Shown here one piece after another: positions 1 to 62,396 of a stretch of 62,396 nt of DNA. The position numbers and the translations under genes were made by a program. The DNA is from Planctomycetota bacterium (GTDB lineage Bacteria; Planctomycetota; MHYJ01; WSZJ01). The stretch covers positions 4,399 through 66,794 of the forward strand of contig WSZJ01000021.1 in NCBI GenBank assembly GCA_009773755.1, read 5' to 3'. The number at the start of each line of letters is the position of its first letter. The first letter of the stretch is position 1. The notes under the pieces were generated by a model. It made no database searches. It saw nothing but the letters and a program-made list of their open reading frames with translations, and was not told the DNA's origin.

Positions 1-1
1 C

Positions 2-298
2 ATCGTCAACGTCCGCAAACTCCCCGCACAGCACCCCTTCCTCGCCCTCGTCGCCGAGCTCAACGCCGAGCCCGGGGAGCACGAGTTCTGGTTTCAGTTC
101 AAGGGGACGAGCGAGGAGGATCTCGCGCCGCCGACGCCGAAGGGAAAGTTCAAGGTGGGGGACGTCGGGCTGGGCGAAGTGGTCGCGGAACTCCGGAATT
201 TTCCGCTCACCAAGGCGGGGTTCCTGTCGGTCCAGATCGTGATCGACGGCAAGGTGGCTGGCCAGCGCGACCTGCTCATCCGTAAGGACGGGGAATAG
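2..298 (+). CDS. Hypothetical protein, 3' end (partial)
   Basis: Open frame from the window edge to a TAG stop, leaving 98 C-terminal residues. The visible part alternates beta-type segments with phrases such as LPAQHPFLALVAELNAEPGE and a closing stretch ending GFLSVQIVIDGKVAGQ. This resembles small beta-sandwich proteins of unknown function (DUF6941-like), but I cannot confirm the family. The start lies outside the window. Codon use is GC-rich like its neighbours, and the opposite-strand frame here looks like a shadow. Confidence 0.6.
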   Translation: MVNVRKLPAQHPFLALVAELNAEPGEHEFWFQFKGTSEEDLAPPTPKGKFKVGDVGLGEVVAELRNFPLTKAGFLSVQIVIDGKVAGQRDLLIRKDGE

Positions 299-446
299 CG
301 GGAGGTCTCCCGGTAGAGACAGGATGTCCTCAATGGGAGACTCCTTTTCCCGCCATTCTGCGTCCACGGGCCTCCGCACGGCTGGCACCCCTTTTGCGAC
401 TCATCTGTTAGACTTCTTTACTCAGCGCCGACATCGGAGAACCTCA

Positions 447-1022
447 ATGAAAACGATCCCTCTCGCCGCCCTCGCTTCCCTGCTCGCCCTCCCCTCCCTC
501 GCGGCCGAACCCAGCCCCAAGCAGGTCTACGCCGAGGCGGTCCGCGAAGCGGCCATCGAGTACCAGCAGGAAGTCCGCGATGCGAAAATCGACTACTCGC
601 GCGGGGTGGACGCCGTCAAGGAATCGTGGACCGTCGGCGCCACAGAAATGCGGAAGAACTACGACGAGTCGGTCATCGCGGCGAAGGCCGTGTGGGTGGA
701 AGTCGCGAAGCGCGCCGAGCAGGAATATGAAGCCACGGTCAAGGAGATGAAGGCCCGCGGCGCCGCCAGGAAGGAATACGACGAGGTCGTCGTCCGCTAC
801 AAGCAACTGCTGGTCGAAGCGAAGAAGCAGTACGGCGACGCTTGCCGCCGCGCGAAGTCGGCGCACGACGAGGGCGTCGCGGTGCTGACGGCCCAGTACG
901 AGAGCACCGTCGAAATGGGCGGCGCGTCTTACCGCGAGAAAATCCAGCGGGCGAGCGTGAAGTACAAGGCCCGCCTGAAGAGGGCCTACGATGAGCTGGT
1001 CGGGAACGGGGAAAACAGCTAG
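447..1022 (+). CDS. Secreted coiled-coil protein of unknown function
   Basis: 191 residues starting at MKTIPLAALASLL. A signal peptide of about 20 residues ends near LPSLAAEP. The rest is a long charged helix rich in Ala, Glu, Lys and Tyr with repeated YxxxVxxAK patterns (for example EYQQEVRDAKIDYSRGV), so it should form a periplasmic coiled coil. The frame continues upstream to 324, but this start leaves an intact signal peptide and the extra residues do not look like protein. No family recognised. It converges on the kynureninase gene, with a long hairpin repeat between them. Confidence 0.65.
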   Translation: MKTIPLAALASLLALPSLAAEPSPKQVYAEAVREAAIEYQQEVRDAKIDYSRGVDAVKESWTVGATEMRKNYDESVIAAKAVWVEVAKRAEQEYEATVKEMKARGAARKEYDEVVVRYKQLLVEAKKQYGDACRRAKSAHDEGVAVLTAQYESTVEMGGASYREKIQRASVKYKARLKRAYDELVGNGENS

Positions 1023-1053
1023 GTATTGGCGAGGTGATTGGCACGAGAACGGC

Positions 1054-1140
1054 AGTGGGTAGTGGGTAGGAGGTAGGGGGTAGAAAGGGCCGCAGCACGC
1101 ACGGCCGTTCCTACCCCCTACCTCCTACCCACTACCTACT
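1054..1140. repeat. Long hairpin of GGGTAGT-type repeats
   Basis: Arms at 1061-1083 and 1111-1133 are perfect reverse complements of 23 bp, extendable to about 30 bp with one mismatch. An inner GGCCG/CGGCC stem lies between them. The right arm overlaps the last codons and the TAG stop of the kynureninase gene (complement of 1132-1134). It sits between two convergent genes and could terminate both. Confidence 0.8.
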
Positions 1141-2286
1141 GCGCGCCTTCGCGCGCATCTTCGCAATCTCGTCCATGATCGCTTCGCATTCGTCGTCCGT
1201 GTTGTAGAAATGCGGCGAGATGCGGACGCCGGCCTTGGGGCGGTAGTCGACGATGAACTTGCGGCGGATCAGTTCGCTGCAGGCCGCTTCGGCGCCGGGG
1301 AAATCCACCGAGACGGTGCCGGCGCGCACGGCGGGATCCATCGGCGTGTTGACGACGAGCCCCTGCTCGAGCGCGCGCTCCACCAGGCGCGCCGTCATTT
1401 TCATCGAGCGCTTGCGGATCGCTTTGACGCCGACCTTCTTCACGATCCGGTACCCGGGGCGCGTCGAGTACAGGCCCTGCACGCCGGGCGAGCCGCCCAT
1501 GAAACGCATCACCGTGGGCGAGTACTTGATCGGGTCCATGTCGAAATTGAAGGGGTGCTCGTGCGAGAACCAGCCGCACGATTTCGGCTCGTATTTTCCG
1601 ATCAGGTCCTTGCGGACGTAGAGGTACCCGCCGCCCGGCCCGCCGCAAAGCCACTTCACGCTGCCGCCGACCATGAAGTCGCAATTGAGGTCCTGCACGT
1701 CGACGGGAATCGTCCCGACCGCCTGGTAGGCGTCGAGGACGACGACCGCGCCGACCTCGTGGGCGCGCTTGATGATCGCTTTCGCGTCCTGGATGAAGGC
1801 GCTTCGAAACAACACGTACGAGATCGGCACGACCAGCGTCGTCTCGTCGATCTCGCGCAGCATCAGCTCGGTCGGCAGGTGAACGCCGTCGGGGGACTTC
1901 ACGATGACGACGTTCGCGCCGTCCTTCTCGCGCGCCTTCCAGTTGTAGTGCACGGTGGGAAACTCGAGGTCGCTGTAGACGACCTTGTTGCGCTTCCCCT
2001 TGAAGTCGAAGCATGAAATGAGGACGTGCTGCAGCACCGAGACGTTCTGGTGCATGATCATCGTCCCCTTCGGCGCGTTGACGATCGAGGCGATCAGCTC
2101 GGCGGTCGACTGCACCATGGGGACCCAGTCTTCCCAGGCGACGACGCCCTTGGTAGCCCAGAGGTCGGCGAACTCCTCCAGTTCGTCGTACACGCCGCGA
2201 GGCATCGCGCCTAGGGAGTTGGAGATCATGTAGACGCATTTGCTGAGGATCGGGAACTGCCTGCGCCAGGTGAGGAGGTCTTTCAT
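1132..2286 (-). CDS. kynU: Kynureninase-like PLP-dependent enzyme
   Basis: 384 residues of the aminotransferase class V fold. Kynureninase cleaves kynurenine (or 3-hydroxykynurenine) to anthranilate (or its 3-hydroxy form) and alanine. Visible signatures are the PLP-aspartate segment VVLDAYQAVGTIPVDV and the lysine that would bind PLP in GGSVKWLCGGPGGGYLYV. The start MKDLLTWRRQFPIL gives a normal N-terminus. The tryptophan 2,3-dioxygenase gene lies just upstream on the same strand, which supports kynureninase over cysteine desulfurase, although no formamidase is visible. The stop codon lies inside a hairpin repeat. Confidence 0.75.
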   Translation of the reverse strand: MKDLLTWRRQFPILSKCVYMISNSLGAMPRGVYDELEEFADLWATKGVVAWEDWVPMVQSTAELIASIVNAPKGTMIMHQNVSVLQHVLISCFDFKGKRNKVVYSDLEFPTVHYNWKAREKDGANVVIVKSPDGVHLPTELMLREIDETTLVVPISYVLFRSAFIQDAKAIIKRAHEVGAVVVLDAYQAVGTIPVDVQDLNCDFMVGGSVKWLCGGPGGGYLYVRKDLIGKYEPKSCGWFSHEHPFNFDMDPIKYSPTVMRFMGGSPGVQGLYSTRPGYRIVKKVGVKAIRKRSMKMTARLVERALEQGLVVNTPMDPAVRAGTVSVDFPGAEAACSELIRRKFIVDYRPKAGVRISPHFYNTDDECEAIMDEIAKMRAKARSR

Positions 2287-2307
2287 CCGTGCATGATTCT
2301 CCGTGGA

Positions 2308-2450
2308 GTGAGTAGGGGGTAGTGGGTAGTGGGTAGTGGGTAGTGGGTAGGGGGTAGTGGGTAGGGGGTAGGGAGTAGGGAGTAGGAACGGCCCTCCGAA
2401 CGGTGGCCCTGGCCGTTCCTACCCACTACCCCCAACCCACTACCCCCTAT
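2308..2450. repeat. GGGTAGT tandem repeats with inverted arm
   Basis: The left part is a run of seven-base units of type GGGTAGT (2308-2388). The right part (2415-2450) carries complementary CCCACTACC-type sequence, around an inner GGAACGGCC/GGCCGTTCC pair. It fills the space between kynU and the tryptophan 2,3-dioxygenase gene, and the dioxygenase TAG stop (complement of 2447-2449) falls in the repeat. The G-rich strand could form a G-quadruplex. Confidence 0.8.
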
Positions 2451-3130
2451 CCGTACTGAGGCGACACCGCCCTCGTCAGGTCGTTCACGGCCTTCCACAG
2501 CGGCGGAAACACCTTTTCAACCGCGGTCGGCGCCAGCGCGGCGGCGGGCACGCCCTTCAGCGACTTGACCTCGTCCCCGATGATCCGCCGAACGAGATGG
2601 AAATGGTGGTACCGCCACGACTGGAAGTTCTCGTCCACCTGCATCAGGGCCTGCAGGAACATCCACAGGTCCCAGTTCTTCTTCGGCTCCCTGTAGATCG
2701 CGTCGATGTTCGCCTTGCGCCTCTCGAGAAGCGCCGCGACGTTCGGCCAGATCTGCGGAAGCCGCTCGAGGAACGCGTTGAACCCCGGCGACTCCTGGCC
2801 GCTCCCCTTTCCGAGCGCGTTCAGGCGGATCACGTGGTAGTCCGCGGGCGGCATCGACTCGAGGATCTTGAGCGAGCCCGCGAGGTGCTCGAGAATCTGC
2901 GCAATCCGCCGCAGGTAGTGGTCAGCGCTCTCGAGCTCGTCGCGGTCGATCATCCCGGAGACGCGCTCGATTTCGAAGCACGCTTCCTTCAGCCAGATCT
3001 CCATCGACTGGTGGAGGACCTGAAAGAGCAGCTCGTCGGGGTGAACCATCTGGTCGGGCGACTTCTGGAGCGCCAGAAGTTCTTCGGTGCGGATGTATTT
3101 TTCGTAATCGGTGAGTTTTTTCTCCGGCAT
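2447..3130 (-). CDS. kynA: Tryptophan 2,3-dioxygenase
   Basis: 227 residues. The haem enzyme opens the indole ring of tryptophan to give N-formylkynurenine, the first step of the kynurenine pathway. Seen: ELLFQVLHQSMEIWLKE (distal His40 region), RLNALGKGSGQESPGFN (substrate loop) and WRYHHFHLVRRIIGDEV, which holds the likely proximal haem His (175-178). The start at MPEKKLTDYEKYIRTEE was chosen because the upstream extension is Lys/Arg-rich junk and family members begin this way. It probably forms a two-gene unit with kynU downstream, separated by a repeat. Confidence 0.9.
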   Translation of the reverse strand: MPEKKLTDYEKYIRTEELLALQKSPDQMVHPDELLFQVLHQSMEIWLKEACFEIERVSGMIDRDELESADHYLRRIAQILEHLAGSLKILESMPPADYHVIRLNALGKGSGQESPGFNAFLERLPQIWPNVAALLERRKANIDAIYREPKKNWDLWMFLQALMQVDENFQSWRYHHFHLVRRIIGDEVKSLKGVPAAALAPTAVEKVFPPLWKAVNDLTRAVSPQYG

Positions 3131-3419
3131 CGCGGACACTTTACACGCGCTTCGGCCAATTTCAAGGAAGGGCCTGGCAAGGGGTGCATGACCGGCCTTG
3201 CAGGGCGGCCCGGGAGGCGGATCATGGCGCTCAGCGCACGAAGCGCGAACCGATTCGTCCGTTCGCAGATGTCGAATGGCTTGCCGGGCGGCGGCTTTAC
3301 GGGCCTTTGTTTCTCCTCTTTGACTTTGGCGTTTGGCTTTGCGTTTCGCGGTTTTGATTTTGCCTTTTCGGGTCGCCATCGAAGGCTAATGCAATACGGG
3401 CCATGCACCGTGAAGGACG

Positions 3420-5078
3420 CTACTTCGCCAGCCCCAGCAGGCTGATGAACGTCCGGATGTCCTCGTCCTCGTACGTGAAACTCACCCCGCCGAAAATCTC
3501 CGGGTCGTGGAACAATCTGTTCACGCCGACCTGCGCGTGGAACCACTTCCAGATCTTCGTGTCCAGGTACACCCGCGTGTTCACCTTTCCGGCGTGCTCG
3601 TCGAGTTCGTCAGGGTCCGTATACGCCTGGCGGACTTCCGCCGCGATGGTCACGTCGTGCTCAATCCACGGGATCGTGATCCTGTAGCTGGCGCGCGCGC
3701 CGATCTTGCCTTCCAGCAGGCCGATCGCCGTGTCGAGCCGGCCGTCCATCCACTTGAATCCAAGCAGGGCCGTGGCGTTGATGAAGACCTTGCCTTCCTC
3801 GCGCTCAAGCTGCTCGGGAAATTCCCAGGGCGTGCGGTCGCTCGCGGGCCAGGCGACGGCGCCGACCTCGAAATAGCGGTCTTCGGTCGGGTAGATCTGC
3901 AGCTTGGCCCAGGGGCCGAAGATGTTCGTTTCCTGGAAGTAGTGCGACCCGAACGAGACGAGTGTCTTCACTCGCCCCGCGGCGCCCAGGGTCTTGTCCA
4001 GCGCGTCCATCGTCTCCTCGGCCTGGTCGCCCATTTTCTTGCTGAAGATCAGCTTGCCGGCCATGCCTTCGCCGCTCTCGATCTGGGCCATGATGTTTTT
4101 GAGCGAGCTTGTGATCGCCTTGGCCTCCGCGACCGTGTCGGCGATGTCCTGCGCGAGCTTGTCGTCGTTGAGCAGCCGGCCGGCCCCCTCGCCCCGCTCG
4201 ATCTTGTCGACGATCTTCTGGACGGAAGCGATCGCGTCCTTCGTCTGCGTGACGAGCGACTTCGCCTCGTCGTAAAGCGCGGGGTCGTTGAGCATCTTCC
4301 CCATCGTCCCGTCTCCGCGCTCCATCTTCGCGAGGATCCCGTTCAGCTTCTCGACCGAACCGTTCAGGCTGTTGTAGATCTCGTCGGATTTCAGCAGCTT
4401 TGCCAGCGTCCCCTCGCCGCTGTCCAGCTGGTCCCTCACCTGCCCGACCACGTCGCCCACCTTCGTGATCACCTCGCCGGCCTTCTTCAACTCCGCCACC
4501 GCCTCGCGCACTTCCGTCAGCGCGCTCGTCGCCTCGTCGTACAGCTTGTCGTCGTGCAGCAGCTTCCCCAGCGTCCCTTCGCCCCGCTTCAGCGTCCCGG
4601 CCACCTCGTTCAGGTTCTCGATGAACTCCCGGACCGCCTTCCGGTTCTCCTTCACCATCTCCCCGATTTCGTCCACCGGCGAGCCGGGCGGAAGCCCCTT
4701 CAGCGTCGCTTTCGTGTCGATCAGTTGCTTGCCCGGGTCTCCCGCGTCGATGGCGACGTGCCGCCCGCCCACGAGGCTCGACATCGCGACCTGGATGACG
4801 TAGTCCTCACGGAGTTGAATCTCGCTGTGAAGGCGAAGCGTCGCCTCGACGCCGCCGGGGTTGATGTCCAGGCGATCGACGCGGCCGAGTTCCAGCCCCG
4901 AAACGCGGACCCCGTCGCCTTCCTTCAGGCCGCCGACGTTCTTGAACTGGACCTTCATGTAATGCGGCTCGCGGAGGAAGTCGAGGTGCGCGAAAGTGAC
5001 CGTGGCGGCAAAGAGCATGAGAAGGCCGATCGCGAAGATGATGCCTACCTTGAACAGGTTCGCTCTGGTTTCATTCAT
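3420..5078 (-). CDS. mlaD: MlaD-type MCE-domain lipid transport protein
   Basis: 552 residues. An N-terminal signal anchor (residues 10-28) is followed by one MCE domain (about 35-120, with VQFKNVGGLKEGDGVRVSG). Next come five degenerate GEGTLGKLL-type repeats in a helical region, then a C-terminal beta-rich part that resembles an outer-membrane barrel. MlaD binds phospholipid in the periplasm for an MlaFE ABC transporter, and mlaF and mlaE lie 3.5 kb upstream on the same strand. The start MNETRANLFKVG was preferred over one 13 codons earlier because that stretch is Pro-rich and non-conserved. The long tail is typical of MCE proteins from many non-proteobacterial phyla. Confidence 0.85.
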   Translation of the reverse strand: MNETRANLFKVGIIFAIGLLMLFAATVTFAHLDFLREPHYMKVQFKNVGGLKEGDGVRVSGLELGRVDRLDINPGGVEATLRLHSEIQLREDYVIQVAMSSLVGGRHVAIDAGDPGKQLIDTKATLKGLPPGSPVDEIGEMVKENRKAVREFIENLNEVAGTLKRGEGTLGKLLHDDKLYDEATSALTEVREAVAELKKAGEVITKVGDVVGQVRDQLDSGEGTLAKLLKSDEIYNSLNGSVEKLNGILAKMERGDGTMGKMLNDPALYDEAKSLVTQTKDAIASVQKIVDKIERGEGAGRLLNDDKLAQDIADTVAEAKAITSSLKNIMAQIESGEGMAGKLIFSKKMGDQAEETMDALDKTLGAAGRVKTLVSFGSHYFQETNIFGPWAKLQIYPTEDRYFEVGAVAWPASDRTPWEFPEQLEREEGKVFINATALLGFKWMDGRLDTAIGLLEGKIGARASYRITIPWIEHDVTIAAEVRQAYTDPDELDEHAGKVNTRVYLDTKIWKWFHAQVGVNRLFHDPEIFGGVSFTYEDEDIRTFISLLGLAK

Positions 5079-5228
5079 GGTAAGAGGCACCTTAGCGGGG
5101 GAGGGGGGGCGGGGCAAGGGCGGTCCGGCGACGAACAGTCGAGGATACTAAATTCCGGGATTGCGGCGGTCGTTGCCATTCCCCCCCCCGCCTTCGCTAC
5201 AATTCGCCTTCCCTCCGGAGATTCCTTC

Positions 5229-6830
5229 ATGCGACGTCTCGCTGCCGCTTTTCTCCTCGCCCTGCCGCTCCTGGCTTCCGGCGACATCCTCCACCTGAAG
5301 AACGGCACCACCCTGGAGGGGCGCGCCGTTTCAGAGGAAGGCGACGAATTCCCCTTCAAGCTCAACGCCGGCGGCGTGATTCAGGTCAAGAAAGCGGACA
5401 TCGAGTGGATCGAATGGTCGAGCAGCGAGGCGATCAAGGCGGAGATCGAGAAGCGGCGAAAGCCCGGAACCGTCGCGGCGCTTCTCGACACGGCGGCCTG
5501 GGCGAAATTCCACGGGCTGAAGGACCATGCGGAAGACGCCTGGCTGGCGGTGCTTCGGCTCGAGCCGCAGAACGATGCGGCCAACGCCGGGTTGGGAAAA
5601 CGCAAGCACGAAGGGAAGTGGCTGACGGAGGACGAGTACCGGAAGGCGACGGGGCAGCTGAAGGTCGGCGGACGGTGGGTAACGGCGGACGAGAAGAAGA
5701 AGATGGACGAGGGGTGGGAGTGGGTGGACGGGAAGCTGCTGAGCCCGGACGACTTGAAACGGTCGAAGGGTCTGGTGGAGTATGAGGGGAAGTGGATCTC
5801 GAAGAAGGAGTACGACGAGATCCAGAAGAAGAAGCCGGTGATCCCCGACAAGCCGCCGGCGGGCAACGGCGACAAGCCGCCGGCGAACAATCCTCCCGGG
5901 GGCGCAAACAAGCCCTCCTTCCTGGACGACAGGCCGACGCCGGACGACAAGCTGACCGACGCGGAGAAAAAAAGGCTCCACAACGACAAGGAGCAGGCGC
6001 AGATCCTCGGCTGGCTGGGCAACGGCTGGCGGGCGTACTCCGGAATCCACTACCGGCTTGTCACCTGCTGCGACGACAAGGACCCGGAATTCGACAAGAA
6101 GTTCGTCGCGAGCATGGACCGCTACTGGTTCCACTACCTCGAGCTCTTCGAAAAGAAGCCCGAACAGAAGAAGCTCCACAACATCATGGTCCACCAGAAC
6201 AGCGCGACCTACGACGAGTGGCTGAGGAAGAACGCGGGCGGCGCCGGCGTGGGCGCGTTCGGCGTGTACTCGCACTCGATGCAGTTCAACCCCGCCATTC
6301 TCTGGTACCGCCAGGTCGACGGCGTGGACGACAACGTGCGGACGACGCTCTTCACAGGGCGTCACGAAGCCTGTCACCAGTTCGTGGCCTTCTACGTAGG
6401 CGGCCTCGGCGGCGCATGGTTCCAGGAAGGAATCGCGGCCTTGCAGGAGCCGGACATTCCTTACTACCTCTATCCCTACCGCTGGGACTTCATCCGGCTG
6501 CAGGTGCTGGAAGGGAAAGACGACATCACGATGGCGGACCTGATCAAGAAGAGCGGCTCGCTCGACGCGAACCAGGTCTACTCCCGCGGCGCCGCCACGC
6601 ACTACTTCTTCCTCAACTACAAGGACGGCCTCTACCGGAAGAAGTATGTCGAGTGGATGTGCAAGGGTTCGGACAGTCCTTCCGGTCTCGAAAAGGCGGT
6701 CGGCGTCCCCATCGTTGAACTCGACAAGCAGTACCGTGAATTCATCAAGGAAATGGACATCCGGCGCGACAAAGAAGAACCGAAGTGGCCGCCCGGTCAG
6801 AAGCCGCCAGGGGCTGGAAATGCCAAGTAA
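5229..6830 (+). CDS. Secreted DUF1570-like HExxH metallopeptidase with GKW repeats
   Basis: 533 residues. A signal peptide (about 1-18) leads to a small beta domain (GDILHLKNGTTLEGR...) like the N-termini of the next gene and of the Sec metalloprotease at 43578-44537. A repeat region follows, with units such as GKWLTEDEY, GRWVTADEK and GKWISKKEY. The C-terminal domain has HEACH at 379-383, a gluzincin zinc site, followed by AWFQEGIAAL, whose Glu can be the third ligand. Substrate unknown. ATG is preceded by a GGAG ribosome site. It overlaps the next paralogue by 11 bases, so the two are probably translated together. Confidence 0.75.
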   Translation: MRRLAAAFLLALPLLASGDILHLKNGTTLEGRAVSEEGDEFPFKLNAGGVIQVKKADIEWIEWSSSEAIKAEIEKRRKPGTVAALLDTAAWAKFHGLKDHAEDAWLAVLRLEPQNDAANAGLGKRKHEGKWLTEDEYRKATGQLKVGGRWVTADEKKKMDEGWEWVDGKLLSPDDLKRSKGLVEYEGKWISKKEYDEIQKKKPVIPDKPPAGNGDKPPANNPPGGANKPSFLDDRPTPDDKLTDAEKKRLHNDKEQAQILGWLGNGWRAYSGIHYRLVTCCDDKDPEFDKKFVASMDRYWFHYLELFEKKPEQKKLHNIMVHQNSATYDEWLRKNAGGAGVGAFGVYSHSMQFNPAILWYRQVDGVDDNVRTTLFTGRHEACHQFVAFYVGGLGGAWFQEGIAALQEPDIPYYLYPYRWDFIRLQVLEGKDDITMADLIKKSGSLDANQVYSRGAATHYFFLNYKDGLYRKKYVEWMCKGSDSPSGLEKAVGVPIVELDKQYREFIKEMDIRRDKEEPKWPPGQKPPGAGNAK

Positions 6831-8277
6831 GTCGCTCCGCGCGATCGCACCCTTCCTCGTCGCGGCGCTGCTCCTCGGGAGGTCCTCAGCCGACATCGTC
6901 CACCTCAAGACCGGCCGGACGATGGAAGCGGAGCGCCTTGAGGAAACAGCCGACTCCGTCATCATCAAGTTCGAGGGTGGCGGCGCCGTCACGATCCCCT
7001 TCTCCGAAATCGACTGGATCGAGCTCAAGGACAAGAACGCCGGGCTGACGGAACTGGCGAAGCGGCGGAAACCGGCGACCGTCGAAGCCTTCTGCGACGC
7101 GGCACGCTGGGCCTCGCTTCACGGCATGAAGCCGCAGGCCCGGGACGCGTGGAATGCCGCGCTGGAAAAAGACCCCGCCTGCAAACCGGCCCACGAGGCC
7201 CTCGGTCACCGCTTCCACGAAGAAAAGTGGATGACCGAGGACGAATTCCAGGCCGCGACGGGACACGTCAAGCGTGACGGGAAGTGGATCACGAAGGCGG
7301 ACAACGCGAAGATCGAGCAGGGGTGGGAGTACGTGGACGGGAAGCTTCTGTCGCCCGACGACGCGAAGAAGGCGAAGGGGCTGGTGCTTCACGAAGGAAA
7401 GTGGATCGCGAAGAAGGAGCTCGAGGAGATCGAGGCGCGCAAGGCGGCGCAGGAGCGCGAGGAGAAGGAAGCCGAGGCGAAGCGCCACGACCCGAAGGAC
7501 GACCAGGCGATTCTCGCGAAGTTCGGGAGCGGGTGGCGGCTCAAGGTGGGGAAGCGGTACAGGCTCGTGACGAACGTGGACGCGCCGCCGGAGGAGTTCG
7601 ACAAGAAGCTGGTCGAGATGATCGACGGCTTCTGGACGTACTACTGCGACACGTTCAACCTCAAGCCGGTCCAGAAGAAGCTTCACAACATCGTCGTGTA
7701 CGGCACGCAGGACCAGTACAACAACGCGCCGGGCTCGGCGGCGGGGGCGTACGGCGTCTACCAGCACGGCGACGAATTCCGTCCGGCGGTGCTCTGGTAC
7801 ATGGAGAAGCTGCGCGGATCGTCGTTCACGACGCGTCACGAGTGCGGGCACCAGTTCGTGGCCCACTACGTGCGAGGCGACGGAGAGGCGTGGTTCGGGG
7901 AGGGGATTGCGACGACGTTCGAGTGCGTCGGGGACGTGCCATTCCAGGATCACCTGTACCGGTGGGAGGTCATCCGCAAAGGCGTCATCGACCCCGGCGG
8001 GTTCAAGCTGGCCGACATGATCTCGGGAAAGAAGAACGACAAAGGAACGATCTACTGCCTCGGGGCTTCAGCGCACATCTTCTTCCTGGAAGGAAAGGAC
8101 CGCGCCTACCGAAAGGCGTACCAGGAGTACCTGGTCAAGGGAGACACGAAATCGCCGGATGCGCTGGCGAAGGCGATGGGGAAAAAAATGGAAGAACTGC
8201 AGGGGGAATATGAGGCGTGGGTGAAGGAACTGGATGGGAAGAGGGATCCGCGGATCAAGAGGCCGGAGAAGAAATAG
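6820..8277 (+). CDS. Secreted DUF1570-like HExxH metallopeptidase, tandem paralogue
   Basis: 485 residues, clearly paralogous to the preceding gene. It has a signal peptide, a beta domain (ADIVHLKTGRTMEAERLEE), GKW-type repeats (EEKWMTEDEF, DGKWITKADN, EGKWIAKKELEE), then a peptidase-like domain with HECGH at 340-344 and AWFGEGIATTFE. It lacks the Pro-rich linker of its neighbour. The start MPSKSLRAIAPFLV overlaps the upstream stop by 11 bases. Secreted zinc peptidase is inferred from the motif. No substrate can be named. Confidence 0.75.
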   Translation: MPSKSLRAIAPFLVAALLLGRSSADIVHLKTGRTMEAERLEETADSVIIKFEGGGAVTIPFSEIDWIELKDKNAGLTELAKRRKPATVEAFCDAARWASLHGMKPQARDAWNAALEKDPACKPAHEALGHRFHEEKWMTEDEFQAATGHVKRDGKWITKADNAKIEQGWEYVDGKLLSPDDAKKAKGLVLHEGKWIAKKELEEIEARKAAQEREEKEAEAKRHDPKDDQAILAKFGSGWRLKVGKRYRLVTNVDAPPEEFDKKLVEMIDGFWTYYCDTFNLKPVQKKLHNIVVYGTQDQYNNAPGSAAGAYGVYQHGDEFRPAVLWYMEKLRGSSFTTRHECGHQFVAHYVRGDGEAWFGEGIATTFECVGDVPFQDHLYRWEVIRKGVIDPGGFKLADMISGKKNDKGTIYCLGASAHIFFLEGKDRAYRKAYQEYLVKGDTKSPDALAKAMGKKMEELQGEYEAWVKELDGKRDPRIKRPEKK

Positions 8278-8374
8278 GGGAAGCCGTAGCGCGGCAGAGC
8301 CGCCACCAATCATGCGTGGACGCCGCACTTCGGGTGGTTTGCATTCTTCGGACATCGCCCCGAATTCAACGGCA

Positions 8375-8440
8375 ACCACAGAGGACTCTGAGAAAAACAA
8401 CAAAGTCGTTTTTCTCTGTGCACTCTGTGCGCTCTGTGGT
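8375..8440. repeat. CCACAGAG...CTCTGTGG inverted repeat
   Basis: Outer arms ACCACAGAG (8375-8383) and CTCTGTGGT (8432-8440), with inner arms GAGAAAAAC (8390-8398) and GTTTTTCTC (8408-8416). It lies between convergent stops at 8277 and 8554. It is built like a bidirectional terminator with A and T runs in the stem. Otherwise the 8278-8553 gap shows nothing coding. Confidence 0.7.
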
Positions 8441-8553
8441 CGCCGTTTTTCGCCGGTGGAAATCGCGATTCCGGAAGTCTCGCGGAGTCGTCGGCGCTCC
8501 CACCGGAATCCTGCGCGGAGCGACCCACCGGGTTCCCGATTGAGCCTTTCATT

Positions 8554-9411
8554 TTAAGTCGTTGTTTCCGGCCCCTTCTCCGCCTCAGGCGCTCCCGGAG
8601 GCTCCCCGTTTTTTCCCGGCGTCTTCGCCACGTTGTACCGCTTCGTCTCCCCGCTCTTCTCCGTCATGGGCCCCGCAACTTCGCCGTGCACGAACTGGTG
8701 GACGACGACGTCCTGCGTCTCGTCGAGATCCTGCGGCGTCCCGGTGAAATAGATGCGGCCGTCGAAGAGCAGCCCGATCCGGTCCCCGATTCGCCGCGCG
8801 CTCGCCATGTCGTGCGTCACGACGACCTGAGTCACCTTCAATTTCTTCTTCATGTTCATGATCAGCTCGTCGATCGCCGCCGTCCCGATCGGGTCGAGGC
8901 CGCTCGTCGGCTCGTCGTACAGCACGAGCTCCGGGTTGCGCGCGATCGCGCGCGCCAGCCCGACCCGCTTGCGCATGCCCCCCGACAGTTCGCTCGGCAT
9001 CTTCTGCTCAACCTTGTCCAGGTCCACCAGGTCCAGCTTCTGCCGCACGGTCTTCAGGATTTCGTCTTCCGACATCTTCTCCAGCTCGCGCAGCGGAAGA
9101 GCCACGTTCTCCTGGACGTTCATGGAGGCCAGGAGAGCGCCGCCCTGGAAGAGGTAGCCGATGCGCCTGCGCACGGACTCGGCATCGCGGCGCCGCGCGC
9201 TTCCCATTTCGATGCCGAACACGTTGCACTTGCCCGCATCCGGGGACAGCAAGCCGACGATGTGCTTGAGCGTGACGGACTTGCCGCTTCCCGAGCGGCC
9301 GATGATGACGAAGGTCTCCCCTTTGCGGACCTGGAGATTGAGGCGGTTGAGGATCTGCTTGCCGCCGAGGTTTTTGCACAGGTCGACGATGTCGATGACG
9401 TGCTCGGGCAT
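8554..9411 (-). CDS. mlaF: MlaF-type ABC transporter ATP-binding protein
   Basis: 285 residues. Walker A GRSGSGKS at 38-45, signature LSGGMRKRVGLARA and Walker B VLYDEPTSGLDP are all intact. The partner permease mlaE ends one base into this start (TGATG), so the two are translationally coupled. With MlaE and MlaD it would energise phospholipid movement between the membranes. The C-terminal 40 residues are Pro/Gly/Glu-rich and probably disordered. The start is MPEHVIDIVDLCKNLGG; the much longer upstream open frame overlaps mlaE and is not real. Confidence 0.9.
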   Translation of the reverse strand: MPEHVIDIVDLCKNLGGKQILNRLNLQVRKGETFVIIGRSGSGKSVTLKHIVGLLSPDAGKCNVFGIEMGSARRRDAESVRRRIGYLFQGGALLASMNVQENVALPLRELEKMSEDEILKTVRQKLDLVDLDKVEQKMPSELSGGMRKRVGLARAIARNPELVLYDEPTSGLDPIGTAAIDELIMNMKKKLKVTQVVVTHDMASARRIGDRIGLLFDGRIYFTGTPQDLDETQDVVVHQFVHGEVAGPMTEKSGETKRYNVAKTPGKNGEPPGAPEAEKGPETTT

Positions 9412-10175
9412 CACTGGTAGACCGCCCAGGTCAGGATGTAATCGAAGACCAGGATGAACACGAATGAAATAACGACCGTCCTCATCGTGGCGTTGCCGAC
9501 TCCCTCGGCGCCGCCGCGCGCCCGCATTCCCTGCGAGCACCCGACGCCCGAGATCAGGATTCCGAAAACGACCGCCTTGAGCAGGCCCGAATAGATGTCC
9601 TTCAACTCCAGCGTGTCCATTGTGTGCTTGATGTAGGTCGTGTACGACAGCCCCAGGATGCGGTCGCCGACAAACGCTCCGCCGAAGATGCCGATCACGT
9701 CGGCGAAAAGGGTGAGAAGGGGTGAAACGAGGGCCAGGGCAAAGACGCGCGGGAGGGCGAGGAAATAGACCGGGTTGATCGACATGACCTCGAGCGCATC
9801 GATCTCCTCGGAAACCGACATCGTGCCGACCTCGGCCGCCATGGTCGATCCGACAAGCCCAGCCAGGATGAAACCGGTCATGACGGGGCCCATTTCGCGA
9901 ACCATGGCGGCGGGGACGACGATCGCGATCAGCTCTTCCTGTCCCCACTTCTGAAGCGTGTTCCCCGACTGGAGGGCGAGCACCATGCCGCTGAACATGC
10001 CGACAATCAGCGAGACGAGGAGTCCGCCGAACGCGCAGCTCGCCATCTGCGCGACCGTTTCGTTTCGCTTGCGCCAGAGCCAGGGCAGCCAGCTCGCGGT
10101 GCGCATGAGCAGTATGAGCGCGTGCCCCGCGCCCTCGACGCTGGCGACCATCCGTAACGCGGTGCGCATGATCAT
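9411..10175 (-). CDS. mlaE: MlaE-type ABC transporter permease
   Basis: 254 residues with five to six hydrophobic segments. Conserved MlaE stretches are visible: LREMGPVMTGFILAG-like text (here VREMGPVMTGFILAGLVGST), AAEVGTMSVSEEIDALEVMS, and a C-terminus beginning GATMRTVV-like (GNATMRTVVISFVF). The ATG overlaps the nadD stop (ATGA) and the stop overlaps mlaF, giving a tight nadD-mlaE-mlaF unit. The protein forms the inner-membrane channel of the lipid transporter with MlaF and MlaD. Confidence 0.9.
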   Translation of the reverse strand: MIMRTALRMVASVEGAGHALILLMRTASWLPWLWRKRNETVAQMASCAFGGLLVSLIVGMFSGMVLALQSGNTLQKWGQEELIAIVVPAAMVREMGPVMTGFILAGLVGSTMAAEVGTMSVSEEIDALEVMSINPVYFLALPRVFALALVSPLLTLFADVIGIFGGAFVGDRILGLSYTTYIKHTMDTLELKDIYSGLLKAVVFGILISGVGCSQGMRARGGAEGVGNATMRTVVISFVFILVFDYILTWAVYQ

Positions 10176-10792
10176 CGCGGCCTCCCGCGATACAGGCCGC
10201 GCCGGGCGATCACCTGTCGCGCGCCCTCAGGGACGAGGTAGCGGACCGAACGCCCTGCCGCGAGCTTCGCACGGATTTCAGTCGCAGAAACACCGACCCG
10301 AACCGGCACCTGCTCCGGCCGCCCGCCGCCCGGCATCAGCCGGCCGAGGCTTCGAAGCGCGCCGGTCGCGGTTCCGGCGCGAGAAGCGACGATCGGGCGG
10401 GCGAGCCGCAGGATTCCGCGCGGGTCGTGCCAGCCCGGAAGGTCGCGCGCCGCGTCTTCTCCGATGACGAGGAAAAGGCGCGCGCCGCGCGGGAGCGATT
10501 CGTGGAAATGCCGGAGCGTGTCGACCGTGAACGACTTGCCGCGGCGCTTCAGCTCCACGTCGCTCACCCCGAACCGCGGATTTCCCGCGATCGCGCGGCG
10601 GACCATTTCCAGCCGAGCCGACGCGGAGGCAAGACCGGTCGCCTTCTTGTGCGGCGGCTCGCCGGCGGGGACAAAAATCACACGATCGAGACCGAGCCGG
10701 TCGGCCGCTTCCTCGGCGACCAGGAGGTGGCCGACGTGGATCGGGTTGAACGATCCGCCGAAGATGGCGATCCGGGGTGCTCGGGTGGGCAT
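10172..10792 (-). CDS. nadD: Nicotinate-nucleotide adenylyltransferase
   Basis: 206 residues. NadD joins ATP and nicotinate mononucleotide to make deamido-NAD. The nucleotidyltransferase motif GGSFNPIHVGH is at 12-22 and the C-terminal SATEIRAKL corresponds to the ISSTxIR motif. The start MPTRAPRIAIFGGSFNP was chosen over one 15 codons upstream, which adds unconserved residues. It is first in the nadD-mlaE-mlaF unit and divergent from the amidohydrolase gene at 10861. Confidence 0.92.
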   Translation of the reverse strand: MPTRAPRIAIFGGSFNPIHVGHLLVAEEAADRLGLDRVIFVPAGEPPHKKATGLASASARLEMVRRAIAGNPRFGVSDVELKRRGKSFTVDTLRHFHESLPRGARLFLVIGEDAARDLPGWHDPRGILRLARPIVASRAGTATGALRSLGRLMPGGGRPEQVPVRVGVSATEIRAKLAAGRSVRYLVPEGARQVIARRGLYRGRPR

Positions 10793-10860
10793 GCGAGGCG
10801 AGGTTGAGACGATAGGTGTAAGATGTTGAACGCGCAAGTCGAGCGGTTCATCGACACCTC

Positions 10861-12195
10861 ATGGCACTCCTCATCAAGAACGCCCTGCTCGTCACCATGG
10901 ACGCCAGCCGTCGCGTCCAGCGCGGCGACCTTCTCGTCGAGGGCACGCGCTTGCATCGCGTCGGGACGATCGGCCGCAACGACATGCTCGGCCTGTCGAA
11001 GCTGTCCGTCATCGACGGCACCGGCCTGTGGGCGATTCCCGGTCTCGTGCAGGCCCACGTGCACCTGTGCCAGACGCTCTTCCGCAACCAGGCCGAGGAC
11101 CTCGAGCTCCTCGACTGGCTCCGGCGCCGGATCTGGCCGTTTGAAGCGGCGCACGACGAGGAGTCGATGGAGACTTCTGCGCGGCTCGGGATCGCCGAGC
11201 TGTTCAGCGGCGGCACGACGACCGTGCTCGACATGGGGAGCGTGCGCCACACCGAGGTTCTCTTCGAGGTCGCCCGCGCGACCGGCCTTCGATACATCGG
11301 CGGCAAGGCGATGATGGACGATCCGGGCACGTTCCCCGGCCTGCGCGAGCTGACCGCCGATTCCCTCGCGGAGAGCGACGCGCTCGCCAAATCCTGGGAC
11401 GGAGCGGAAGATGGCCGGCTGCACTACGCCTACGCGCCGCGATTCGCGCTGTCGTGCACCGACAAGCTGCTGCGGGAAGTGGGGGAGCGCGTGGCGTCGG
11501 GCGCGCGACTGCACACGCACGCGAGCGAAAACAGAACCGAGTGCGAAACGGTGAAGAACTCCCGGGGCGCCACGAACATTGCGTACCTGCGTCAGACCGG
11601 ACTTTGCACGAAGCGCTCCGTGTTCGCCCACTGCGTCTGGCCTGCCGAAGGCGAGCTGGAGGCCCTGGCCGAATCGTCGACCGCGGTCGCCCACTGCCCC
11701 TCGAGCAACCTCAAGCTCGGAAGCGGAATTGCGCCGGTCCCGGACCTGATTTCGCGCGGCATCCGCGTCGGTCTCGGCGCCGACGGCGCGCCGTGCAACA
11801 ACCGGCTCGACGTGTTCGAGGAGATGAGGCTCGCGGCGCTGCTTCCGCGACCTCGCTACGGCCCGGTCTCGCTTCCCGCCGAGCGTGTGTTCGAAATGGC
11901 GACGATCGGGGGAGCGGAGGCGCTCGGGCTGGAGAAAGAGATAGGATCGCTCGAAGAAGGAAAGCAGGCCGACGTCGCGCTGATCGATCCGGGAGGCGTT
12001 CACGCGCTTCCGCACGCTCCCGATGTCTACTCGACGCTGGTGTTCGCGCTGCGAGCCGCCGACGTGAGGCATGTGGTGGTCGCCGGAAGGCCCGTGCTCC
12101 AGGACGGGGAACTCGTCGGGCTGAGCGTCGAAGCGCTTCGCAGACGTGCGGTGGAGCAGTGGGAATGCGTGAAGTCGCGGGCGGGGATTGTGTGA
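10861..12195 (+). CDS. Amidohydrolase, 5'-deoxyadenosine/SAH deaminase type
   Basis: 444 residues of the amidohydrolase superfamily. Metal ligands are visible: HVH at 66-68, HTHASENRTE, VFAHCVW and GLGADGAPCNN. The segment HVHLCQTLFRNQAEDLELLD matches the subgroup that deaminates 5'-deoxyadenosine, S-adenosylhomocysteine or methylthioadenosine, rather than the triazine hydrolases. The exact substrate cannot be read from sequence. The C-terminus returns to the beta-sandwich (QADVALIDPG...VVAGRPVLQDGELV). Divergent from nadD; followed by a 200-base regulatory-looking gap. Confidence 0.8.
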   Translation: MALLIKNALLVTMDASRRVQRGDLLVEGTRLHRVGTIGRNDMLGLSKLSVIDGTGLWAIPGLVQAHVHLCQTLFRNQAEDLELLDWLRRRIWPFEAAHDEESMETSARLGIAELFSGGTTTVLDMGSVRHTEVLFEVARATGLRYIGGKAMMDDPGTFPGLRELTADSLAESDALAKSWDGAEDGRLHYAYAPRFALSCTDKLLREVGERVASGARLHTHASENRTECETVKNSRGATNIAYLRQTGLCTKRSVFAHCVWPAEGELEALAESSTAVAHCPSSNLKLGSGIAPVPDLISRGIRVGLGADGAPCNNRLDVFEEMRLAALLPRPRYGPVSLPAERVFEMATIGGAEALGLEKEIGSLEEGKQADVALIDPGGVHALPHAPDVYSTLVFALRAADVRHVVVAGRPVLQDGELVGLSVEALRRRAVEQWECVKSRAGIV

Positions 12196-12220
12196 AGCGG
12201 CCTGAGCAATTGGACGCGGT

Positions 12221-12238
12221 TGTAAGCCAGCTCTTACA
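12221..12238. promoter_or_regulatory. TGTAAG-N6-CTTACA palindrome
   Basis: A perfect 6-bp inverted repeat with a six-base spacer, lying in the 204-base gap upstream of the Sec thioredoxin genes. The gap is more AT-rich than its surroundings and also holds TTGTAACATGTTGTA. It is shaped like an operator. No regulator is assigned and no clear -35/-10 pair is identified. Confidence 0.3.
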
Positions 12239-12399
12239 GAATCCTGATGGAATTAGTGCTGAATCGCCGTTGTAACATGTTGTACTGATGTGAGTTAGGA
12301 CTACTGAACACCGCTGGAATACGGCATGCCCATTGCGCGTATTGTTTACCAACCAGAACTCCACCTTTCTTCCATCTCGAATCCTCTCGGAGCAGCTCA

Positions 12400-13275
12400 A
12401 TGAGACTCGCGATCGCCCCAGCCCTTCTCCTCGCCGCATCCGTCGCCCTCGCCGGCGACCGCGACAAGAAGGAAAAGCCCGGAACCATTCCGCCCGACTT
12501 CATTCACTGGGCGCACTCGTGGGAAGAGGCGAAAGCCGAGGCCAAGGAACGCAACGTCCCCATTCACGTCGCTTTTCATAAGGATGGCTGAGGCCCCTGC
12601 ACTTCGATGGACGTCTCCGTCTATCCCAACAAAGACATGATCGCCGCCTCCAAGACGTGCGTGAACATCTTCTGCAACGACGAGACCGAGCACGAACCAA
12701 AGAAAAAGTACGGCAACGAGGAATGGTGCTCCGCCAATTACGGCCAGGTCTGCGACGAGCACGTCAAGAACCACCGGGAGACCAGCAGCCTTTTCTTCAA
12801 GGACTCGATCCCGAACCCGACGTCGATCCTCTGCATGCCCGACGGCACCGAAATCAAACGCAAGGTCGGAGGCATGGCGGGCAAGGAACTCGTGGATCTG
12901 ATGAAGGAAGCGACCGCAAAGGTCGGCCCGGGACTCGGCCAGGACGAGTACCTCTTCGGCAAAGGCAGGCTCAAGGCCTGCGAGGATGCCGTCAAGGCCG
13001 GCAAGACGAAGGACGCGATCGAGGCGCTCAACGCCGGCAACAAGACGATCGGGAAGAACCCGGCCGCCAAGACCGTCGTCGACCAGATCAAGGCGAAGCT
13101 CGAGGAGTTCAACAAGGCCGGCATGGAGATCGTCGAGAAGGCGAAGGAAGATGTCGCCGCCGGCAAAGTGGAAGAGGCGAAGAAGACCCTGCTCGAAGTT
13201 TCCAGGAACTACAAGACGCTCGAGTGCGCAAAGGCCGCAGACAAGGAAATCGCGGCGCTTCCCAAAACTAAATAG
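12400..13275 (+). CDS. Secreted thioredoxin-fold selenoprotein (UGA read as Sec), copy 1
   Basis: 291 residues if the TGA at 12589-12591 is read as Sec64. A signal peptide (1-18) and linker lead to a thioredoxin-like core with WEEAKAEAKERNVPIHVAFH, then the active site DG-U-G-P-C-T, so Sec replaces the first Cys of CGPC. Beyond it the frame runs on through VYPNKDMIAASKTCVNIFC, a cis-Pro-like NPTSILCMPDG and a helical C-terminal tail of about 110 residues. A stem-loop follows the UGA. The tandem copy has UGA at the identical residue. Likely a periplasmic thiol/disulfide or peroxide-handling protein. A pseudogene is unlikely, since both halves are intact in both copies. Confidence 0.88.
12606..12625 (+). 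promoter_or_regulatory. Candidate bacterial SECIS hairpin, Sec thioredoxin 1
   Basis: Eight-base-pair stem (12606-12613 with 12618-12625, one G-U pair) and a four-base loop UCUC, starting 14 nt after the UGA. The same stem recurs in copy 2, where the loop-closing pair changes from G-C to A-U, so pairing is kept. Confidence 0.65.
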
Positions 13276-13339
13276 CCCTCCGCCCCGCGCGGAAGGTCCA
13301 CGAATTCAACCCATCCCTGTGAACCATCGGAGAATTTTC

Positions 13340-14215
13340 ATGAAGTCAACGCTCGTCACCGTCCTCTTCCTCGCCGCAGCGGCTTCGGCCGTTCAAGCCG
13401 GTGACAAGAAGGACAAGCCGGCCCAGATCCCGGCCGATTACATGCACTTCGCCCACTCCTGGGAGGCCGCCAAGGCCGAAGCCAAGGAGCGCAACGTCCC
13501 CATCCAGATCAGCTTCCACAAGGATGGCTGAGGCGGCTGCACTGTGATGGACAGTACTGTCTATCCCAACAAAGACGTGATCGTGGCATCCAAGACCGCC
13601 GTGAACGTGTTCTGCCATGGCGAAGCCAAGCACGAGGCCAAGAAGAAGTACGGCACCGAGGAGTGGTGCGAGCACGTGTACGGCCTGACCTGCGAAGAGC
13701 ACAACGCGATCAAGGACGAGACCTCCCACTTGTTCTTCAAGGGCTCCATTTCCTGCCCGACGACGATCCTCTGCATGCCGGACGGCACCGAGATCAAGCG
13801 CAAGGTCGGCTCGATGCCGAACAAGGAACTCATCGAGATGATCAAGGAGGCGGCCACCAAGGTCGGCCCCGGCCTCGGCCAGGACGAATACCTGTTCGGC
13901 AAGGGCAAGCTCAAGGCCAGCGAGGACGCCCTCAAAGCAGGGAAGACGAAGGACGCCATCGACGCGCTCAACGCCGGCAACAAGACGATCGGCAAGAACC
14001 CGGCCGCCAAGGCCGTGGTCGACCAGATCAAGGCGGAGCTCGAGAAGCTGAACAAGGCCGGTCTGGACCTCATCGCCAAGGCGAAGGAAGACGTCGCCGC
14101 CGGCAAGGTGGACGAGGGCAAGAAGGCGCTCCTCGAGGTGTCGAAGAACTACAAGACGCTCGAGTGCGCGAAGGAAGCGGACAAGGAAATCGCCGCGCTG
14201 CCGAAAGCCAAGTAA
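13340..14215 (+). CDS. Secreted thioredoxin-fold selenoprotein (UGA read as Sec), copy 2
   Basis: 291 residues with TGA at 13529-13531 read as Sec64. It is a close tandem paralogue of the preceding gene: signal peptide ending near AVQAGDKK, core WEAAKAEAKERNVPIQISFH, active site DG-U-G-G-C-T, and the same helical tail ending NYKTLECAKEADKEIAALPK. The active-site spacing residue differs (UGGC against UGPC). The 64-base intergenic gap argues for one transcript. A strong terminator follows at 14233. The matched length and UGA position in two diverged copies are hard to explain by sequencing error. Confidence 0.88.
13546..13565 (+). promoter_or_regulatory. Candidate bacterial SECIS hairpin, Sec thioredoxin 2
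   Basis: Eight-base-pair stem (13546-13553 with 13558-13565) closed by a GUAC loop, 14 nt after the UGA. It matches the position and size of the hairpin in copy 1, with one compensated base pair. Confidence 0.65.
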
Positions 14216-14232
14216 CGAGTCCTGAAACGAAG

Positions 14233-14266
14233 CGACCCCCGGCGACGAGCCGGGGGTCGTTTGTTT
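14233..14266 (+). terminator. Rho-independent terminator
   Basis: Perfect 11-bp stem (14233-14243 with 14249-14259), loop GACGA, followed by TTTGTTTT. It lies 18 bases after the stop of the second Sec thioredoxin gene. Confidence 0.9.
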
Positions 14267-14332
14267 TGGATTCGTCTGAGATCACTCGGCGGCGATACGA
14301 TGGAAGCGCGTGCCGAGCAGCGAAGGAATCCC

Positions 14333-14836
14333 ATGAATCGCTCCAACGGACTGTCCGCGAGGCTCTACTTCCTCCGGGCCACTTCCGCGGGCTCCGTGCT
14401 CGGACTTGATCTCGAGAATGAGACTTCGAGCAACCTGTGGGTCCCGCCGCCCGACCTGATGAAGCTGGAAGTGAAAGATGCAGAAACGGGCGTGCGTGGC
14501 GAGTGGTTCACAGACCGCTTGTCGTGCTTCCCTGCAACGGGATTTGTGCTGGCCGCCCGCGCCACGCTTCGAACGGAGCTAGAGATTGCGTTCGTGGAAA
14601 GCCCGAGCGGCACGGAAACCGGCTGGTCTCAGCCATGGCGTCTCGAGTGCACCGGGAAAGCCTTCCACGCGCGGCTCCGCCTGGGCCAGGGAGCCGGGTA
14701 TGCGCATCCCGAATCGCTGCACGAGTTTTCGGGCGTTGTCGAGGATGCCCGCAGCGCCGGCGCCGAGCCGTGGTTTGGCGAAGTTCTCTCGAACACTGTC
14801 GCCTTCGGCATGGTCCCCGGAGTTAGCTTAGGCTGA
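14333..14836 (+). CDS. Hypothetical protein
   Basis: 167 residues with no recognised family. The text is protein-like, mostly beta (LYFLRATSAGSVLGLDLENE, LWVPPPDLMKLEVKDAE), with no signal peptide or membrane span. ATG at 14333 has an AAGGA ribosome site; starts at 14300 or 14261 are possible. The 3' end overlaps the end of the convergent gene at 14823 by 14 bases. Confidence 0.5.
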   Translation: MNRSNGLSARLYFLRATSAGSVLGLDLENETSSNLWVPPPDLMKLEVKDAETGVRGEWFTDRLSCFPATGFVLAARATLRTELEIAFVESPSGTETGWSQPWRLECTGKAFHARLRLGQGAGYAHPESLHEFSGVVEDARSAGAEPWFGEVLSNTVAFGMVPGVSLG

Positions 14837-15431
14837 TTCTTGACTCTGACGTCAGCGGCGCAAGCGCTTCCGCCAATTCCTTCTCGCGCGCCTGCTTGGT
14901 CTTCTTCCAGGCTTCGAAATCAAGCTCGAGCTTCTTCTCGACTCCCGCCAGCGCCACGATGTCCGCTTCCAGCTTCGAGCGAGTGGCGGCGAACTCTTTC
15001 TTGGACTGTGCGAGGCGGTTGACGAGGAAGCGCTCGTAGGAATCCAGGGCCTGGTCCTTTCGGACGGCGTCCGCGACGACTTCTTCGGAGGGGACTCCGG
15101 CGGTGGCGAGCTCGGCGAGAAGGGCTTTCTGGCGGTTCTGGGGGGACATGTCCTTGTAAAGCGGCTTCGCGGCGAGCTCGCGGAATTTCTCGACGGTCAT
15201 GCCGCGATCCGGCGGTTTGATTTTCGCGGCGGCGTAAACGTCTTCGGGGGTGGCCTGAAAACCCTTGGGGCCGGCGATGACGTCGGTCGGCGCGCCGCAC
15301 AGTTCCTTGATCGACACGACCTTGGTCGTGGTGATCAGGATTTCCGCCGGGGGCTTCTGGCCGGGGGTGACGTTGGAAGCGGTGGCGACGTAGAGGCCGG
15401 TCTTTTCGAGGAGCTTGTAGATGAGGGACAT
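14823..15431 (-). CDS. Hypothetical coiled-coil protein at the end of the PspA/ABC cluster
   Basis: 202 residues starting MSLIYKLLEKTGLYVATA. The N-terminal part contains an LITTTKVVSIKELCGAP segment. The C-terminal 90 residues form a long charged helix with heptads (FLVNRLAQSKKEFAATRSKL, then DIVALAGVEKKLELDFEAWK). No signal peptide. It is the last same-strand gene of the cluster reaching back to pspA at 24451, next to the AAA ATPase gene, so a role with that ATPase or PspA is plausible. No family recognised. Confidence 0.6.
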   Translation of the reverse strand: MSLIYKLLEKTGLYVATASNVTPGQKPPAEILITTTKVVSIKELCGAPTDVIAGPKGFQATPEDVYAAAKIKPPDRGMTVEKFRELAAKPLYKDMSPQNRQKALLAELATAGVPSEEVVADAVRKDQALDSYERFLVNRLAQSKKEFAATRSKLEADIVALAGVEKKLELDFEAWKKTKQAREKELAEALAPLTSESRISLS

Positions 15432-15461
15432 GGTTGCGCCTTTGACTGAGAAAAACGGCAG

Positions 15462-15592
15462 GGGGGAGGGAAGGGCTGGGAGCGGGATTGGGGGGGATCG
15501 GGATGGGGATGGGGATAGGGCAGCGAAGCACTCTCCTGCGCTTGCATCCCCATCCCTATCCCAATCCCGATCCCTCCCCATCCCTATCCCGT
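15462..15592. repeat. GGGATx/ATCCCx hexamer repeats forming a hairpin
   Basis: The left arm (15462-15520) is made of GGGAT/GGGGAT units and the right arm (15545-15592) of ATCCCT, ATCCCA and ATCCCG units of period six. The two are largely complementary. It lies directly behind the stop of the AAA ATPase gene at 15615. Confidence 0.8.
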
Positions 15593-15614
15593 CGTTCCCG
15601 ATCCCCTGCCGTCG

Positions 15615-17348
15615 TCATTCCACCGACATCCTCAACGCCGCAAGTCGTGCTTCAATCTGCTCCGGCTCCATCTTCCTGTACTTCTCCGGCAGGAACTTGT
15701 CGTCGGTGCATTCCTTCACCGCGATCAGGTCCATGTACTCCATCTTTCTGAGGTGCGCGGACGGCCGGAATCCTCCCAGCTCGTCCTTGATCATCGCCGG
15801 GAGTCCCTTTTTCTTTTCGTCTTCGCCCGCCAGCTGCCAGCGCCGGTTCACCCGCACCAGCAGCGATTCGAATTCGTTTCCGCCGATCTCTCCCATGTCC
15901 TTCGGCACGGGCGGGACCTCTTCGGGCTTGATCGGCATCTTCAGCTTGCGGCACATGATCTTGAAGAGCGCGTTGCGCTGGTCGTCGGTCTGGGGCGGGA
16001 AGAGCGGGATGTGCACGTCGAGACGTCCGGTCCGCTTCAGGTCGACTTCCAGCAGGTCCGGCCGGCTGGTCGCGAAGACCCAGAGAATCTTGCCGCGGTT
16101 GCGCGTGTCGCTCATTTCCTTCGCGAGCATCGAGTAGACGCGCCCGCTCACGCCGCCGTCGTTCGAATCGTTCTCGCGCTTCCCCGCGGCCTGATCGGCC
16201 TCGTCGACGAAGACCATCACCTGCCCGAGCGCGTGCAGGATGTTGAAGATCTTCTCGAGATTTCCCTCGGTCGACCCCTGCCATTTGTCGCGGAAATTCT
16301 TGAGCACGACGCACGGGATGCCGATCTCGCCGGCCCAGCAGAACGTCAGCCACGTCTTGCCCGTCCCGATGCGGCCGTTCATCAGGTACCCCATCGGGAT
16401 CGAATCGAGCTTCCCGAGCCGCAGCAGCCGCGCGTCCTCCCGCAGCCACTTCCTCGCCTCGTCGTGCCCGGCGACGTCGTCGAGCGAGTTCGTGACCTCG
16501 ATGAAGTCGAGAAGGCCGTAGCACTCCTTTTCGATCATCTCCTTCTTCTTCTTGATCAGGAACGGCGGGTCGATCCGCACTCCGTTTCGCACCGCCTCCG
16601 TCAGCATGTTCTGAACGTTGACCCGCGTCATCCCGATCAGCTTCTGGGACAGCGCTTCTATCGGCACGTCGCACATCTTCTCGAAGTCGGCGAGGCTCGA
16701 CTTGAGCGCTCCCAGGTACTGCGTGATCTCGGCCTCGGACGGAAGCGGGATCGTGATCTTCGCGCTGTGGGGAGACTGCGAGACCTGCTGGTTCATGTCG
16801 GCGAGGTTTTCGGCGACGAGCACGGTGCAGACGTGCGACCCCTGGATTTCAGGGTCCGCCGCCCATTCCATGATCCGGATCAGCGGTTCCGCGAGCGAGT
16901 TGGAGATCTGCAGCACTTCGCCGCGCGGCACGACGAACTGGGCCCAGTCGAGGATGACGGCGACGCGCTGCTTGCTCATCACGACGTGCACGTACCGGTC
17001 GATCAGCTCCAGGGCCGCGCGCGGGTCGCGCGGAATCATGCCGGGATTGGAGCCGAAGGACGTCTGGCTCCAGGTGTCCAGCCCCTTGAGCGTCGTCAGG
17101 AAACTCTCCATCCCCTTCACAGGCCGGATCCCCGCGCCGCGGTTGTAAGTCAGCACCACGTCGTAGTTCGCGAACATCGTGTCGACGAGGAACGGTTTCA
17201 GCCCTCCGAACCGGAGTTTGCCCTCTTCCTCAATAGGCACGAGGTCGTTGACGTTCCCGTGCAGCACGAACTGCGACACGGTGCCGCCCTTGAAGATGCG
17301 GCGCATTTCCTCCGCCCATCCGGGAATCCTGGTAGCGCGTTCAGCCAT
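15615..17348 (-). CDS. AAA family ATPase of the PspA/ABC cluster
   Basis: 577 residues. The N-terminal half (about 1-290) looks like a degenerate ATPase-type domain without a Walker A. The second half has Walker A GRIGTGKT near 330, Walker B VMVFVDEAD, a sensor-1-like ILWVFATSRPDLL and an arginine-rich KRTGRLDVHI. The fold is classical AAA+, as in membrane-associated remodelling ATPases. No protease or transmembrane segment is fused. The gene is flanked by hairpin repeats on both sides. Its place between two coiled-coil proteins and the ABC/PspA genes suggests an energy-dependent role in envelope maintenance (inference). Confidence 0.8.
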   Translation of the reverse strand: MAERATRIPGWAEEMRRIFKGGTVSQFVLHGNVNDLVPIEEEGKLRFGGLKPFLVDTMFANYDVVLTYNRGAGIRPVKGMESFLTTLKGLDTWSQTSFGSNPGMIPRDPRAALELIDRYVHVVMSKQRVAVILDWAQFVVPRGEVLQISNSLAEPLIRIMEWAADPEIQGSHVCTVLVAENLADMNQQVSQSPHSAKITIPLPSEAEITQYLGALKSSLADFEKMCDVPIEALSQKLIGMTRVNVQNMLTEAVRNGVRIDPPFLIKKKKEMIEKECYGLLDFIEVTNSLDDVAGHDEARKWLREDARLLRLGKLDSIPMGYLMNGRIGTGKTWLTFCWAGEIGIPCVVLKNFRDKWQGSTEGNLEKIFNILHALGQVMVFVDEADQAAGKRENDSNDGGVSGRVYSMLAKEMSDTRNRGKILWVFATSRPDLLEVDLKRTGRLDVHIPLFPPQTDDQRNALFKIMCRKLKMPIKPEEVPPVPKDMGEIGGNEFESLLVRVNRRWQLAGEDEKKKGLPAMIKDELGGFRPSAHLRKMEYMDLIAVKECTDDKFLPEKYRKMEPEQIEARLAALRMSVE

Positions 17349-17354
17349 CGGGCA

Positions 17355-17469
17355 CCTCAGGGGGTAGTTGGTAGGAGGTAGCAGGTAGAAACAGCCGGGC
17401 GACGAGAGGTCGTTCGGCCGTTCCTACCCCCTACCTCCTACCCACTACTCACCACTCACGACTCCCTAC
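17355..17469. repeat. GGGTAGT-family hairpin repeat
   Basis: The left arm is GGGGTAGTTGGTAGGAGGTAG and similar text at 17359-17387; the right arm is 17423-17469. The inner CGGCCGTTCC is also seen in the 1054 and 2308 copies. It lies immediately behind the stop at 17470 and upstream of the AAA ATPase start. Confidence 0.8.
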
Positions 17470-18309
17470 TCAAACCTTAAGACCTCCAGGCATTTCCATA
17501 TCCTCCAGCCCGCCGAGTATCTCCTGGTTCGACTTCATCCAGTCCTGCGTCTCCGTCAGCGTGCCGGCGATCGTATCGATCTTCCCGGACAGATGCGCGC
17601 CGTCCTTCGCCATCGCCGCTTCCTGCGCAATCAGCTCCACCTGGTTCTCGATGCGCTTCAATTCGGCCTCGATGAACTCCAGCGCGTGCTTCGACTCGTC
17701 GAGATTTGTAAGCCGCTTCTTGATGATCTCCAGGTTTGACTCGACGGACTTACGCAGGCGTTCCCTGGAAGGGTCGGCCAGCTGTGTGAGCTGCTCTTCG
17801 GCGCGTTTGATTTCGTCCTGGAGATCCTCGCGATTGGTGGTTCTCGCCTGCGTCAGAATCGTCTCGCGCGATACGAGCAGCTTGAGAAAGATCCACATCA
17901 GCCGCTTCAGCCCCCCGACCTGCACTTCCGTCATCGCCCCCGGCGCGAGCGACTCGCTCATCTGGCGGATCTGGCCGCAGCGGACTTCCAGGTCGGCGTA
18001 GCGCTTGCGGGCGAGGCCGGGGACGCCCTGGAGCATCTGCGCGGCGCGGGCGGAGAAGTTGAAGTCGTCTTTCGCGCCGGCGGTGGCGTCGATGATCTTC
18101 TGAAAGCGCGGGTTGTGGGCGAGCATCATGACGAAGCCGAAGGAAAGCGCGCCGCCCATGAGCCAGAGAGCGGGGTGAAGGAGCCAGCCGGCGAGGCCGA
18201 CGCCGAAGAGAAACAGCCAGTTAATGGGGAGGCCGCCGAGGCCGGGGATCGGCCAGCGGACGTTGAAGGCCGCCTTGATGTAACCCCAGAGCCCGATTTT
18301 TTCGGCCAT
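17470..18309 (-). CDS. Membrane protein with long coiled coil
   Basis: 279 residues. Two adjacent hydrophobic segments (about 27-62, with LPINWLFLFGVGLAGWLLHP and LWLMGGALSFGFVMMLAH) are followed by a roughly 190-residue cytoplasmic helical region rich in Glu, Lys and Leu, ending with METPGG-like text (EDMEMPGG). No family recognised. The shape resembles membrane partners of PspA or TelA-like proteins, but this is only shape. It sits between the ABC ATPase and AAA ATPase genes. Confidence 0.7.
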   Translation of the reverse strand: MAEKIGLWGYIKAAFNVRWPIPGLGGLPINWLFLFGVGLAGWLLHPALWLMGGALSFGFVMMLAHNPRFQKIIDATAGAKDDFNFSARAAQMLQGVPGLARKRYADLEVRCGQIRQMSESLAPGAMTEVQVGGLKRLMWIFLKLLVSRETILTQARTTNREDLQDEIKRAEEQLTQLADPSRERLRKSVESNLEIIKKRLTNLDESKHALEFIEAELKRIENQVELIAQEAAMAKDGAHLSGKIDTIAGTLTETQDWMKSNQEILGGLEDMEMPGGLKV

Positions 18310-18392
18310 CGCGCTTGTTTCCCCCGAATTCTTCCGGGGGCGATCCTGCCTTTCAGAAGAAGTAGGCCCGGGGCATGCTCCGGGCCGCGATT

Positions 18393-19241
18393 CTAACCGG
18401 TGACTCTCTTGAATTCCCTGGCGACGGCCTCGAGGGCGTGCTTGAACTCCTGGCGTTCCTGGATTTCGAGGGGGTCGACGCCTTGCGAAGGCGGGATGAG
18501 GTCCTTGATTTCGACGGCGATCGTGCCGGGGCCTTTGGTGAAGATCCACACGCGGTCGCCGAGGTAGACCGCTTCGGTGATCGAGTGCGTGATGATGAAG
18601 ACGGTGGCGTGGATGTCGTGCCACATGTCGATGATCAGTTTCTGCATCCCGATGCGCGTCGGCTCGTCGAGGGCGCTGAAGGGCTCGTCCATGAGAATGA
18701 TCGACGGTTTGAGGATGAGCGTGCGGGCGATCGCGACGCGCTGCTGCATGCCGCCTGAGAGCTGCGAGGGGTACTTGTACTCGTGCCCCGAGAGGCCGAC
18801 CTTGCGGATCATCTCCATCGCCATGTCGTTGATGGCGTCCTTCGTGAGATCGAGCTCGCGCCGGTGGATGTCGAGCCCGAAGGTGACGTTCTGGAGCACG
18901 GTGCGGTGCGGGAACGACGAGTAACGCTGGAAGATCATGCCGCGGTCGCGTCCCGGCCCGGTCACGGGCTCGCCGCGCACGAGAACTTCCCCCGTCGTCG
19001 CCGGGATGTGCGTCGAGAATCCAGCAATCAGATTGATCAGCGTCGACTTCCCGCACCCCGACGGCCCGATGATCGCAATGAACTCCCCGCGCCCCGGCAC
19101 GTCGTCGATCCGGAAATTGATGTGGTGAATCGCCGTGTACGCCTTCGACGTCCCCGCGTTGAACGTCTTCGAGACGTCCCCTCGGAATTCGACCACGGGG
19201 GGGAGGGAAGGGGCGGCCGGCTTCGGCGCGGGGATGCTCAT
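18393..19241 (-). CDS. NitT/TauT-type ABC transporter ATP-binding protein
   Basis: 282 residues. Walker [12 protein letters not shown]-loop [14 protein letters not shown], signature [14 protein letters not shown] and Walker [13 protein letters not shown] are intact. The subtype resembles SsuB, TauB and NrtD ATPases, with [18 protein letters not shown]. It starts inside the stop of the permease gene (ATGA overlap). The true start is [15 protein letters not shown]; the longer upstream frame is a shadow of the permease. The substrate is not known. Confidence 0.9.
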
Positions 19242-20059
19242 CGCGCGGACCTCCAGGGGAAGGCCTGCTTTCCAACCCAGGCGAACCCGCGGTCGATCAG
19301 GAACCCGATCGCCACGATCAGCAACACCACGAAGTACACCGTTTCCGGATGCCCGCGCCGCTGGGCAATCTGGATCATCGCCCCCAGCCCTTCCTTCTGG
19401 TCGACGATCTCGGCCAGCATGATGTAAGTCCACCCCACGCCGAAGGCCATCCGAACGGCGTCGAAAATGTCTCCCGCAGCGATCGGGACCATCACGCGCG
19501 TCACCGTGTGCCGTTTCGTCGCGCCCAGCGTGTATGCGGTCTGCAGGTAGACGTCGTCAACTTGCTCGACCGATTTCACCACCAGCGGCAACAAGTAAAG
19601 AGTCCCCGCGATCGCGAGAAAGTAGACCTTCTGCTCCTCCTCCGTGCCCCAGAACAGCAGCGTCAGCGGCACCAGCGCCGCAATCGGCACGTAGCCACCC
19701 ACCACGGACATCGGCCGGAAAAGCGCGCCCACGCGCGAGAAAGAACCCATCGCGATCCCCAGCGGAAGACTTATGGAAAGCGCCACGCCGAAACCGATCG
19801 CCACCCGCTTCAGGCTCGCCGTGATCTCCTTGTACACATTCCGCGTGTCCTTCTTGCCCAGCAGCTTCCAGCCTTCCTTCGCCACTTCCTCCGGCTGCGG
19901 CATGCTCAAACCGCCCCGGCGATCCTCCACCGACGCCCCGCGCGTGTACCAGACCCACAGCGCCAACGTCACGAGGAAAGGGACGACGCCCAGCAGAAGC
20001 GCCCACTGCAGCTTAATGGGAGCCCGGATCGCAAAGAAGCGGTCGATGAGGCGTTTCAT
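19238..20059 (-). CDS. NitT/TauT-type ABC transporter permease
   Basis: 273 residues with about six hydrophobic segments. The EAA-like loop [20 protein letters not shown], typical of SsuC/TauC permeases, is visible. A periplasmic stretch of about 60 residues after the first span is longer than usual. The stop overlaps the ATPase start and the gene begins four bases after the stop of the first binding-protein fusion. It forms the channel of a transporter served by the two SBP-OmpA fusions. Confidence 0.88.
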
Positions 20060-20063
20060 GCCG

Positions 20064-21776
20064 CTATTTCCCGCCGCCGCCCAGGATGACGATTTCGACG
20101 CGGCGGTTTTTTATCTGGTCCCCGGGATTCTCCGTGTCGGCCGGTTCCGCCCAGCCTTTGCCTTCAACTTCGAATTTCGATTCGTCGAACCCCCAAGTCT
20201 TGACCAGCTCGTTCTTCACCGCGGCGGCGCGCCGCTTCGAGAGCTCGGTGACCATGGACGCGTCAACCTTGCCTTTCATCGAACTGTCGGTGTGGCCCAC
20301 GATCCGGACGCGGGAGCCTCCGAATTTCGCGGCGAGCTCGGCGACTTTCTTGATTGATTCCTTCACGAGCGGGTCGTACAGCTTGTCTTCAAGCACATTT
20401 CCGTACTCGTCCCGCGCCTTTTCGTACAGGTTGTCCGAGTTCGGAAAGAAGTTGATCCTGATCGTGTTGACCAGAATCACGTCGTCATTCGTTTTCTTTA
20501 CCAGCGGGCTCTTGTTCTCGTCGACGTCGTTCTTGAAGAGGGCGTCCTTGCGGATGTCGAGGAGGACGCTGAAGTCCATGACCTGGTCGAAATTCGAAGG
20601 GTTGTCGACCAGCCCGAGCTTCCGATAGACGTACCTGGCGGAATTCCAGGTCGTCTCAAAGTTCGTCGGGTTGTTCAGGTTGAGCAGGAACTGCTGGTTT
20701 TCGGCGAAATTCGTGAAGTGTGCGTCGCCGCACATCTTCTCGACGTCCCCTGCTTTCATTCCGTACAGGTCGGCCGTCCACTTGAGAGCATCGGCATTCT
20801 TGAGCTTCGCTTCGTGCACTCCTTCGAAAATTCCCTCGACCAGTCCCCGGATGATCTCAGGATGATCCCGGGCGAAATCGGCGCGGGCCGCCCAGACGTC
20901 TGCGATCAACCTGTTCGCGTCAGCAGTTGTCGACAGCAGGTGAGTTCCCTTCACTCGCTCCGCAATGTTGTAGATGTCCGGCGCCCACGAGACGCAAGCG
21001 TCGATCTTCGGATCGTTCACGAATGCCGCGGATGCTTCGAACGCCGTGCTCGTGTATTTGTGAAGCACGTCTGCCGGAGAAAGGCCGCCGTAGAGCAGAA
21101 GCGCGTTGATGTAGTACTGCGAAGGGGAATTCTGCGCGTACGCAATCGTCTTTCCCTTCAGGTCCTTCACAGTCTTGATCGAGTCGCGCACCACGACCCC
21201 GTCTCCGCCGTTAGACCATGAAATCTGCTGGAAGACTCTCGGCGCCGTGCGGGCGTCTTTCATGAGGCTCTCACTGAAGATGACGAGCATGTCCAGCGTG
21301 CACCAGAGCACCGGCCAATCGCCTGCCACATAGCCGTCCCGCGCGGCGACGGGGTCGTCCACGAGGACAAGCTCGACTTTAAATCCGTGTTTCTTGAAGA
21401 AGACGGAGTCCTCATTGGGCTTGTGACCGTGGTTGGCCGCGATGAGCGGAAGCCAGCCGATCCAGACGTTGATCGGAAACTTGATCGTCTTTTTCGTCGC
21501 GTCCCATTTGTATCCTGCGACGGCCCCTTCCTTGACCTGCGGCAGGCGCGCCGCCGGGACGTACGAGTACTCCCTGACGGTCGTGACGCCGCTGTAGTCA
21601 GGGGCCTCGGCGCTTTGCGGGGTTTTGGGTTTCTCCGTCTCGGAGGAGACGACCGGTTCTTCCTTTGGTTCGCCTCCGCCGCCGGAACAGCCCGTCATCA
21701 GGCAAAGAAGTGCCACCAGCGCGGGTAAGATTTCCCGCGCGAGGCGCTTGGCGACCGACCTGCTCCGTCCTTCCAC
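20064..21776 (-). CDS. Lipoprotein: ABC substrate-binding domain fused to OmpA domain
   Basis: 570 residues from a GTG directly adjoining the TAG of the upstream gene. The lipobox LMTGC puts the lipidated Cys at 30. Residues 95-400 are a NitT/TauT-type (NMT1-like) solute-binding domain (IKFPINVWIGWLPLIAANHG). Residues about 445-565 are an OmpA-like peptidoglycan-binding domain with RINFFPNSDNLYEKARDEYG, VGHTDSS and NRRVEIVI. Such a fusion would hold the binding domain on the cell wall. It is paralogous to the next gene, and the pair flanks no other binding protein. The ligand is unknown. Confidence 0.85.
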   Translation of the reverse strand: MEGRSRSVAKRLAREILPALVALLCLMTGCSGGGGEPKEEPVVSSETEKPKTPQSAEAPDYSGVTTVREYSYVPAARLPQVKEGAVAGYKWDATKKTIKFPINVWIGWLPLIAANHGHKPNEDSVFFKKHGFKVELVLVDDPVAARDGYVAGDWPVLWCTLDMLVIFSESLMKDARTAPRVFQQISWSNGGDGVVVRDSIKTVKDLKGKTIAYAQNSPSQYYINALLLYGGLSPADVLHKYTSTAFEASAAFVNDPKIDACVSWAPDIYNIAERVKGTHLLSTTADANRLIADVWAARADFARDHPEIIRGLVEGIFEGVHEAKLKNADALKWTADLYGMKAGDVEKMCGDAHFTNFAENQQFLLNLNNPTNFETTWNSARYVYRKLGLVDNPSNFDQVMDFSVLLDIRKDALFKNDVDENKSPLVKKTNDDVILVNTIRINFFPNSDNLYEKARDEYGNVLEDKLYDPLVKESIKKVAELAAKFGGSRVRIVGHTDSSMKGKVDASMVTELSKRRAAAVKNELVKTWGFDESKFEVEGKGWAEPADTENPGDQIKNRRVEIVILGGGGK

Positions 21777-23546
21777 CTACTTTTGCTCCGGCTGGAGAAT
21801 TGTGATCTCCACGCGGCGATTCTTCACCTGGTCGTTCGGATGTTCCTGGTCCGCAGGCTGGTCCCAGCCGGCGCCCTCGACGACGAACTTGTCGGCGGGG
21901 AAGATGTCCTTGTATTTCGCAACAAGAGCTCGTTTCACAGCCTCGGCGCGGCGCCGCGACAGGTCCTTCACCATCGAAGCGTCCACTTTGCCCTTCATCG
22001 AGGAATCCGTGTGGCCGACGATCTTCACGTAAGCAGCTGCGAACTTGCCTGAGAGCTCGGAGACCTTCTTCAGCGTTTCATCCACGAGCGGGTCGTACAG
22101 CTTTCCCTCGACGACGTTTCCGTATTCGTCACGGGCTTTCTCGTAGAGGTTGTCCGAGTTCGGGAAAAAATTGATGCGGATCGTGTTCGTCAGGATCGTC
22201 GCTTCCGCGCCGCCGGCACCTGTCGAGACGCGCGGGGCGAACGATGATTTGTACTCGTCCACGTCCTTGGCGAAGGTTCCCGCAGCGTGGATCTGGTCGA
22301 GGACGCTGAAGTCCATGACCTGGTCGAAATTCGCCGGGTTGGTGACGTTTCCGAGCTTGCGGTAGACGTACTTGACCGAGTTCCAGGTCGCCTCGAAGTT
22401 CGTCGGGTTGTTCTGGTTCTTGAAGAACTGCCAGTTCTCCGCGAAGTTCGTGATGTGGGCGTCGTACTGCATCTTGGAGACGTCCTCTGCGGTCATGCCG
22501 TACAGGTCAGCCATCCACTTGAATGCGTTCGCCTGGTCGTCCCGGGCAGTTTTCATCCCGTGGAAAATGCCTTCCACGAGGCCCTTGACGATGTCCGGGT
22601 GGTCCTTCGCGAAATCGGCGCGCACCGCCCAGACGTCCGCGATCAGCTTGTTAGCGTCGGCGGTCGTCGACAGCAGGTGCGTTCCCTTCACGCGTTCCGC
22701 GATGTTGTAGATGTCCGGCGCCCAGGAAACGCAGGCGTCGATGCTCTTGTCGGCCACGAACGCCGCGGAGGCCTCGAACGCCGTGTTCGTGAGCTTGGGA
22801 TTCACATCGGACGGCGAAAGGCCGCCGTAGAGCAGAAGCGCGTTGATGTAGTACTGCGAGGGCGAATTATTCGCGTAGACGACCGTCTTTCCCTTCAGAT
22901 CCTTAACCGACTTGATGCTGTCCCGGACGACGACGCCGTCGCCGCCATTCGACCAGTCGATCTGCTGGTAGATGCGGGGGGAGAGACGGGTGTCCTTCAT
23001 GAGCTGTTCGCTGAAGAGCACCATCATGTCCACAGTGCCCCAGAGGATCGGCCAGTCGCCGGTGATGTAGCCGTCGCGACAGACGACGGGATCATCGACC
23101 AGCACGAGCTCGACCTTGAACCCGTACTTCTTGAAGAAAACGGATTCCTCGTTCGCCTTGGATCCGTGGTTGGCCGCGATGATCGGCAGCCAGCCGATCC
23201 AGACGTTGATGGGGAATTTAAAGGTCTTGTTGGCTGCGTCCCATTTGTAGGCCTGCCCGGCGCCCTCCTTGACGGCGGGCAATCGTGCGGCGGGAACGTA
23301 GGCGTACTCCTTGACCGTCGTCACGCCGGTGTAGTCCGGCGCTTCGGGGCCTTTCGGGTTCGCGTCGGGGCCCATCTTCGGCAGGTTCTTGCGCGCTTCT
23401 TCCTGGTCGGCCTTGATGGCCTCCTTCGGTTTTCCCTTGTCCTTCGACAGCATGTACCCGGCAACGCCGATCATGCCGAGGACGACGAGGGCGACGATGA
23501 CTTTGCCGAGGCCGGTGAGGCCTGCCTGAGCGGGAACTTGCGCCAT
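21777..23546 (-). CDS. Membrane-anchored ABC substrate-binding domain fused to OmpA domain
   Basis: 589 residues. Start MAQVPAQAGLTGLG is preceded by AAGGAG. It is a paralogue of the neighbouring lipoprotein but uses a single N-terminal membrane anchor (KVIVALVVLGMIGVAGYML) instead of a lipobox. The solute-binding domain (about 105-410, FKFPINVWIGWLPIIAANHG) and the C-terminal OmpA domain (RINFFPNSDNLYEKARDEYG, VGHTDSS, NRRVEITI) are both complete. One partner on the inner membrane and one on a lipid anchor could bridge the periplasm. Confidence 0.85.
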   Translation of the reverse strand: MAQVPAQAGLTGLGKVIVALVVLGMIGVAGYMLSKDKGKPKEAIKADQEEARKNLPKMGPDANPKGPEAPDYTGVTTVKEYAYVPAARLPAVKEGAGQAYKWDAANKTFKFPINVWIGWLPIIAANHGSKANEESVFFKKYGFKVELVLVDDPVVCRDGYITGDWPILWGTVDMMVLFSEQLMKDTRLSPRIYQQIDWSNGGDGVVVRDSIKSVKDLKGKTVVYANNSPSQYYINALLLYGGLSPSDVNPKLTNTAFEASAAFVADKSIDACVSWAPDIYNIAERVKGTHLLSTTADANKLIADVWAVRADFAKDHPDIVKGLVEGIFHGMKTARDDQANAFKWMADLYGMTAEDVSKMQYDAHITNFAENWQFFKNQNNPTNFEATWNSVKYVYRKLGNVTNPANFDQVMDFSVLDQIHAAGTFAKDVDEYKSSFAPRVSTGAGGAEATILTNTIRINFFPNSDNLYEKARDEYGNVVEGKLYDPLVDETLKKVSELSGKFAAAYVKIVGHTDSSMKGKVDASMVKDLSRRRAEAVKRALVAKYKDIFPADKFVVEGAGWDQPADQEHPNDQVKNRRVEITILQPEQK

Positions 23547-23659
23547 TGAGAGGGCTCCTTCGTGAATGAACGACCGTCTGGACTTTGAAGTCTGTTGCCC
23601 GAACAACGGTGGTCAGTAGTCGGCCGGCCGAAACAGAACAGTCCGCGAGCATCTGCTGA

Positions 23660-23704
23660 CTGCTGACTTCCAACTCCCGACTCCCGACTCCCGACTTGCC
23701 CTTC
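23660..23704. repeat. GACTCCC heptamer repeats
   Basis: Three near-perfect seven-base units (CCCGACT) preceded by degenerate CTGCTGACTG text. They lie directly behind the TAG stop of pspA on its transcript side. The same unit recurs at 37073-37110 and 57971-57989. Confidence 0.75.
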
Positions 23705-24451
23705 CTACGCCTTCACCGACTCGCTCGGCCCCAGGTCCTTCGGCGCCGGCGCCGCTTCTTCCGTCTTCGCCGGCCCCGGCAGCCCCATCGACGCCGAGAA
23801 CTCGGCCAGCGCCTGCGCCTCCAGCGCCTTCTGCTCCTCCTCCTTCACCACCCAGCCGCCGCCTTTCATCGAGTCCTGCGCGACGCGCGCCTTGCCGCTC
23901 GCCTCCGCGATCCGGTTGTCCAGGTTCTCCTCCAGCCGCCCGAGATTCGCGCCCGTGCCGCTGAGATTGAAGGCCGTCGAACTCGCCATCTCCGCCAGCT
24001 TCGCCTGCGCTTCCGCCATCTCCGCCTTCGACAGCTTCTGCTTGATCGCCTCGATCTTCCGCTGCGCCTCGCGGACGTACACGTCCCGCTGGCGGTTCAG
24101 GTTCTGGTACATCTCCTCGCCGCCCTTCAGCTGCTCCTCGTTCTCCGTCAGGTCCTGCTTGAGCTGCTTGGCCTGAAGCGCGCACCGGCCGGCCTCCTCC
24201 ATGTTCTTCGAGGCCATGTTCGCCGTGACGCGCGCCGTCAGCAGGTCGAGCTGCTTCTTCTGCGACGCGATCTGGCCCTTCAGCCTCTCCACCATCCCCG
24301 CCTGCTTCGCGAGGTTCGTGTTGTACTGTCCGACCGCTTCCTGGAACGCGAGCATCTCCGATTCCAGCATGGCTCTCGGATTGGCTTTTTCGAGGCCGCT
24401 GACGAAGAGGCCGAAGAAGCCTCTCACGAGGTTCATGAGTCGTCCGAACAT
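23705..24451 (-). CDS. pspA: PspA/IM30 family protein
   Basis: 248 residues, nearly all helical. It begins MFGRLMNLVRGFFGLFVSGLE, the amphipathic membrane-binding helix, then ENPRAMLE-like text (ANPRAMLESEMLAFQEAVGQ) and long coiled-coil heptads. The C-terminal 30 residues are Pro/Ala/Glu-rich. PspA/IM30 proteins assemble into ESCRT-III-like rings and rods that protect stressed inner membranes. A GGAG ribosome site precedes the ATG. It is the first gene of the cluster that includes the OmpA-fused binding proteins, transporter and AAA ATPase. No sigma-54 type promoter is seen upstream. Confidence 0.88.
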   Translation of the reverse strand: MFGRLMNLVRGFFGLFVSGLEKANPRAMLESEMLAFQEAVGQYNTNLAKQAGMVERLKGQIASQKKQLDLLTARVTANMASKNMEEAGRCALQAKQLKQDLTENEEQLKGGEEMYQNLNRQRDVYVREAQRKIEAIKQKLSKAEMAEAQAKLAEMASSTAFNLSGTGANLGRLEENLDNRIAEASGKARVAQDSMKGGGWVVKEEEQKALEAQALAEFSASMGLPGPAKTEEAAPAPKDLGPSESVKA

Positions 24452-24640
24452 GGGCGTCTCCTGATGAGGTCGGTGGGGAAGACTCAATTCGCGTGCCCGG
24501 AAGGAGTTGGGCGGCGCAGAGGGAGAAGTGTTTTTCCGTCGGACAAGAATGTACGACGGGTCGCAACCCTGCCCCCCCAAGGGAGGTAAGATTATCGCGA
24601 GGAAACGAAGGACTGCACGGGATATTTGGGGAGAAGAGGG

Positions 24641-25420
24641 ATGCGCGTGCTCTTGATGATGCTGCTGTCCGCCGCGACCGTATTCGCCGGCAAGCTCGAC
24701 GCGAAGGTCGTCGCCCGCCAGTCCGCGGCGCTTCTCAAGGCGGCTGAGTCCAATGCGAACCTTGGCAAAGGAGCGCTCAAGGGGGACGAGCTGTTCGACC
24801 TGTACGTGCAGACCGTGCTGACGGAAGCGGAGAAGGGGATTGCGGCGGGGGGCGCGGCGGACGCCGAGGTCCGCGGGGCGCTGGGGGCGCTCGGGTTGTT
24901 CTTCGACGACGGAGTGCTGCGCGCCCCGATTATCGGCAAGTCGTTTGCGGGGATGGAATCCGACGAGCAGGAAGCGGCGGCCGGGAAGTTCCGCGGGACG
25001 CCGACGTGCGCCGGCCGCGCGGACGCGGCGAAGCATTTCGTGCTTTCGGCGGCGATCGCCGCAGCCATCGGCGAAGGCGCCGCGCGCGCCGCGGGGATGA
25101 CGAAGGAGATGAGCGACATGCACGGGCTGGACAAGGGGAATGGCACCGGATTCTCGTTCGCGGACCTCGCCGCCGACGAAGCCGGCGTCGTGTACGCGTC
25201 GTGGCTGCTCGGCGACCCGGCCGCCCGCCTTAAGAAAGCCGCCGAGAAATTCGCGCATAAATCGTGCTTCCCGTCCCTCGAGGGCTTCCCCGACGGCCTG
25301 CGCACCGACGAGTTCGACGACAAGTACGGGCCGGTCGGAAGCGAGAACTACAACAAGGTCTGGAAGCCGCTCGAGGAGCGGGTCAAGGCGCTTCCCCTCT
25401 ACGCGGAGGAAAAAAAGTGA
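24641..25420 (+). CDS. Secreted protein of unknown function
   Basis: 259 residues. A signal peptide (1-17, MRVLLMMLLSAATVFAG) precedes a helical domain with LAADEAGVVYASWLLGD and a Cys in GTPTCAGRADAAKHF. No family recognised. The start was set at 24641, where GAGAAGAGGG gives a ribosome site, rather than 15 bases earlier. It is divergent from pspA, so the 190-base gap holds both promoters. Its TGA overlaps the GTG of the next small gene. Confidence 0.65.
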   Translation: MRVLLMMLLSAATVFAGKLDAKVVARQSAALLKAAESNANLGKGALKGDELFDLYVQTVLTEAEKGIAAGGAADAEVRGALGALGLFFDDGVLRAPIIGKSFAGMESDEQEAAAGKFRGTPTCAGRADAAKHFVLSAAIAAAIGEGAARAAGMTKEMSDMHGLDKGNGTGFSFADLAADEAGVVYASWLLGDPAARLKKAAEKFAHKSCFPSLEGFPDGLRTDEFDDKYGPVGSENYNKVWKPLEERVKALPLYAEEKK

Positions 25421-25632
25421 TCCAGGATTGGGTGACACCCGCAATTCTGGGAATCCTCCTCGTCGCGAGCATCCTTGCGGGGCTGCGGATTTTCAGCCTC
25501 AAGAGCGGGATGGGAAAAGGCGTCGGAGCGGCCTATCTCGTGCTGGCGGGGATTCTGGTCGTCTTCGCCGCCACGGCGGGCGTCCTTTACTGGAAGCGGC
25601 AAATGTCGCAGGCCATGGCCCCGGAGAAATAG
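25417..25632 (+). CDS. Small membrane protein
   Basis: 71 residues from GTG, overlapping the previous stop (GTGA) and preceded by GGAGG. Two hydrophobic spans (about 8-24, AILGILLVASILAGLRIF, and 38-58, AYLVLAGILVVFAATAGVLY). No family recognised. Confidence 0.6.
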   Translation: MIQDWVTPAILGILLVASILAGLRIFSLKSGMGKGVGAAYLVLAGILVVFAATAGVLYWKRQMSQAMAPEK

Positions 25633-25706
25633 CGCCGCCGCGCGGTAGAATGGGCTCGTCGCCGGACCCGAGACCAGGCACCCGCTTCCATTGAGGCCGC
25701 CCTCCC

Positions 25707-25937
25707 ATGGATTCCTTCACGATGTGGTTCCGCGCCTTCCCGACTGTGACCTTGATCGTCGGTGTCGTGCTCGGGCTGATCCTCTTCAAGAAGCTCTTTG
25801 GCAAGTCCGGCCCGAAGGAAGGCCAGAACTGGGTCGTCATTCTCCTCCTCGTCGGCGTCGTCGGCGCCATCGTCGCCGCGGTCTGGGGCTTCAGGAACGT
25901 GCGGCCGCCGGATAATTCCGGAATGACCTGGAAATGA
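25707..25937 (+). CDS. Small membrane protein
   Basis: 76 residues with two hydrophobic spans (PTVTLIVGVVLGLILF and WVVILLLVGVVGAIVAAVWG) joined by a short basic loop. The stop overlaps the next ATG (ATGA). No family recognised. Confidence 0.6.
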   Translation: MDSFTMWFRAFPTVTLIVGVVLGLILFKKLFGKSGPKEGQNWVVILLLVGVVGAIVAAVWGFRNVRPPDNSGMTWK

Positions 25938-26038
25938 AGCGGGGCGTCATCGTCGCCTTGCTCTTGTTCGCCCTGATTGCCTTGGTCATTTCCATGCTCG
26001 GTTGGCTGGCCTGGGCAAGCTACGACCACAAAGGCTGA
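25934..26038 (+). CDS. Very small single-span membrane protein
   Basis: 34 residues, [20 protein letters not shown] and then a short tail ending YDHKG. One membrane span. The ATGA overlap with the upstream gene and the positive N-terminus support a real gene despite its size. Third of a row of small membrane proteins. Confidence 0.5.
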
Positions 26039-26040
26039 TC

Positions 26041-26070
26041 CGTCCCGCCCGCCCGCCTGCCCGCCCGTTT
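26041..26070. repeat. CCCG/CCTG low-complexity run
   Basis: A CCCGCCCGCCTGCCCGCCCG run upstream of the MCC beta gene. It is the reverse complement of the GGCGGGCGGGCAGGC run at 60841-60905. Confidence 0.6.
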
Positions 26071-26108
26071 GCTGGACTCGATCCCAAGCCCTCCCTACCA
26101 TCGCTCTC

Positions 26109-27719
26109 GTGGACCTTCTCGAATCGCACATCCGCCCCGACGCCGCCGACTTCCAGGCGAACCGGGCCGCGTACCTGAAGGTCGTCGAGCAGCTACGCGC
26201 GGAGTACGCGAAGGTCAAGAAAGGCGGTTCGGAAGCGGCGGCCGCCAAGCACCACGCGCGCGGGAAGCTTCTGCCGCGGGAGCGCATCGAAAAACTGTGC
26301 GACCCCGGCTCGCCCTTCCTCGAGCTGTCGCCCCTGGCGGCGCACGGAATGTACGGCGGCGACGTGCCGGGCTCCGGCCTCGTCACGGGGATCGGCGTCA
26401 TCCACGGCCGCGAATGCATGATTGTCGCCAACGACGCGACGGTGAAGGGCGGCTCGTACCACCCGATCACCGTGAAGAAGCACGTCCGCGCGCAGGACAT
26501 CGCGCTCGAAAACCGGCTCCCGTGCGTCTACCTCGTCGACTCCGGCGGCGCGTTCCTGCCGCTTCAGGCCGAGGTCTTTCCCGACCGCGACCACTTCGGC
26601 CGCATTTTCTTCAACCAGGCGGTGATGTCGTCGAAGCGGATCCCGCAGGTCGCGATTGTCCTCGGCTCGTGCACGGCGGGCGGCGCGTACGTCCCCGCGA
26701 TGAGCGACGAGTGCGTGATCGTCAAAGGCAACGGGACGATCTTCCTCGCGGGTCCGCCGCTGGTGAAAGCGGCGACGGGGGAAGAGGTGACCGCTGAGAA
26801 TCTCGGCGGCGCGGATGTCCACTGCCGCGCGAGCGGCGTGACGGACCACCTGGCCCACGACGAAGAGGAAGCGCTGGCGCTCGGGCGCTCGATCGTCGCG
26901 AACTTCAACACGGTGAAGCGCGTCGGGCTCGACGTCGCCACGCCCGAGGAGCCGAAGTACCCGGCCGAGGAAATCTACGGGATCGTCGGCACCGACCTGA
27001 AACGACAGTACGACGTCCGCGAAGTCCTCGCCCGCCTCGTCGACGGCTCGCGCTTCCACGAATTCAAGGCGCTCTACGGCCCGACGCTCGTCTGCGGGTT
27101 CGCGCGGATCCTCGGCTACCCGATCGGGATCGTCGCGAACAACGGCGTCCTCTTCTCGGAGTCGGCGCAGAAAGGCGCGCACTTCGTGCAGCTCTGCGGG
27201 CAGCGCGGCATTCCGCTGCTTTTCCTGCAGAACATCACGGGCTTCATGGTCGGCAGGAAGTACGAGTCCGGCGGGATCGCCAAGGACGGCGCGAAGCTCG
27301 TGCAGGCGGTTGCCTCAGCTGCGGTGCCGAAGTTCACGATCATCATCGGCGCTTCGAACGGCGCCGGGAATTACGGGATGTGCGGGCGCGCCTACGAGCC
27401 GCGCTTCCTGTGGATGTGGCCGAACGCGCGCATCAGCGTGATGGGCGGGGAGCAGGCGGCGAGCGTGCTGGTGCAGGTGAAGCAGGAGCAGCTGGCGTAC
27501 GAGAAGAAGAAGGGGATGACGGCAGCGGAAATCGCCGCGATGAAGGACCCGATCCTGGAGAAGTACGAGACGGAGGGGCATCCGTTTTATTCGACGGCGC
27601 GGATCTGGGATGACGGGATTCTGGATCCGGTGGACACGCGGCGGACGCTGGGGCTGGCGATTTCGGCGTGCCTGAACGCGCCGATCGCGGCGACGGACTG
27701 GCCGGTGTTCCGGATGTAA
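26109..27719 (+). CDS. liuB: Methylcrotonyl-CoA carboxylase, carboxyltransferase (beta) subunit
   Basis: 536 residues from GTG ([19 protein letters not shown]), the usual length for the family. The carboxyltransferase fold is clear: [20 protein letters not shown], the acyl-CoA site [34 protein letters not shown] and [16 protein letters not shown]. The ending [20 protein letters not shown] is typical of MCC beta rather than propionyl-CoA carboxylase. It carboxylates 3-methylcrotonyl-CoA in leucine breakdown with the biotin carboxylase (29332) and biotin carrier (30789). An ATG farther upstream (25977) overlaps other genes and was rejected. Confidence 0.9.
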
Positions 27720-27845
27720 GGGAGGCTGGAGACTGGCAGGCGGGCTGACGGTGTGCGACGGTGTCAACGACGTCGCGCAGATAAAACGCGATCGACGCAG
27801 ACAGGCGCGGATACGACCTTTTACTTCAAGTAGGCGGGACGCCCC

Positions 27846-28634
27846 ATGCTGGAGATGACTTACAACCACCTGCTGGTTTCGGTCCAGGGCGACATGGTCA
27901 CCGTCACCCTCAACCGTCCCGAGGTCCACAACGCCTTCAACGAGACCGCGATCGGCGAGATCACGGACTGCTTCGAGCGCATCGGGCGCGATGACGAAGT
28001 CCGGCTGGTCGTCGTCGCCGGCGCCGGGAAATCTTTCTGCGCAGGCGGAGACCTGAACTGGATGAAGAAGTCGGTCAAGTTCACGAAAAAACAAAACCTC
28101 GAGGACGCGAAGAGGCTCTCGTTGATGCTCCACGCGGTGAACGAGTGCCCGAAGCCCGTTGTCGCTCGGGTGCAGGGGAACGCGCTGGGCGGCGGAAGCG
28201 GGCTTGTCGCCGCGTGCGACATCGCGGTCGCCGCCGACGGCGCACAATTCGGCTTCACCGAGGTCAAACTCGGCATCGTCCCCGCCGCGATCGGGCCGTT
28301 CGTCGTGCGCAAGATCGGCGAATCGCACGCGCGGCACCATTTCCTGCTCGGCGACCGCTTCAGCGCCGTCCAGGCGCGCCACATCGGCCTGGTGCACCAC
28401 GCGGTGGTGCCGGAGCAGCTGGATGTCAGGGTGGCCGAAGTCGTCGCCGGCCTGCGGACGAGCGGGCCGCGGGCGATGGGAGAAGCTAAAGCGCTGATCC
28501 GCGAGATGGTCGACCGGCCCGAAACCGCGGACAAGGTGTGCGTCGAGACGATCGCGCGACTGAGGGTCGGGGGAGAAGGGCAGGAAGGACTGCATGCTTT
28601 CCTGGAGAAGAGGAAGCCCAGATGGGTGAAGTGA
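27846..28634 (+). CDS. liuC: Enoyl-CoA hydratase, probable methylglutaconyl-CoA hydratase
   Basis: 262 residues of the crotonase fold. Oxyanion-hole segments GAGKSFCAGGDLNWMKK and VQGNALGGGSGLVAACD are intact, and the Glu of FGFTEVKLGIVPAAIG is in the usual catalytic place. Its position between the MCC subunit genes, ahead of HMG-CoA lyase, points to hydration of 3-methylglutaconyl-CoA, the step between them. Other enoyl-CoA substrates cannot be excluded. Confidence 0.82.
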   Translation: MLEMTYNHLLVSVQGDMVTVTLNRPEVHNAFNETAIGEITDCFERIGRDDEVRLVVVAGAGKSFCAGGDLNWMKKSVKFTKKQNLEDAKRLSLMLHAVNECPKPVVARVQGNALGGGSGLVAACDIAVAADGAQFGFTEVKLGIVPAAIGPFVVRKIGESHARHHFLLGDRFSAVQARHIGLVHHAVVPEQLDVRVAEVVAGLRTSGPRAMGEAKALIREMVDRPETADKVCVETIARLRVGGEGQEGLHAFLEKRKPRWVK

Positions 28635-28639
28635 CGGGT

Positions 28640-28688
28640 GCTCAAAGACCAATATTCAATATTCAATACGCAATAATCAATTTTCAAT
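28640..28688. repeat. ATTCAAT-type heptamer repeats
   Basis: Five seven-base units ending in CAAT (ATTCAAT, ATTCAAT, ACGCAAT, AATCAAT, TTTCAAT) directly behind the hydratase stop. The AT-rich run is unlike the surrounding composition. Confidence 0.75.
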
Positions 28689-28738
28689 GAGGACTGACAG
28701 GCGCAAGTTTCCCGAACTACTTCTCTTCGGAGCCGCTG

Positions 28739-29284
28739 ATGGCCGACACAAACCTGTTCCTGTACCCGGTCTGGTTCAAGGTCGACGAGGCGCTCTGGAA
28801 GAAGGCGCTCTCGGTGCTCGTGTCCCGCAACGTGATTTCCGCGACGGGGGAAGGTGCCGAGGAGGGCGAAGTCTGGTTTTCGGCGGGCAAGCGAAGCGGG
28901 TACGTCACGAAGACGGAGCAGGAGCCCGCGTTCGAGGACTGCCGGGCGCACATGGGGAACCCTTACTTCATCCCGGACGGCGACACGAGCGAGTATGGAG
29001 GGAAGTGCCCTGCTTGCGGGGCGGCGCTTGAAGACGTGCTCGTGGTGGAAGCGATCGTCGACTTCAACGAGTCGGACGAAGAGGACGACCGGCAGAAGTG
29101 CCCGAAGTGCAAGGCGGTCGTGGACGTGTCGAAGCTGAAATGCTCGATTGAGACGGCGCTGGCGCCTGCGTTCGTGTGTTTCGTGGGAGCGAAGGGGGGA
29201 GCGCCCAATGCGGAATTGATGAAGGCGCTCGAGGAGGCGACCGGGGGCGCGTGGAAGTGGCTGACCGAGAAGGTGGAGTTGTAG
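28739..29284 (+). CDS. Hypothetical zinc-ribbon protein
   Basis: 181 residues. The central part has two CxxC knuckles, KCPACGAAL and KCPKCKAVV, which would bind one zinc. The N-terminal half begins MADTNLFLYPVWFKVDEALW, and the C-terminal part AFVCFVGAKGGAPNAELMKA is alpha/beta. No enzyme motif. Although inside the leucine-catabolism genes it shows no link to them. Start by the ATG nearest the protein-like region; an upstream start at 28687 in another frame is a shadow. Confidence 0.6.
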   Translation: MADTNLFLYPVWFKVDEALWKKALSVLVSRNVISATGEGAEEGEVWFSAGKRSGYVTKTEQEPAFEDCRAHMGNPYFIPDGDTSEYGGKCPACGAALEDVLVVEAIVDFNESDEEDDRQKCPKCKAVVDVSKLKCSIETALAPAFVCFVGAKGGAPNAELMKALEEATGGAWKWLTEKVEL

Positions 29285-29287
29285 GTG

Positions 29288-29326
29288 AGGAAAGTTGCGA
29301 GTTGCGGGTTGCGAGTTGCGAGTTTC
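29288..29326. repeat. GAGTTGC heptamer repeats
   Basis: Four to five seven-base units (GTTGCGA with variants) in the 47-base gap between the zinc-ribbon gene and the biotin carboxylase gene. Confidence 0.75.
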
Positions 29327-29331
29327 CGGCC

Positions 29332-30792
29332 ATGAAGAAGGTCCTCATTGCCAACAGGGGCGAAATTGCCTGCCGCGTGGCGCGGGCTTGCCGGGAGGCG
29401 GGGATCGCCTCAGTCGCGGTCGCGACGCCGCCGGACGTTGAAGCGCTGCACGCGTTCGCGGCCGACGAGACGCTTTCAATTCAAAGCTATCTTGACGGCG
29501 CGGAGCTGATCGCGGCGGCGAAGAAATGCGGGGCCGACGCGATTCACCCGGGGTACGGGTTTCTCAGCGAGAGCCACCTGTTCGCGGACGCGGTCGCGGC
29601 CGCGGGGCTGACGTGGATCGGCCCGCCTGGCGCGGCGATCCGGAAGATCGGGGACAAGATGTCGGGGAAGGACGTGGCGGAAGCGGCGGGGGTGCCGACG
29701 GTGCCGGGGTGCAGCGGCGGCGACCAGTCGGACTCGCATCTGAAAGCCGAGGCGATCAAGATCGGTTTCCCGGTGCTGGTGAAGGCGAGCGGCGCCGGCG
29801 GGGGCAAAGGCATGCGCGTCGTCGAGCGCGAGGCGGATCTCGAGGACGCAATCGGCGCCTGCCGTCGCGAGGCAGCGGGTGGATTCAAGGACGACCGGCT
29901 GCTGCTCGAGAAATATCTGCGGCCGGTGCGGCACGTCGAAATCCAGGTGATCGCGGACACGCATGGAAACGTGCTTCACCTCGGCGAGCGCGACTGCAGC
30001 GTGCAGCGCCGGCACCAGAAGGTCGTCGAGGAATCGCCCAGCCCGGCGATTTCACCCGAGACGCGGGCGGCGATGGGGCGCGCGGCGGCGGCGCTGATGA
30101 AGGCGGCCGGCTACGTCAATGCGGGGACGTGCGAGTTCATCGTCGACGCGGCGGGGAAGTACTACTTCCTCGAAGTCAACGCGCGCCTCCAGGTTGAGCA
30201 CCCCGTCACCGAGACCGTTACAGGCCTCGACCTCGTCCGCCTTCAGCTCGATGTCGCGGCAGGGCGGCCTCTTCCAATCCGGCAGGAGGACGTGACTTTC
30301 CGAGGCCACGCGATCGAGGTCCGCATTTACGCCGAGGACCCCGAGCGCGATTTCATGCCGTCCGCCGGCCGCATTCTGGAGTACGAGGAGCCGCGCGGCG
30401 TGCGCATCGACACCGGAGTTCGCCCCGGGTCTGCCGTGCCCCCCGACTACGACCCCATGCTCGCGAAGCTGATCGCGTCGGGGCGAAACCGCGCCGAGGC
30501 GATTGCCGCGGCACGGCGCGCGCTTCGCGAATACGCGATCCTCGGCGTGTGCACGAACATCGCGTACCTCGATGCGATCCTCGGCCACCCGGAATTCGCC
30601 GCGGGACGCGCAACGACCGACTTTCTCGCGAAGCACTTTCAGGCCTGGAAGCCCCCGTCTCCGCCGCCGCCGTCCGAGGTCCTCGCCGCCGTCGCCGCTT
30701 CCGATCCCACCTCCCGTGCCGCCGCGGGGCCTTCCTCCGATCGCGACCCGCACTCCCCGTGGCGCGCCCGCGACGCCTGGAGGAACCTTTGA
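29332..30792 (+). CDS. Biotin carboxylase subunit of methylcrotonyl-CoA carboxylase
   Basis: 486 residues, a biotin carboxylase without a fused biotin domain. Start MKKVLIANRGEIACRVARAC is canonical. ATP-grasp features are present: KASGAGGGKGMRVVERE, HVEIQVIADTHGNVLHLGER and FLEVNARLQVEHPVTETVTG. The last 40 residues are Pro/Ser-rich linker. The partner biotin carrier is a separate gene whose TTG start overlaps this stop. Most MCC alpha subunits carry both parts on one chain, so here the subunit is split. It carboxylates biotin for MCC beta. Confidence 0.88.
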   Translation: MKKVLIANRGEIACRVARACREAGIASVAVATPPDVEALHAFAADETLSIQSYLDGAELIAAAKKCGADAIHPGYGFLSESHLFADAVAAAGLTWIGPPGAAIRKIGDKMSGKDVAEAAGVPTVPGCSGGDQSDSHLKAEAIKIGFPVLVKASGAGGGKGMRVVEREADLEDAIGACRREAAGGFKDDRLLLEKYLRPVRHVEIQVIADTHGNVLHLGERDCSVQRRHQKVVEESPSPAISPETRAAMGRAAAALMKAAGYVNAGTCEFIVDAAGKYYFLEVNARLQVEHPVTETVTGLDLVRLQLDVAAGRPLPIRQEDVTFRGHAIEVRIYAEDPERDFMPSAGRILEYEEPRGVRIDTGVRPGSAVPPDYDPMLAKLIASGRNRAEAIAAARRALREYAILGVCTNIAYLDAILGHPEFAAGRATTDFLAKHFQAWKPPSPPPPSEVLAAVAASDPTSRAAAGPSSDRDPHSPWRARDAWRNL

Positions 30793-31208
30793 AACTCCGG
30801 TGCGACGGCAAGGACTACGAGGGAAATCCGGCCGGCGCGAAGCGGCTGGAGGACGGCGCGTGGCTCGTGAACGGCAAGCGCGTCCGGGTCGCGAGGACGG
30901 CGGCCGGGATCGAGGCGTGGTGCGGCGGGCACGTGTGGCGGCTCGAGGCCGCGGAGGACGGCGCGCGGCGAAAAGCGGGAAAGGGGCACGAGGGAATCGT
31001 GAGCCCGATGACCGGGAAGGTGCGCCAGGTGCTCGCGAAGGCCGGGGACCGCGTCGATGCGGGCGCGGTCCTCGTCGTCGTCGAAGCCATGAAGATGGAG
31101 TACCGCGTGACCGCGCCTCACGCCGGGGTCCTTACGAAAGTCAGCGCCGTCGCAGGCGCGCTCGTCGAGATGGGGCAGGTGCTCGCGGAACTCGACGAAA
31201 CGACGTAG
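30789..31208 (+). CDS. Biotin carboxyl carrier protein for MCC
   Basis: 139 residues from a TTG overlapping the upstream stop (TTGA). The C-terminal lipoyl/biotinyl domain has the biotinylation motif EAMKM with Lys102, in the context VLVVVEAMKMEYRVTAPHAG. The N-terminal 65 residues are a small beta domain (KLRCDGKDYEGNPAG). It carries carboxybiotin between the carboxylase at 29332 and MCC beta at 26109. Confidence 0.85.
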   Translation: MKLRCDGKDYEGNPAGAKRLEDGAWLVNGKRVRVARTAAGIEAWCGGHVWRLEAAEDGARRKAGKGHEGIVSPMTGKVRQVLAKAGDRVDAGAVLVVVEAMKMEYRVTAPHAGVLTKVSAVAGALVEMGQVLAELDETT

Positions 31209-31210
31209 CC

Positions 31211-31915
31211 CTACTTTTTCAGCGACAGGTCCTCGTTCACTTTCTTCAACATCGGCTTCCAGTATCCCTCCGCCGCCGCGACCGTCTGAAAGTTCTCCTT
31301 CACCGACAGCTTGCTCAGCGACCGCAGCGCCGCGCCCTCCGTCACGAGCTGATGCGGCTTCTTCATCTGCCCGACCGCCGCAGCCTTCTTCAGCAGATCC
31401 AGAATTGTCTCGACGCTCGCCCGGCAGCGGATCATCCCGAGCGACATCATCGCGTCGGCCACCTCGATATTCTCCTCGTCGTCCTTTTCCGGAATCCGCT
31501 TTTCCAGATATGCCCCCAGCACGGGCACGCTCGAGGGATGCCCGACGCTGCCCAGCGCCGGCGTCACCGCGTGCAGCGTCTTACCGGGCTTTGGATTCGC
31601 CACGAACGCCGCGTTCAAAACCTTCGCCGCTTCCGCCAGCCCTTTCATCTTGCCGAGCGCTTTCGCGGCCTCCACGCGCACGTCTTCCGACGCGTCCCCG
31701 AACGCGGGGGCGAGCGCATTGGCGCACAGCGCGTGCGCGCAGTCGCCCGCCGCCAGGATCGCCGCCTTCTTCGCCGCCTCGTCCTTTCCCTTCAGCGCCG
31801 CCGTCACCGCTTCGGCCTTGGGTTTTGCATCCGCTTCCGTCGGCTTCGCCGGCGGATCTTCCGCCCGCGTCGAAAGGGCCACTAGGGAAACGACGGCGAC
31901 TCTGAGGAAGCGCAT
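31211..31915 (-). CDS. Secreted HEAT-like repeat protein
   Basis: 234 residues. A signal peptide (about 1-18) is followed by helical repeats of HEAT type (APAFGDASEDVRVEAAKALG, VTPALGSVGHPSSVPVLGAY). It is a periplasmic protein-interaction scaffold by shape; the partner is unknown. Start at MRFLRVAVVSLVALST rather than 26 codons earlier. It converges on the biotin carrier gene with two bases between stops. Confidence 0.65.
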   Translation of the reverse strand: MRFLRVAVVSLVALSTRAEDPPAKPTEADAKPKAEAVTAALKGKDEAAKKAAILAAGDCAHALCANALAPAFGDASEDVRVEAAKALGKMKGLAEAAKVLNAAFVANPKPGKTLHAVTPALGSVGHPSSVPVLGAYLEKRIPEKDDEENIEVADAMMSLGMIRCRASVETILDLLKKAAAVGQMKKPHQLVTEGAALRSLSKLSVKENFQTVAAAEGYWKPMLKKVNEDLSLKK

Positions 31916-32024
31916 GGCGTGCTCCTGCGAAGGGAAGGGAGACAGGGACGGTAGCAACTGCAGGCGGAGTGTCGCAAGACGGGCCTCTCTCACTACTCAT
32001 TCCTCAATACTCTAAACTGGTGTC

Positions 32025-32945
32025 ATGACTCTTCCTCCCTCGGTCTTCCTCATCGAAGTCTGCCCGCGCGACGGCCTCCAGAACGAACGGGAGATCGTGC
32101 CGGCCGGGAAGAAGGTGGCGTTCGTGGAAGCGCTGGCGGAGGCGGGGTTGCACGAGATCGAGGTGACCAGCTTTGTTTCGCCGAAGTGGGTGCCTCAACT
32201 CGCGGATGCGGCCGAAGTTTTCGGGAAGCTGAAGCGCCGGGAAGGGGTTGTGTACAGCGCGCTTGTTCCGAACGTGAAGGGGATGGAGCGCGCGATCGCG
32301 AGCGGCGTCCGGAAGGTCGCGGTCTTCACGGCGGCGACCGAAACGTTCTGCAAAAAAAACATCAACATGACGTTTGCGGAATCGCTGCAGGCCTTTCTAC
32401 CCGTGGTCGCCGAGGCGAAGAAAAACGGAATCGCCGTGCGCGGATACCTCTCGACCGCGTTCGGCTGCCCATACGAAGGGAACGTCCCCCCGACGCAGGC
32501 CGCGATCGCCGCGCGACGCCTCGCTGACCTCGGCTGCGACGAGCTCTCCATCGGCGACACCATCGGCGTCGCCGCGCCACCAGGCGTGGAGGCGCTTCTC
32601 GGGCTGTTGAAATTCCCCAAGGACCGCACCGCGCTTCACTTCCACGACACCCACGGCACCGCCGTCGCCAACGCCTTCACCGCCGCCCAGATGGGCTTCA
32701 GCCGCTTCGACTCCAGCGCCGGCGGCTTCGGCGGCTGCCCGTACGCGCCGGGGGCAGCGGGGAACGTGGCGACGGAAGATCTCGTGTATGCGTTCGAAAA
32801 AGCCGGAGTGAAAACGGGTGTCGATTTCCCGAAACTCGCGTCCGCATCACGCGCGATCGGGGAAGCGCTTCACAAGCGGCCGCCTTCAAAGGCCCTGGCG
32901 GCGCTTGGACCGATGCTCCCGAACACCGAAACGAACTTGAAGTGA
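32025..32945 (+). CDS. mvaB: Hydroxymethylglutaryl-CoA lyase
   Basis: 306 residues. It cleaves HMG-CoA to acetoacetate and acetyl-CoA, the last step of leucine breakdown. Seen: EVCPRDGLQNE at the N-terminus, VTSFVSPKWVPQLADA, HFHDTHGTAVAN with metal-binding His, and the signature GGFGGCPYAPGAAGNVATED with the catalytic Cys238. Full length. Belongs with the MCC genes upstream, with one opposite-strand gene between. Confidence 0.93.
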   Translation: MTLPPSVFLIEVCPRDGLQNEREIVPAGKKVAFVEALAEAGLHEIEVTSFVSPKWVPQLADAAEVFGKLKRREGVVYSALVPNVKGMERAIASGVRKVAVFTAATETFCKKNINMTFAESLQAFLPVVAEAKKNGIAVRGYLSTAFGCPYEGNVPPTQAAIAARRLADLGCDELSIGDTIGVAAPPGVEALLGLLKFPKDRTALHFHDTHGTAVANAFTAAQMGFSRFDSSAGGFGGCPYAPGAAGNVATEDLVYAFEKAGVKTGVDFPKLASASRAIGEALHKRPPSKALAALGPMLPNTETNLK

Positions 32946-33143
32946 GGGAGCCGACGCTGGCGCTTGCTCCGACCCTGGATCTCTCGAATCGTCTCGAAGA
33001 GGGATGGCTCGCCGCGCTGGGAGTTGGTTGGGACCGGCATGTCTACGCGGCGAATCGCTAACGCTGTTGATGTCTCAGAAGCTCTACCGCCTTGACGTCG
33101 CCGCAGCGTTGCCGCTCTTCGACGCGCGCTGAGAAGCTTCCGA

Positions 33144-34349
33144 CTACTTGTTGAAGTAGAACTTCGCCGAGCCGGTGCCGCTGGAGGGCGATCCGCCGCC
33201 GGAGTACGGGCCCCATCCCGTTGAGTTGTGCGCGCGGACCCACCAGCGGTACCACGTGTACTTCGCGCTGGGCCAGACGACTTTCGACGCGGTCGTCGTC
33301 GTCCACGCGTAGTAGTACTTGTAGCTGCCGCCGCTGTAGTACTGGAGGTACAGCTCGTACTTGTCCGCGCCCGGGACGGCGCCCCATTTGAACGTCACCG
33401 ACGGGCCCCACTTCGAGATGCTCCCTGCGGGGCTCAGGCCGGTCGGCGCGGGCGGGACTGGCGGCGCGGGGAGGCCGTAGAACTCCGCGTAGTCGCTTCC
33501 CGGCCCCCAGCCGGCCGCGTTGTGGGCCCAAACGGCGAAGCGGTAGTAGCCTGCGGTTGAAAACGTCATGGTGGTGGAAGCGCCGGCCGGGTAGGTCTCC
33601 GAATAGAAGATCCAGGCGGAACCATCCCAGCGATCGAGCTGGACGTAATAGGTGTCGACGGCGAATTCGTCCAGGGGGCTCCACGAGAGGGCGATGGGGC
33701 TGGATGCCGAGGCGCCACCGTCGGGGCTGAGGCCTGCCGGAGCGGGTGGAGGGACGCCGGGGGCGATGAGGGCGGCGACGTCGGCGAGGAATGAAGTCCA
33801 CGGGAAGTACGGGCCCGGGTCGGTCCGGTTCCACGGCTGGATCTGGCCGTGGGAGAGGATCCCGGTTTTGGTAAACGTGTCGCCGGGTTCGTCGTAGGCG
33901 TCGGTCGACGGGTGGACTACTTCCACGTCGTAGGAGTCACAAAGGAATGCAACGAGTTTCGTGAGCGAATCGAGAAGCTCCGGCGTCCAGGTCGACGATT
34001 TGCCTGCGTACCCCGCGCACTCTATGCCGATCGAGCGCTTGTTGTAGTAGGTCGCGTGCCACGCGATGTCGTCGTCGGCAACCATCTGCGTGATTTCGCC
34101 GCCGGGGGAGATGACGTAGTGGGCGCTGACGCCTGAAGCCGTGGACTTGAACCAGGAGATGGCGCCGGAGTAGGTGCCCTCGGTGGTGTGGATGACGACG
34201 GAGTCGATGTTGTAGGAGGACTCGCGGGAGGAGGCAGAGTAGTTCGGCGAGGAATTCCAGATCGTCGCGGGTTTGGCGACCTGGGCGGAAGCGGTGACGG
34301 CCGAGAGAAGGAGCAACGCGGCGACAGAAAATGAACGGATTGAATTCAT
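33144..34349 (-). CDS. Secreted N-acetylmuramoyl-L-alanine amidase with C-terminal beta modules
   Basis: 401 residues. A signal peptide (1-22) is followed by an Amidase_2 domain (about 45-195) with zinc His residues in VVIHTTEGTYSG and HATYYN, IGIECAGYAG, and GILSHGQIQPWNRTDPGP. Then come two fibronectin-like modules (about 205-300 and 305-400) with matching phrases RFAVWAHNAAGWGPGS and RWWVRAHNSTGWGPYS. It should cleave the amide bond of peptidoglycan outside the inner membrane. Divergent from mutS2 across a repeat-filled gap. Between it and mvaB (32946-33143) I see only two tiny open frames. Confidence 0.85.
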   Translation of the reverse strand: MNSIRSFSVAALLLLSAVTASAQVAKPATIWNSSPNYSASSRESSYNIDSVVIHTTEGTYSGAISWFKSTASGVSAHYVISPGGEITQMVADDDIAWHATYYNKRSIGIECAGYAGKSSTWTPELLDSLTKLVAFLCDSYDVEVVHPSTDAYDEPGDTFTKTGILSHGQIQPWNRTDPGPYFPWTSFLADVAALIAPGVPPPAPAGLSPDGGASASSPIALSWSPLDEFAVDTYYVQLDRWDGSAWIFYSETYPAGASTTMTFSTAGYYRFAVWAHNAAGWGPGSDYAEFYGLPAPPVPPAPTGLSPAGSISKWGPSVTFKWGAVPGADKYELYLQYYSGGSYKYYYAWTTTTASKVVWPSAKYTWYRWWVRAHNSTGWGPYSGGGSPSSGTGSAKFYFNK

Positions 34350-34706
34350 CTCCCCCTCCTTCGCAGCCGTGCGGTTGAGTGCAGACGGATGGTGGGTCTG
34401 AACGCGATGCGCGGGTGGGGAAGGGGTGTCAGTGGAAATCCTGGGAAAAATGTGAATTCAGTAAACCTCGTTTGAGTAACAACTTGGGTCGGAGGGCAGG
34501 CCAGGTTTGCGGGCCCTTTCCCTTTCCCGTTCCCTTTCCCGCGCGCGTAGCAGGAAAGCTCATAGTGCGGCCCCATCGCGTTGGCAGAGGATGGGTGTAG
34601 GCCAGCTTTCTTGAAGTCGGGAAAGGGAAAGGGAAAGGGCAAGGAACAGCCTGAACCTCCGCCCGGTCTCCGCTGTTAGCATGGTCCACCCTTCGAACCC
34701 ACGCAC
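34350..34706. repeat. Divergent intergenic region with CCCTTT/AAAGGG hexamer hairpin
   Basis: A 357-base gap between divergent starts. Arms 34513-34528 and 34625-34640 are perfect 16-bp reverse complements made of CCCTTT-type hexamers and extend imperfectly. The gap must also hold promoters for the amidase and mutS2, but I cannot point to a convincing -35/-10. Nothing coding is seen. Confidence 0.7.
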
Positions 34707-37040
34707 ATGGACTCCCACACCCTCTCCGCCCTTGAATTCGACGTCGTCCGCCGAAAACTGGCCGACGAAGCGTTCACCGACCCTGGCCGGCGCGCCGCGC
34801 TCGCGCTCCAGCCGCTTCCCGATCCGAACGCCGCGCGTTGGATGCAGGATGAGACGATGGAAATGCGGCGCGCGGCCGCGGAAGAGGGGCGGCCTCCGGT
34901 CGACGGGCTGACAGACCTTGCGAAAGTGCTCGTCGCCGCGCGCATCGAAGGCCACCCGCTCGAGCCACAGGAACTGCTCGCGGTCGCCGCTTCGCTCCGA
35001 GCCGCGCGCGCCGTGCTTTCCTGGTCGTCGCGGATCGCGTGGGAGCATCCGAAACTCGACGCGATCGTGGGGAATGTGAAGGCGGAAGCCGAGGCGGAGA
35101 AGCGGATAACGGCGGCGTTCGACGACGCGGGGGCGGTGGCGGACGACGCGAGTCCGGAGCTGGCGGACGTGCGCAAGAAAATCGGGAAGCTCGAGGAGCG
35201 GATCCGGCGGCGGCTTGAGGACGTGATCGGATCGACGAAAGTCTGGCTGCAGGACACGTTCATGACGGTTCGCAACGGGCGCTTTGTGATCCCCGTGAAA
35301 GCCGGCGCGCGAACGAATGTCCCGGGCATCGTGCACGACGCGAGCGATTCGGGCGTCACCGTCTACGTCGAGCCCGCGGCCGTCATTGAGGACGGGAACG
35401 ACCTTGCCGAGTGCCGCGCGAGGGAGCGAGCCGAAGTGCGCCGCATTCTGACCGCGCTGTCGGACATCGTGCGCGTCATTCTCCCCGCGGTCGAAACGAA
35501 CCAGCGCGCTCTCGCCGCCCTCGACCTCGCGGCGGCCCGGGCGCGCTTCTCCGAGCGCTGGAACTGCGTCCGCGCCGAGATCGACGACAAGTGCCGCGTC
35601 CGTCTGGAGGGCGCGCGCCACCCCGCGCTTCTGTTCAAGGGAATCGACACCGTCCCGATCGACGTCCGGCTCGGCGACGACTTCCAGGTCCTCGTCATCA
35701 CCGGCCCCAACACGGGCGGCAAGTCCGTCGCGCTGAAAACCGTCGGCCTCCTCCATGTCATGGCGCTCGCCGGCCTCCACATCCCCGCGAAAATCGGCGC
35801 GCGCATCGGCTTTTTCACGAACGTCTGCGCCGACATCGGCGACGAACAATCGATCGAGCAGTCGCTCTCCACCTTCTCCGCCCACCTCAAACGCATCACC
35901 GAACTTCTCCCCGCCGCCAACTCCACCACCCTCGTCCTCCTCGACGAACTCGGCGCCGGCACCGACCCCACCGAGGGCGGAGCGCTGGGGTGCGCGATTC
36001 TGGAAGCGCTTCTTGCCAGCGGCGCGAAGGTGATCGCGACCACTCACCTCGGCGACATCAAGACCTTCGCCGCCACCACCGCCGGCGTCGTCAACGGATC
36101 GGTGCTCTTCGATGTGCAGACTCTTCGCCCGATGTACACGCTCACGATCGGCATTCCCGGCCAGTCCAACGCCTTTGCGATAGCGCGGCGGCTCGGACTT
36201 CTGGAGGAAGTCGTGAAGCGCGCCGAGGCGTTCGTCGGCGGCCGGGAGCGCCTGCTCGAACGGGCGATCGGCGGGCTCAGCGCCGCGCGCGACGAGGCCG
36301 AGCGCGACCGCGTCGCCATGGGAAAGGCCCGCGCCGATGCCGAAATCGCCGAAGCCCGCGCAAAAGCGAAAATCCAGGACGCCGTCGAGGAGAAGCGGTC
36401 CGCGATGGAAGCGGCGGCGCGCGAGGCGGCGGAGCTCGTCGGGAGGGCGCGCGCGGAAGTCCAGTCGGCGCTCGACGACGTTCGGCAGAAGCGAGTGGCG
36501 CCGAAAGAGGCGCAGCGCCGCCTGGATTCCGCTCACCGTGAGATGGCGCAGAAGGCGCACCAGCTGGAGCGACCCGGAACGCCGCTCGCGCCCGGGGAAG
36601 TCAAGCCGGGGATGGCGGTTCACCTCCGTTCACTGAGCCAGGACGGCGTCGTGCTCGCGGTAAGGGGCGGAAAGGGAAGGGCGACCGTTTCGTGCGGCGG
36701 GATGGAAATCGAGGTCGCGCTGGAAGACCTGGTTCGCGGAGAGGCGCCGCGCGTCGAGGCCGGCGCCCCGGCAGTTCACCGTTCTGCGCCGGAAGCGCCT
36801 CGCGAAATCGATCTCCGTGGTTTGCGCGTCGAGGAGGCCCAGCGCCGCATCGGGAAAGAAATCGACGTGTGCCTGCGGGCCGGCTGCGAATCGGTGCGCG
36901 TCATTCACGGGTTCGGGACCGGCGCGCTGGGGCAGGCGGCCACGGAATTCCTGCGGCGGCATCCGCAGGTTTCACACTTCCGCACCGGCAAAGCGGATGA
37001 GGGCGGTGGAGGCGTTCTGGTAGTGACGTTCCGCGCCTGA
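34707..37040 (+). CDS. mutS2: Endonuclease MutS2
   Basis: 777 residues with full architecture. N-terminal MutS core/lever helices begin MDSHTLSALEFDVVRRKLAD. The ABC-type ATPase has Walker A TGPNTGGKS near 331, STFSAHLKRITELL and Walker B LVLLDELGAGTDP. A long coiled coil (about 500-630) follows, then a KOW-like segment, and a C-terminal Smr nuclease domain (about 695-777, IDLRGLRVEEAQRRI, VRVIHGFGTGALGQA). MutS2 acts on branched DNA and on stalled, collided ribosomes in characterised bacteria. A GACTCCC repeat follows the stop. Confidence 0.93.
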   Translation: MDSHTLSALEFDVVRRKLADEAFTDPGRRAALALQPLPDPNAARWMQDETMEMRRAAAEEGRPPVDGLTDLAKVLVAARIEGHPLEPQELLAVAASLRAARAVLSWSSRIAWEHPKLDAIVGNVKAEAEAEKRITAAFDDAGAVADDASPELADVRKKIGKLEERIRRRLEDVIGSTKVWLQDTFMTVRNGRFVIPVKAGARTNVPGIVHDASDSGVTVYVEPAAVIEDGNDLAECRARERAEVRRILTALSDIVRVILPAVETNQRALAALDLAAARARFSERWNCVRAEIDDKCRVRLEGARHPALLFKGIDTVPIDVRLGDDFQVLVITGPNTGGKSVALKTVGLLHVMALAGLHIPAKIGARIGFFTNVCADIGDEQSIEQSLSTFSAHLKRITELLPAANSTTLVLLDELGAGTDPTEGGALGCAILEALLASGAKVIATTHLGDIKTFAATTAGVVNGSVLFDVQTLRPMYTLTIGIPGQSNAFAIARRLGLLEEVVKRAEAFVGGRERLLERAIGGLSAARDEAERDRVAMGKARADAEIAEARAKAKIQDAVEEKRSAMEAAAREAAELVGRARAEVQSALDDVRQKRVAPKEAQRRLDSAHREMAQKAHQLERPGTPLAPGEVKPGMAVHLRSLSQDGVVLAVRGGKGRATVSCGGMEIEVALEDLVRGEAPRVEAGAPAVHRSAPEAPREIDLRGLRVEEAQRRIGKEIDVCLRAGCESVRVIHGFGTGALGQAATEFLRRHPQVSHFRTGKADEGGGGVLVVTFRA

Positions 37041-37058
37041 ATTCAGCAGGGACACGGG

Positions 37059-37120
37059 AGACACCCGCTCGTGGTCTACGCCTCCCGACTCCGAACTCCC
37101 GTCTCCCGTCTGTTCTTTAA
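37059..37120. repeat. Repeat hairpin with GACTCCC units
   Basis: GACACGGGAGACACC text at 37050-37064 is complementary in part to TCCCGTCTCCCGTC at 37099-37112. Degenerate GACTCCC units lie between. The element sits between convergent stops of mutS2 and the 37128 gene, and TTCTTTAAAGAA (37114-37125) adds a perfect palindrome. Confidence 0.6.
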
Positions 37121-37127
37121 AGAACCG

Positions 37128-37364
37128 CTAGCCGCCCTTCGCTTCCCCGATCTTCCAGTGCTTCTCAAAATCCGCCTGCGTCGACGGCAACATCATCTCC
37201 GGCCGGAACAGCACCTTGATCACCGGATCCGGCGTCAGCGTCGTCTCCCCGGTCATCGGCAGGTGCGTCACGACCCGGTTCACGGTCAGGTCGTCCTCGC
37301 ACTCGTAGTACATCCACGCCTCGCCCTTCATCGGCACGAACTGGGACATCTTCAGGTATTTCAT
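37128..37364 (-). CDS. Small hypothetical protein
   Basis: 78 residues, MKYLKMSQFVPMKGEAWMYY and onward, with no signal peptide or span. It has protein-like composition and a TAG stop next to the repeat. No family recognised. Confidence 0.5.
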   Translation of the reverse strand: MKYLKMSQFVPMKGEAWMYYECEDDLTVNRVVTHLPMTGETTLTPDPVIKVLFRPEMMLPSTQADFEKHWKIGEAKGG

Positions 37365-37482
37365 GCGCGGGATTCTATGCCACGCCGCCGCGGCGTCCCC
37401 AATTTTCGGCTCTTCCGCATGTCCCCGAATTTACGGCAGCGCCCTTCGCGACTCCCGGCTAGAATCCCGCCGTCACCCCACG

Positions 37483-38703
37483 ATGCCATTTTTCACACGC
37501 GACCAGCAGGACGCCCTCGAGGCCCTTCATCACGCCAACCCGGCGCACCGCGACCTCCTCGAATTCCTCTCCGGGCCGCTCTCGAGTTTCGCCGCCGAAA
37601 AAGTCGCGCCCCGCGCCGCGCGCAACGACGCCGAGGAATCGTTCGCGGCCGACAACCTCCGCGCGCTCGGCGAACTCGGCTTCATGTCGCTCCCCTTCCC
37701 CGAAAAGTACGACGGCATGAACGCCTGCTTCTCCTACCTCGCCGCCGGCATGGAGACGCTCGCCAAGGCCGACGCCGGATTCACGCTCGCCATCGCCATC
37801 CACGGAACGGCGACCGATGGCATCTACCGCTTCGCCAGCGACCGCCTCAAGGACAAGTACGTCGAGAAGCTGTCGCACGGCCGGCTCATGGGCTGCTTCG
37901 GGCTGACCGAGACGACCTCGGGGTCGGACGCGAAGACGATGAAGTGCTGCTGGACGCGCGATGCGGCGACGGGCGACTACCTGCTCAACGGCGGAAAGTA
38001 CTGGATCACCAACGGCATGACCGCCGACGTGTTTTTCATCATGGCGAAGGGGCCGGACGGGAAAGTCAGCGCGTTCGCGGTGGAGAAGGGGTGGAAGGGG
38101 ACGTTCGAGCAGCACAAGATCGAGGGAAAGATGGGGGTGCGCGGCTCGAACACGGCGGAGCTGGTGTTCGCCGACTACCGCGTCCCGAAGGACCAGCTGA
38201 TCGGCGAGGAAGGCAAGGGCTTCAACTACGCGATGCACATGCTCAACGGCGGCCGCGTCACGATCGGCGCGTGGTCGACCGGGATCGCGCAGGGCGCCTA
38301 CGAAAAGTTCGTGAAGTACGCGCACGAGCGCGAGCTCTTCGGGAAGCGGCTGATCGACCTCGACAACACGCGCCGCGAGATGAGCGAGATGCAGATCGGG
38401 ATCAACGCGGGGCGGCTGATGACCTACCAGGCGGCGTGGTGGAAGACGAAAGGCGCGGACATCGCGGCAAAGGCCGCCATGGCCAAGGTGATGGCGACGG
38501 AGTCCTCGGTCCACGTAGCCGAGCGCGCGATCGAGCTCGCCGGCGGCTTCGGGTACGTCGCCGACTCCCGGATCGAGCGGCACCTGCGCGACGCGCTCCT
38601 CGGCCGGATCGGGGAGGGGGCGAACGAGGTGCTGAAGATCATGGTGATTCCGCGAGCGCTGGAGCGCGAGTTCGGCGAGCGGCCGCTGACGAATCTGTGG
38701 TAG
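37483..38703 (+). CDS. Acyl-CoA dehydrogenase, possibly isovaleryl-CoA dehydrogenase
   Basis: 406 residues. FAD-binding and substrate regions are intact: LMGCFGLTETTSGSDAKTMK, YWITNGMTADVFFIMAKG, KMGVRGSNTAELVFADYRVP and LAGGFGYVADSRIERHLRDA. Glu378 in RIGEGANEVLK lies where medium-chain enzymes carry the catalytic base. Its presence near MCC, hydratase and HMG-CoA lyase genes suggests isovaleryl-CoA as substrate, but isovaleryl-CoA dehydrogenases usually place the base elsewhere, so a general acyl-CoA role is equally possible. Confidence 0.8.
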   Translation: MPFFTRDQQDALEALHHANPAHRDLLEFLSGPLSSFAAEKVAPRAARNDAEESFAADNLRALGELGFMSLPFPEKYDGMNACFSYLAAGMETLAKADAGFTLAIAIHGTATDGIYRFASDRLKDKYVEKLSHGRLMGCFGLTETTSGSDAKTMKCCWTRDAATGDYLLNGGKYWITNGMTADVFFIMAKGPDGKVSAFAVEKGWKGTFEQHKIEGKMGVRGSNTAELVFADYRVPKDQLIGEEGKGFNYAMHMLNGGRVTIGAWSTGIAQGAYEKFVKYAHERELFGKRLIDLDNTRREMSEMQIGINAGRLMTYQAAWWKTKGADIAAKAAMAKVMATESSVHVAERAIELAGGFGYVADSRIERHLRDALLGRIGEGANEVLKIMVIPRALEREFGERPLTNLW

Positions 38704-38705
38704 AA

Positions 38706-38892
38706 GTGCGGCTGGCGGAGGCTGCGGAGGCTGGCGGAAGCTGCGGACGCTAACGACCACCGTCATTCGCCAGGCAATTCGCCGAAACAGAAACGTCAGC
38801 GCCGACTTCACTTTCTCTGCATTTTGCAGTTAGCCTCCGCAGCCTCCGCAGCCTCCGCAGCCTACGCCAGCCTCCGCCCGCCTCCGCCAGCC
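38706..38892. repeat. GGCGGAGGCT/AGCCTCCGC repeat hairpin between convergent genes
   Basis: The left arm (38711-38746) has GGCTGGCGGAGGCTGCGG units and the right arm (38826-38892) has AGCCTCCGC units of period nine. The arms are complementary over tens of bases. It abuts the stops at 38703 and 38900 and probably acts as a bidirectional terminator. Confidence 0.8.
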
Positions 38893-38899
38893 CCTCCTT

Positions 38900-41800
38900 C
38901 TATCGCGCCTCCACCGAGCTGACCCGATAAAGCACTTTCGGCTCCGCAAAATACGTCACCGTCAGATCGTCCAGGATCGGCGACATCACCACGGGGACCA
39001 TCGCCGCCACCTCGAACCAGCCCAGGTAGTACACCTCCGTCCCGGCTTTCACCGTCGTCTTCACCGGCAATCCCGCGCAGCCGTCGTAATAGTACGAGTC
39101 GAGATAACTCCCCCCCGTCTTCGTGCGGATCGACGGCGTGATGTGCCCGAACGACGTCGTCGGCGCCGCGCCGTCATGCCCGTACAGATGCACGTGCCAG
39201 GGATGGTAGTGCGTGCACATCACCGTCCCGATCGTCACTTCGCCCCCGCCAGCAACGGCCGTTTCCACCGCCGTCAGCCGCTTCTTGTACACACCCGCCT
39301 TCTCCCCCTTGTACCCCTTCCCGCTCTTGAACGTCGTCCCGTCGAAGTAGGTCATGCTGTGGAAGCGGTTCCGCGGCGTGAAGGCCGTGTCGTGGCTCCG
39401 CCAGTGGTGGATCACGAGGTTGTCGATCGTTCCGATCGTCGACGGCTGGCTCATGCCGAAGGGGCTTCCGGTGAACTGCAGCTTGCTCAGGATTTCCATC
39501 CGGGGGCCCGTTCCCCAGTCGTTGTTCGGGTACACGCCGATGAACGGGGTCGGCAGGGCCATCGCCTTCACGTCGAACACGTCCTTCCCGACTACAGAGG
39601 CCACGTCCACGCCGTCGCCGGTAATCCCGGACGCCGGTTTCCCGTCGACAAACAGCATCGCGTTCGGCGGGATCGTCACCGTCGACCCGTCCGCCAGCGT
39701 TTTCACTTCTTCCGGCATCACGGAAATCTCGATGTGATGCCAGGTGTGCGCGCGGAAGTCGTGGTCGCGATAGATCACGTAATGCTTGCCGGCCTGGTAG
39801 AGGTTGTAGAAGACCCGCGACCCTTGCACGTAGACCCATTGCTCGTAGTTTGTCCCGTGCGTCGCCGCGCCCAGCCCCCACAGGTGCATCCGTGAGCACG
39901 GTCCCGCGTTCAGCGTCGTCGCCGCGGCAGTCTTCGGAAGCCCCTTCGCCCACTCCCAGTGGTCGATCTCGGGCTTGTAGACGAACTCGACCGTGAAGCG
40001 GCTCGTCGGGAGCTCGTCGCCCCAGATCGTGTGGAACCGGCGGCGCTTCAGGTAGTTCACATAGAGCCCGAACGGCTGGATGTCCGCGCCGTCTTCGAAG
40101 AAACCCGTCCCGATCGTGTTGAGGGCGCCGGTCGGCTGGATCTGGTAGGCGCGCTTCGGCGAGAACCCGCCCGCCGACTTGTATTCCGTGTCCGAGGTGA
40201 GCGAATTCGCAGGGCTGTTGGAGGTCATCGTCCCTTCACAATCCGGGGACGTAAACGCGTACTCCGGATTGGTCGGGTTCGGCAGGACGTGTTTCTGCAG
40301 GTTCGGCGCCTTCGTCGCGTGCGACAGGTTCGGCCCGATTTTGCCGAGGTTGAATCCCCACACGCCGCTCACCATGCAGTCCTTCCCCGAGTTCTTCCAG
40401 TCGACGAGGTTCCAGGCACAGCTCGCCGACTGGCCGGGAAGCGGCTTGCGGCACATTTTCGAAGTCGAAGTGTTGAAGTCGAGGGGAGTCATGCCGGACA
40501 GGATGTTGACGGGACCGTTGAGCGTCAGGTACCCGTCGTAGTCCGACGCCCAGGAGACGTCGTTGGTCGCGCTCTTGTACCGCGTCGACGACAGGAGCGG
40601 GTTGTTGTAGGGATACTCGGGCATCGACACGATCGGCGGAAACCCGTCGGCGTACAGATCTCCTTCGCCGCTTCCCGGATCGTCGTTCGTCCAGCTGCGG
40701 TCCTTCTCGAACTGTTCCTGCGTCGTGATGCGGATCGCGTCGAAGATCTTGACGATGGTCTCGACTCGCTCCTGAGCCAGAACTTTTCCGCCCGCGACGA
40801 CGCGCCCCAGCGACTCGATCTCGAACAGTCCCATCGAAGAGAAGCACCACTCGGTGGACTTCTGCGTGATGTCGGATTTGTCGAGCCGCACGAGGTCCTT
40901 CGATTCCGTCAGCGGATTCGGGTCGACGAGCAGCAGGTCCGGGTTCATTTTCCGGATGTCGGTGTTCGGGTTGCCGTTGGCGTGGATGAGCGACTTCTGG
41001 AAGCGGTCGAGGCCGGGGATCTTGTCGATGACCTCGGACCGGAAGTGCATCCAGTCGTTGTACGACCAGGCGCCGGCGGGCGTGCCGAAGGTGTAGCGGG
41101 CGTTGATGATGTGGTCCGCCGCGACTTCCGCCTGCGCCTGCGTGATGGCGATGTTGCGCGTCACGAGGTGCGCCGTCGCGTGGTCGTAATCGACGAACTT
41201 CGCCGTGAGCCCCCACAGCATCGCGACGAGCACTTCACGGCTCGCCGTGTTGACGTTGATCGGCGCGCGGGGTTCTTTCCACTGGTTGGTGCCGCCGAAC
41301 TTGGCGGCCTTCGTCGCCGCGCCGGACGCGGTCACGAACTGTGTCGCGATGCCGCCGCGGTCGATGATGTCGGCGGGGGTCGGAGGAGCGCTGGCCGGGA
41401 AACCTGCGGGCTTGGGGCCGAAGTGCATCGTGGTGTAGTCGACCCAGGCATGGCAGGAGATGAAGTCGCGGACCTTGCCGAAGCGCGCGCGGCCTTCGGC
41501 GGACCCGAGTTTCGCGATGAAGACGAGCTCGAGGACTTCGCCCTTGTGCGCGAAGGGTTTGTTTCGGGCTTTCGCGGCGGCGACCATCTCGTCGCCGAGC
41601 TTGAACGGCGCGGGGAGCCCGGCGTCGAGATTGACGATGGCGCCGAGATTGTTCAGGAGGCGCTGGATCTGGGGGTTCTGGTCGTTGACGAAAAGCTGGG
41701 AAGCGCAGTCCACGGCCTTGACGGCGTAGAAGTCGCCGTCGATCTCGTAGCTCCCCGGCATGCTGCCGCTCATCCAGGCGCGCGCAGGATCACCGAAGGA

Positions 41801-42211
41801 GAGACCGGCGGGGACGCCGCTGAGGAGAGCGTCGTCGCAGACCTGCTCGAGCCGGCGGGACGGCGCTCCGTAGGGCCGGCTGGGGGTGTACCCGCCGAGG
41901 GCCGCGATCGTCGCGGGCGAATAGGTCAAGCTGCCGACGGGGCCGTTGAGCATCTCGCGGTAGTACCAGTCGTTGCGCGTGTCGTCCCAGGCCTGGATGA
42001 GGTTGCGAGCGCGGATCGCTGCGAGGGCGCGCTCGACGCCCGAGTCGGCGAGGAGGCGGGCGCGGACCTTGTCGACGTAGGAAGCGGAGACTGCGCGTTC
42101 GACGCGCGACAGGGTTGCGAAGGCGGCGGCGAGAAGGCCCAGGACGCCGAGGATTCCAAGGGCGACGAGGATGACGAAGCCACGGTCGTGGAAGCGGCGG
42201 GCGAGGCGCAT
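38900..42211 (-). CDS. Very large GspK-like type II secretion/pilin-type protein
   Basis: 1103 residues. The N-terminus, RGFVILVALGILGVLGLLAA, is a prepilin-like hydrophobic helix, followed by SRVERAVSASYVDKVRARLL and GVERALA, typical of general secretion protein K. Residues 350-450 hold the GspK-type helical repeat (INVNTASREVLVAMLWGL). Beyond about 500 the protein continues for 600 residues with a concanavalin/LamG-like segment (FVYKPEIDHWEWAKGL, HTWHHIEISVMPEE, MLFVDGKPASG). Normal GspK is about 300-350 residues. Start at MRLARRFHDRGFVIL, not 40 codons upstream. Confidence 0.7.
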   Translation of the reverse strand: MRLARRFHDRGFVILVALGILGVLGLLAAAFATLSRVERAVSASYVDKVRARLLADSGVERALAAIRARNLIQAWDDTRNDWYYREMLNGPVGSLTYSPATIAALGGYTPSRPYGAPSRRLEQVCDDALLSGVPAGLSFGDPARAWMSGSMPGSYEIDGDFYAVKAVDCASQLFVNDQNPQIQRLLNNLGAIVNLDAGLPAPFKLGDEMVAAAKARNKPFAHKGEVLELVFIAKLGSAEGRARFGKVRDFISCHAWVDYTTMHFGPKPAGFPASAPPTPADIIDRGGIATQFVTASGAATKAAKFGGTNQWKEPRAPINVNTASREVLVAMLWGLTAKFVDYDHATAHLVTRNIAITQAQAEVAADHIINARYTFGTPAGAWSYNDWMHFRSEVIDKIPGLDRFQKSLIHANGNPNTDIRKMNPDLLLVDPNPLTESKDLVRLDKSDITQKSTEWCFSSMGLFEIESLGRVVAGGKVLAQERVETIVKIFDAIRITTQEQFEKDRSWTNDDPGSGEGDLYADGFPPIVSMPEYPYNNPLLSSTRYKSATNDVSWASDYDGYLTLNGPVNILSGMTPLDFNTSTSKMCRKPLPGQSASCAWNLVDWKNSGKDCMVSGVWGFNLGKIGPNLSHATKAPNLQKHVLPNPTNPEYAFTSPDCEGTMTSNSPANSLTSDTEYKSAGGFSPKRAYQIQPTGALNTIGTGFFEDGADIQPFGLYVNYLKRRRFHTIWGDELPTSRFTVEFVYKPEIDHWEWAKGLPKTAAATTLNAGPCSRMHLWGLGAATHGTNYEQWVYVQGSRVFYNLYQAGKHYVIYRDHDFRAHTWHHIEISVMPEEVKTLADGSTVTIPPNAMLFVDGKPASGITGDGVDVASVVGKDVFDVKAMALPTPFIGVYPNNDWGTGPRMEILSKLQFTGSPFGMSQPSTIGTIDNLVIHHWRSHDTAFTPRNRFHSMTYFDGTTFKSGKGYKGEKAGVYKKRLTAVETAVAGGGEVTIGTVMCTHYHPWHVHLYGHDGAAPTTSFGHITPSIRTKTGGSYLDSYYYDGCAGLPVKTTVKAGTEVYYLGWFEVAAMVPVVMSPILDDLTVTYFAEPKVLYRVSSVEAR

Positions 42212-42602
42212 GGGCGGAGGCTCCGAAATAAAAACATCGGTGGCGCCGTCGCCGGGCCGGAGAGTCTCCGGTGCGGCGCCGTCGCGGGTTTTGAGACAGG
42301 GTCTGCGCTGGCAGGGAGGCGGGGGTCGCAAGCGGCAGGCCAGATGATGAAGAAGGTTAATCTTAGCCGCAAACCGTTGTATATATTATACTTCTGTCAA
42401 TTAACTTCCTTCATCTAAAACTCGAGCGCCCGTTACCTTTCCCGGCGCAGGTTACCTCAGCGTGACTTCCGCAACCCATCCCCGTCCCGTAAAAAGCCGT
42501 GGCGTCGCGGCAACCCGCGACGCCACCCAGGTTTCGATAGGACCTCAGTCCGCCCCTCAATCCGGACCTGGCCTTTCCTACCCCCTACTCACTACCCCCT
42601 AC
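42212..42602. other. Intergenic region with AT-rich palindrome
   Basis: A 391-base gap without coding signal. Arms 42346-42361 and 42400-42415 form a 16-bp inverted repeat with two mismatches around an AT-rich core, unlike the surrounding GC-rich DNA. On the minus strand TATAAT is at 42390-42385, a possible -10 for the GspK-like gene, but a good -35 is missing. The left part, nearest the gene, is GC-rich leader. The end nearest 42602 holds GGGTAGT-family repeat. Confidence 0.5.
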
Positions 42603-42604
42603 CT
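42577..42604. repeat. CCCCTACT-type repeat, single arm
   Basis: Reverse-complement GGGTAGT-family text (CTACCCCCTACTCACTACCC), running into the TAG stop of the rhodanese-GPx gene (complement of 42603-42605). Confidence 0.7.
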
Positions 42605-43499
42605 ACTTCTTCTCCAGCTCCCCCTCAATCACCTTCACCACCTCCTCATCACTCACCTTCACCTTCGGCTCCATCCTCTTCACGACCTTCCCCTCCCGGC
42701 TCACCAGGAACTTCGTAAAGTTCCACTTGATCTCCCCCGAGAATCCGGCGTTCGTCTTCTCCCCGGTCAGGAATTCGTACAGCGGACAGATCCCGTCCCC
42801 CTTCACCACCGCCTTCGACAGCATAGGGAACGTGACTGAGTATTCTTTCGTGCAGAACTCCCTGATCTCCGCGTCCGTCCCCGGCTCCTGCGCGCCAAAT
42901 TCGTTTGCCGGCACGCCGATCACCACGAGCCCCTTCTCCTTGTACTTCCCGTACAGCGCCTCCAGGTCCTTGTACTGCGGCGTCATTCCGCACTTCGACG
43001 CCACGTTGACCAGCACCACGACCTTTCCCTTGTAGTCCCCCAGCTTCACATCTTTTCCGTCGAGCCCCTTCATCGTGAACCCCAGCACTCCTTCCTCCTT
43101 CTTTCCGGTTTCCGCGGGCGCGCTCGACTTGCCCGCCTTCTCCCAGCCCTCAAGCCCTGCGCCGAACACCCGCACGTTCGTGTATCCGAAGCCGACCGCC
43201 CGGTCGGCTGCCTTGTGGCACGTGTGTCACTTCTCGTTCATGCAGTAGAAGACAAGCATCGCCCCCTTGTCTTCCGGCAGGTCCTTCGCCGTGTACTTCA
43301 TCGCGTTCAGCCACTGCGCCCCCGTCACGCGCCGCTTCTCCCAGATGAACTTCGGGTTGTTGTCGTAGATGTTTGCGTCGCCCGAGCGGATGGCCGTGTC
43401 GAGATCTTCGACGCTGATTTCGGTCCAGCCTTCGTCGCCGGCGCTGGTCTGAAGCGCCGTGAAGAGGAGCGCCGCGGAAGCGGCGAGCAGGATGCGCAT
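42603..43499 (-). CDS. Secreted rhodanese-glutathione peroxidase fusion with Sec in the rhodanese loop
   Basis: 298 residues if the UGA at 43229-43227 is Sec91. A signal peptide (1-20) leads to a rhodanese domain (about 25-115) with VTGAQWLNAMKY, then VFYCMNEK-U-HTCHKAADR. The UGA lies in the active-site loop, with Cys94 three residues on. The domain resumes normally with VGFGYTNVRVFGAGLEGW. The second domain (about 145-298) is a glutathione peroxidase with Cys170 (NVASKCGMTPQYKD), VPANEFGAQEPGTD and IKWNFTKFLVSREG. The two redox domains may act together on sulfane or selenane sulfur and peroxides. ATG is preceded by AAAGGAGCT. It lies 78 bases behind the Sec metalloprotease gene. Confidence 0.88.
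43190..43209 (-). promoter_or_regulatory. Candidate bacterial SECIS hairpin, rhodanese-GPx
   Basis: Perfect eight-base-pair stem (43209-43202 with 43197-43190 on the minus strand) closed by a GGGC loop, beginning 17 nt after the UGA. The G-led loop fits the bacterial SECIS preference for a G in the first loop positions. Confidence 0.7.
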
Positions 43500-43577
43500 G
43501 AGAGCTCCTTTAGGGGGAAGAGGTGGGGCGAGAGTGTGCCGAAGAAGCACGGAAGATACAACACGGCGCGCGCTTCG

Positions 43578-44537
43578 TTACTTCCCGGTGTTATTGACTG
43601 TGACTTTCATCTCGGGCGGTTGCCGCTGCACCGGGTCCCCCGCATCCAGCGCCGCGAACGCCTTTTTCAGTTGAGGCCACTTCCAGATCAGCCGGTCACG
43701 GCACCCCGTGGGATTGTTCCCGTTGCCGTTGTGGTTTTTCGCGTGGCAGAAGCCCTTGTCCCGGAGGGCCATGATGCACTCGGGTCAGGTAGCGCCCGTA
43801 TTCGCGCCGAAGCCCGCGCCTTTGTACTCGTCCTCCAGACCGAGCGCAGCGTGCCCGAGTTCGTGGAAGATGACGCGGGCGAACCAGTTCTGGACGCCCA
43901 TCGGGATGTTGAACCAACCGTTGGGCGTGTCCTTGAACTCGATGTCGTAGACCAAGTGCCCCTCGGCCTTCTGGTCCGTGAAGATCACTTCGACGATGAA
44001 CATGGCTCCGTGCGTCGCCGTCGCCATCTTCGCGGAAGCGAGTTTCATTTCTTCGGCCAGCTTTTCGATCTCCTCGCGAGACAGGTCCTGCTTGCAGCCG
44101 ATGCTGATCGTGAGCGGCACGAGCGACGCCTGGAACAACTCCTCGAGCGCTTTCCCGGCCGCCTCGAGGTCTTTTTTTGCATCCTTGTGCTCCGGCTTGA
44201 GTTCGAGAGTTTTTTCCAGAAGCGGCTTCGCCTGCGGCCAGAGCTTCCGGTCGCGGCACCACCTTGCGAGCGCGTACGTCGCGTCGGCGTCGCCGTCCTT
44301 GAGTTTCGCCAGCTTCTCGTTGTAGAGCTCGAAGGCGCTCTTTTCCTTCGTCCATTTTGCGATGTCCGCGAATTTCACCGTGAGGCTTCCGTCGAAATTT
44401 TCCAGCGTCACCGAGTCGGCAGTTTTCTCGACGATACGGCCCTCGATGACTCGCTTGTCCTTGAGCAGGAGCATGTCGGCTCCGGCAACGCAGGCGGAGA
44501 TGGCGAGAAGTGCGGTGGTGGCGGCGAAGCGCTTCAT
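43578..44537 (-). CDS. Secreted M64-like metalloprotease with Sec next to the Met-turn
   Basis: 319 residues with UGA at 43787-43785 read as Sec251. A signal peptide (1-20) is followed by a small beta domain (ADMLLLKDKRVIEGRIVEK) shared with the HExxH proteins at 5229 and 6820. A helical part resembles TPR (RDRKLWPQAKPLLEKTLELK). The protease domain has HELGHAALGLEDEY at 225-238, spaced exactly as in peptidase family M64 (His225, His229, Asp236 ligands). Then come GAT-U-PEC-IMALRDK, where CIM is the Met-turn, and a Cys-containing tail. Sec251 and Cys254 are placed for a selenylsulfide. A plain stop would cut off the Met-turn, so readthrough is needed for a complete domain. Confidence 0.85.
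43751..43770 (-). promoter_or_regulatory. Candidate bacterial SECIS hairpin, metalloprotease
   Basis: Six-base-pair stem GGCCCU/AGGGCU (43770-43765 with 43756-43751, outer G-U) and an eight-base loop CCGGGACA, beginning 14 nt after the UGA. Weaker than the other candidates because of the larger loop. Confidence 0.5.
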
Positions 44538-44577
44538 GGGATTCTGAGATTGGACGCCGGGACTCCCGGGAAGTTCC

Positions 44578-44632
44578 TAAGCCGGGCCGGGTAAGACCGT
44601 TCTCATGCCTTCACCGCACTCGGCCCGGCTTA
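44578..44632. promoter_or_regulatory. TAAGCCGGGCCG inverted repeat
   Basis: Perfect 12-bp arms at 44578-44589 and 44621-44632 with a 31-base spacer, in the leader of the Sec metalloprotease gene and downstream of norB. A second nested pair, ACCGTTC/GAACGGT, overlaps it. No T-run follows, so it looks more like a leader structure or operator than a terminator. Confidence 0.4.
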
Positions 44633-44714
44633 TCGTGAGCGGGCCCGAAGGGCGAGTCGAACGGTTCCGAAGTTGCGAGACGGCGCAGGTGGGAAAACAC
44701 TTACCGTTGTTCGC

Positions 44715-46136
44715 TTAGACCGCGACCCGGTCGGAATCCGGCACGGGAGTGCCCTCCGAAGCGGTTGGCGGCGCTTCTGCATCCGCGGTCCGGAGCGCGC
44801 GCACGAAGGCGCCCATCCAGCGCGCGACCATCCAGAGGGCGACGGAGGCGAAGGTGAAGCCGACGGCGACCATGAGGGCGGGGAAGGCGGCGACGAAGCG
44901 GGAGAGGTCGGGGGCGGAGGGGCCGAGCTGGCGTGCGAGGCCGGCGGAAGCGCCGCGGATGGCGAACAGGGTGAGGAAAACGATGAGCAGGTGGTCGAGG
45001 GCGGTGACGGCGCGGCGCATCCAGGGGTCGCGGACGGCGGCGTGCGCCGGGCCGGCGAGCTGGCGGGCGGCCCAGGACATCGCGCACCAGAGGATCATGG
45101 AGTCGATGCCGATCATGGTGCCCATGGCGTGGGCGGTGACGATGTGCGTGCCGTGGATGAGCGAGTTCACGGGCGGGACGGACATCGCGATCGCCGAGGC
45201 GAGCATGAGGCAGGTCCAGAGCGTGACGGACGAGGCGAAGCGCGCCGGAACGGCGAGGTCGGGCGCGGGCGGCGCCTTCCGGCGCAGGTTCCAGAGGTCG
45301 ATGGTGACTTTCGCGAGGAGGATGACTTCGATCATGGAGACGAGGAAGCTGACCCAGTGGACCCACGCCGTCTGCGGGAGGTGGAACGTGTGGTGTCCGT
45401 AGTTGGTGAACGTGTTGATGATGCCGACCGCAAAGAGCAGGAACCCGGTCGTCGAGTGCGCGTAGCTGTCGTTGCCGCGCATCTTCCCGGCGATCCACAT
45501 CATCGACCCGTACGCGAGCAGGTTGAAGCTGCCGACCATCACGCCGTTCGCCTTCCACTGGATCGCGATGTCGCGAAGCGGCCGGCGGCTGATCCACTCG
45601 AGCGTGTAGGCGTTGGCTTCGAGGAACGTGATCGCGAAGAGCGGGATCGCCGCGGTCCACATCCAGACGTAGACGGGTTTGCCGCGAAGCGAGAAGCCGG
45701 CGCGGGCGAAGAAATTCCACGCGAACAGAGCCCAGCCCGTGAGGATCATCGCGCCGAACGCGGGGTGGTAGCCGGCATATTCGCGGCCGGTGAAGCGGCC
45801 CGCGAGGAGCGAAACAATGATCCCGGCGCCCGCCGTGAGCCAGAGCGCGATCATGGCGCGGAAGCGCATCCGTTCCGCGCCGCAGAATGGTCCTCCGAGC
45901 GAGATGAGCCAGGCGTGGACGACGGTCACGCCGCCGAGGAACACCCATGCGAACGCGAACGACTCATGGATCGGGCGCAGGTGTTGAAGGGTCAACCCGG
46001 AAGAGCGCAGCGACGGCTCCCACGACGTGTAGACAATCGACGCGGCCATCCCGCCGAGGAGCGTCAGCGCGCACGCCCCCAGCGCCATCAGCGCGAGGAT
46101 CGCGACCGAACGCCCGCCCTGGCCGATGGCGTTCAC
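44715..46136 (-). CDS. norB: NorB-like haem-copper oxidoreductase subunit I, divergent
   Basis: 473 residues from GTG overlapping the norC stop, with about 12 membrane spans. Family marks: low-spin haem His in LRPIHESFAFAW, GREYAGYHPAFG, the His pair in NYGHHTFHLPQ, and HGTHIVTAHAMGTMIGID near the haem ligands of NorB. The helix that should carry the first Fe-B/Cu-B His and Glu reads NGVMVGSFNLLAYGSMMW, without either, and the usual second His after AH appears as Met. It is paired with a c-type cytochrome subunit, so NO reduction or a related electron-accepting reaction is likely. The altered ligands make the exact chemistry uncertain. Confidence 0.75.
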   Translation of the reverse strand: MNAIGQGGRSVAILALMALGACALTLLGGMAASIVYTSWEPSLRSSGLTLQHLRPIHESFAFAWVFLGGVTVVHAWLISLGGPFCGAERMRFRAMIALWLTAGAGIIVSLLAGRFTGREYAGYHPAFGAMILTGWALFAWNFFARAGFSLRGKPVYVWMWTAAIPLFAITFLEANAYTLEWISRRPLRDIAIQWKANGVMVGSFNLLAYGSMMWIAGKMRGNDSYAHSTTGFLLFAVGIINTFTNYGHHTFHLPQTAWVHWVSFLVSMIEVILLAKVTIDLWNLRRKAPPAPDLAVPARFASSVTLWTCLMLASAIAMSVPPVNSLIHGTHIVTAHAMGTMIGIDSMILWCAMSWAARQLAGPAHAAVRDPWMRRAVTALDHLLIVFLTLFAIRGASAGLARQLGPSAPDLSRFVAAFPALMVAVGFTFASVALWMVARWMGAFVRALRTADAEAPPTASEGTPVPDSDRVAV

Positions 46137-46981
46137 TTGTACTCCCACCACGGCAGATCCTTCCACGTGAAGCCTTCGCGCTGGAGCATGGCGTCGTTCT
46201 TTTCGACCAGTTCGTCGCGATGCCGCGCGACCCACTCAAGGAACTCGGCGATGTCCTGCACCTGATCCGGCGTGAACGCGTGCGAGGGCATGACCCGGCG
46301 CCCTTCGGCGAGAATCGGGCCGAGATACGTCGGCGAGCGATCCTGCGCCGCGAGCGTGAGATCCGGCGCGCGATGGAAACCCTCCATGAAGGGGATGTGG
46401 CACGCGCCACAAGCCGCGGTCGTCACGACCTCGCATCCGCGCTTCGCGCTCTCGGACGGTGCCACGGAAGCCCCTTCGGCCATCAGCGCCTTCCAGTGTT
46501 TCGACGGCTGCACCGGCTTCTTTGCGGCATTGGACCGCGGCTGGGACCGCCCCGTGCGGTTCATCGCGCGCAGGAACGCGAGGACAGCGCGCTGGTCGTC
46601 GTCGGGGAGGTGAAGCGCGGGCATTTTTCCCCAGCCGTTCGTGAGGAGCGAGGCGAAATCGGAGTCGTCGCGCTTCGCATCGACGGCATTCGTGAGATCG
46701 GGCCCGAGGAAGCCGCCGAAGCCGTGGATCTGGTGGCAGACCTGGCAGTTGTTGCGGCGCCAGACGTCGAGGCCGTCGCGTTCGAGGTCGGTGAGTTGCG
46801 GCCCGGGCGCGCGCGGGTGATCGGTGTAGGCGACAACGGAGAGGCCGGCGTAGGCGGCAACCATGGCGGCGAAGAGAATTTCGCGCCAGCGGGACGTCAG
46901 GTTGCGCGCGGATTCGGGCAAGGTGGCGGGCTCCGTGGATCGGGACGCGTGCATTATCGCGGAAGGCAAAGAGCGCCACAT
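46133..46981 (-). CDS. norC: Membrane-anchored dihaem cytochrome c, NorC-like
   Basis: 282 residues. An N-terminal span (about 38-55, REILFAAMVAAYAGLSVVAY) is followed by two CxxCH haem sites: CQVCHQIHGFGGFLGPDLTN, strongly NorC-like, and CGACHIPFMEGFHRAPDLT. NorC normally has one haem; the second domain with ILAEGRRVMPSHAFTPDQVQ is extra. It should pass electrons to the NorB-like subunit whose GTG overlaps this stop. Start uncertain: ATG at 46981 or 46954, neither with a clear ribosome site. Confidence 0.82.
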   Translation of the reverse strand: MWRSLPSAIMHASRSTEPATLPESARNLTSRWREILFAAMVAAYAGLSVVAYTDHPRAPGPQLTDLERDGLDVWRRNNCQVCHQIHGFGGFLGPDLTNAVDAKRDDSDFASLLTNGWGKMPALHLPDDDQRAVLAFLRAMNRTGRSQPRSNAAKKPVQPSKHWKALMAEGASVAPSESAKRGCEVVTTAACGACHIPFMEGFHRAPDLTLAAQDRSPTYLGPILAEGRRVMPSHAFTPDQVQDIAEFLEWVARHRDELVEKNDAMLQREGFTWKDLPWWEYK

Positions 46982-47002
46982 CAAAATAATGAAGTCACAT
47001 AC

Positions 47003-47581
47003 TCAATCTTGATCAGGATGGTGAAGAATGTCCGGCGGTCGTGCCGCTTCCCCGGGCATTTCCTTTCCGAGTTTCACCACCATTTCGTGCTCCATCTCGA
47101 TGGGTCCGAGCGCGTGTCGGACTTCCACGAGCGCGAGGAGGACGGCCCCGAGCACGGATGACAGCCCGCAGATGAAGAGAGCTCCCGCGATGTAAACGGC
47201 CGCGGGCCAGAAGACGCCGGCGCCGATCGCGAGCGAGGTCAGCACCAGCAGCCCGATGGCCGTGAGCATGAACGCGACGGAGCCGCGCAGCATCCGCGCC
47301 CGCCAGAGCAGTTCGTCGGCCTGCCGCTGCCGGGCCTCTGCGCGGACGCGGGAACGCGCGCGCACGAAACTGTTCGTTTCCCCGGGCTTCGGCTTCGCGA
47401 CGACCGCTTCCTGGTCCTTCATCGCCTCCAGCCCGAGAGCGCGCAGGCGTGCGAGGATCGCCGTGAGCCGGTTGTAGAACGCCGAGGTCAGCAGCCCGCA
47501 GGCGGAGATCATGACGACGGGCACGACGGCCGAGGCGATGACTTTGTTCCAGAGTTCCGGGGAAGTCGCATCGAGGGGCAT
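47003..47581 (-). CDS. DUF2721-like membrane protein
   Basis: 192 residues. Three hydrophobic spans (about 15-33, VIASAVVPVVMISACGLLTS; 105-123; 130-152) with the conserved FYNRLTAILARLRAL after the first span, which matches DUF2721 membrane proteins of unknown function. It lies upstream of norCB on the same strand with a 21-base gap, so co-transcription is likely. Confidence 0.7.
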   Translation of the reverse strand: MPLDATSPELWNKVIASAVVPVVMISACGLLTSAFYNRLTAILARLRALGLEAMKDQEAVVAKPKPGETNSFVRARSRVRAEARQRQADELLWRARMLRGSVAFMLTAIGLLVLTSLAIGAGVFWPAAVYIAGALFICGLSSVLGAVLLALVEVRHALGPIEMEHEMVVKLGKEMPGEAARPPDILHHPDQD

Positions 47582-47628
47582 GGCCGGATTGTGCAGGATT
47601 CAAGGCGTACCGCGCGAGAGATGAGGAG

Positions 47629-48375
47629 CTACCCCTTCGGCTTGATTGCGCTCACCGTCACCTCACCGCACAGACTCGGCATGTTGCGGCCGAACCAGCG
47701 ATGAAGGCGGAAATACCACTCGTAGTCCTCCAGCGCCGCGAACCAGAGCGAAAACACCCGGTGGCCGCGGACGCCAAGCGGCTGAAGCCCGCACTTTTCA
47801 ACCCGCCGCCGCAGCCGCTTCGCCGACATGTGCTGCAGGTGGGGCGCCTGGCTCATTCCCTTGAGACGGCGCAAGAGCGCGTTGATCCGGGTCCAGATGG
47901 GCGCAAACAGGAGCTCAATCCCCATGAAAACCGGCGTCCCCACGAGCGCGAACCCCCCGGGCTTGAGCACCCGGCGGATTTCGGATAGCGCGTACTCGAA
48001 ATGGCGGTCTTCGAGGTGCTCCAGCACCTGCTCGCACACGACGGCATCCACGGACTCGTCGCGGAACGGCCACGGCCGCGTCAGATCCGCGACGATCAGG
48101 TTCGGATAATTCCGCTCCTTCGCCTTCGCCAGTCGCCTGCGGTCAAAGTCCATCCCCACCACACGCGGCGACTTGCTCGGCGCACCCCACCGCTTCCAGT
48201 ACCCCGGAAGCCGCCCTTTGCCGCAGCCCGCGTCCAGCACGAACGACGGGCCCTCCGGCAGGTGTTCCGCGAGAGCCTCCGCGTGATAGCGGTAGCGCGC
48301 GAGGCGGAGGCGGAAGAGGCGATGGGCGGGCTCGACTTCGAAGGCCAGCTTCGGGCCGGCTTCCTCTTTCGTCAC
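47629..48375 (-). CDS. Class I SAM-dependent methyltransferase
   Basis: 248 residues from GTG. The SAM-binding motif I FVLDAGCGKGRLPGYW, motif II VVGMDFDRRRLAKAKER, then FRDESVDAVVCEQVLEHLED and EIRRVLKPGGFALVGTPVFM are clear. A lid with Arg-rich helix (RLKGMSQAPHLQHMSAKRLR) is typical of Methyltransf_11 enzymes acting on lipids, quinones or small metabolites. Substrate not inferable. Divergent from the C25 peptidase gene. Confidence 0.82.
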   Translation of the reverse strand: MTKEEAGPKLAFEVEPAHRLFRLRLARYRYHAEALAEHLPEGPSFVLDAGCGKGRLPGYWKRWGAPSKSPRVVGMDFDRRRLAKAKERNYPNLIVADLTRPWPFRDESVDAVVCEQVLEHLEDRHFEYALSEIRRVLKPGGFALVGTPVFMGIELLFAPIWTRINALLRRLKGMSQAPHLQHMSAKRLRRRVEKCGLQPLGVRGHRVFSLWFAALEDYEWYFRLHRWFGRNMPSLCGEVTVSAIKPKG

Positions 48376-48496
48376 AAAGTGAATCTCGATGGAGGCACGA
48401 GGCGCGAAGTATAGCGGCGGGGCCCGGGGCTCCCGCGGAAATTGATTTGCCCGCGCGCCGCTGCTACCTTCTCAGTCCCCTCGAAGGAGAGATCGC

Positions 48497-50953
48497 ATGC
48501 CACGAGCCTTCGCCCTCGCGCTTCTCCTCGCCGCCGCCGCATCCGCGCAGTCCCCGGCAGGCCGCTTCCAGCCCGACCCGAAACTTCCTCCCGACGCCGG
48601 AGTCCCTTACGTCGTCCTTACGAGCGAAGAGCTTGCGCCGTCGTTTCAGAAGATCGCGGACTGGAAGCGGGCGTCCGGGATGCCCGCGCAGGTGATTACG
48701 GTGGAGTGGCTGAAGAAGAGCGCGTATTACCCGGGGGTGGACGTGCCGGAGCGGCTGTACCGGCTGCTTCAGGACCTGCGGCTGAACTGGCGCACGCGAT
48801 GGGTGCTGATCGGTGGCGGGATGGACGCGGTGCCGCCGCAGATGGTCAAGGCCTGGAAGAACGCAATGGGGAGCAACCGGATTGCGTGCGACGTGTATTA
48901 CTCCGACGTGCTGCCGGCGGATTGCAGCGACGCGGACAAGCTCGCGGGATACGGGTGGAACGGGAATGGCGACGGTTTTGTCGGTGAAGCGGGGAAGGAC
49001 GGGTTCGACATGGTGCCGGAGCTGTGCGTCGGGCGGATTCCCGCGGCGTCGAAGGACGAGGCGGAGGCGTGGGTCGACAAGTATTTCGAGTATGTGAATC
49101 CGCAGGGGAGGGACGCGGCGTGGATGAGCCGCGCGCTCGTGGTCGGCGCGAAGGAATTCGAGGAGCGGCAGAAGCAGGTCGCGCAGTTGTTCCGGGATCT
49201 CGGCGGCGCGGCGTACGCGGTGGAGCTGGTGGTGGAGCGCGCGCCGAAGCCGATCGAGGCGATCACCGAGGAACTTTCGAAGGGGTGCGCGTTCTTCGAT
49301 TTCTTCTGCCACGGTTGCCCTTCGCATTTCTGGGCGATGAACGACCACACGAGCTGGGGCGTGACGCAGGTGCGGACGCTCAAGCATCCCGGGATGTACC
49401 CGGTCGTGTTCGCGAACTCGTGCGACACGGGGGAGTTCGACAAGGACGTCTGCCTCGCGTCGGAGATGGTGCTGCAGCCGAAGGGCGGCGGGATCGCCTA
49501 CCTCGGCTACTCGCACCTCGCGTTCGGCGCGCCGATCGACCAGGAGATCTACAAGATCCTGTTTTCGGGCGAGTGCCCGCAGCTCGGAGCCGCGCTCCAT
49601 CTCGCGAAAAAACGGACCGCGCAGGATGAGTGGACCGTGCAGGTGCTCCAGCTCTTCGGCGAACCCGAGATGTGGGTGCGGACGGGCGCGCCCCTCGCGC
49701 TGAAAGTGTCCGGCGAAAAGTTGATGGCGAACGTCCCGGGCCGCCTGACGGTGACCGACGCCTCCGACAAACCGCTGAAGGGCGCGCGCGTGCTCGTCGA
49801 CGCGGCGGGCGTGTACGTCGTCGGCACTTCGGACGAAAAGGGCCTTGTCCTGCTTCCGCCGCCCCCGAAAGGAGGCGCCGCGCGCGTCTCGGTGCTGGCG
49901 CAGAACGGCACGCGCTTTGAGAAGAAGGTCTCGATCGAATCGAAGCTGCCGCAGGACGTGGTCGCGGTCGCGCGGCCGTCGCTGGCGGTGGACGACGCGG
50001 AGGGGAATGCTCAGAAGGACCTGAATCCCGGCGAGAAGGTGAAATTCGTGTTCACGTGGCCGAAGGAGACGGCGTTTCCTCACGGGGATCTCGCGCTCGA
50101 GTTCGAGGAGGACCCGTTCGTGAAGGTCGTCTCGGGACCGGACCCGGTCGAGAACGGCGCGTCGTTCGTCGTGCAGGCGAACCGCCGCATCCCGAGCTGG
50201 CACCAGTGCTGGGCGAAGCTGACGTTCAAGCTCGAGGCGTCGCCCGACCCGTGGACGTGGATGTTCCGGCAGGCCGTCGAGGGGCCCGCGCTTTCGGTCG
50301 CGGCCGTCGCGGTCGACGACGCCGACGGGAACAAGGACAAGCGCGTCGGATGGGAGGACGCGGGCAAGAAGCTGAAGTTCAGCGTCGGGCTGTACAACAG
50401 CGGCACGCAGAAGGCGGGCGGCGTGAAAATCGTCGCGAGCTCGACGGATCCGTCGGTCACGCTTTCGAAGCCGGAGATTGCGTTCGGCTCCGTCACGCTC
50501 GAAGACGTCGCCCACCCGAAAGACAAGACGTTCGAGTTCACGCTCGCCGTCGACTACGACGGCCACCCGATCGCCTTCGCGCTCGCGATCGAGGACGACC
50601 GCAAGAACAAGTGGGAAGGGCGGCTGGTCTTTACGGTTCCTCCGGCGCCGCCAATCCTCGTCCACGCTGAGCCCGGCCTCAAGTCGGTCGCCGTCGGCTG
50701 GTCGCCGAGCGGCTCGCCGGGGGTCGTCGGCTACCACGTCTACCGCTGCGCGAGCGAAAAGGGGCCCTTCACGAAACTCACCGAGCAGCCCGTGAAAGGC
50801 GCGACGCGCTTCCCCGACGTCGCGGTGAAGCCGATGTCGAAATACTTCTACGTCGTCACGAGCGTCACCGCCGACGGCCTCGAATCGCGGTACTCGGGGA
50901 TCGCGAGAGGATTCACGCTTACGCCGCTTCCAAAAATGAAGGAGGCGAAGTGA
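48497..50953 (+). CDS. Gingipain-like (C25) cysteine peptidase with C-terminal beta domains
   Basis: 818 residues. A signal peptide (1-18) precedes a C25 catalytic domain with LIGGGMDAVPPQMVK, DVYYSDVLPADCSD, the catalytic His272 in FFCHGCPSHFWAMND and Cys309 in VFANSCDTGEFDKD. A propeptide is not evident. From about 395 on there are several immunoglobulin-like or CARDB-type modules, then a fibronectin-like domain (about 715-810, PILVHAEPGLKSVAVGWSPS). Probably exported to the surface. Its stop overlaps the next gene (GTGA), with GGAGG just before. Confidence 0.82.
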   Translation: MPRAFALALLLAAAASAQSPAGRFQPDPKLPPDAGVPYVVLTSEELAPSFQKIADWKRASGMPAQVITVEWLKKSAYYPGVDVPERLYRLLQDLRLNWRTRWVLIGGGMDAVPPQMVKAWKNAMGSNRIACDVYYSDVLPADCSDADKLAGYGWNGNGDGFVGEAGKDGFDMVPELCVGRIPAASKDEAEAWVDKYFEYVNPQGRDAAWMSRALVVGAKEFEERQKQVAQLFRDLGGAAYAVELVVERAPKPIEAITEELSKGCAFFDFFCHGCPSHFWAMNDHTSWGVTQVRTLKHPGMYPVVFANSCDTGEFDKDVCLASEMVLQPKGGGIAYLGYSHLAFGAPIDQEIYKILFSGECPQLGAALHLAKKRTAQDEWTVQVLQLFGEPEMWVRTGAPLALKVSGEKLMANVPGRLTVTDASDKPLKGARVLVDAAGVYVVGTSDEKGLVLLPPPPKGGAARVSVLAQNGTRFEKKVSIESKLPQDVVAVARPSLAVDDAEGNAQKDLNPGEKVKFVFTWPKETAFPHGDLALEFEEDPFVKVVSGPDPVENGASFVVQANRRIPSWHQCWAKLTFKLEASPDPWTWMFRQAVEGPALSVAAVAVDDADGNKDKRVGWEDAGKKLKFSVGLYNSGTQKAGGVKIVASSTDPSVTLSKPEIAFGSVTLEDVAHPKDKTFEFTLAVDYDGHPIAFALAIEDDRKNKWEGRLVFTVPPAPPILVHAEPGLKSVAVGWSPSGSPGVVGYHVYRCASEKGPFTKLTEQPVKGATRFPDVAVKPMSKYFYVVTSVTADGLESRYSGIARGFTLTPLPKMKEAK

Positions 50954-51696
50954 GACTTCTCGCGGCGCTGCTTCTCGCGGGCTCGGCGGCGCACGCCGAC
51001 GCGATCGCGTGGGCGAAGAACATCGACGAAGCGAAGAAGGCGGCGGCGGAGAAGAAGCCCATCGCGGTGGTGTTGATCCAGAAGGGGTGTGCGCACTCGG
51101 TCGAGCTGATGCAGAACCTGGCGAAGGACGACCGCCTCGCGACGCTGTCGCTCGTGTGGCTCGCGGTGCAGGTCGGCACGGACGAGTACACGGGCTGGTT
51201 CGTGAAGAACTGCGGCGGCAACGTCGAGGGGACGCCGTCGGTGCTCGTGTTGAACCCGAAGGGCGAGAACGCCGATCCCGCGTACGCCGGGCTGCCGGTC
51301 GTCACGTCGCCGGACATGGACGACGTGATGCCGCTCCTCCGACGCGCGTCGGAGTGCGCGAAGCAGGAGGAGCCTCAGAAGGACAGGGACGCCTGCCGTC
51401 TCGCGATGGAGAAGGTCGCCACCGCGAAATCGCCGGGCGAAAAGATCGCCGCCTGGACCGCCGCAATCCGCGCCGGCGACGGCTGGAGCGCCGAGGAAAA
51501 ACCCGTCGCCGACGCCCGCGCCGGAATCGAGAAGGCGCTTCAGGAAGGCAGTGCCGAGATGCTCCGGATTTTCCGCGAAGTCCGCGACCCCGCGGAGCAG
51601 AAGGCCGCGTTCGAGAAGGTGAAAGCCGACTACTCCGGCACGAGCGTGGGGGAGTGGGCGGGCGAAGCAGCGGTGAAGATCAAGGTCAAGAAATAG
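50950..51696 (+). CDS. Secreted thioredoxin-like protein, Cys form
   Basis: 248 residues from GTG overlapping the peptidase stop. A signal peptide (1-16) is followed by a thioredoxin-like domain with AIAWAKNIDEAKKAAAEKKP and LIQKGCAHSVELM. Cys47 aligns with the Sec of the tandem selenoproteins, but the resolving Cys is Ser. A cis-Pro region VEGTPSVLVLNPKG follows. The C-terminal half is helical, as in the Sec proteins. It gives an internal Cys counterpart to the UGA-containing paralogues. Confidence 0.72.
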   Translation: MRLLAALLLAGSAAHADAIAWAKNIDEAKKAAAEKKPIAVVLIQKGCAHSVELMQNLAKDDRLATLSLVWLAVQVGTDEYTGWFVKNCGGNVEGTPSVLVLNPKGENADPAYAGLPVVTSPDMDDVMPLLRRASECAKQEEPQKDRDACRLAMEKVATAKSPGEKIAAWTAAIRAGDGWSAEEKPVADARAGIEKALQEGSAEMLRIFREVRDPAEQKAAFEKVKADYSGTSVGEWAGEAAVKIKVKK

Positions 51697-51740
51697 CCGA
51701 TTCTGCGAAGATCGCCGCTTCCACGATCAGGAATTTCCCC

Positions 51741-54383
51741 ATGAACCGAGTCCTCGCGCTGTTTCTCCTTCTCGCCGGCTCCGCATTCGCCGATCACGAG
51801 ACCGCCGTGCGGCTCGTGAAGGAATCGCTGGAAGCGAGCAAGCAGAACGACATGTATCGGGCGGAGGAACTCGCGACGCAGGCAATCGCGGCGGACCCGG
51901 GGTGGGCCGAGGGGTGGATGATGCGGGCGTACGTGAAGATGGCGCCTGTGAAGCGACTTTCGGCGCTGATCGACATCAATACGGCGATCGACATCGAGAA
52001 GAACGGGACGCCGCGCAACGAGCCGCTGGAGCACCAGTGCCTGAACATCCGGGGGCAGGCGCTGCGGTACCTCGACCGCTTTCCCGAGGCGCTCGAACAG
52101 GCGGAGGCGGTGCTGGCGCGTTGGCCCGGAGATACCTGGGCGACGGGGACGCGGTCGGGATCGCTGGTGGGGCTGGGTGCGGTGGACGAAGGAATTGCAG
52201 GGTTTGAGAAACTGATGACGGCGCAGCCGAGGGAAGCGTCGGCGCTGCCGGAGGCGAGGAATCTGACCGGCGACTGGGCGCGCTCCATTTCGGACGCTGA
52301 TGCGATCATTGCGGCGTACAAGAACGCGTTCTCCGCCCGGCGCGGCAAGGCGCAGGCGCTGATCGAGCTGGGCAAGTACGACGAGGCGAGGCAGATCGGC
52401 GACGAGGTGGCGAAGAACTTCCCGTCGCACTGGATCGTAACGGCGGTGAGCGCGCTCCTGGCAGGCACACCGGAGTACAAGGCCGGATTCGACCCCGACA
52501 AGTCCGTCGGCCTGCTGGAATCGCTCATCCGCGACCAGAGCGGCGCGACGGCCCCGGAAATTCTCGATGTTCTCGCGCGGACCCTCGTGCTCGCCGAGCG
52601 GTACTCCGACGCCGTCGCCCTCTTCACGACTCGCTTCCCGGCCCGCGGCTTCTGGCACCAGTGGTGGCTCGGCGTCTCCCTCTGGAAACTTGAGCGCTTC
52701 AGCGACGCCCGCATCGCATTCACGCAGGCGCGACGGCTCAACCCGTACATGACGGTGCATGCGAAGCGGTTTCCCGGGCTCGACCAGTTCCTGGCGCCGA
52801 CGGAGCGCGACATCGCGGCGGAACGGAAAGCGGGGTCGTCGGAATCGAAGCTCGGCTTCGAGCTGGCGACGCACCTGTTCACCGTCGCCGAAATCGAAAC
52901 GCTCGTGCGCCGCTTCCAGTTCGCCCGCGCCGCCGCGGAATACGAAAAGCTGCAGCCGACGCTCTTGTCGCCGGTGCGCAAGGCCGAGGTGACCGCGCGC
53001 CTCGAGGAAGTCAGGGGCATGGCGGGCGCGCTCGACAAGCTCGTCGCCGCCGTGAACGCGAAATCCGGCGCGATCAGGATCAAGGCAGGAAAATCCGACC
53101 TCACGCTGACGCGCGCCGACGACCGGGCGTTCGATTTCACGATCACGGGCGGCAGCGGCAAGTTCCCGTGGGCGTACGTCGCGCCCCTCGACTTCTTCAA
53201 GCTCGCCAACGCTCAGTCCCTCGCGCCGAAGGAACGCTTCGCCCTCGGCGTCCTCCTCTGGGACATCGGCGAGGATGCGGAAGCGCAGAAGACGCTCGGC
53301 GACCCCTCCGCGAAAGACCTGAAGGAGCGCGTTGACGCCGTCGTCGCGCGGAAGCGCGGGATCGAGGCGCCGAAGGGCGGCTTCGTCCTGCACAAGGGCC
53401 GATTCGTGACGCCGGAGGAAAAAACAAACCTCGAGAAGGGTCTCGTGCGCTTCCAGGGCCAGTGGGTCACGACCGGCGATCGCGAGAAACTCGCGAAGGG
53501 GCTGATCCAGGTCTCCGGCAAGTGGGTTTCGGGCGAGGAGAAGAAGCTCCTCGCAATGGGCTTCCGCAAGTTCAAGGACCAGTGGATGAGCGCGGAGGAC
53601 TACAGCGCGCTGCGCGGCAAGTGGGACAACGCGTTCGAGGAGGACACGGCGCACTACAGGATCCGCTCGAACGAATCGGAGGAATTTACGAAGCAGCTCG
53701 CGAAGCTCGTCGAAGTCGCCTACGGCGAATACCGGACGTTCTACGGCGGCCGCGAGCCGAAGATCGCCGCGAAGGAGAAGATGACGCTGTACGCCTTCCG
53801 CACCTACGAGGACTACCGCCGCTACTGCACCGACAAGAAAGCCGACGCCCAACTCAACGCCGCCGGCTTCGCCTCGTCGGATTCCAACGTCGTCGTCGGC
53901 TGGAACAAGACCGGCAACGTCCAGCTCTTCTACCAGACGATGGTCCACGAAGCCGCGCACCTCTACTACTACCGGATCTGCACCCCGTCGGGCTGCCCGT
54001 CCTGGCACGCCGAGGCCATGGCCACCTACTTCGAAGGCTTCGAGCCCGCCGGCGACTCGTGGCGCTTCACCTTCGTCAGCGATTCGCGCCTGCCCTACGT
54101 GCGCGACGCGATGAAGGCGGGAACGCACATTCCGCTCAAGGACCTCCTCGCCGGAGACGCCGGCGCGCTCATCAACAGCGACGCTTCCAAGGCGATCCTC
54201 TTTTACGCGGAGTGCTGGTCGCTTAACTACTACCTGACACAGACGAGCGACGCTCCGTCGAAGGCGGCCTACGCCGAGTACCGCAAGTCGGCGGAGTCCG
54301 GCAAGAGCGATCCTATGTCGAAGTTCTTCACCGACATGGACAAGCTGGAGAAGGACTGGCTGGCGTTCGTAAAGGGGCTATGA
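51741..54383 (+). CDS. Secreted TPR protein with DUF1570-like HExxH domain
   Basis: 880 residues. A signal peptide (1-17), then about 480 residues of TPR-like helices (AEGWMMRAYVKMAPVKRLSA), then GKW-type repeats (KGRFVTPEEK, QGQWVTTGDR, SGKWVSGEEK, KDQWMSAEDY). The C-terminal peptidase-like domain has HEAAH at 736-740 and SWHAEAMATYFEGFE. It has the same order of repeat and catalytic domain as the pair at 5229-8277, so it is a third paralogue with a larger N-terminus. It is the last of a three-gene run with the C25 peptidase. Confidence 0.75.
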   Translation: MNRVLALFLLLAGSAFADHETAVRLVKESLEASKQNDMYRAEELATQAIAADPGWAEGWMMRAYVKMAPVKRLSALIDINTAIDIEKNGTPRNEPLEHQCLNIRGQALRYLDRFPEALEQAEAVLARWPGDTWATGTRSGSLVGLGAVDEGIAGFEKLMTAQPREASALPEARNLTGDWARSISDADAIIAAYKNAFSARRGKAQALIELGKYDEARQIGDEVAKNFPSHWIVTAVSALLAGTPEYKAGFDPDKSVGLLESLIRDQSGATAPEILDVLARTLVLAERYSDAVALFTTRFPARGFWHQWWLGVSLWKLERFSDARIAFTQARRLNPYMTVHAKRFPGLDQFLAPTERDIAAERKAGSSESKLGFELATHLFTVAEIETLVRRFQFARAAAEYEKLQPTLLSPVRKAEVTARLEEVRGMAGALDKLVAAVNAKSGAIRIKAGKSDLTLTRADDRAFDFTITGGSGKFPWAYVAPLDFFKLANAQSLAPKERFALGVLLWDIGEDAEAQKTLGDPSAKDLKERVDAVVARKRGIEAPKGGFVLHKGRFVTPEEKTNLEKGLVRFQGQWVTTGDREKLAKGLIQVSGKWVSGEEKKLLAMGFRKFKDQWMSAEDYSALRGKWDNAFEEDTAHYRIRSNESEEFTKQLAKLVEVAYGEYRTFYGGREPKIAAKEKMTLYAFRTYEDYRRYCTDKKADAQLNAAGFASSDSNVVVGWNKTGNVQLFYQTMVHEAAHLYYYRICTPSGCPSWHAEAMATYFEGFEPAGDSWRFTFVSDSRLPYVRDAMKAGTHIPLKDLLAGDAGALINSDASKAILFYAECWSLNYYLTQTSDAPSKAAYAEYRKSAESGKSDPMSKFFTDMDKLEKDWLAFVKGL

Positions 54384-54394
54384 CCGCGGGGCCT

Positions 54395-54508
54395 TCACTT
54401 CATCGCATTGATGAGCGAAACGAACGGGGCGAACAGGGCCAGGTGCACGAGCGGCGGGTCCTGCGGCTCCAACTCGACACCGGGCGCAAAGGCGGGGTCC
54501 TGATTCAT
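54395..54508 (-). CDS. Possible very small protein
   Basis: 37 residues beginning MNQDPAFAPGVELEP and ending SLINAMK, with AGGAAC ahead of the ATG. It is the only coding hint in the 283-base gap 54384-54666. No family, so it could be chance. Confidence 0.25.
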   Translation of the reverse strand: MNQDPAFAPGVELEPQDPPLVHLALFAPFVSLINAMK

Positions 54509-54666
54509 GTAAAGTTCCTGGAATAATGTTCACCGCATGATGCAGGATCGCGGAGTGTGGGTACAGTAGCGCCCGATGCGGTGCCGTGACTTACCGCACC
54601 AGCGCAACGCCTCGCGCTGCACGCGGGGGAACTGAAGGGGCATGATTCTCATTGGAGGTCCGAGCC

Positions 54667-55020
54667 ATGACCCACACTGTGACGGAACGATGCGTGAATT
54701 GCCGCTACACGGACTGCGTGGCCGTCTGCCCGGTGAATTGCTTCTGGGAAGTCAAGGACCCGGCCATGCTGGTGATCGACCCCGGTACCTGCATCGACTG
54801 CGGACTGTGCATCCCGGAGTGTCCCGTGCACGCGATCTACCCGGAAGCGGACGTCCCAGAGCCGTACAAGCCGTGGACCGAAAGGAATCTCGCGCTGTTT
54901 GAGGCCGGGACCAATGTCACCCAGAAGACGGAACCTCTGCCCACAGCGATCCCGCTGGAGGAGGTCCAGAAACGCGAGAGTGCCAACGGGTGGCAGGTGG
55001 AAGAACCCCCCGGGACCTAG
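54667..55020 (+). CDS. Seven-iron or 2[4Fe-4S] ferredoxin, FdxA-like
   Basis: 117 residues. Cluster motifs: the first has CVNCRYTDCVAVCPVNCF, which mixes the CxxxxxxCxxxCP pattern of seven-iron ferredoxins with an extra Cys; the second is CIDCGLCIPECPVHAIYPE. A C-terminal extension of about 50 residues (WTERNLALFEAGTNVTQK) is typical of FdxA. It is a small soluble electron carrier; no obvious partner enzyme lies nearby. GGAGGTCCGAGCC precedes the ATG. Confidence 0.9.
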   Translation: MTHTVTERCVNCRYTDCVAVCPVNCFWEVKDPAMLVIDPGTCIDCGLCIPECPVHAIYPEADVPEPYKPWTERNLALFEAGTNVTQKTEPLPTAIPLEEVQKRESANGWQVEEPPGT

Positions 55021-55090
55021 GTAGCTCCTCTCGCGGGCATGGACGTCGAGGCGTGGAAACTCCCTTCGGCCCACGTTTGCTGAGGCACCC

Positions 55091-55567
55091 GTGCGCACTC
55101 CCATCAAGCTGGCCATCGCCGCCGCCGTCGTCATTCCCATCGCCGTCATCTCGTGGGTCCTCCGCGCCCGCAACATCGAAAAGGAGGAAGCCTTCGCCAT
55201 GTACCGGCGCTTCGCCGAGTCTTATCACAAGGACCGCATCACCGACTGCCGTTCCATCTCGGACGGCGCTTCCGTGAAGGATCTCATCGACAAGCGCGAA
55301 GAGCGCCACAACCAGCTCGCCAGTGCCGGCATGCAGGCCTTCGGCCTGCCCTTCGTCACCGCCACGTTTCAGGAGAACTCCGTGACGCGCAATGGCGGCG
55401 AGATGACCTTCAACGCGACGATGACCGTGAGACACGTCATCGCGTCCGGCCTCACGCCGAAAAAGGACATTCCGCACACGGATTACACGCACGACGTCAC
55501 TCTGCGGAAACAGGGAGGGGGGTGGGTCGTGGTTTCCTTCTCCGAAACGGAATCCGAAGCGAAGTGA
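55091..55567 (+). CDS. Single-span membrane or secreted hypothetical protein
   Basis: 158 residues from GTG. An N-terminal hydrophobic segment (5-24, IKLAIAAAVVIPIAVISWVL) anchors a periplasmic alpha/beta domain with ITDCRSISDGASVKDLIDKR and a beta-rich end (GGWVVVSFSETESEAK). The shape is that of NTF2-like or lumazine-binding-like domains. No family claimed. Confidence 0.6.
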   Translation: MRTPIKLAIAAAVVIPIAVISWVLRARNIEKEEAFAMYRRFAESYHKDRITDCRSISDGASVKDLIDKREERHNQLASAGMQAFGLPFVTATFQENSVTRNGGEMTFNATMTVRHVIASGLTPKKDIPHTDYTHDVTLRKQGGGWVVVSFSETESEAK

Positions 55568-55636
55568 GCGTTCGCGGGTCCGGACTCCGTGCAGGACTGT
55601 CCGCCACTGGCATTAACTACATAAATATTTAAGGCC

Positions 55637-55664
55637 TTTATTTGTTTAATCTATTAGGTATAAT
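55637..55664 (+). promoter_or_regulatory. Candidate promoter upstream of 55805
   Basis: TATAAT at 55659-55664 within a distinctly AT-rich stretch (55613-55670); TTTATT 16 bases upstream is a weak -35. It would give a long leader to the gene at 55805. Confidence 0.35.
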
Positions 55665-55804
55665 TCAGGCATCGCAACCAACGGCCGGGATTTCCGGCGG
55701 CTACAGCCGCCTCCCCCGCCGCTCTCCGGGCCCCTCCTTCACGGGACGGACCCGCGCCGATCGAACCCGGCATTCATCATTCGTCATCGAAAGGAGAGAA
55801 CGCG

Positions 55805-56725
55805 ATGAACCGAACTCCCGCCGTACGCCGGACGCGAATAGGAGCCGCCCTCGCGGTTTCCTTCGCCCTGGCCGTCTCAGGCCTCTCAGTCCGGGCGCAG
55901 GAACAGAACCCGGCTCCCGACGCCGGGCAGGTGACCGGATCCGTGGAGGGAATCGTGTCGCTCGATGTCGACGGCGACGGCTCGCACTCCGAGGGCGAAC
56001 CCGTCCTCGCCGGAGTCACCGTCGAATTGCGGGACGGAGAGGGCAACCTCGTCGCCACCACGACGACCAACGCCTCGGGACAGTACTCATTCCAGAACCT
56101 GGGCGGCGGCGCCTACACCGTTTCTGTCCCCAAGTCCACCGCCGCCGGCGACTTCAACGAGAGCCTCGCTTCCTGGTTCTCCGCCCCTTCATGGCAACAG
56201 GCGGCCCAGGTGAACGGCACGGAAGGGGCCTCGTACAACTTCCTGTTCAATCTCAACATCGATCAGATCCTCAACGACCTGAACCCGCAGGATCCCGACG
56301 GCAACGGGTTCAGCTTCAACGGGAACGGGAACACGATCGGGTACTGGAAGCACCAGCTCGAGGTCGCGATCGAAGGAAAGGGAAACGCGCAGGTGAGCGC
56401 CGCGACCATGAAGGGATACCTGGCGGCGATCGAAGCGCTCTATCTGCCGGAACCGTTCAAGTTCCCGGACGGCTTTCAGTCGGCGCTGGACATCCTGGGT
56501 TCCGAGTCGAGCGAAGCGCTGGACCTTCTGCTGAAGCAGCTGCTGGGCACGGAGTTCAACCTGGTCTCCGGCCGCGGCCTCGCGGAGCCCTGGTTCGGCC
56601 TCGAGGGAGTTCTCGTCGCCTGGGGCGAGTATCTCGCAGCGCACTCGAGCCTGTTCTCACGCGAGTTTCTCCTGAAGGCCAAGGACATTTTCGATCTCAT
56701 CAACAACACCGGCAGCTGGTCCTAG
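55805..56725 (+). CDS. Secreted protein with SdrD B-like domain
   Basis: 306 residues, ATG preceded by AAAGGAGAG. A signal peptide (about 1-30) is followed by a calcium-binding type B/CNA-B-like domain (about 45-115) with VSLDVDGDGSHSEGEPVLAG and LVATTTTNASGQYSFQNL. The rest has NTIGYWKHQLEVAIEGKG, a motif common to secreted repeat proteins, and a helical end. It is probably an extracellular or surface protein. No enzyme signature. It stands alone between an AT-rich promoter region and a strong terminator. Confidence 0.7.
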   Translation: MNRTPAVRRTRIGAALAVSFALAVSGLSVRAQEQNPAPDAGQVTGSVEGIVSLDVDGDGSHSEGEPVLAGVTVELRDGEGNLVATTTTNASGQYSFQNLGGGAYTVSVPKSTAAGDFNESLASWFSAPSWQQAAQVNGTEGASYNFLFNLNIDQILNDLNPQDPDGNGFSFNGNGNTIGYWKHQLEVAIEGKGNAQVSAATMKGYLAAIEALYLPEPFKFPDGFQSALDILGSESSEALDLLLKQLLGTEFNLVSGRGLAEPWFGLEGVLVAWGEYLAAHSSLFSREFLLKAKDIFDLINNTGSWS

Positions 56726-56751
56726 AGAGGCGAGTCCGAGCATTGAAGATC

Positions 56752-56784
56752 CCGGCCGGGCCCCAGGCCCGGCCGGTTGTTTTT
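56752..56784 (+). terminator. Rho-independent terminator
   Basis: Perfect 11-bp stem (56752-56762 with 56766-56776), three-base loop, then TTGTTTTT, 27 bases past the stop at 56725. Confidence 0.9.
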
Positions 56785-56825
56785 CGCCGCCGGGATTCCG
56801 GGGCTGCTTGCGCGCGGCGTAGGCT

Positions 56826-57017
56826 ATGCGCACCTCCGTCGGCGCGCTCCTTCGTTCATTCTGGTTGGGCTTGCTTCGACCCTCCATGGAACGCACCATT
56901 GATCCGATGAGGCGGCGCACCCCCGGCAAGAAGTACACCGTCAGCGACGGCCGCCTGGTGCTTCACCTGGAGGCCGCGCCAGCAGCTCCCGAAAGGGACG
57001 CTGGGGAGCCAGAATGA
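56826..57017 (+). pseudogene. Possible truncated HicB-like remnant
   Basis: Open frame of 63 codons. Its middle, KKYTVSDGRLVLHLEAAP, resembles the start of HicB-type antitoxins, but the rest of the domain is missing. It overlaps the end of the opposite-strand DUF5615-like gene. Low confidence. Confidence 0.25.
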
Positions 57018-57255
57018 CGCCGTGATGCGGCGTTCCTCGCTTGGCCCAATCGGCCGCAATGAGCGCAAAGTCCGCCACGTTGTGAGTCAGAAGCGCGCGT
57101 CCTTGCCTCTCGGCTTCGCGCAGAATCGCAACGTCGGTCCAGCCTGAGAGTCCGAGCTGGTTGACATGGACGGCATCGAATCCTCGTTCCCGCAGCGTTG
57201 CCGCGAGCAGCGGCCGCGTGTCCTCGTCCAGCAGGAGCTTGACCTGATCCGCCAC
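56941..57255 (-). CDS. DUF5615 PIN-like putative toxin
   Basis: 104 residues from GTG. The family pattern is clear: KLLLDEDTRPLLAATLRERG at the N-terminus, ERQGRALLTHNVADFALIAA in the middle, and HHGVILAPQRP. Acidic residues in LLLDED and the AD of NVADF are the PIN-like site of a predicted nuclease toxin. It starts one base after the stop of the DUF433 gene, the usual antitoxin partner. Confidence 0.82.
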   Translation of the reverse strand: MADQVKLLLDEDTRPLLAATLRERGFDAVHVNQLGLSGWTDVAILREAERQGRALLTHNVADFALIAADWAKRGTPHHGVILAPQRPFRELLARPPGEAPGGRR

Positions 57256-57256
57256 G

Positions 57257-57538
57257 TCAGACGGAGAGCTTCCTGCGCACCGCCGAAGGCTGCTGTCTCC
57301 GGATCAAGCCGTCGATCTCGCCCTTGTGATCGTGATAATAGGAGAGCGCGTCGTAGACTTGAGCCAGCGTCAAGCGCGTCCATTCCCGGACGATCTCCTC
57401 GGGTGCCATGCCCTGGCGAAGCGCGTATTCGACGACCGAGCGCACGGGAAACCGTGTTCCGCGAATGACTGGCTCGCCGCCGCAAACCGACTTGCGGCGC
57501 GAAATGTAGGGGTGACGGACGTGGAGTGCGCGAGGCAT
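57257..57538 (-). CDS. DUF433 family putative antitoxin
   Basis: 93 residues. The DUF433 core KSVCGGEPVIRGTRFPVRSV and ALRQGMAPEEIVREWTRLTL is clear, ending with a basic tail. DUF433 proteins have a winged-helix-like fold and pair with DUF5615 toxins. Start MPRALHVRHPYISRRKS was preferred over one 24 codons upstream. It should neutralise the adjacent PIN-like protein and repress the pair. Confidence 0.8.
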   Translation of the reverse strand: MPRALHVRHPYISRRKSVCGGEPVIRGTRFPVRSVVEYALRQGMAPEEIVREWTRLTLAQVYDALSYYHDHKGEIDGLIRRQQPSAVRRKLSV

Positions 57539-57672
57539 GAGTCCAATTCTAGCACGCCGGTGGAAGGTGGCGGATCCGAGTTCTGTGCAAGGAGCGCGTG
57601 CAGGGACCATGCGAAACTACAATCTTCTCGAATGAACCGCGAAGACGATGCTCGATTTGATCAGGAGGCGGC

Positions 57673-57846
57673 ATGGCGCGCCTTGATGTTCCTTCTGCGG
57701 ACGAGCGAGCGCGAACTCAGCGCGGCTCGTTCAAGATTTCGTTGGATGAAGTGGGGCCTGGGTTCGTCGTGGCGGCGGTCACGAACCCTCAGGCAGAAGG
57801 CTGGGAGTGCCTTGAATTGGCGGTTTGCACGGCCGCGACGGAGTGA
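57673..57846 (+). CDS. Possible small protein
   Basis: 57 residues, MARLDVPSADERARTQRGSF and onward, with CAGGAGG six bases before the ATG and a small stem (GGAGTG/CACTCC) at its stop. No family. A second overlapping frame from 57631 is also open, so this call is weak. It is the only likely gene in 57539-57991. Confidence 0.3.
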   Translation: MARLDVPSADERARTQRGSFKISLDEVGPGFVVAAVTNPQAEGWECLELAVCTAATE

Positions 57847-57923
57847 GTTGCCGCCACTCCACGACCGCACGTTGTGTCGGGGGCCTTCCTGGATTTGCAA
57901 TCAACCGGCGCGCCTTGCATCAC

Positions 57924-57954
57924 ACAAAAACGGCCCCGGCATTCACCGGGGCCG
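57924..57954 (-). terminator. Rho-independent terminator (minus strand)
   Basis: Perfect nine-base stem CGGCCCCGG/CCGGGGCCG with a six-base loop, followed on the minus strand by TTTTTGTGTG. It ends transcription of the vWA gene, whose stop is at 57992; a GACTCCC repeat lies between them. Confidence 0.88.
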
Positions 57955-57970
57955 TGCAGTGTGCACCAAA

Positions 57971-57990
57971 CTCCCGACTCCCGACTCCCA
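57971..57990. repeat. GACTCCC heptamer repeats
   Basis: Two to three seven-base units (CTCCCGA) between the vWA gene stop and its terminator; same unit as behind pspA. Confidence 0.7.
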
Positions 57991-57991
57991 T

Positions 57992-60181
57992 CTACTTTTT
58001 CTCTTCGACTGCCTTCTTCTTCGCCTCCGCCAGCTCTCCAGCCTTCTTGACGAGTTCCACGAACTCCTTGCGATACCCCTTCGCGTCATCGCCCAGGCCA
58101 GCGACGGCCAGTTCGCGCACCAGCCCGAAGTTCGCCTGCCCCTTGTACTCGCTGTCTCTCAAACACATCGCAAACGCCGCGACGCTCGCCGCGAACTCGA
58201 AGTCCGTGCTCGCCCCGGCCGCGTTTAGCCCGGGATCCGCGAGCGCGAACTCGATCTTGCGGCTCACGTCGCCGTCGGGGGCCTTGTAGCGCAGCTTCAC
58301 CGTGCACAGCTCCGCCGCGGCGGCGCCTTGCACGATCACCTTCGCCGTCTCCTGGTACTTCAGCGCGTCCACGTCCGACGCCGGAACTTCCTGCCCGGCC
58401 GGAATCACCTCGTACAGCGCCGTCACCTGGTGCCCCGCGCCGATCTCGCCCGCGTCCTTCTTGTCGTCGTTGAAGTCCTGCGCCGCCAGCAGCCGGTTCT
58501 CGTACCCGATCAGCCGGTACGCCGCGACCTTCGCCGGGTTGAACTCCACCTGGATCTTCACGTCCTTGGCGATCGTGATCAGCGTCCCCGTCGCCTGCTC
58601 GACCAGCACCTTCTGCGCTTCCTTGAGCGTGTCGATGTACGAAGCGTTCCCGTTCCCCTTGTCCGCCAGCGACTGCATCCGCGCGTCGGCGTAGTTCCCG
58701 CGGCCGAACCCGAGCACCGAGAGGAACACGCCCGTCTTGCGCTTCTCCTCGATCAGCCGGTCGAGGTCGCCCTCGCTCGTGACGCCGACGTTGAAGTCGC
58801 CGTCGGTGCACAGGATCACGCGGTTCACGCCGTCCTTGATGAAGTTGTCCGCCGCGAGCTTGTACGCCAGCTCGATCCCCTGCCCGCCGTTCGTCGAGCC
58901 GCCCGCCTGCAGTTTCCCGATCGCCGCGGAGATCTCCTGCTTCTGCGCGCCCGAGGTCGGCGGCAGCACCAACCCCGCGTTCCCCGCATACACCACCATC
59001 GACACCCTGTCCTGGGGGCGCAGCGTCTCCACGAGCAGCCCCAGCGACGACTGCACCAGCGGCAGCTTTTCCACCGAATTCATCGACCCCGACACGTCCA
59101 CCAGGAACGCCAGGTTCGCCGCCGGCGCTTCACTCAGCTCGATCACCTTCCCCTGCAGCCCGATCCGCACCAGCTGGTGCTTCGGCTCCCACGGCGCCGC
59201 GTGCGCCTCCAGCGCCACCGAGAACGGCTCAACACCGGCCGGCGGCACGTACGCATAGTGGAAGTAGTTCACCAGCTCCTCCAGCCGCACCGAGTCCGGC
59301 GGCGGGAGCTGGCCGCCGGTCAGGAAGCGGCGGACGTTCGCGTAGGAAGCCGTGTCGACGTCGATAGAGAAGGTCGAAAGAGGGGCGTCGAAAGGGCGGT
59401 TGAAGGGGTTGTCGACGAGGGGGTTGTATTCCTCGGTGTTTGAAAAGGGGTCTGGTCCCCAACATGCCTCACCCCCGACGGCGGGTCCCTGTCCCGCGAC
59501 GAATTGTCTGAAGCTCCCACCCTTGGCGACATCGCGGACCTCTTTTCCCGCGATCACGTGTGACTGAAGTTTGCGAAGTTCTTCCAGCGCTTTCCTGCTC
59601 CTGGGCGTTTCTGACATGACCGCGAGCACGGCGGCCTCTCGGCGCTTCTCGTCCGTCGCGGAAGCCCAGCTGCCTCCCGTGTAGTCCGATGACCCTGGAG
59701 GAATCCCGCCCGCGATCAAATCACCCTCTCTAGGCCCGATAACCGGGGCATACACGAGTCTTCCCGGGATATTTCCGTTCGTGCGATTCAGCATCTCGAG
59801 CGAATCAATCTTGCTCTCGAGTTCCCGCTCTCGCTTCGTGGGCCCGAACATTCCGAAGTGCATCGAAACCGCGAACAATCCCGCCGCCGCAACGCTGATC
59901 GGGCCAACCCACCACCAGCGTCGAACTGCTGACGCTCGCGGCGCTGTCACGATGCGCGAAAGGATCGCATCCACGCGCTCCGTAGAGAGCCGCTCTTCCT
60001 TCACCGCGAAGCTCGGCGCGGGGCACGCGCTCACCAGCGCCACCGTCTCCCGGATTGCATCCAGCTCCGCCCGCAGCTCGGCGTCCGCTTCCAGCGCCCG
60101 TTCGATTTCCGCGCGTTCGGCCGGCGTGAGTTCGCCGACCGCGTAGTCCGTCAGCTTGTCGCGCATCTCTTCCCGTGTCAT
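57992..60181 (-). CDS. vWA-domain protein with anti-sigma-like N-terminus
   Basis: 729 residues. The first 50 residues (LTDYAVGELTPAERAEIERA) look like the cytoplasmic part of a zinc-less anti-sigma factor. A membrane span follows near 90-110 (WWWVGPISVAAAGLFAVSMH). The periplasmic part has a vWA-type domain (about 365-540) with MIDAS motif FLVDVSGSMNS, flanked by an N-terminal segment (PLSTFSIDVDTASYANVRRF) and a C-terminal DUF3520-like domain. It overlaps the sigma factor stop (ATGA), so it probably holds that sigma factor and senses an envelope signal. Confidence 0.85.
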   Translation of the reverse strand: MTREEMRDKLTDYAVGELTPAERAEIERALEADAELRAELDAIRETVALVSACPAPSFAVKEERLSTERVDAILSRIVTAPRASAVRRWWWVGPISVAAAGLFAVSMHFGMFGPTKRERELESKIDSLEMLNRTNGNIPGRLVYAPVIGPREGDLIAGGIPPGSSDYTGGSWASATDEKRREAAVLAVMSETPRSRKALEELRKLQSHVIAGKEVRDVAKGGSFRQFVAGQGPAVGGEACWGPDPFSNTEEYNPLVDNPFNRPFDAPLSTFSIDVDTASYANVRRFLTGGQLPPPDSVRLEELVNYFHYAYVPPAGVEPFSVALEAHAAPWEPKHQLVRIGLQGKVIELSEAPAANLAFLVDVSGSMNSVEKLPLVQSSLGLLVETLRPQDRVSMVVYAGNAGLVLPPTSGAQKQEISAAIGKLQAGGSTNGGQGIELAYKLAADNFIKDGVNRVILCTDGDFNVGVTSEGDLDRLIEEKRKTGVFLSVLGFGRGNYADARMQSLADKGNGNASYIDTLKEAQKVLVEQATGTLITIAKDVKIQVEFNPAKVAAYRLIGYENRLLAAQDFNDDKKDAGEIGAGHQVTALYEVIPAGQEVPASDVDALKYQETAKVIVQGAAAAELCTVKLRYKAPDGDVSRKIEFALADPGLNAAGASTDFEFAASVAAFAMCLRDSEYKGQANFGLVRELAVAGLGDDAKGYRKEFVELVKKAGELAEAKKKAVEEKK

Positions 60182-60750
60182 CAGATCACCCTCCTGTTGT
60201 CGTCCCCGACGAGCCCCGCCTCCCGAAGCCGGCCCCCGACGGCCTTGACCGCCTGCCCGAGGTGGTAGCTCACGTTTGTCAGCGTCATTTCGAGTCGTTC
60301 GGCGATCTCGCGGTAGGTCAGGCCTTCCCAGAGCTTGAGGCGCAGGACTTCGCGCTGTTTCTCGGGGAGGCCGGCGACGGCCGCCTGGACGCGGTCGCGC
60401 AGCTCGCCGTCGAGAGCGCGCGCGTCGGCCGGCGCTTGGGCCGGTCGCGGCTCCAGCACCGCAGCGGCCTCGTGTTTCCGTTCCATCCGCGTCTCCTTGC
60501 GTCTCAGGTCGTGGCAGATGTTGCGCGTGACCTGGAGGAGCCAGGGAAAGAGCGCCTTCACGTCCCGCAACCGCGCGCCTTCGCGGAGGACGCGCAGGAA
60601 GGCTTCCTGCACGGCGTCCTGGGCCAGGGCGGCGTCGCCGAGAAGAGCGCTTGCGAACCGGAGGAGTGGAGCTTCGTGGGCGGAGAGCAGCGAAGCGACC
60701 GCGGTGCGGTCACCCGCTGAAAGGCGTTCCACGAGTTCCTGCTCGGTCAT
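60181..60750 (-). CDS. ECF-type RNA polymerase sigma factor
   Basis: 189 residues. Region 2 (about 20-90) has LGDAALAQDAVQEAFLRVLR and LFPWLLQVTRNICHDLRRKE. Region 4 (about 125-180) has LPEKQREVLRLKLWEGLTYR and EIAERLEMTLTNVSYHLGQA. No region 1 or 3. The start MTEQELVERLSAGDR fits the family. Its stop overlaps the ATG of the vWA/anti-sigma-like gene, so they form a sensing pair. Confidence 0.9.
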   Translation of the reverse strand: MTEQELVERLSAGDRTAVASLLSAHEAPLLRFASALLGDAALAQDAVQEAFLRVLREGARLRDVKALFPWLLQVTRNICHDLRRKETRMERKHEAAAVLEPRPAQAPADARALDGELRDRVQAAVAGLPEKQREVLRLKLWEGLTYREIAERLEMTLTNVSYHLGQAVKAVGGRLREAGLVGDDNRRVI

Positions 60751-60840
60751 CGGCGTCCTTTGCGGCGTGCTGAAGAAGAGACGCCGGGTGAGGCCGAGTT
60801 TACAGGGGAGCGGCGGAAATTCCGTCGGGAGGAGGCCGGA

Positions 60841-60905
60841 GGGCAGGCGGGCGGGCGGGCAGGCGGGCGAGCGGGCAGGCGGGCGAGCGGGCACGCAGGC
60901 AAGCA
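60841..60905. repeat. GGCGGGC/GGCAGGC low-complexity run
   Basis: A run of four- and eight-base units (GGGCGGGC, GGCGAGCG, GGGCAGGC) between the sigma factor and the STN-like gene, which are divergent. It is the reverse complement in kind of the run at 26041-26070. Confidence 0.75.
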
Positions 60906-61035
60906 AGAAAAGAACCCGTTCAATCAGGTGAGGTGGAAAGTGGCTTGTCAATCCGTCGGCGTCTGGCCCGCCGCGGGGCAAAGCCTGCGGCACGGGGATT
61001 GCGATCCGTGGGATGGACTCCTGAGGAGACGCGTC

Positions 61036-61713
61036 ATGAGGGGAATCGCTTGCACGGTCCTGTCGTTCGCACTTTTTGCGGCGTGTTACGCCGGGGATCC
61101 TGCGCCTGCGGCGGACCCGCTCACCGTACGGATGGAGACCGAGCGGATCAGCTTCGATTTCAAGGACGCCGGGTTGAACGGCGTTGTCGAGTGGCTCACG
61201 ACGGAGACGGGGCTGAAAATCAGAGTCTCGGAGGCGGCACGGCAGCGCGCGCTGGACAAGAAACTGAAAATCACGGCGCGGCTGAAGGACGTGAAGCTGG
61301 CCGCCGCGCTCCGGCTGCTGTTCGAGAATCATGGCATGGTGATGCTCGTCGAAGACGGCTGGGTGCGGCTGCGGTTGCGCGACGAGGCCGCCGGCACGAA
61401 GGTCACGCGGCGCATCGACGTGCGCGAGTTGCTGGCGACCGTCCCGGATTTCGAGGGGCCGGATGTCGGGCTGCCGGAAGATAGCGGATGCCCCTCGTTC
61501 GGCTGATTCTGGGGCTACGAAGAGGGCCGGCGGCTCCTCGACGAACCTGAAACGCTTCTTTCGCTCGTCCAGCAGGCGGCCGGAGGAGACGCGGTCTGGC
61601 GGCAGGAGGGCGCCTGGATCGAGCTGAAGAACGGCTTCCTGACCGTCTGCCACAGCGAGGAAGTGGTGGAACGCGTGGAAGAAGCGGTGCGCGCGTTGAC
61701 GGCCATGAAATAG
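61036..61713 (+). CDS. Secreted STN-like protein with in-frame UGA (probable Sec)
   Basis: 225 residues if the TGA at 61504-61506 is Sec157. A signal peptide (1-20, with Cys near 17) is followed by an STN/secretin N0-like domain (DLTVRMETERISFDFKDAG-like text, GVVEWLTTETGLKIRV). Then come VTRRIDVRELLATVPDF and CPSFG-U-FWGYEEGRR. The frame continues for 68 codons with LLSLVQQAAGGDAVWRQEGA and LKNGFLTVCHSEEVVERVEE, a second alpha/beta domain common in Planctomycetota proteins of this type. A stop at the UGA would cut between the two domains. Cys152 lies five residues before Sec157. GAGGAGAC precedes the ATG. Confidence 0.8.
61522..61539 (+). promoter_or_regulatory. Candidate bacterial SECIS hairpin, STN-like protein
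   Basis: Stem GAGGGCC with GG-(C)-UCCUC (61522-61528 with 61532-61539, one bulged C and one G-U pair) and a three-base GGC loop, beginning 15 nt after the UGA. Confidence 0.5.
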
Positions 61714-61816
61714 GCCTGGAAGGAGACGCCCGGAAGCGCTTTCTGACTCCCGGACAAATTCGCCGCGGAGTTGATCAAACAATCCCTTTACGAACTCTGC
61801 GGCGTAGAATCCCGGC

Positions 61817-62396
61817 GTGAGCGAGCGCGCGATGCCGCCTGCACGGCCGACCCTCCCCGGCGACACGCTGCCGATGTCGGGTGAAACCGTCCGTGTCGGG
61901 CCGGGCGCCTCCGACATCACGATTCGCGCGGGTTCGCCCTCGCTGACGCCCACGCCGGTTCCTCCGCCCGCGCTTCCGCCTGAAGTCGCCGCCGCCGCCC
62001 CGGACGCCCGCTTCGGCAAATTCACCAGGACGAAACTCCTCGGCCAAGGGGGAATGGGGGAAGTCTGGAAGGCGTGGGACACGGAGCTCGGGCGCTGGGT
62101 CGCGCTGAAATTCCAGCTCGGCGGCGACCTCGAGGAAGTTACGCGCTTCCAGCGCGAGGCGCGGCTTGCCGGGCGGCTCGCGCATCCGAACATCGCGGCG
62201 ATCTACGAAGTCGGGGAATCGCAGGGCCGGCATTACATCGCGATGCAGTTTGTCGAAGGCGAGACGCTTCTCAAACTCCCGCGCGGCGACTTCCAGCTCG
62301 CGGCGACGCTCCTCGAACAGGCGGCGCGCGCCGTGGCGTCGGCGCACGCGCAGGGGATCGTGCACCGCGACCTGAAGCCGGAGAATCTCATGGTCG
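61817..62396 (+). CDS. Serine/threonine protein kinase, N-terminal part (cut by window end)
   Basis: 193 codons visible, from GTG 61817 (an ATG at 61832 is also possible) to the window edge. A Pro-rich N-terminal tail of about 70 residues leads to a Hanks-type kinase domain: glycine loop LLGQGGMGEVWKAW, ATP-Lys in VALKFQ, ARLAGRLAHPNIAAIYEVGE, and the catalytic loop GIVHRDLKPENLM. The C-terminal part is outside the window. Confidence 0.9.
   Translation, partial: MSERAMPPARPTLPGDTLPMSGETVRVGPGASDITIRAGSPSLTPTPVPPPALPPEVAAAAPDARFGKFTRTKLLGQGGMGEVWKAWDTELGRWVALKFQLGGDLEEVTRFQREARLAGRLAHPNIAAIYEVGESQGRHYIAMQFVEGETLLKLPRGDFQLAATLLEQAARAVASAHAQGIVHRDLKPENLMV

What the first reader, a model, noticed from the sequence alone, without database searches (positions are those of the whole stretch)
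43578..44537. Metalloprotease selenoprotein with Sec beside the Met-turn
The M64-like site HELGHAALGLEDEY is followed after 12 residues by U-PEC-IM. Met-turn Cys residues in several metzincins form disulfides, so Sec251 could form a selenylsulfide with Cys254 and act as a redox switch or structural lock. Without readthrough the protein lacks its Met-turn. I know of no described metalloprotease with Sec at this place.
Basis: partly seen in the sequence, partly recalled or inferred. Interest (0 to 1): 0.93.

Follow-up and report, generated by a model that had tools for sequence, protein, structure and literature searches.

The report
Selenocysteine metalloprotease at the Met-turn
A gene for a predicted bacterial metalloprotease carries an in-frame UGA codon, very likely read as selenocysteine, exactly where most of its relatives have a cysteine beside the active site; the selenium is predicted to help hold a second, structural zinc, which would tie the enzyme to selenium supply and perhaps to oxidation.

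Summary
Minus-strand ORF 44537-43578 reads 250 codons, TGA, 68 codons, TAA. TGA is codon 251 in three distinct genes: two paralogues in the window's genome, one in a congener. Post-TGA dN/dS is 0.09-0.14, and 13 of 13 comparable synonymous codons just after the TGA are identical, against 90 of 178 elsewhere. The genome has SelA, SelB, SelD (itself TGA-containing) and tRNA-Sec. In 22 of 24 covering non-Sec rows the residue is Cys; of 71 distinct relatives, 3 have U, 47 CxxC, 10 CxC, 11 no Cys there.

AlphaFold2 models support a metzincin-like domain; no Pfam family claims the protein.

M64 IgAse holds zinc below the Met-turn through Glu, the Met-turn Cys and two further Cys; archaemetzincins use four Cys; adamalysins have two disulfides there. 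Five relatives lacking the first Cys keep an IgAse-type set. So Sec251 is predicted to join Cys254, Cys264 and Cys279 in a zinc site that oxidation might open. No metal was measured, and the predicted hairpin breaks one bSECIS rule. A 2026 catalogue of 119 prokaryotic selenoprotein families names no protease.

The parts
43578..44537 (-). Whole gene: 319-residue predicted exported metalloprotease with U251; TAA stop at 43578-43580
44478..44537 (-). N-terminal signal sequence (residues 1-20), read by eye; no signal-peptide program was run
   Evidence: helix 5-15 at low confidence
44349..44477 (-). Small beta-barrel (SH3/Sm-like) domain, residues 21-63
   Evidence: Hfq/Sm-like Foldseek matches, E 0.012 and weaker
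44124..44336 (-). TPR-like helices, residues 68-138
43581..44123 (-). Metzincin-like catalytic domain, residues 139-319
43824..43865 (-). Zinc motif HELGHAALGLEDEY, residues 225-238
43785..43787 (-). TGA codon 251 (Sec)
43776..43778 (-). [quoted passage not shown]
   Evidence: equated with IgAse C606 from the passages and the weak alignment
43770..43772 (-). Met256, Met-turn methionine
43746..43748 (-). Cys264 (C3 of the cluster)
43731..43733 (-). His269, conserved with the C1-containing forms
43701..43703 (-). Cys279 (C4), start of the C-terminal helix
43740..43784 (-). Codons 252-266: all 13 comparable synonymous codons identical in three Sec genes; SECIS-like constraint
43751..43770 (-). 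Conserved hairpin, 6 bp, loop CCGGGACA, -8.4 kcal/mol, loop starts 20 nt after the TGA
   Evidence: such hairpins are common in this DNA
42603..43499 (-). Next gene, 78 bases downstream: rhodanese-GPx fusion with its own in-frame TGA (43227-43229), a second likely selenoprotein

Best explanation
This is a gene for a predicted exported metzincin-like metalloprotease whose in-frame UGA, very likely decoded as selenocysteine, replaces the first of four cysteines around the Met-turn and likely makes that residue a ligand of a structural zinc. Shown: the conserved TGA, purifying selection on both sides of it, the Sec machinery in the genome, Cys in most relatives, one group of Sec forms in the tree. 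Supported by models: the metzincin-like fold. Inferred: Sec251, Cys254, Cys264 and Cys279 bind zinc below the active site, as related sites do in M64 IgAse and archaemetzincins; stopping at UGA would leave a 250-residue piece without the Met-turn, so active enzyme would need selenium. Untested: oxidation could expel the zinc and form a selenylsulfide Sec251-Cys254, changing activity.
For: Three genes with TGA at codon 251; Sec rows form one group (support 100/99), joined to seven CxxC rows at a weaker fork (87/56). dN/dS 0.09-0.14 after the TGA and 0.12-0.26 before it; synonymous freeze just after the TGA, 13 of 13 against 90 of 178. tRNA-Sec UCA, SelA, SelB, SelD. Cys at the column in 22 of 24 non-Sec rows. 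Of 11 rows without C1, all keep C2 (required by the search pattern) and have two later Cys; 5 of them have Asp-Glu plus Cys-x2-Cys, the IgAse kind of ligand set. IgAse C606/C616 spacing (10) equals Cys254/Cys264. 35 of 71 rows, including an own-genome paralogue, have HC-x(4-6)-C-x-M, close to the archaemetzincin signature. Metzincin-like fold.
Confidence: 0.5

Rival explanations
1. One reading: Sec251 and Cys254 form a selenylsulfide (UxxC) that locks or switches the Met-turn; no second metal is bound.
For: UxxC is a common Sec redox motif (PMC13188914). In BaP1, H2-proteinase, acutolysin A and ADAM33 four Cys at similar positions form two disulfides (PMC3427221). Predicted export. The next gene is a likely redox selenoprotein.
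Against: C2 (Cys254) is kept in all 11 rows that lack C1, so C1 is not its obligate partner (C2 was part of the search pattern, so rows lacking both were not sought). M64 IgAse, which shares the zinc-motif variant, has zinc there and no disulfides.
Confidence: 0.3
2. Zinc is bound by E237, C254, C264 and C279 as in IgAse, and Sec251 is an extra, unbound selenol that reacts with peroxide or thiols and so controls zinc release or the active site.
For: E237 is kept in all 3 Sec rows; the C1-less rows show that C1 is dispensable for the rest of the cluster.
Against: C1 (Cys or Sec) is present in 60 of 71 rows, and 59 of those 60 also have His five residues after C3, against 3 of the 11 others, which suggests a built-in role.
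Confidence: 0.12
3. TGA is the true stop: the working protein has 250 residues and the 68 codons after it are relic sequence or an assembly error.
For: Databases hold the 250-residue forms.
Against: Purifying selection after the TGA, same codon in three genes without a frameshift, Cys relatives reading on, Sec machinery present.
Confidence: 0.03
4. Sec251 acts as a cysteine-switch ligand of the catalytic zinc and keeps the enzyme latent.
For: It follows a poorly ordered loop (241-247 under pLDDT 50) 12 residues after the zinc motif.
Against: It clusters in sequence with C2, C3 and C4 around the Met-turn rather than lying in a pro-segment.
Confidence: 0.05

Closest known systems
M64 IgA metallopeptidase (IgAse, PF09471; PMC12237041)
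   Same: HExxHxxxGxxDEY with the extra helix residue and Asp ligand; Met-turn Cys-Ile-Met; a Cys 10 residues further on; in IgAse these belong to a structural zinc below the Met-turn.
   Different: PF09471 score 14.2 against a cut-off of 26; different N-terminal domains; a Sec/Cys before the Met-turn that is not in IgAse's ligand list; 14 residues instead of 2 between C3 and C4.
Archaemetzincins (M54; PMC3427221)
   Same: Four Cys around the Met-turn; Cys4 zinc, proposed by its authors as a possible redox switch, then judged structural after a Cys-to-Ala mutant proved inactive and unstable.
   Different: Signature HEXXHXXGXXHCX4CXMX17CXXC is not met; third ligand here is Asp; no Sec reported.
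Adamalysins/ADAMTS (M12B)
   Different: There two disulfides at these positions; sequence identity 8-17% in the listed rows of this kind.
Known prokaryotic selenoproteins with UxxC (Table 1 of PMC13188914)
   Same: Sec three residues before a Cys; Cys-containing relatives.
   Different: No protease or peptidase named among the 119 families; here Sec sits beside a hydrolase active site.
Hsp33-type zinc redox centre (named in PMC3427221; details recalled)
   Same: Cys4 zinc that oxidation turns into disulfides, the switch proposed here as untested.
   Different: Recalled: a cytosolic chaperone without Sec.

Membership tests
Bacterial selenoprotein | In-frame TGA with conserved coding sequence on both sides | tested here: met
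Bacterial selenoprotein | Cys-containing homologues at the Sec position | tested here: met
   22 of 24 covering non-Sec rows; 47 CxxC and 10 CxC of 71, 11 with neither
Bacterial selenoprotein | SelA, SelB, SelD and tRNA-Sec in the genome | tested here: met
Bacterial selenoprotein | bSECIS hairpin (loop 16-37 nt from UGA, G in first two loop positions, MFE -7.5 or lower) | tested here: inconclusive
   Loop at 20 nt and -8.4 kcal/mol, but G is third in the loop; an alternative fold (-4.9) has it second. selD and the rhodanese gene do meet the rule. Background: 186 of 300 window 60-mers have such a hairpin, 120 of 300 with the G rule.
Bacterial selenoprotein | Selenium in the protein | not testable with these tools
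   -
Metzincin clan | HExxH..G..H/D motif | tested here: met
   HELGHAALGLED with one extra residue, as in IgAse
Metzincin clan | Met-turn after the zinc motif | tested here: met
   M256 conserved in all 26 covering rows of A4; one wider relative, L079, has Gln there
Metzincin clan | Metzincin fold | tested here: met
Metzincin clan | Proteolytic activity | not testable with these tools
   -
Peptidase M64 | Pfam PF09471 above gathering score | tested here: not met
   14.2 of 26 bits; 2 of 28 family rows reach E 0.01
Peptidase M64 | Structural zinc by Glu and three Cys around the Met-turn | tested here: inconclusive
   E237, C254, C264, C279 are present; binding not testable
Archaemetzincin M54 | HEXXHXXGXXHCX4CXMX17CXXC | tested here: not met
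   sequence; consensus
Adamalysin M12B | Two disulfides around the Met-turn | not testable with these tools
   -

The most novel reading that the evidence does not exclude
The enzyme carries a natural zinc-selenolate: Sec251 is a ligand of a structural Zn(Cys3Sec) site under the catalytic zinc, and oxidation of that bond releases zinc and closes a selenylsulfide, so a protease is switched by redox state and made only when selenium is available.
Probability: 0.25. Interest if true: 0.92.

Novelty: new variant of a known kind. Interest (0 to 1): 0.78.

Why it matters
According to PMC13188914 most uncharacterised prokaryotic selenoproteins are expected to be redox proteins. A selenocysteine beside a protease's Met-turn would extend selenium chemistry to a hydrolase. 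The same four-position cluster is zinc-bound in archaemetzincins and disulfide-bonded in adamalysins; a redox switch between the two was raised in print and then set aside for a structural role (PMC3427221). A natural Sec at one of the four positions gives a clean test: selenium can be followed by X-ray absorption and mass spectrometry. It also shows an annotation error, since the database copies found here are cut before the Met-turn.

Tried and rejected
Pfam, NCBIfam and PDB sequence searches with the single protein gave no family above cut-off or significant chain. The SECIS hairpin alone is not evidence: background hairpins are common. Rfam at gathering score found nothing in the window; ARAGORN found no tRNA in the window. 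A simple stop, pseudogene or frameshift is rejected. Genome-wide recoding of TGA is unlikely: the paralogue in C259 and L035 themselves end with TGA at the aligned last residue. The full-model fold search was swamped by TPR and Sm-like chains, so I folded the domain alone. No M64 or archaemetzincin chain is among the 50 listed VIA rows; archaemetzincin 2x7m appears at Foldseek rank 17 (E 0.12). A third in-frame TGA (61504-61506) did not find Cys at the aligned place in relatives. Papers, seen as listings only: no paper for selenocysteine + structural zinc + zinc ligand; metzincin + selenocysteine 4 papers, none on a natural Sec metzincin by title; selenoprotein + metallopeptidase + UGA + SECIS 3. 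Searches listed 12 of 410 and 10 of 89. The library lacks most subscription journals and preprints. The codon block 252-266 was chosen after seeing the alignment, so its p-value (2e-4) is indicative.

Full report
What is in the sequence. On the minus strand, window 44537-43578 reads ATG, 250 codons, TGA, 68 codons and TAA. The residues match the finding: HELGHAALGLEDEY (225-238), twelve residues, then U251-P-E-C254-I-M256. The protein starts with a signal-like stretch (by eye), then a small beta-barrel, TPR-like helices and a C-terminal domain with the zinc motif.

Is the TGA read? Searching five genomes (the window's and four congeners, 81-89% complete) found a second copy in the window's own genome (C259, 72% identity) and one in a congener (G002; the same DNA as JACPRD010000209.1, a Planctomycetota groundwater MAG, 70%), each with one TGA. 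All three TGAs are codon 251. The other three congeners gave only matches to the N-terminal part in that search. Downstream of the TGA, 55 to 61 of 67 residues are identical between pairs, and dN/dS is 0.10-0.14 over codons 252-318 and 0.09-0.14 over codons 268-318; over codons 21-250 it is 0.16-0.20. In codons 252-266 all 13 comparable synonymous codons are identical in the three genes, against 90 of 178 elsewhere (Fisher p 2e-4; the block was chosen after looking). That fits an RNA element overlapping the code. A 6-bp hairpin lies there, its loop 20 nt from the TGA, -8.4 kcal/mol. In its best fold it does not meet the published rule of a G in the first two loop positions (rule from PMC13188914 section 5; test), while selD and the rhodanese gene have hairpins that do. 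Of 300 random window 60-mers, 186 hold a hairpin of this kind and 120 do with the G rule, so I give the hairpin no weight. Two of the three genes end, at the aligned last residue, with TGA, so TGA is also a stop in this genus.

The machinery. The genome has tRNA-Sec (71.9 bits, anticodon UCA), SelA (450 bits), SelB (344 bits over two pieces of one frame) and SelD (370 bits, with one TGA; the TGA lies in a UxxK motif). In the class, 15 of 23 genomes have a tRNA-Sec match over the cut-off. The next gene downstream (43499-42603, 78 bases after the protease stop) is a rhodanese-GPx fusion with its own TGA, conserved in 4 genomes (G000, G002, G003, G004) and replaced by Cys in a G004 paralogue. Its hairpin fits the bSECIS rule (-14.5 kcal/mol). 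In a codon-usage scan of 185 TGA codons with long open frames on both sides, the rhodanese TGA ranks first and the protease TGA third.

What stands at residue 251 elsewhere. A phylum sample (392 genomes) found 16 with a match, the class search 14 of 23, and protein searches 5, 9 and 40 proteins at different cut-offs, partly the same ones. In alignment A4 (28 rows chosen from what I had), 24 non-Sec rows cover the column: 22 have Cys, and two have R or W with a Cys one residue later. Among 71 distinct sequences that match a pattern requiring a Cys at the Met-turn, 3 have U, 47 CxxC, 10 CxC and 11 neither. Because the pattern required that Cys (C2), relatives without it were not counted. A maximum-likelihood tree puts the three U rows in one group (100/99, in all 200 bootstrap trees); seven CxxC rows are its nearest group, at a weaker fork (87/56). 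So a Cys was most likely replaced by Sec once; the direction is inferred.

What the selenocysteine may do. In M64 IgAse a structural zinc below the Met-turn is held by E551, the Met-turn C606, C616 and C619, with no disulfides seen in the protein (PMC12237041, passages). Archaemetzincins have a Cys4 zinc there, and several adamalysins two disulfides at similar positions. The archaemetzincin authors suggested a redox switch, then concluded the site is structural after a Cys-to-Ala mutant was inactive and unstable (PMC3427221, passages and one section). Here C254 and C264 have the same spacing of 10 as C606 and C616, as in the 3 Sec rows and 4 of 47 CxxC rows; 12 is commoner (35 of 47). Of the 11 rows lacking C1, 5 keep Asp-Glu and C2...C3-x2-C4, the IgAse kind of set (C2-C3 spacing 12-13); the other 6 do not. 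35 of 71 rows have HC-x(4-6)-C-x-M, near the archaemetzincin signature (all). This makes a metal site the simplest common theme, with Sec251 as a likely fourth ligand. Against this: E237 is still present in the Sec forms and could itself be the fourth ligand, C4 is 15 residues after C3 here instead of 3, and I had no coordinates to measure distances. Zinc-bound selenolate chemistry with peroxide is known for a small-molecule reagent (PMC10598800, start of abstract in the listing).

Novelty. The 2026 catalogue of 119 prokaryotic selenoprotein families (PMC13188914; abstract, section 7 parts 1 and 2 with its table, sections 5 and 9, and a term search) has no 'protease', 'peptidase' or 'Planctomyc' in its main text. 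My paper searches showed no natural Sec metzincin; only titles and abstract starts were seen, and searches listed 12 of 410 and 10 of 89 papers.

Noticed in passing
window 42603-43499 (-), TGA at 43227-43229: Rhodanese-GPx fusion, likely selenoprotein (CMNEKU-HTC), 78 bases downstream of the protease; TGA conserved in 4 genomes, Cys in a G004 paralogue. The GPx domain has Cys at its usual Sec place (recalled), while the rhodanese half has Sec. Two such genes in tandem, possibly one operon; in G002 the two genes lie on different contigs.
   Followed up: partly
window 61036-61713 (+), TGA at 61504-61506: STN-like small protein with an in-frame TGA (CPSFGUFWG) and coding-like codon usage on both sides (rank 2 of 185). 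Relatives align across it but show no Cys at the place; selenoprotein status open.
   Followed up: partly
L082 (G000:C124) and L081, L065-L067: Own-genome Cys paralogue and its relatives in the congeners with a denser cluster HCDNC-x2-CIM, close to the archaemetzincin pattern but with the same N-terminal module.
   Followed up: partly
G000-G004, many contigs: Most of the 78 matches in five genomes cover only the first about 130 residues (barrel-TPR module), in open frames of 176 to 1138 residues: a large lineage-specific set of proteins with this module.
   Followed up: no
G003:C207 and G003:C85: Two high-scoring tRNA-Sec matches (77.2 and 73.4 bits) in one congener genome.
   Followed up: no
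window 44715-46235 (-) and 46133-46984 (-): By eye, a heme-copper oxidase/NorB-like membrane subunit and a c-type cytochrome just upstream; not tested.
   Followed up: no
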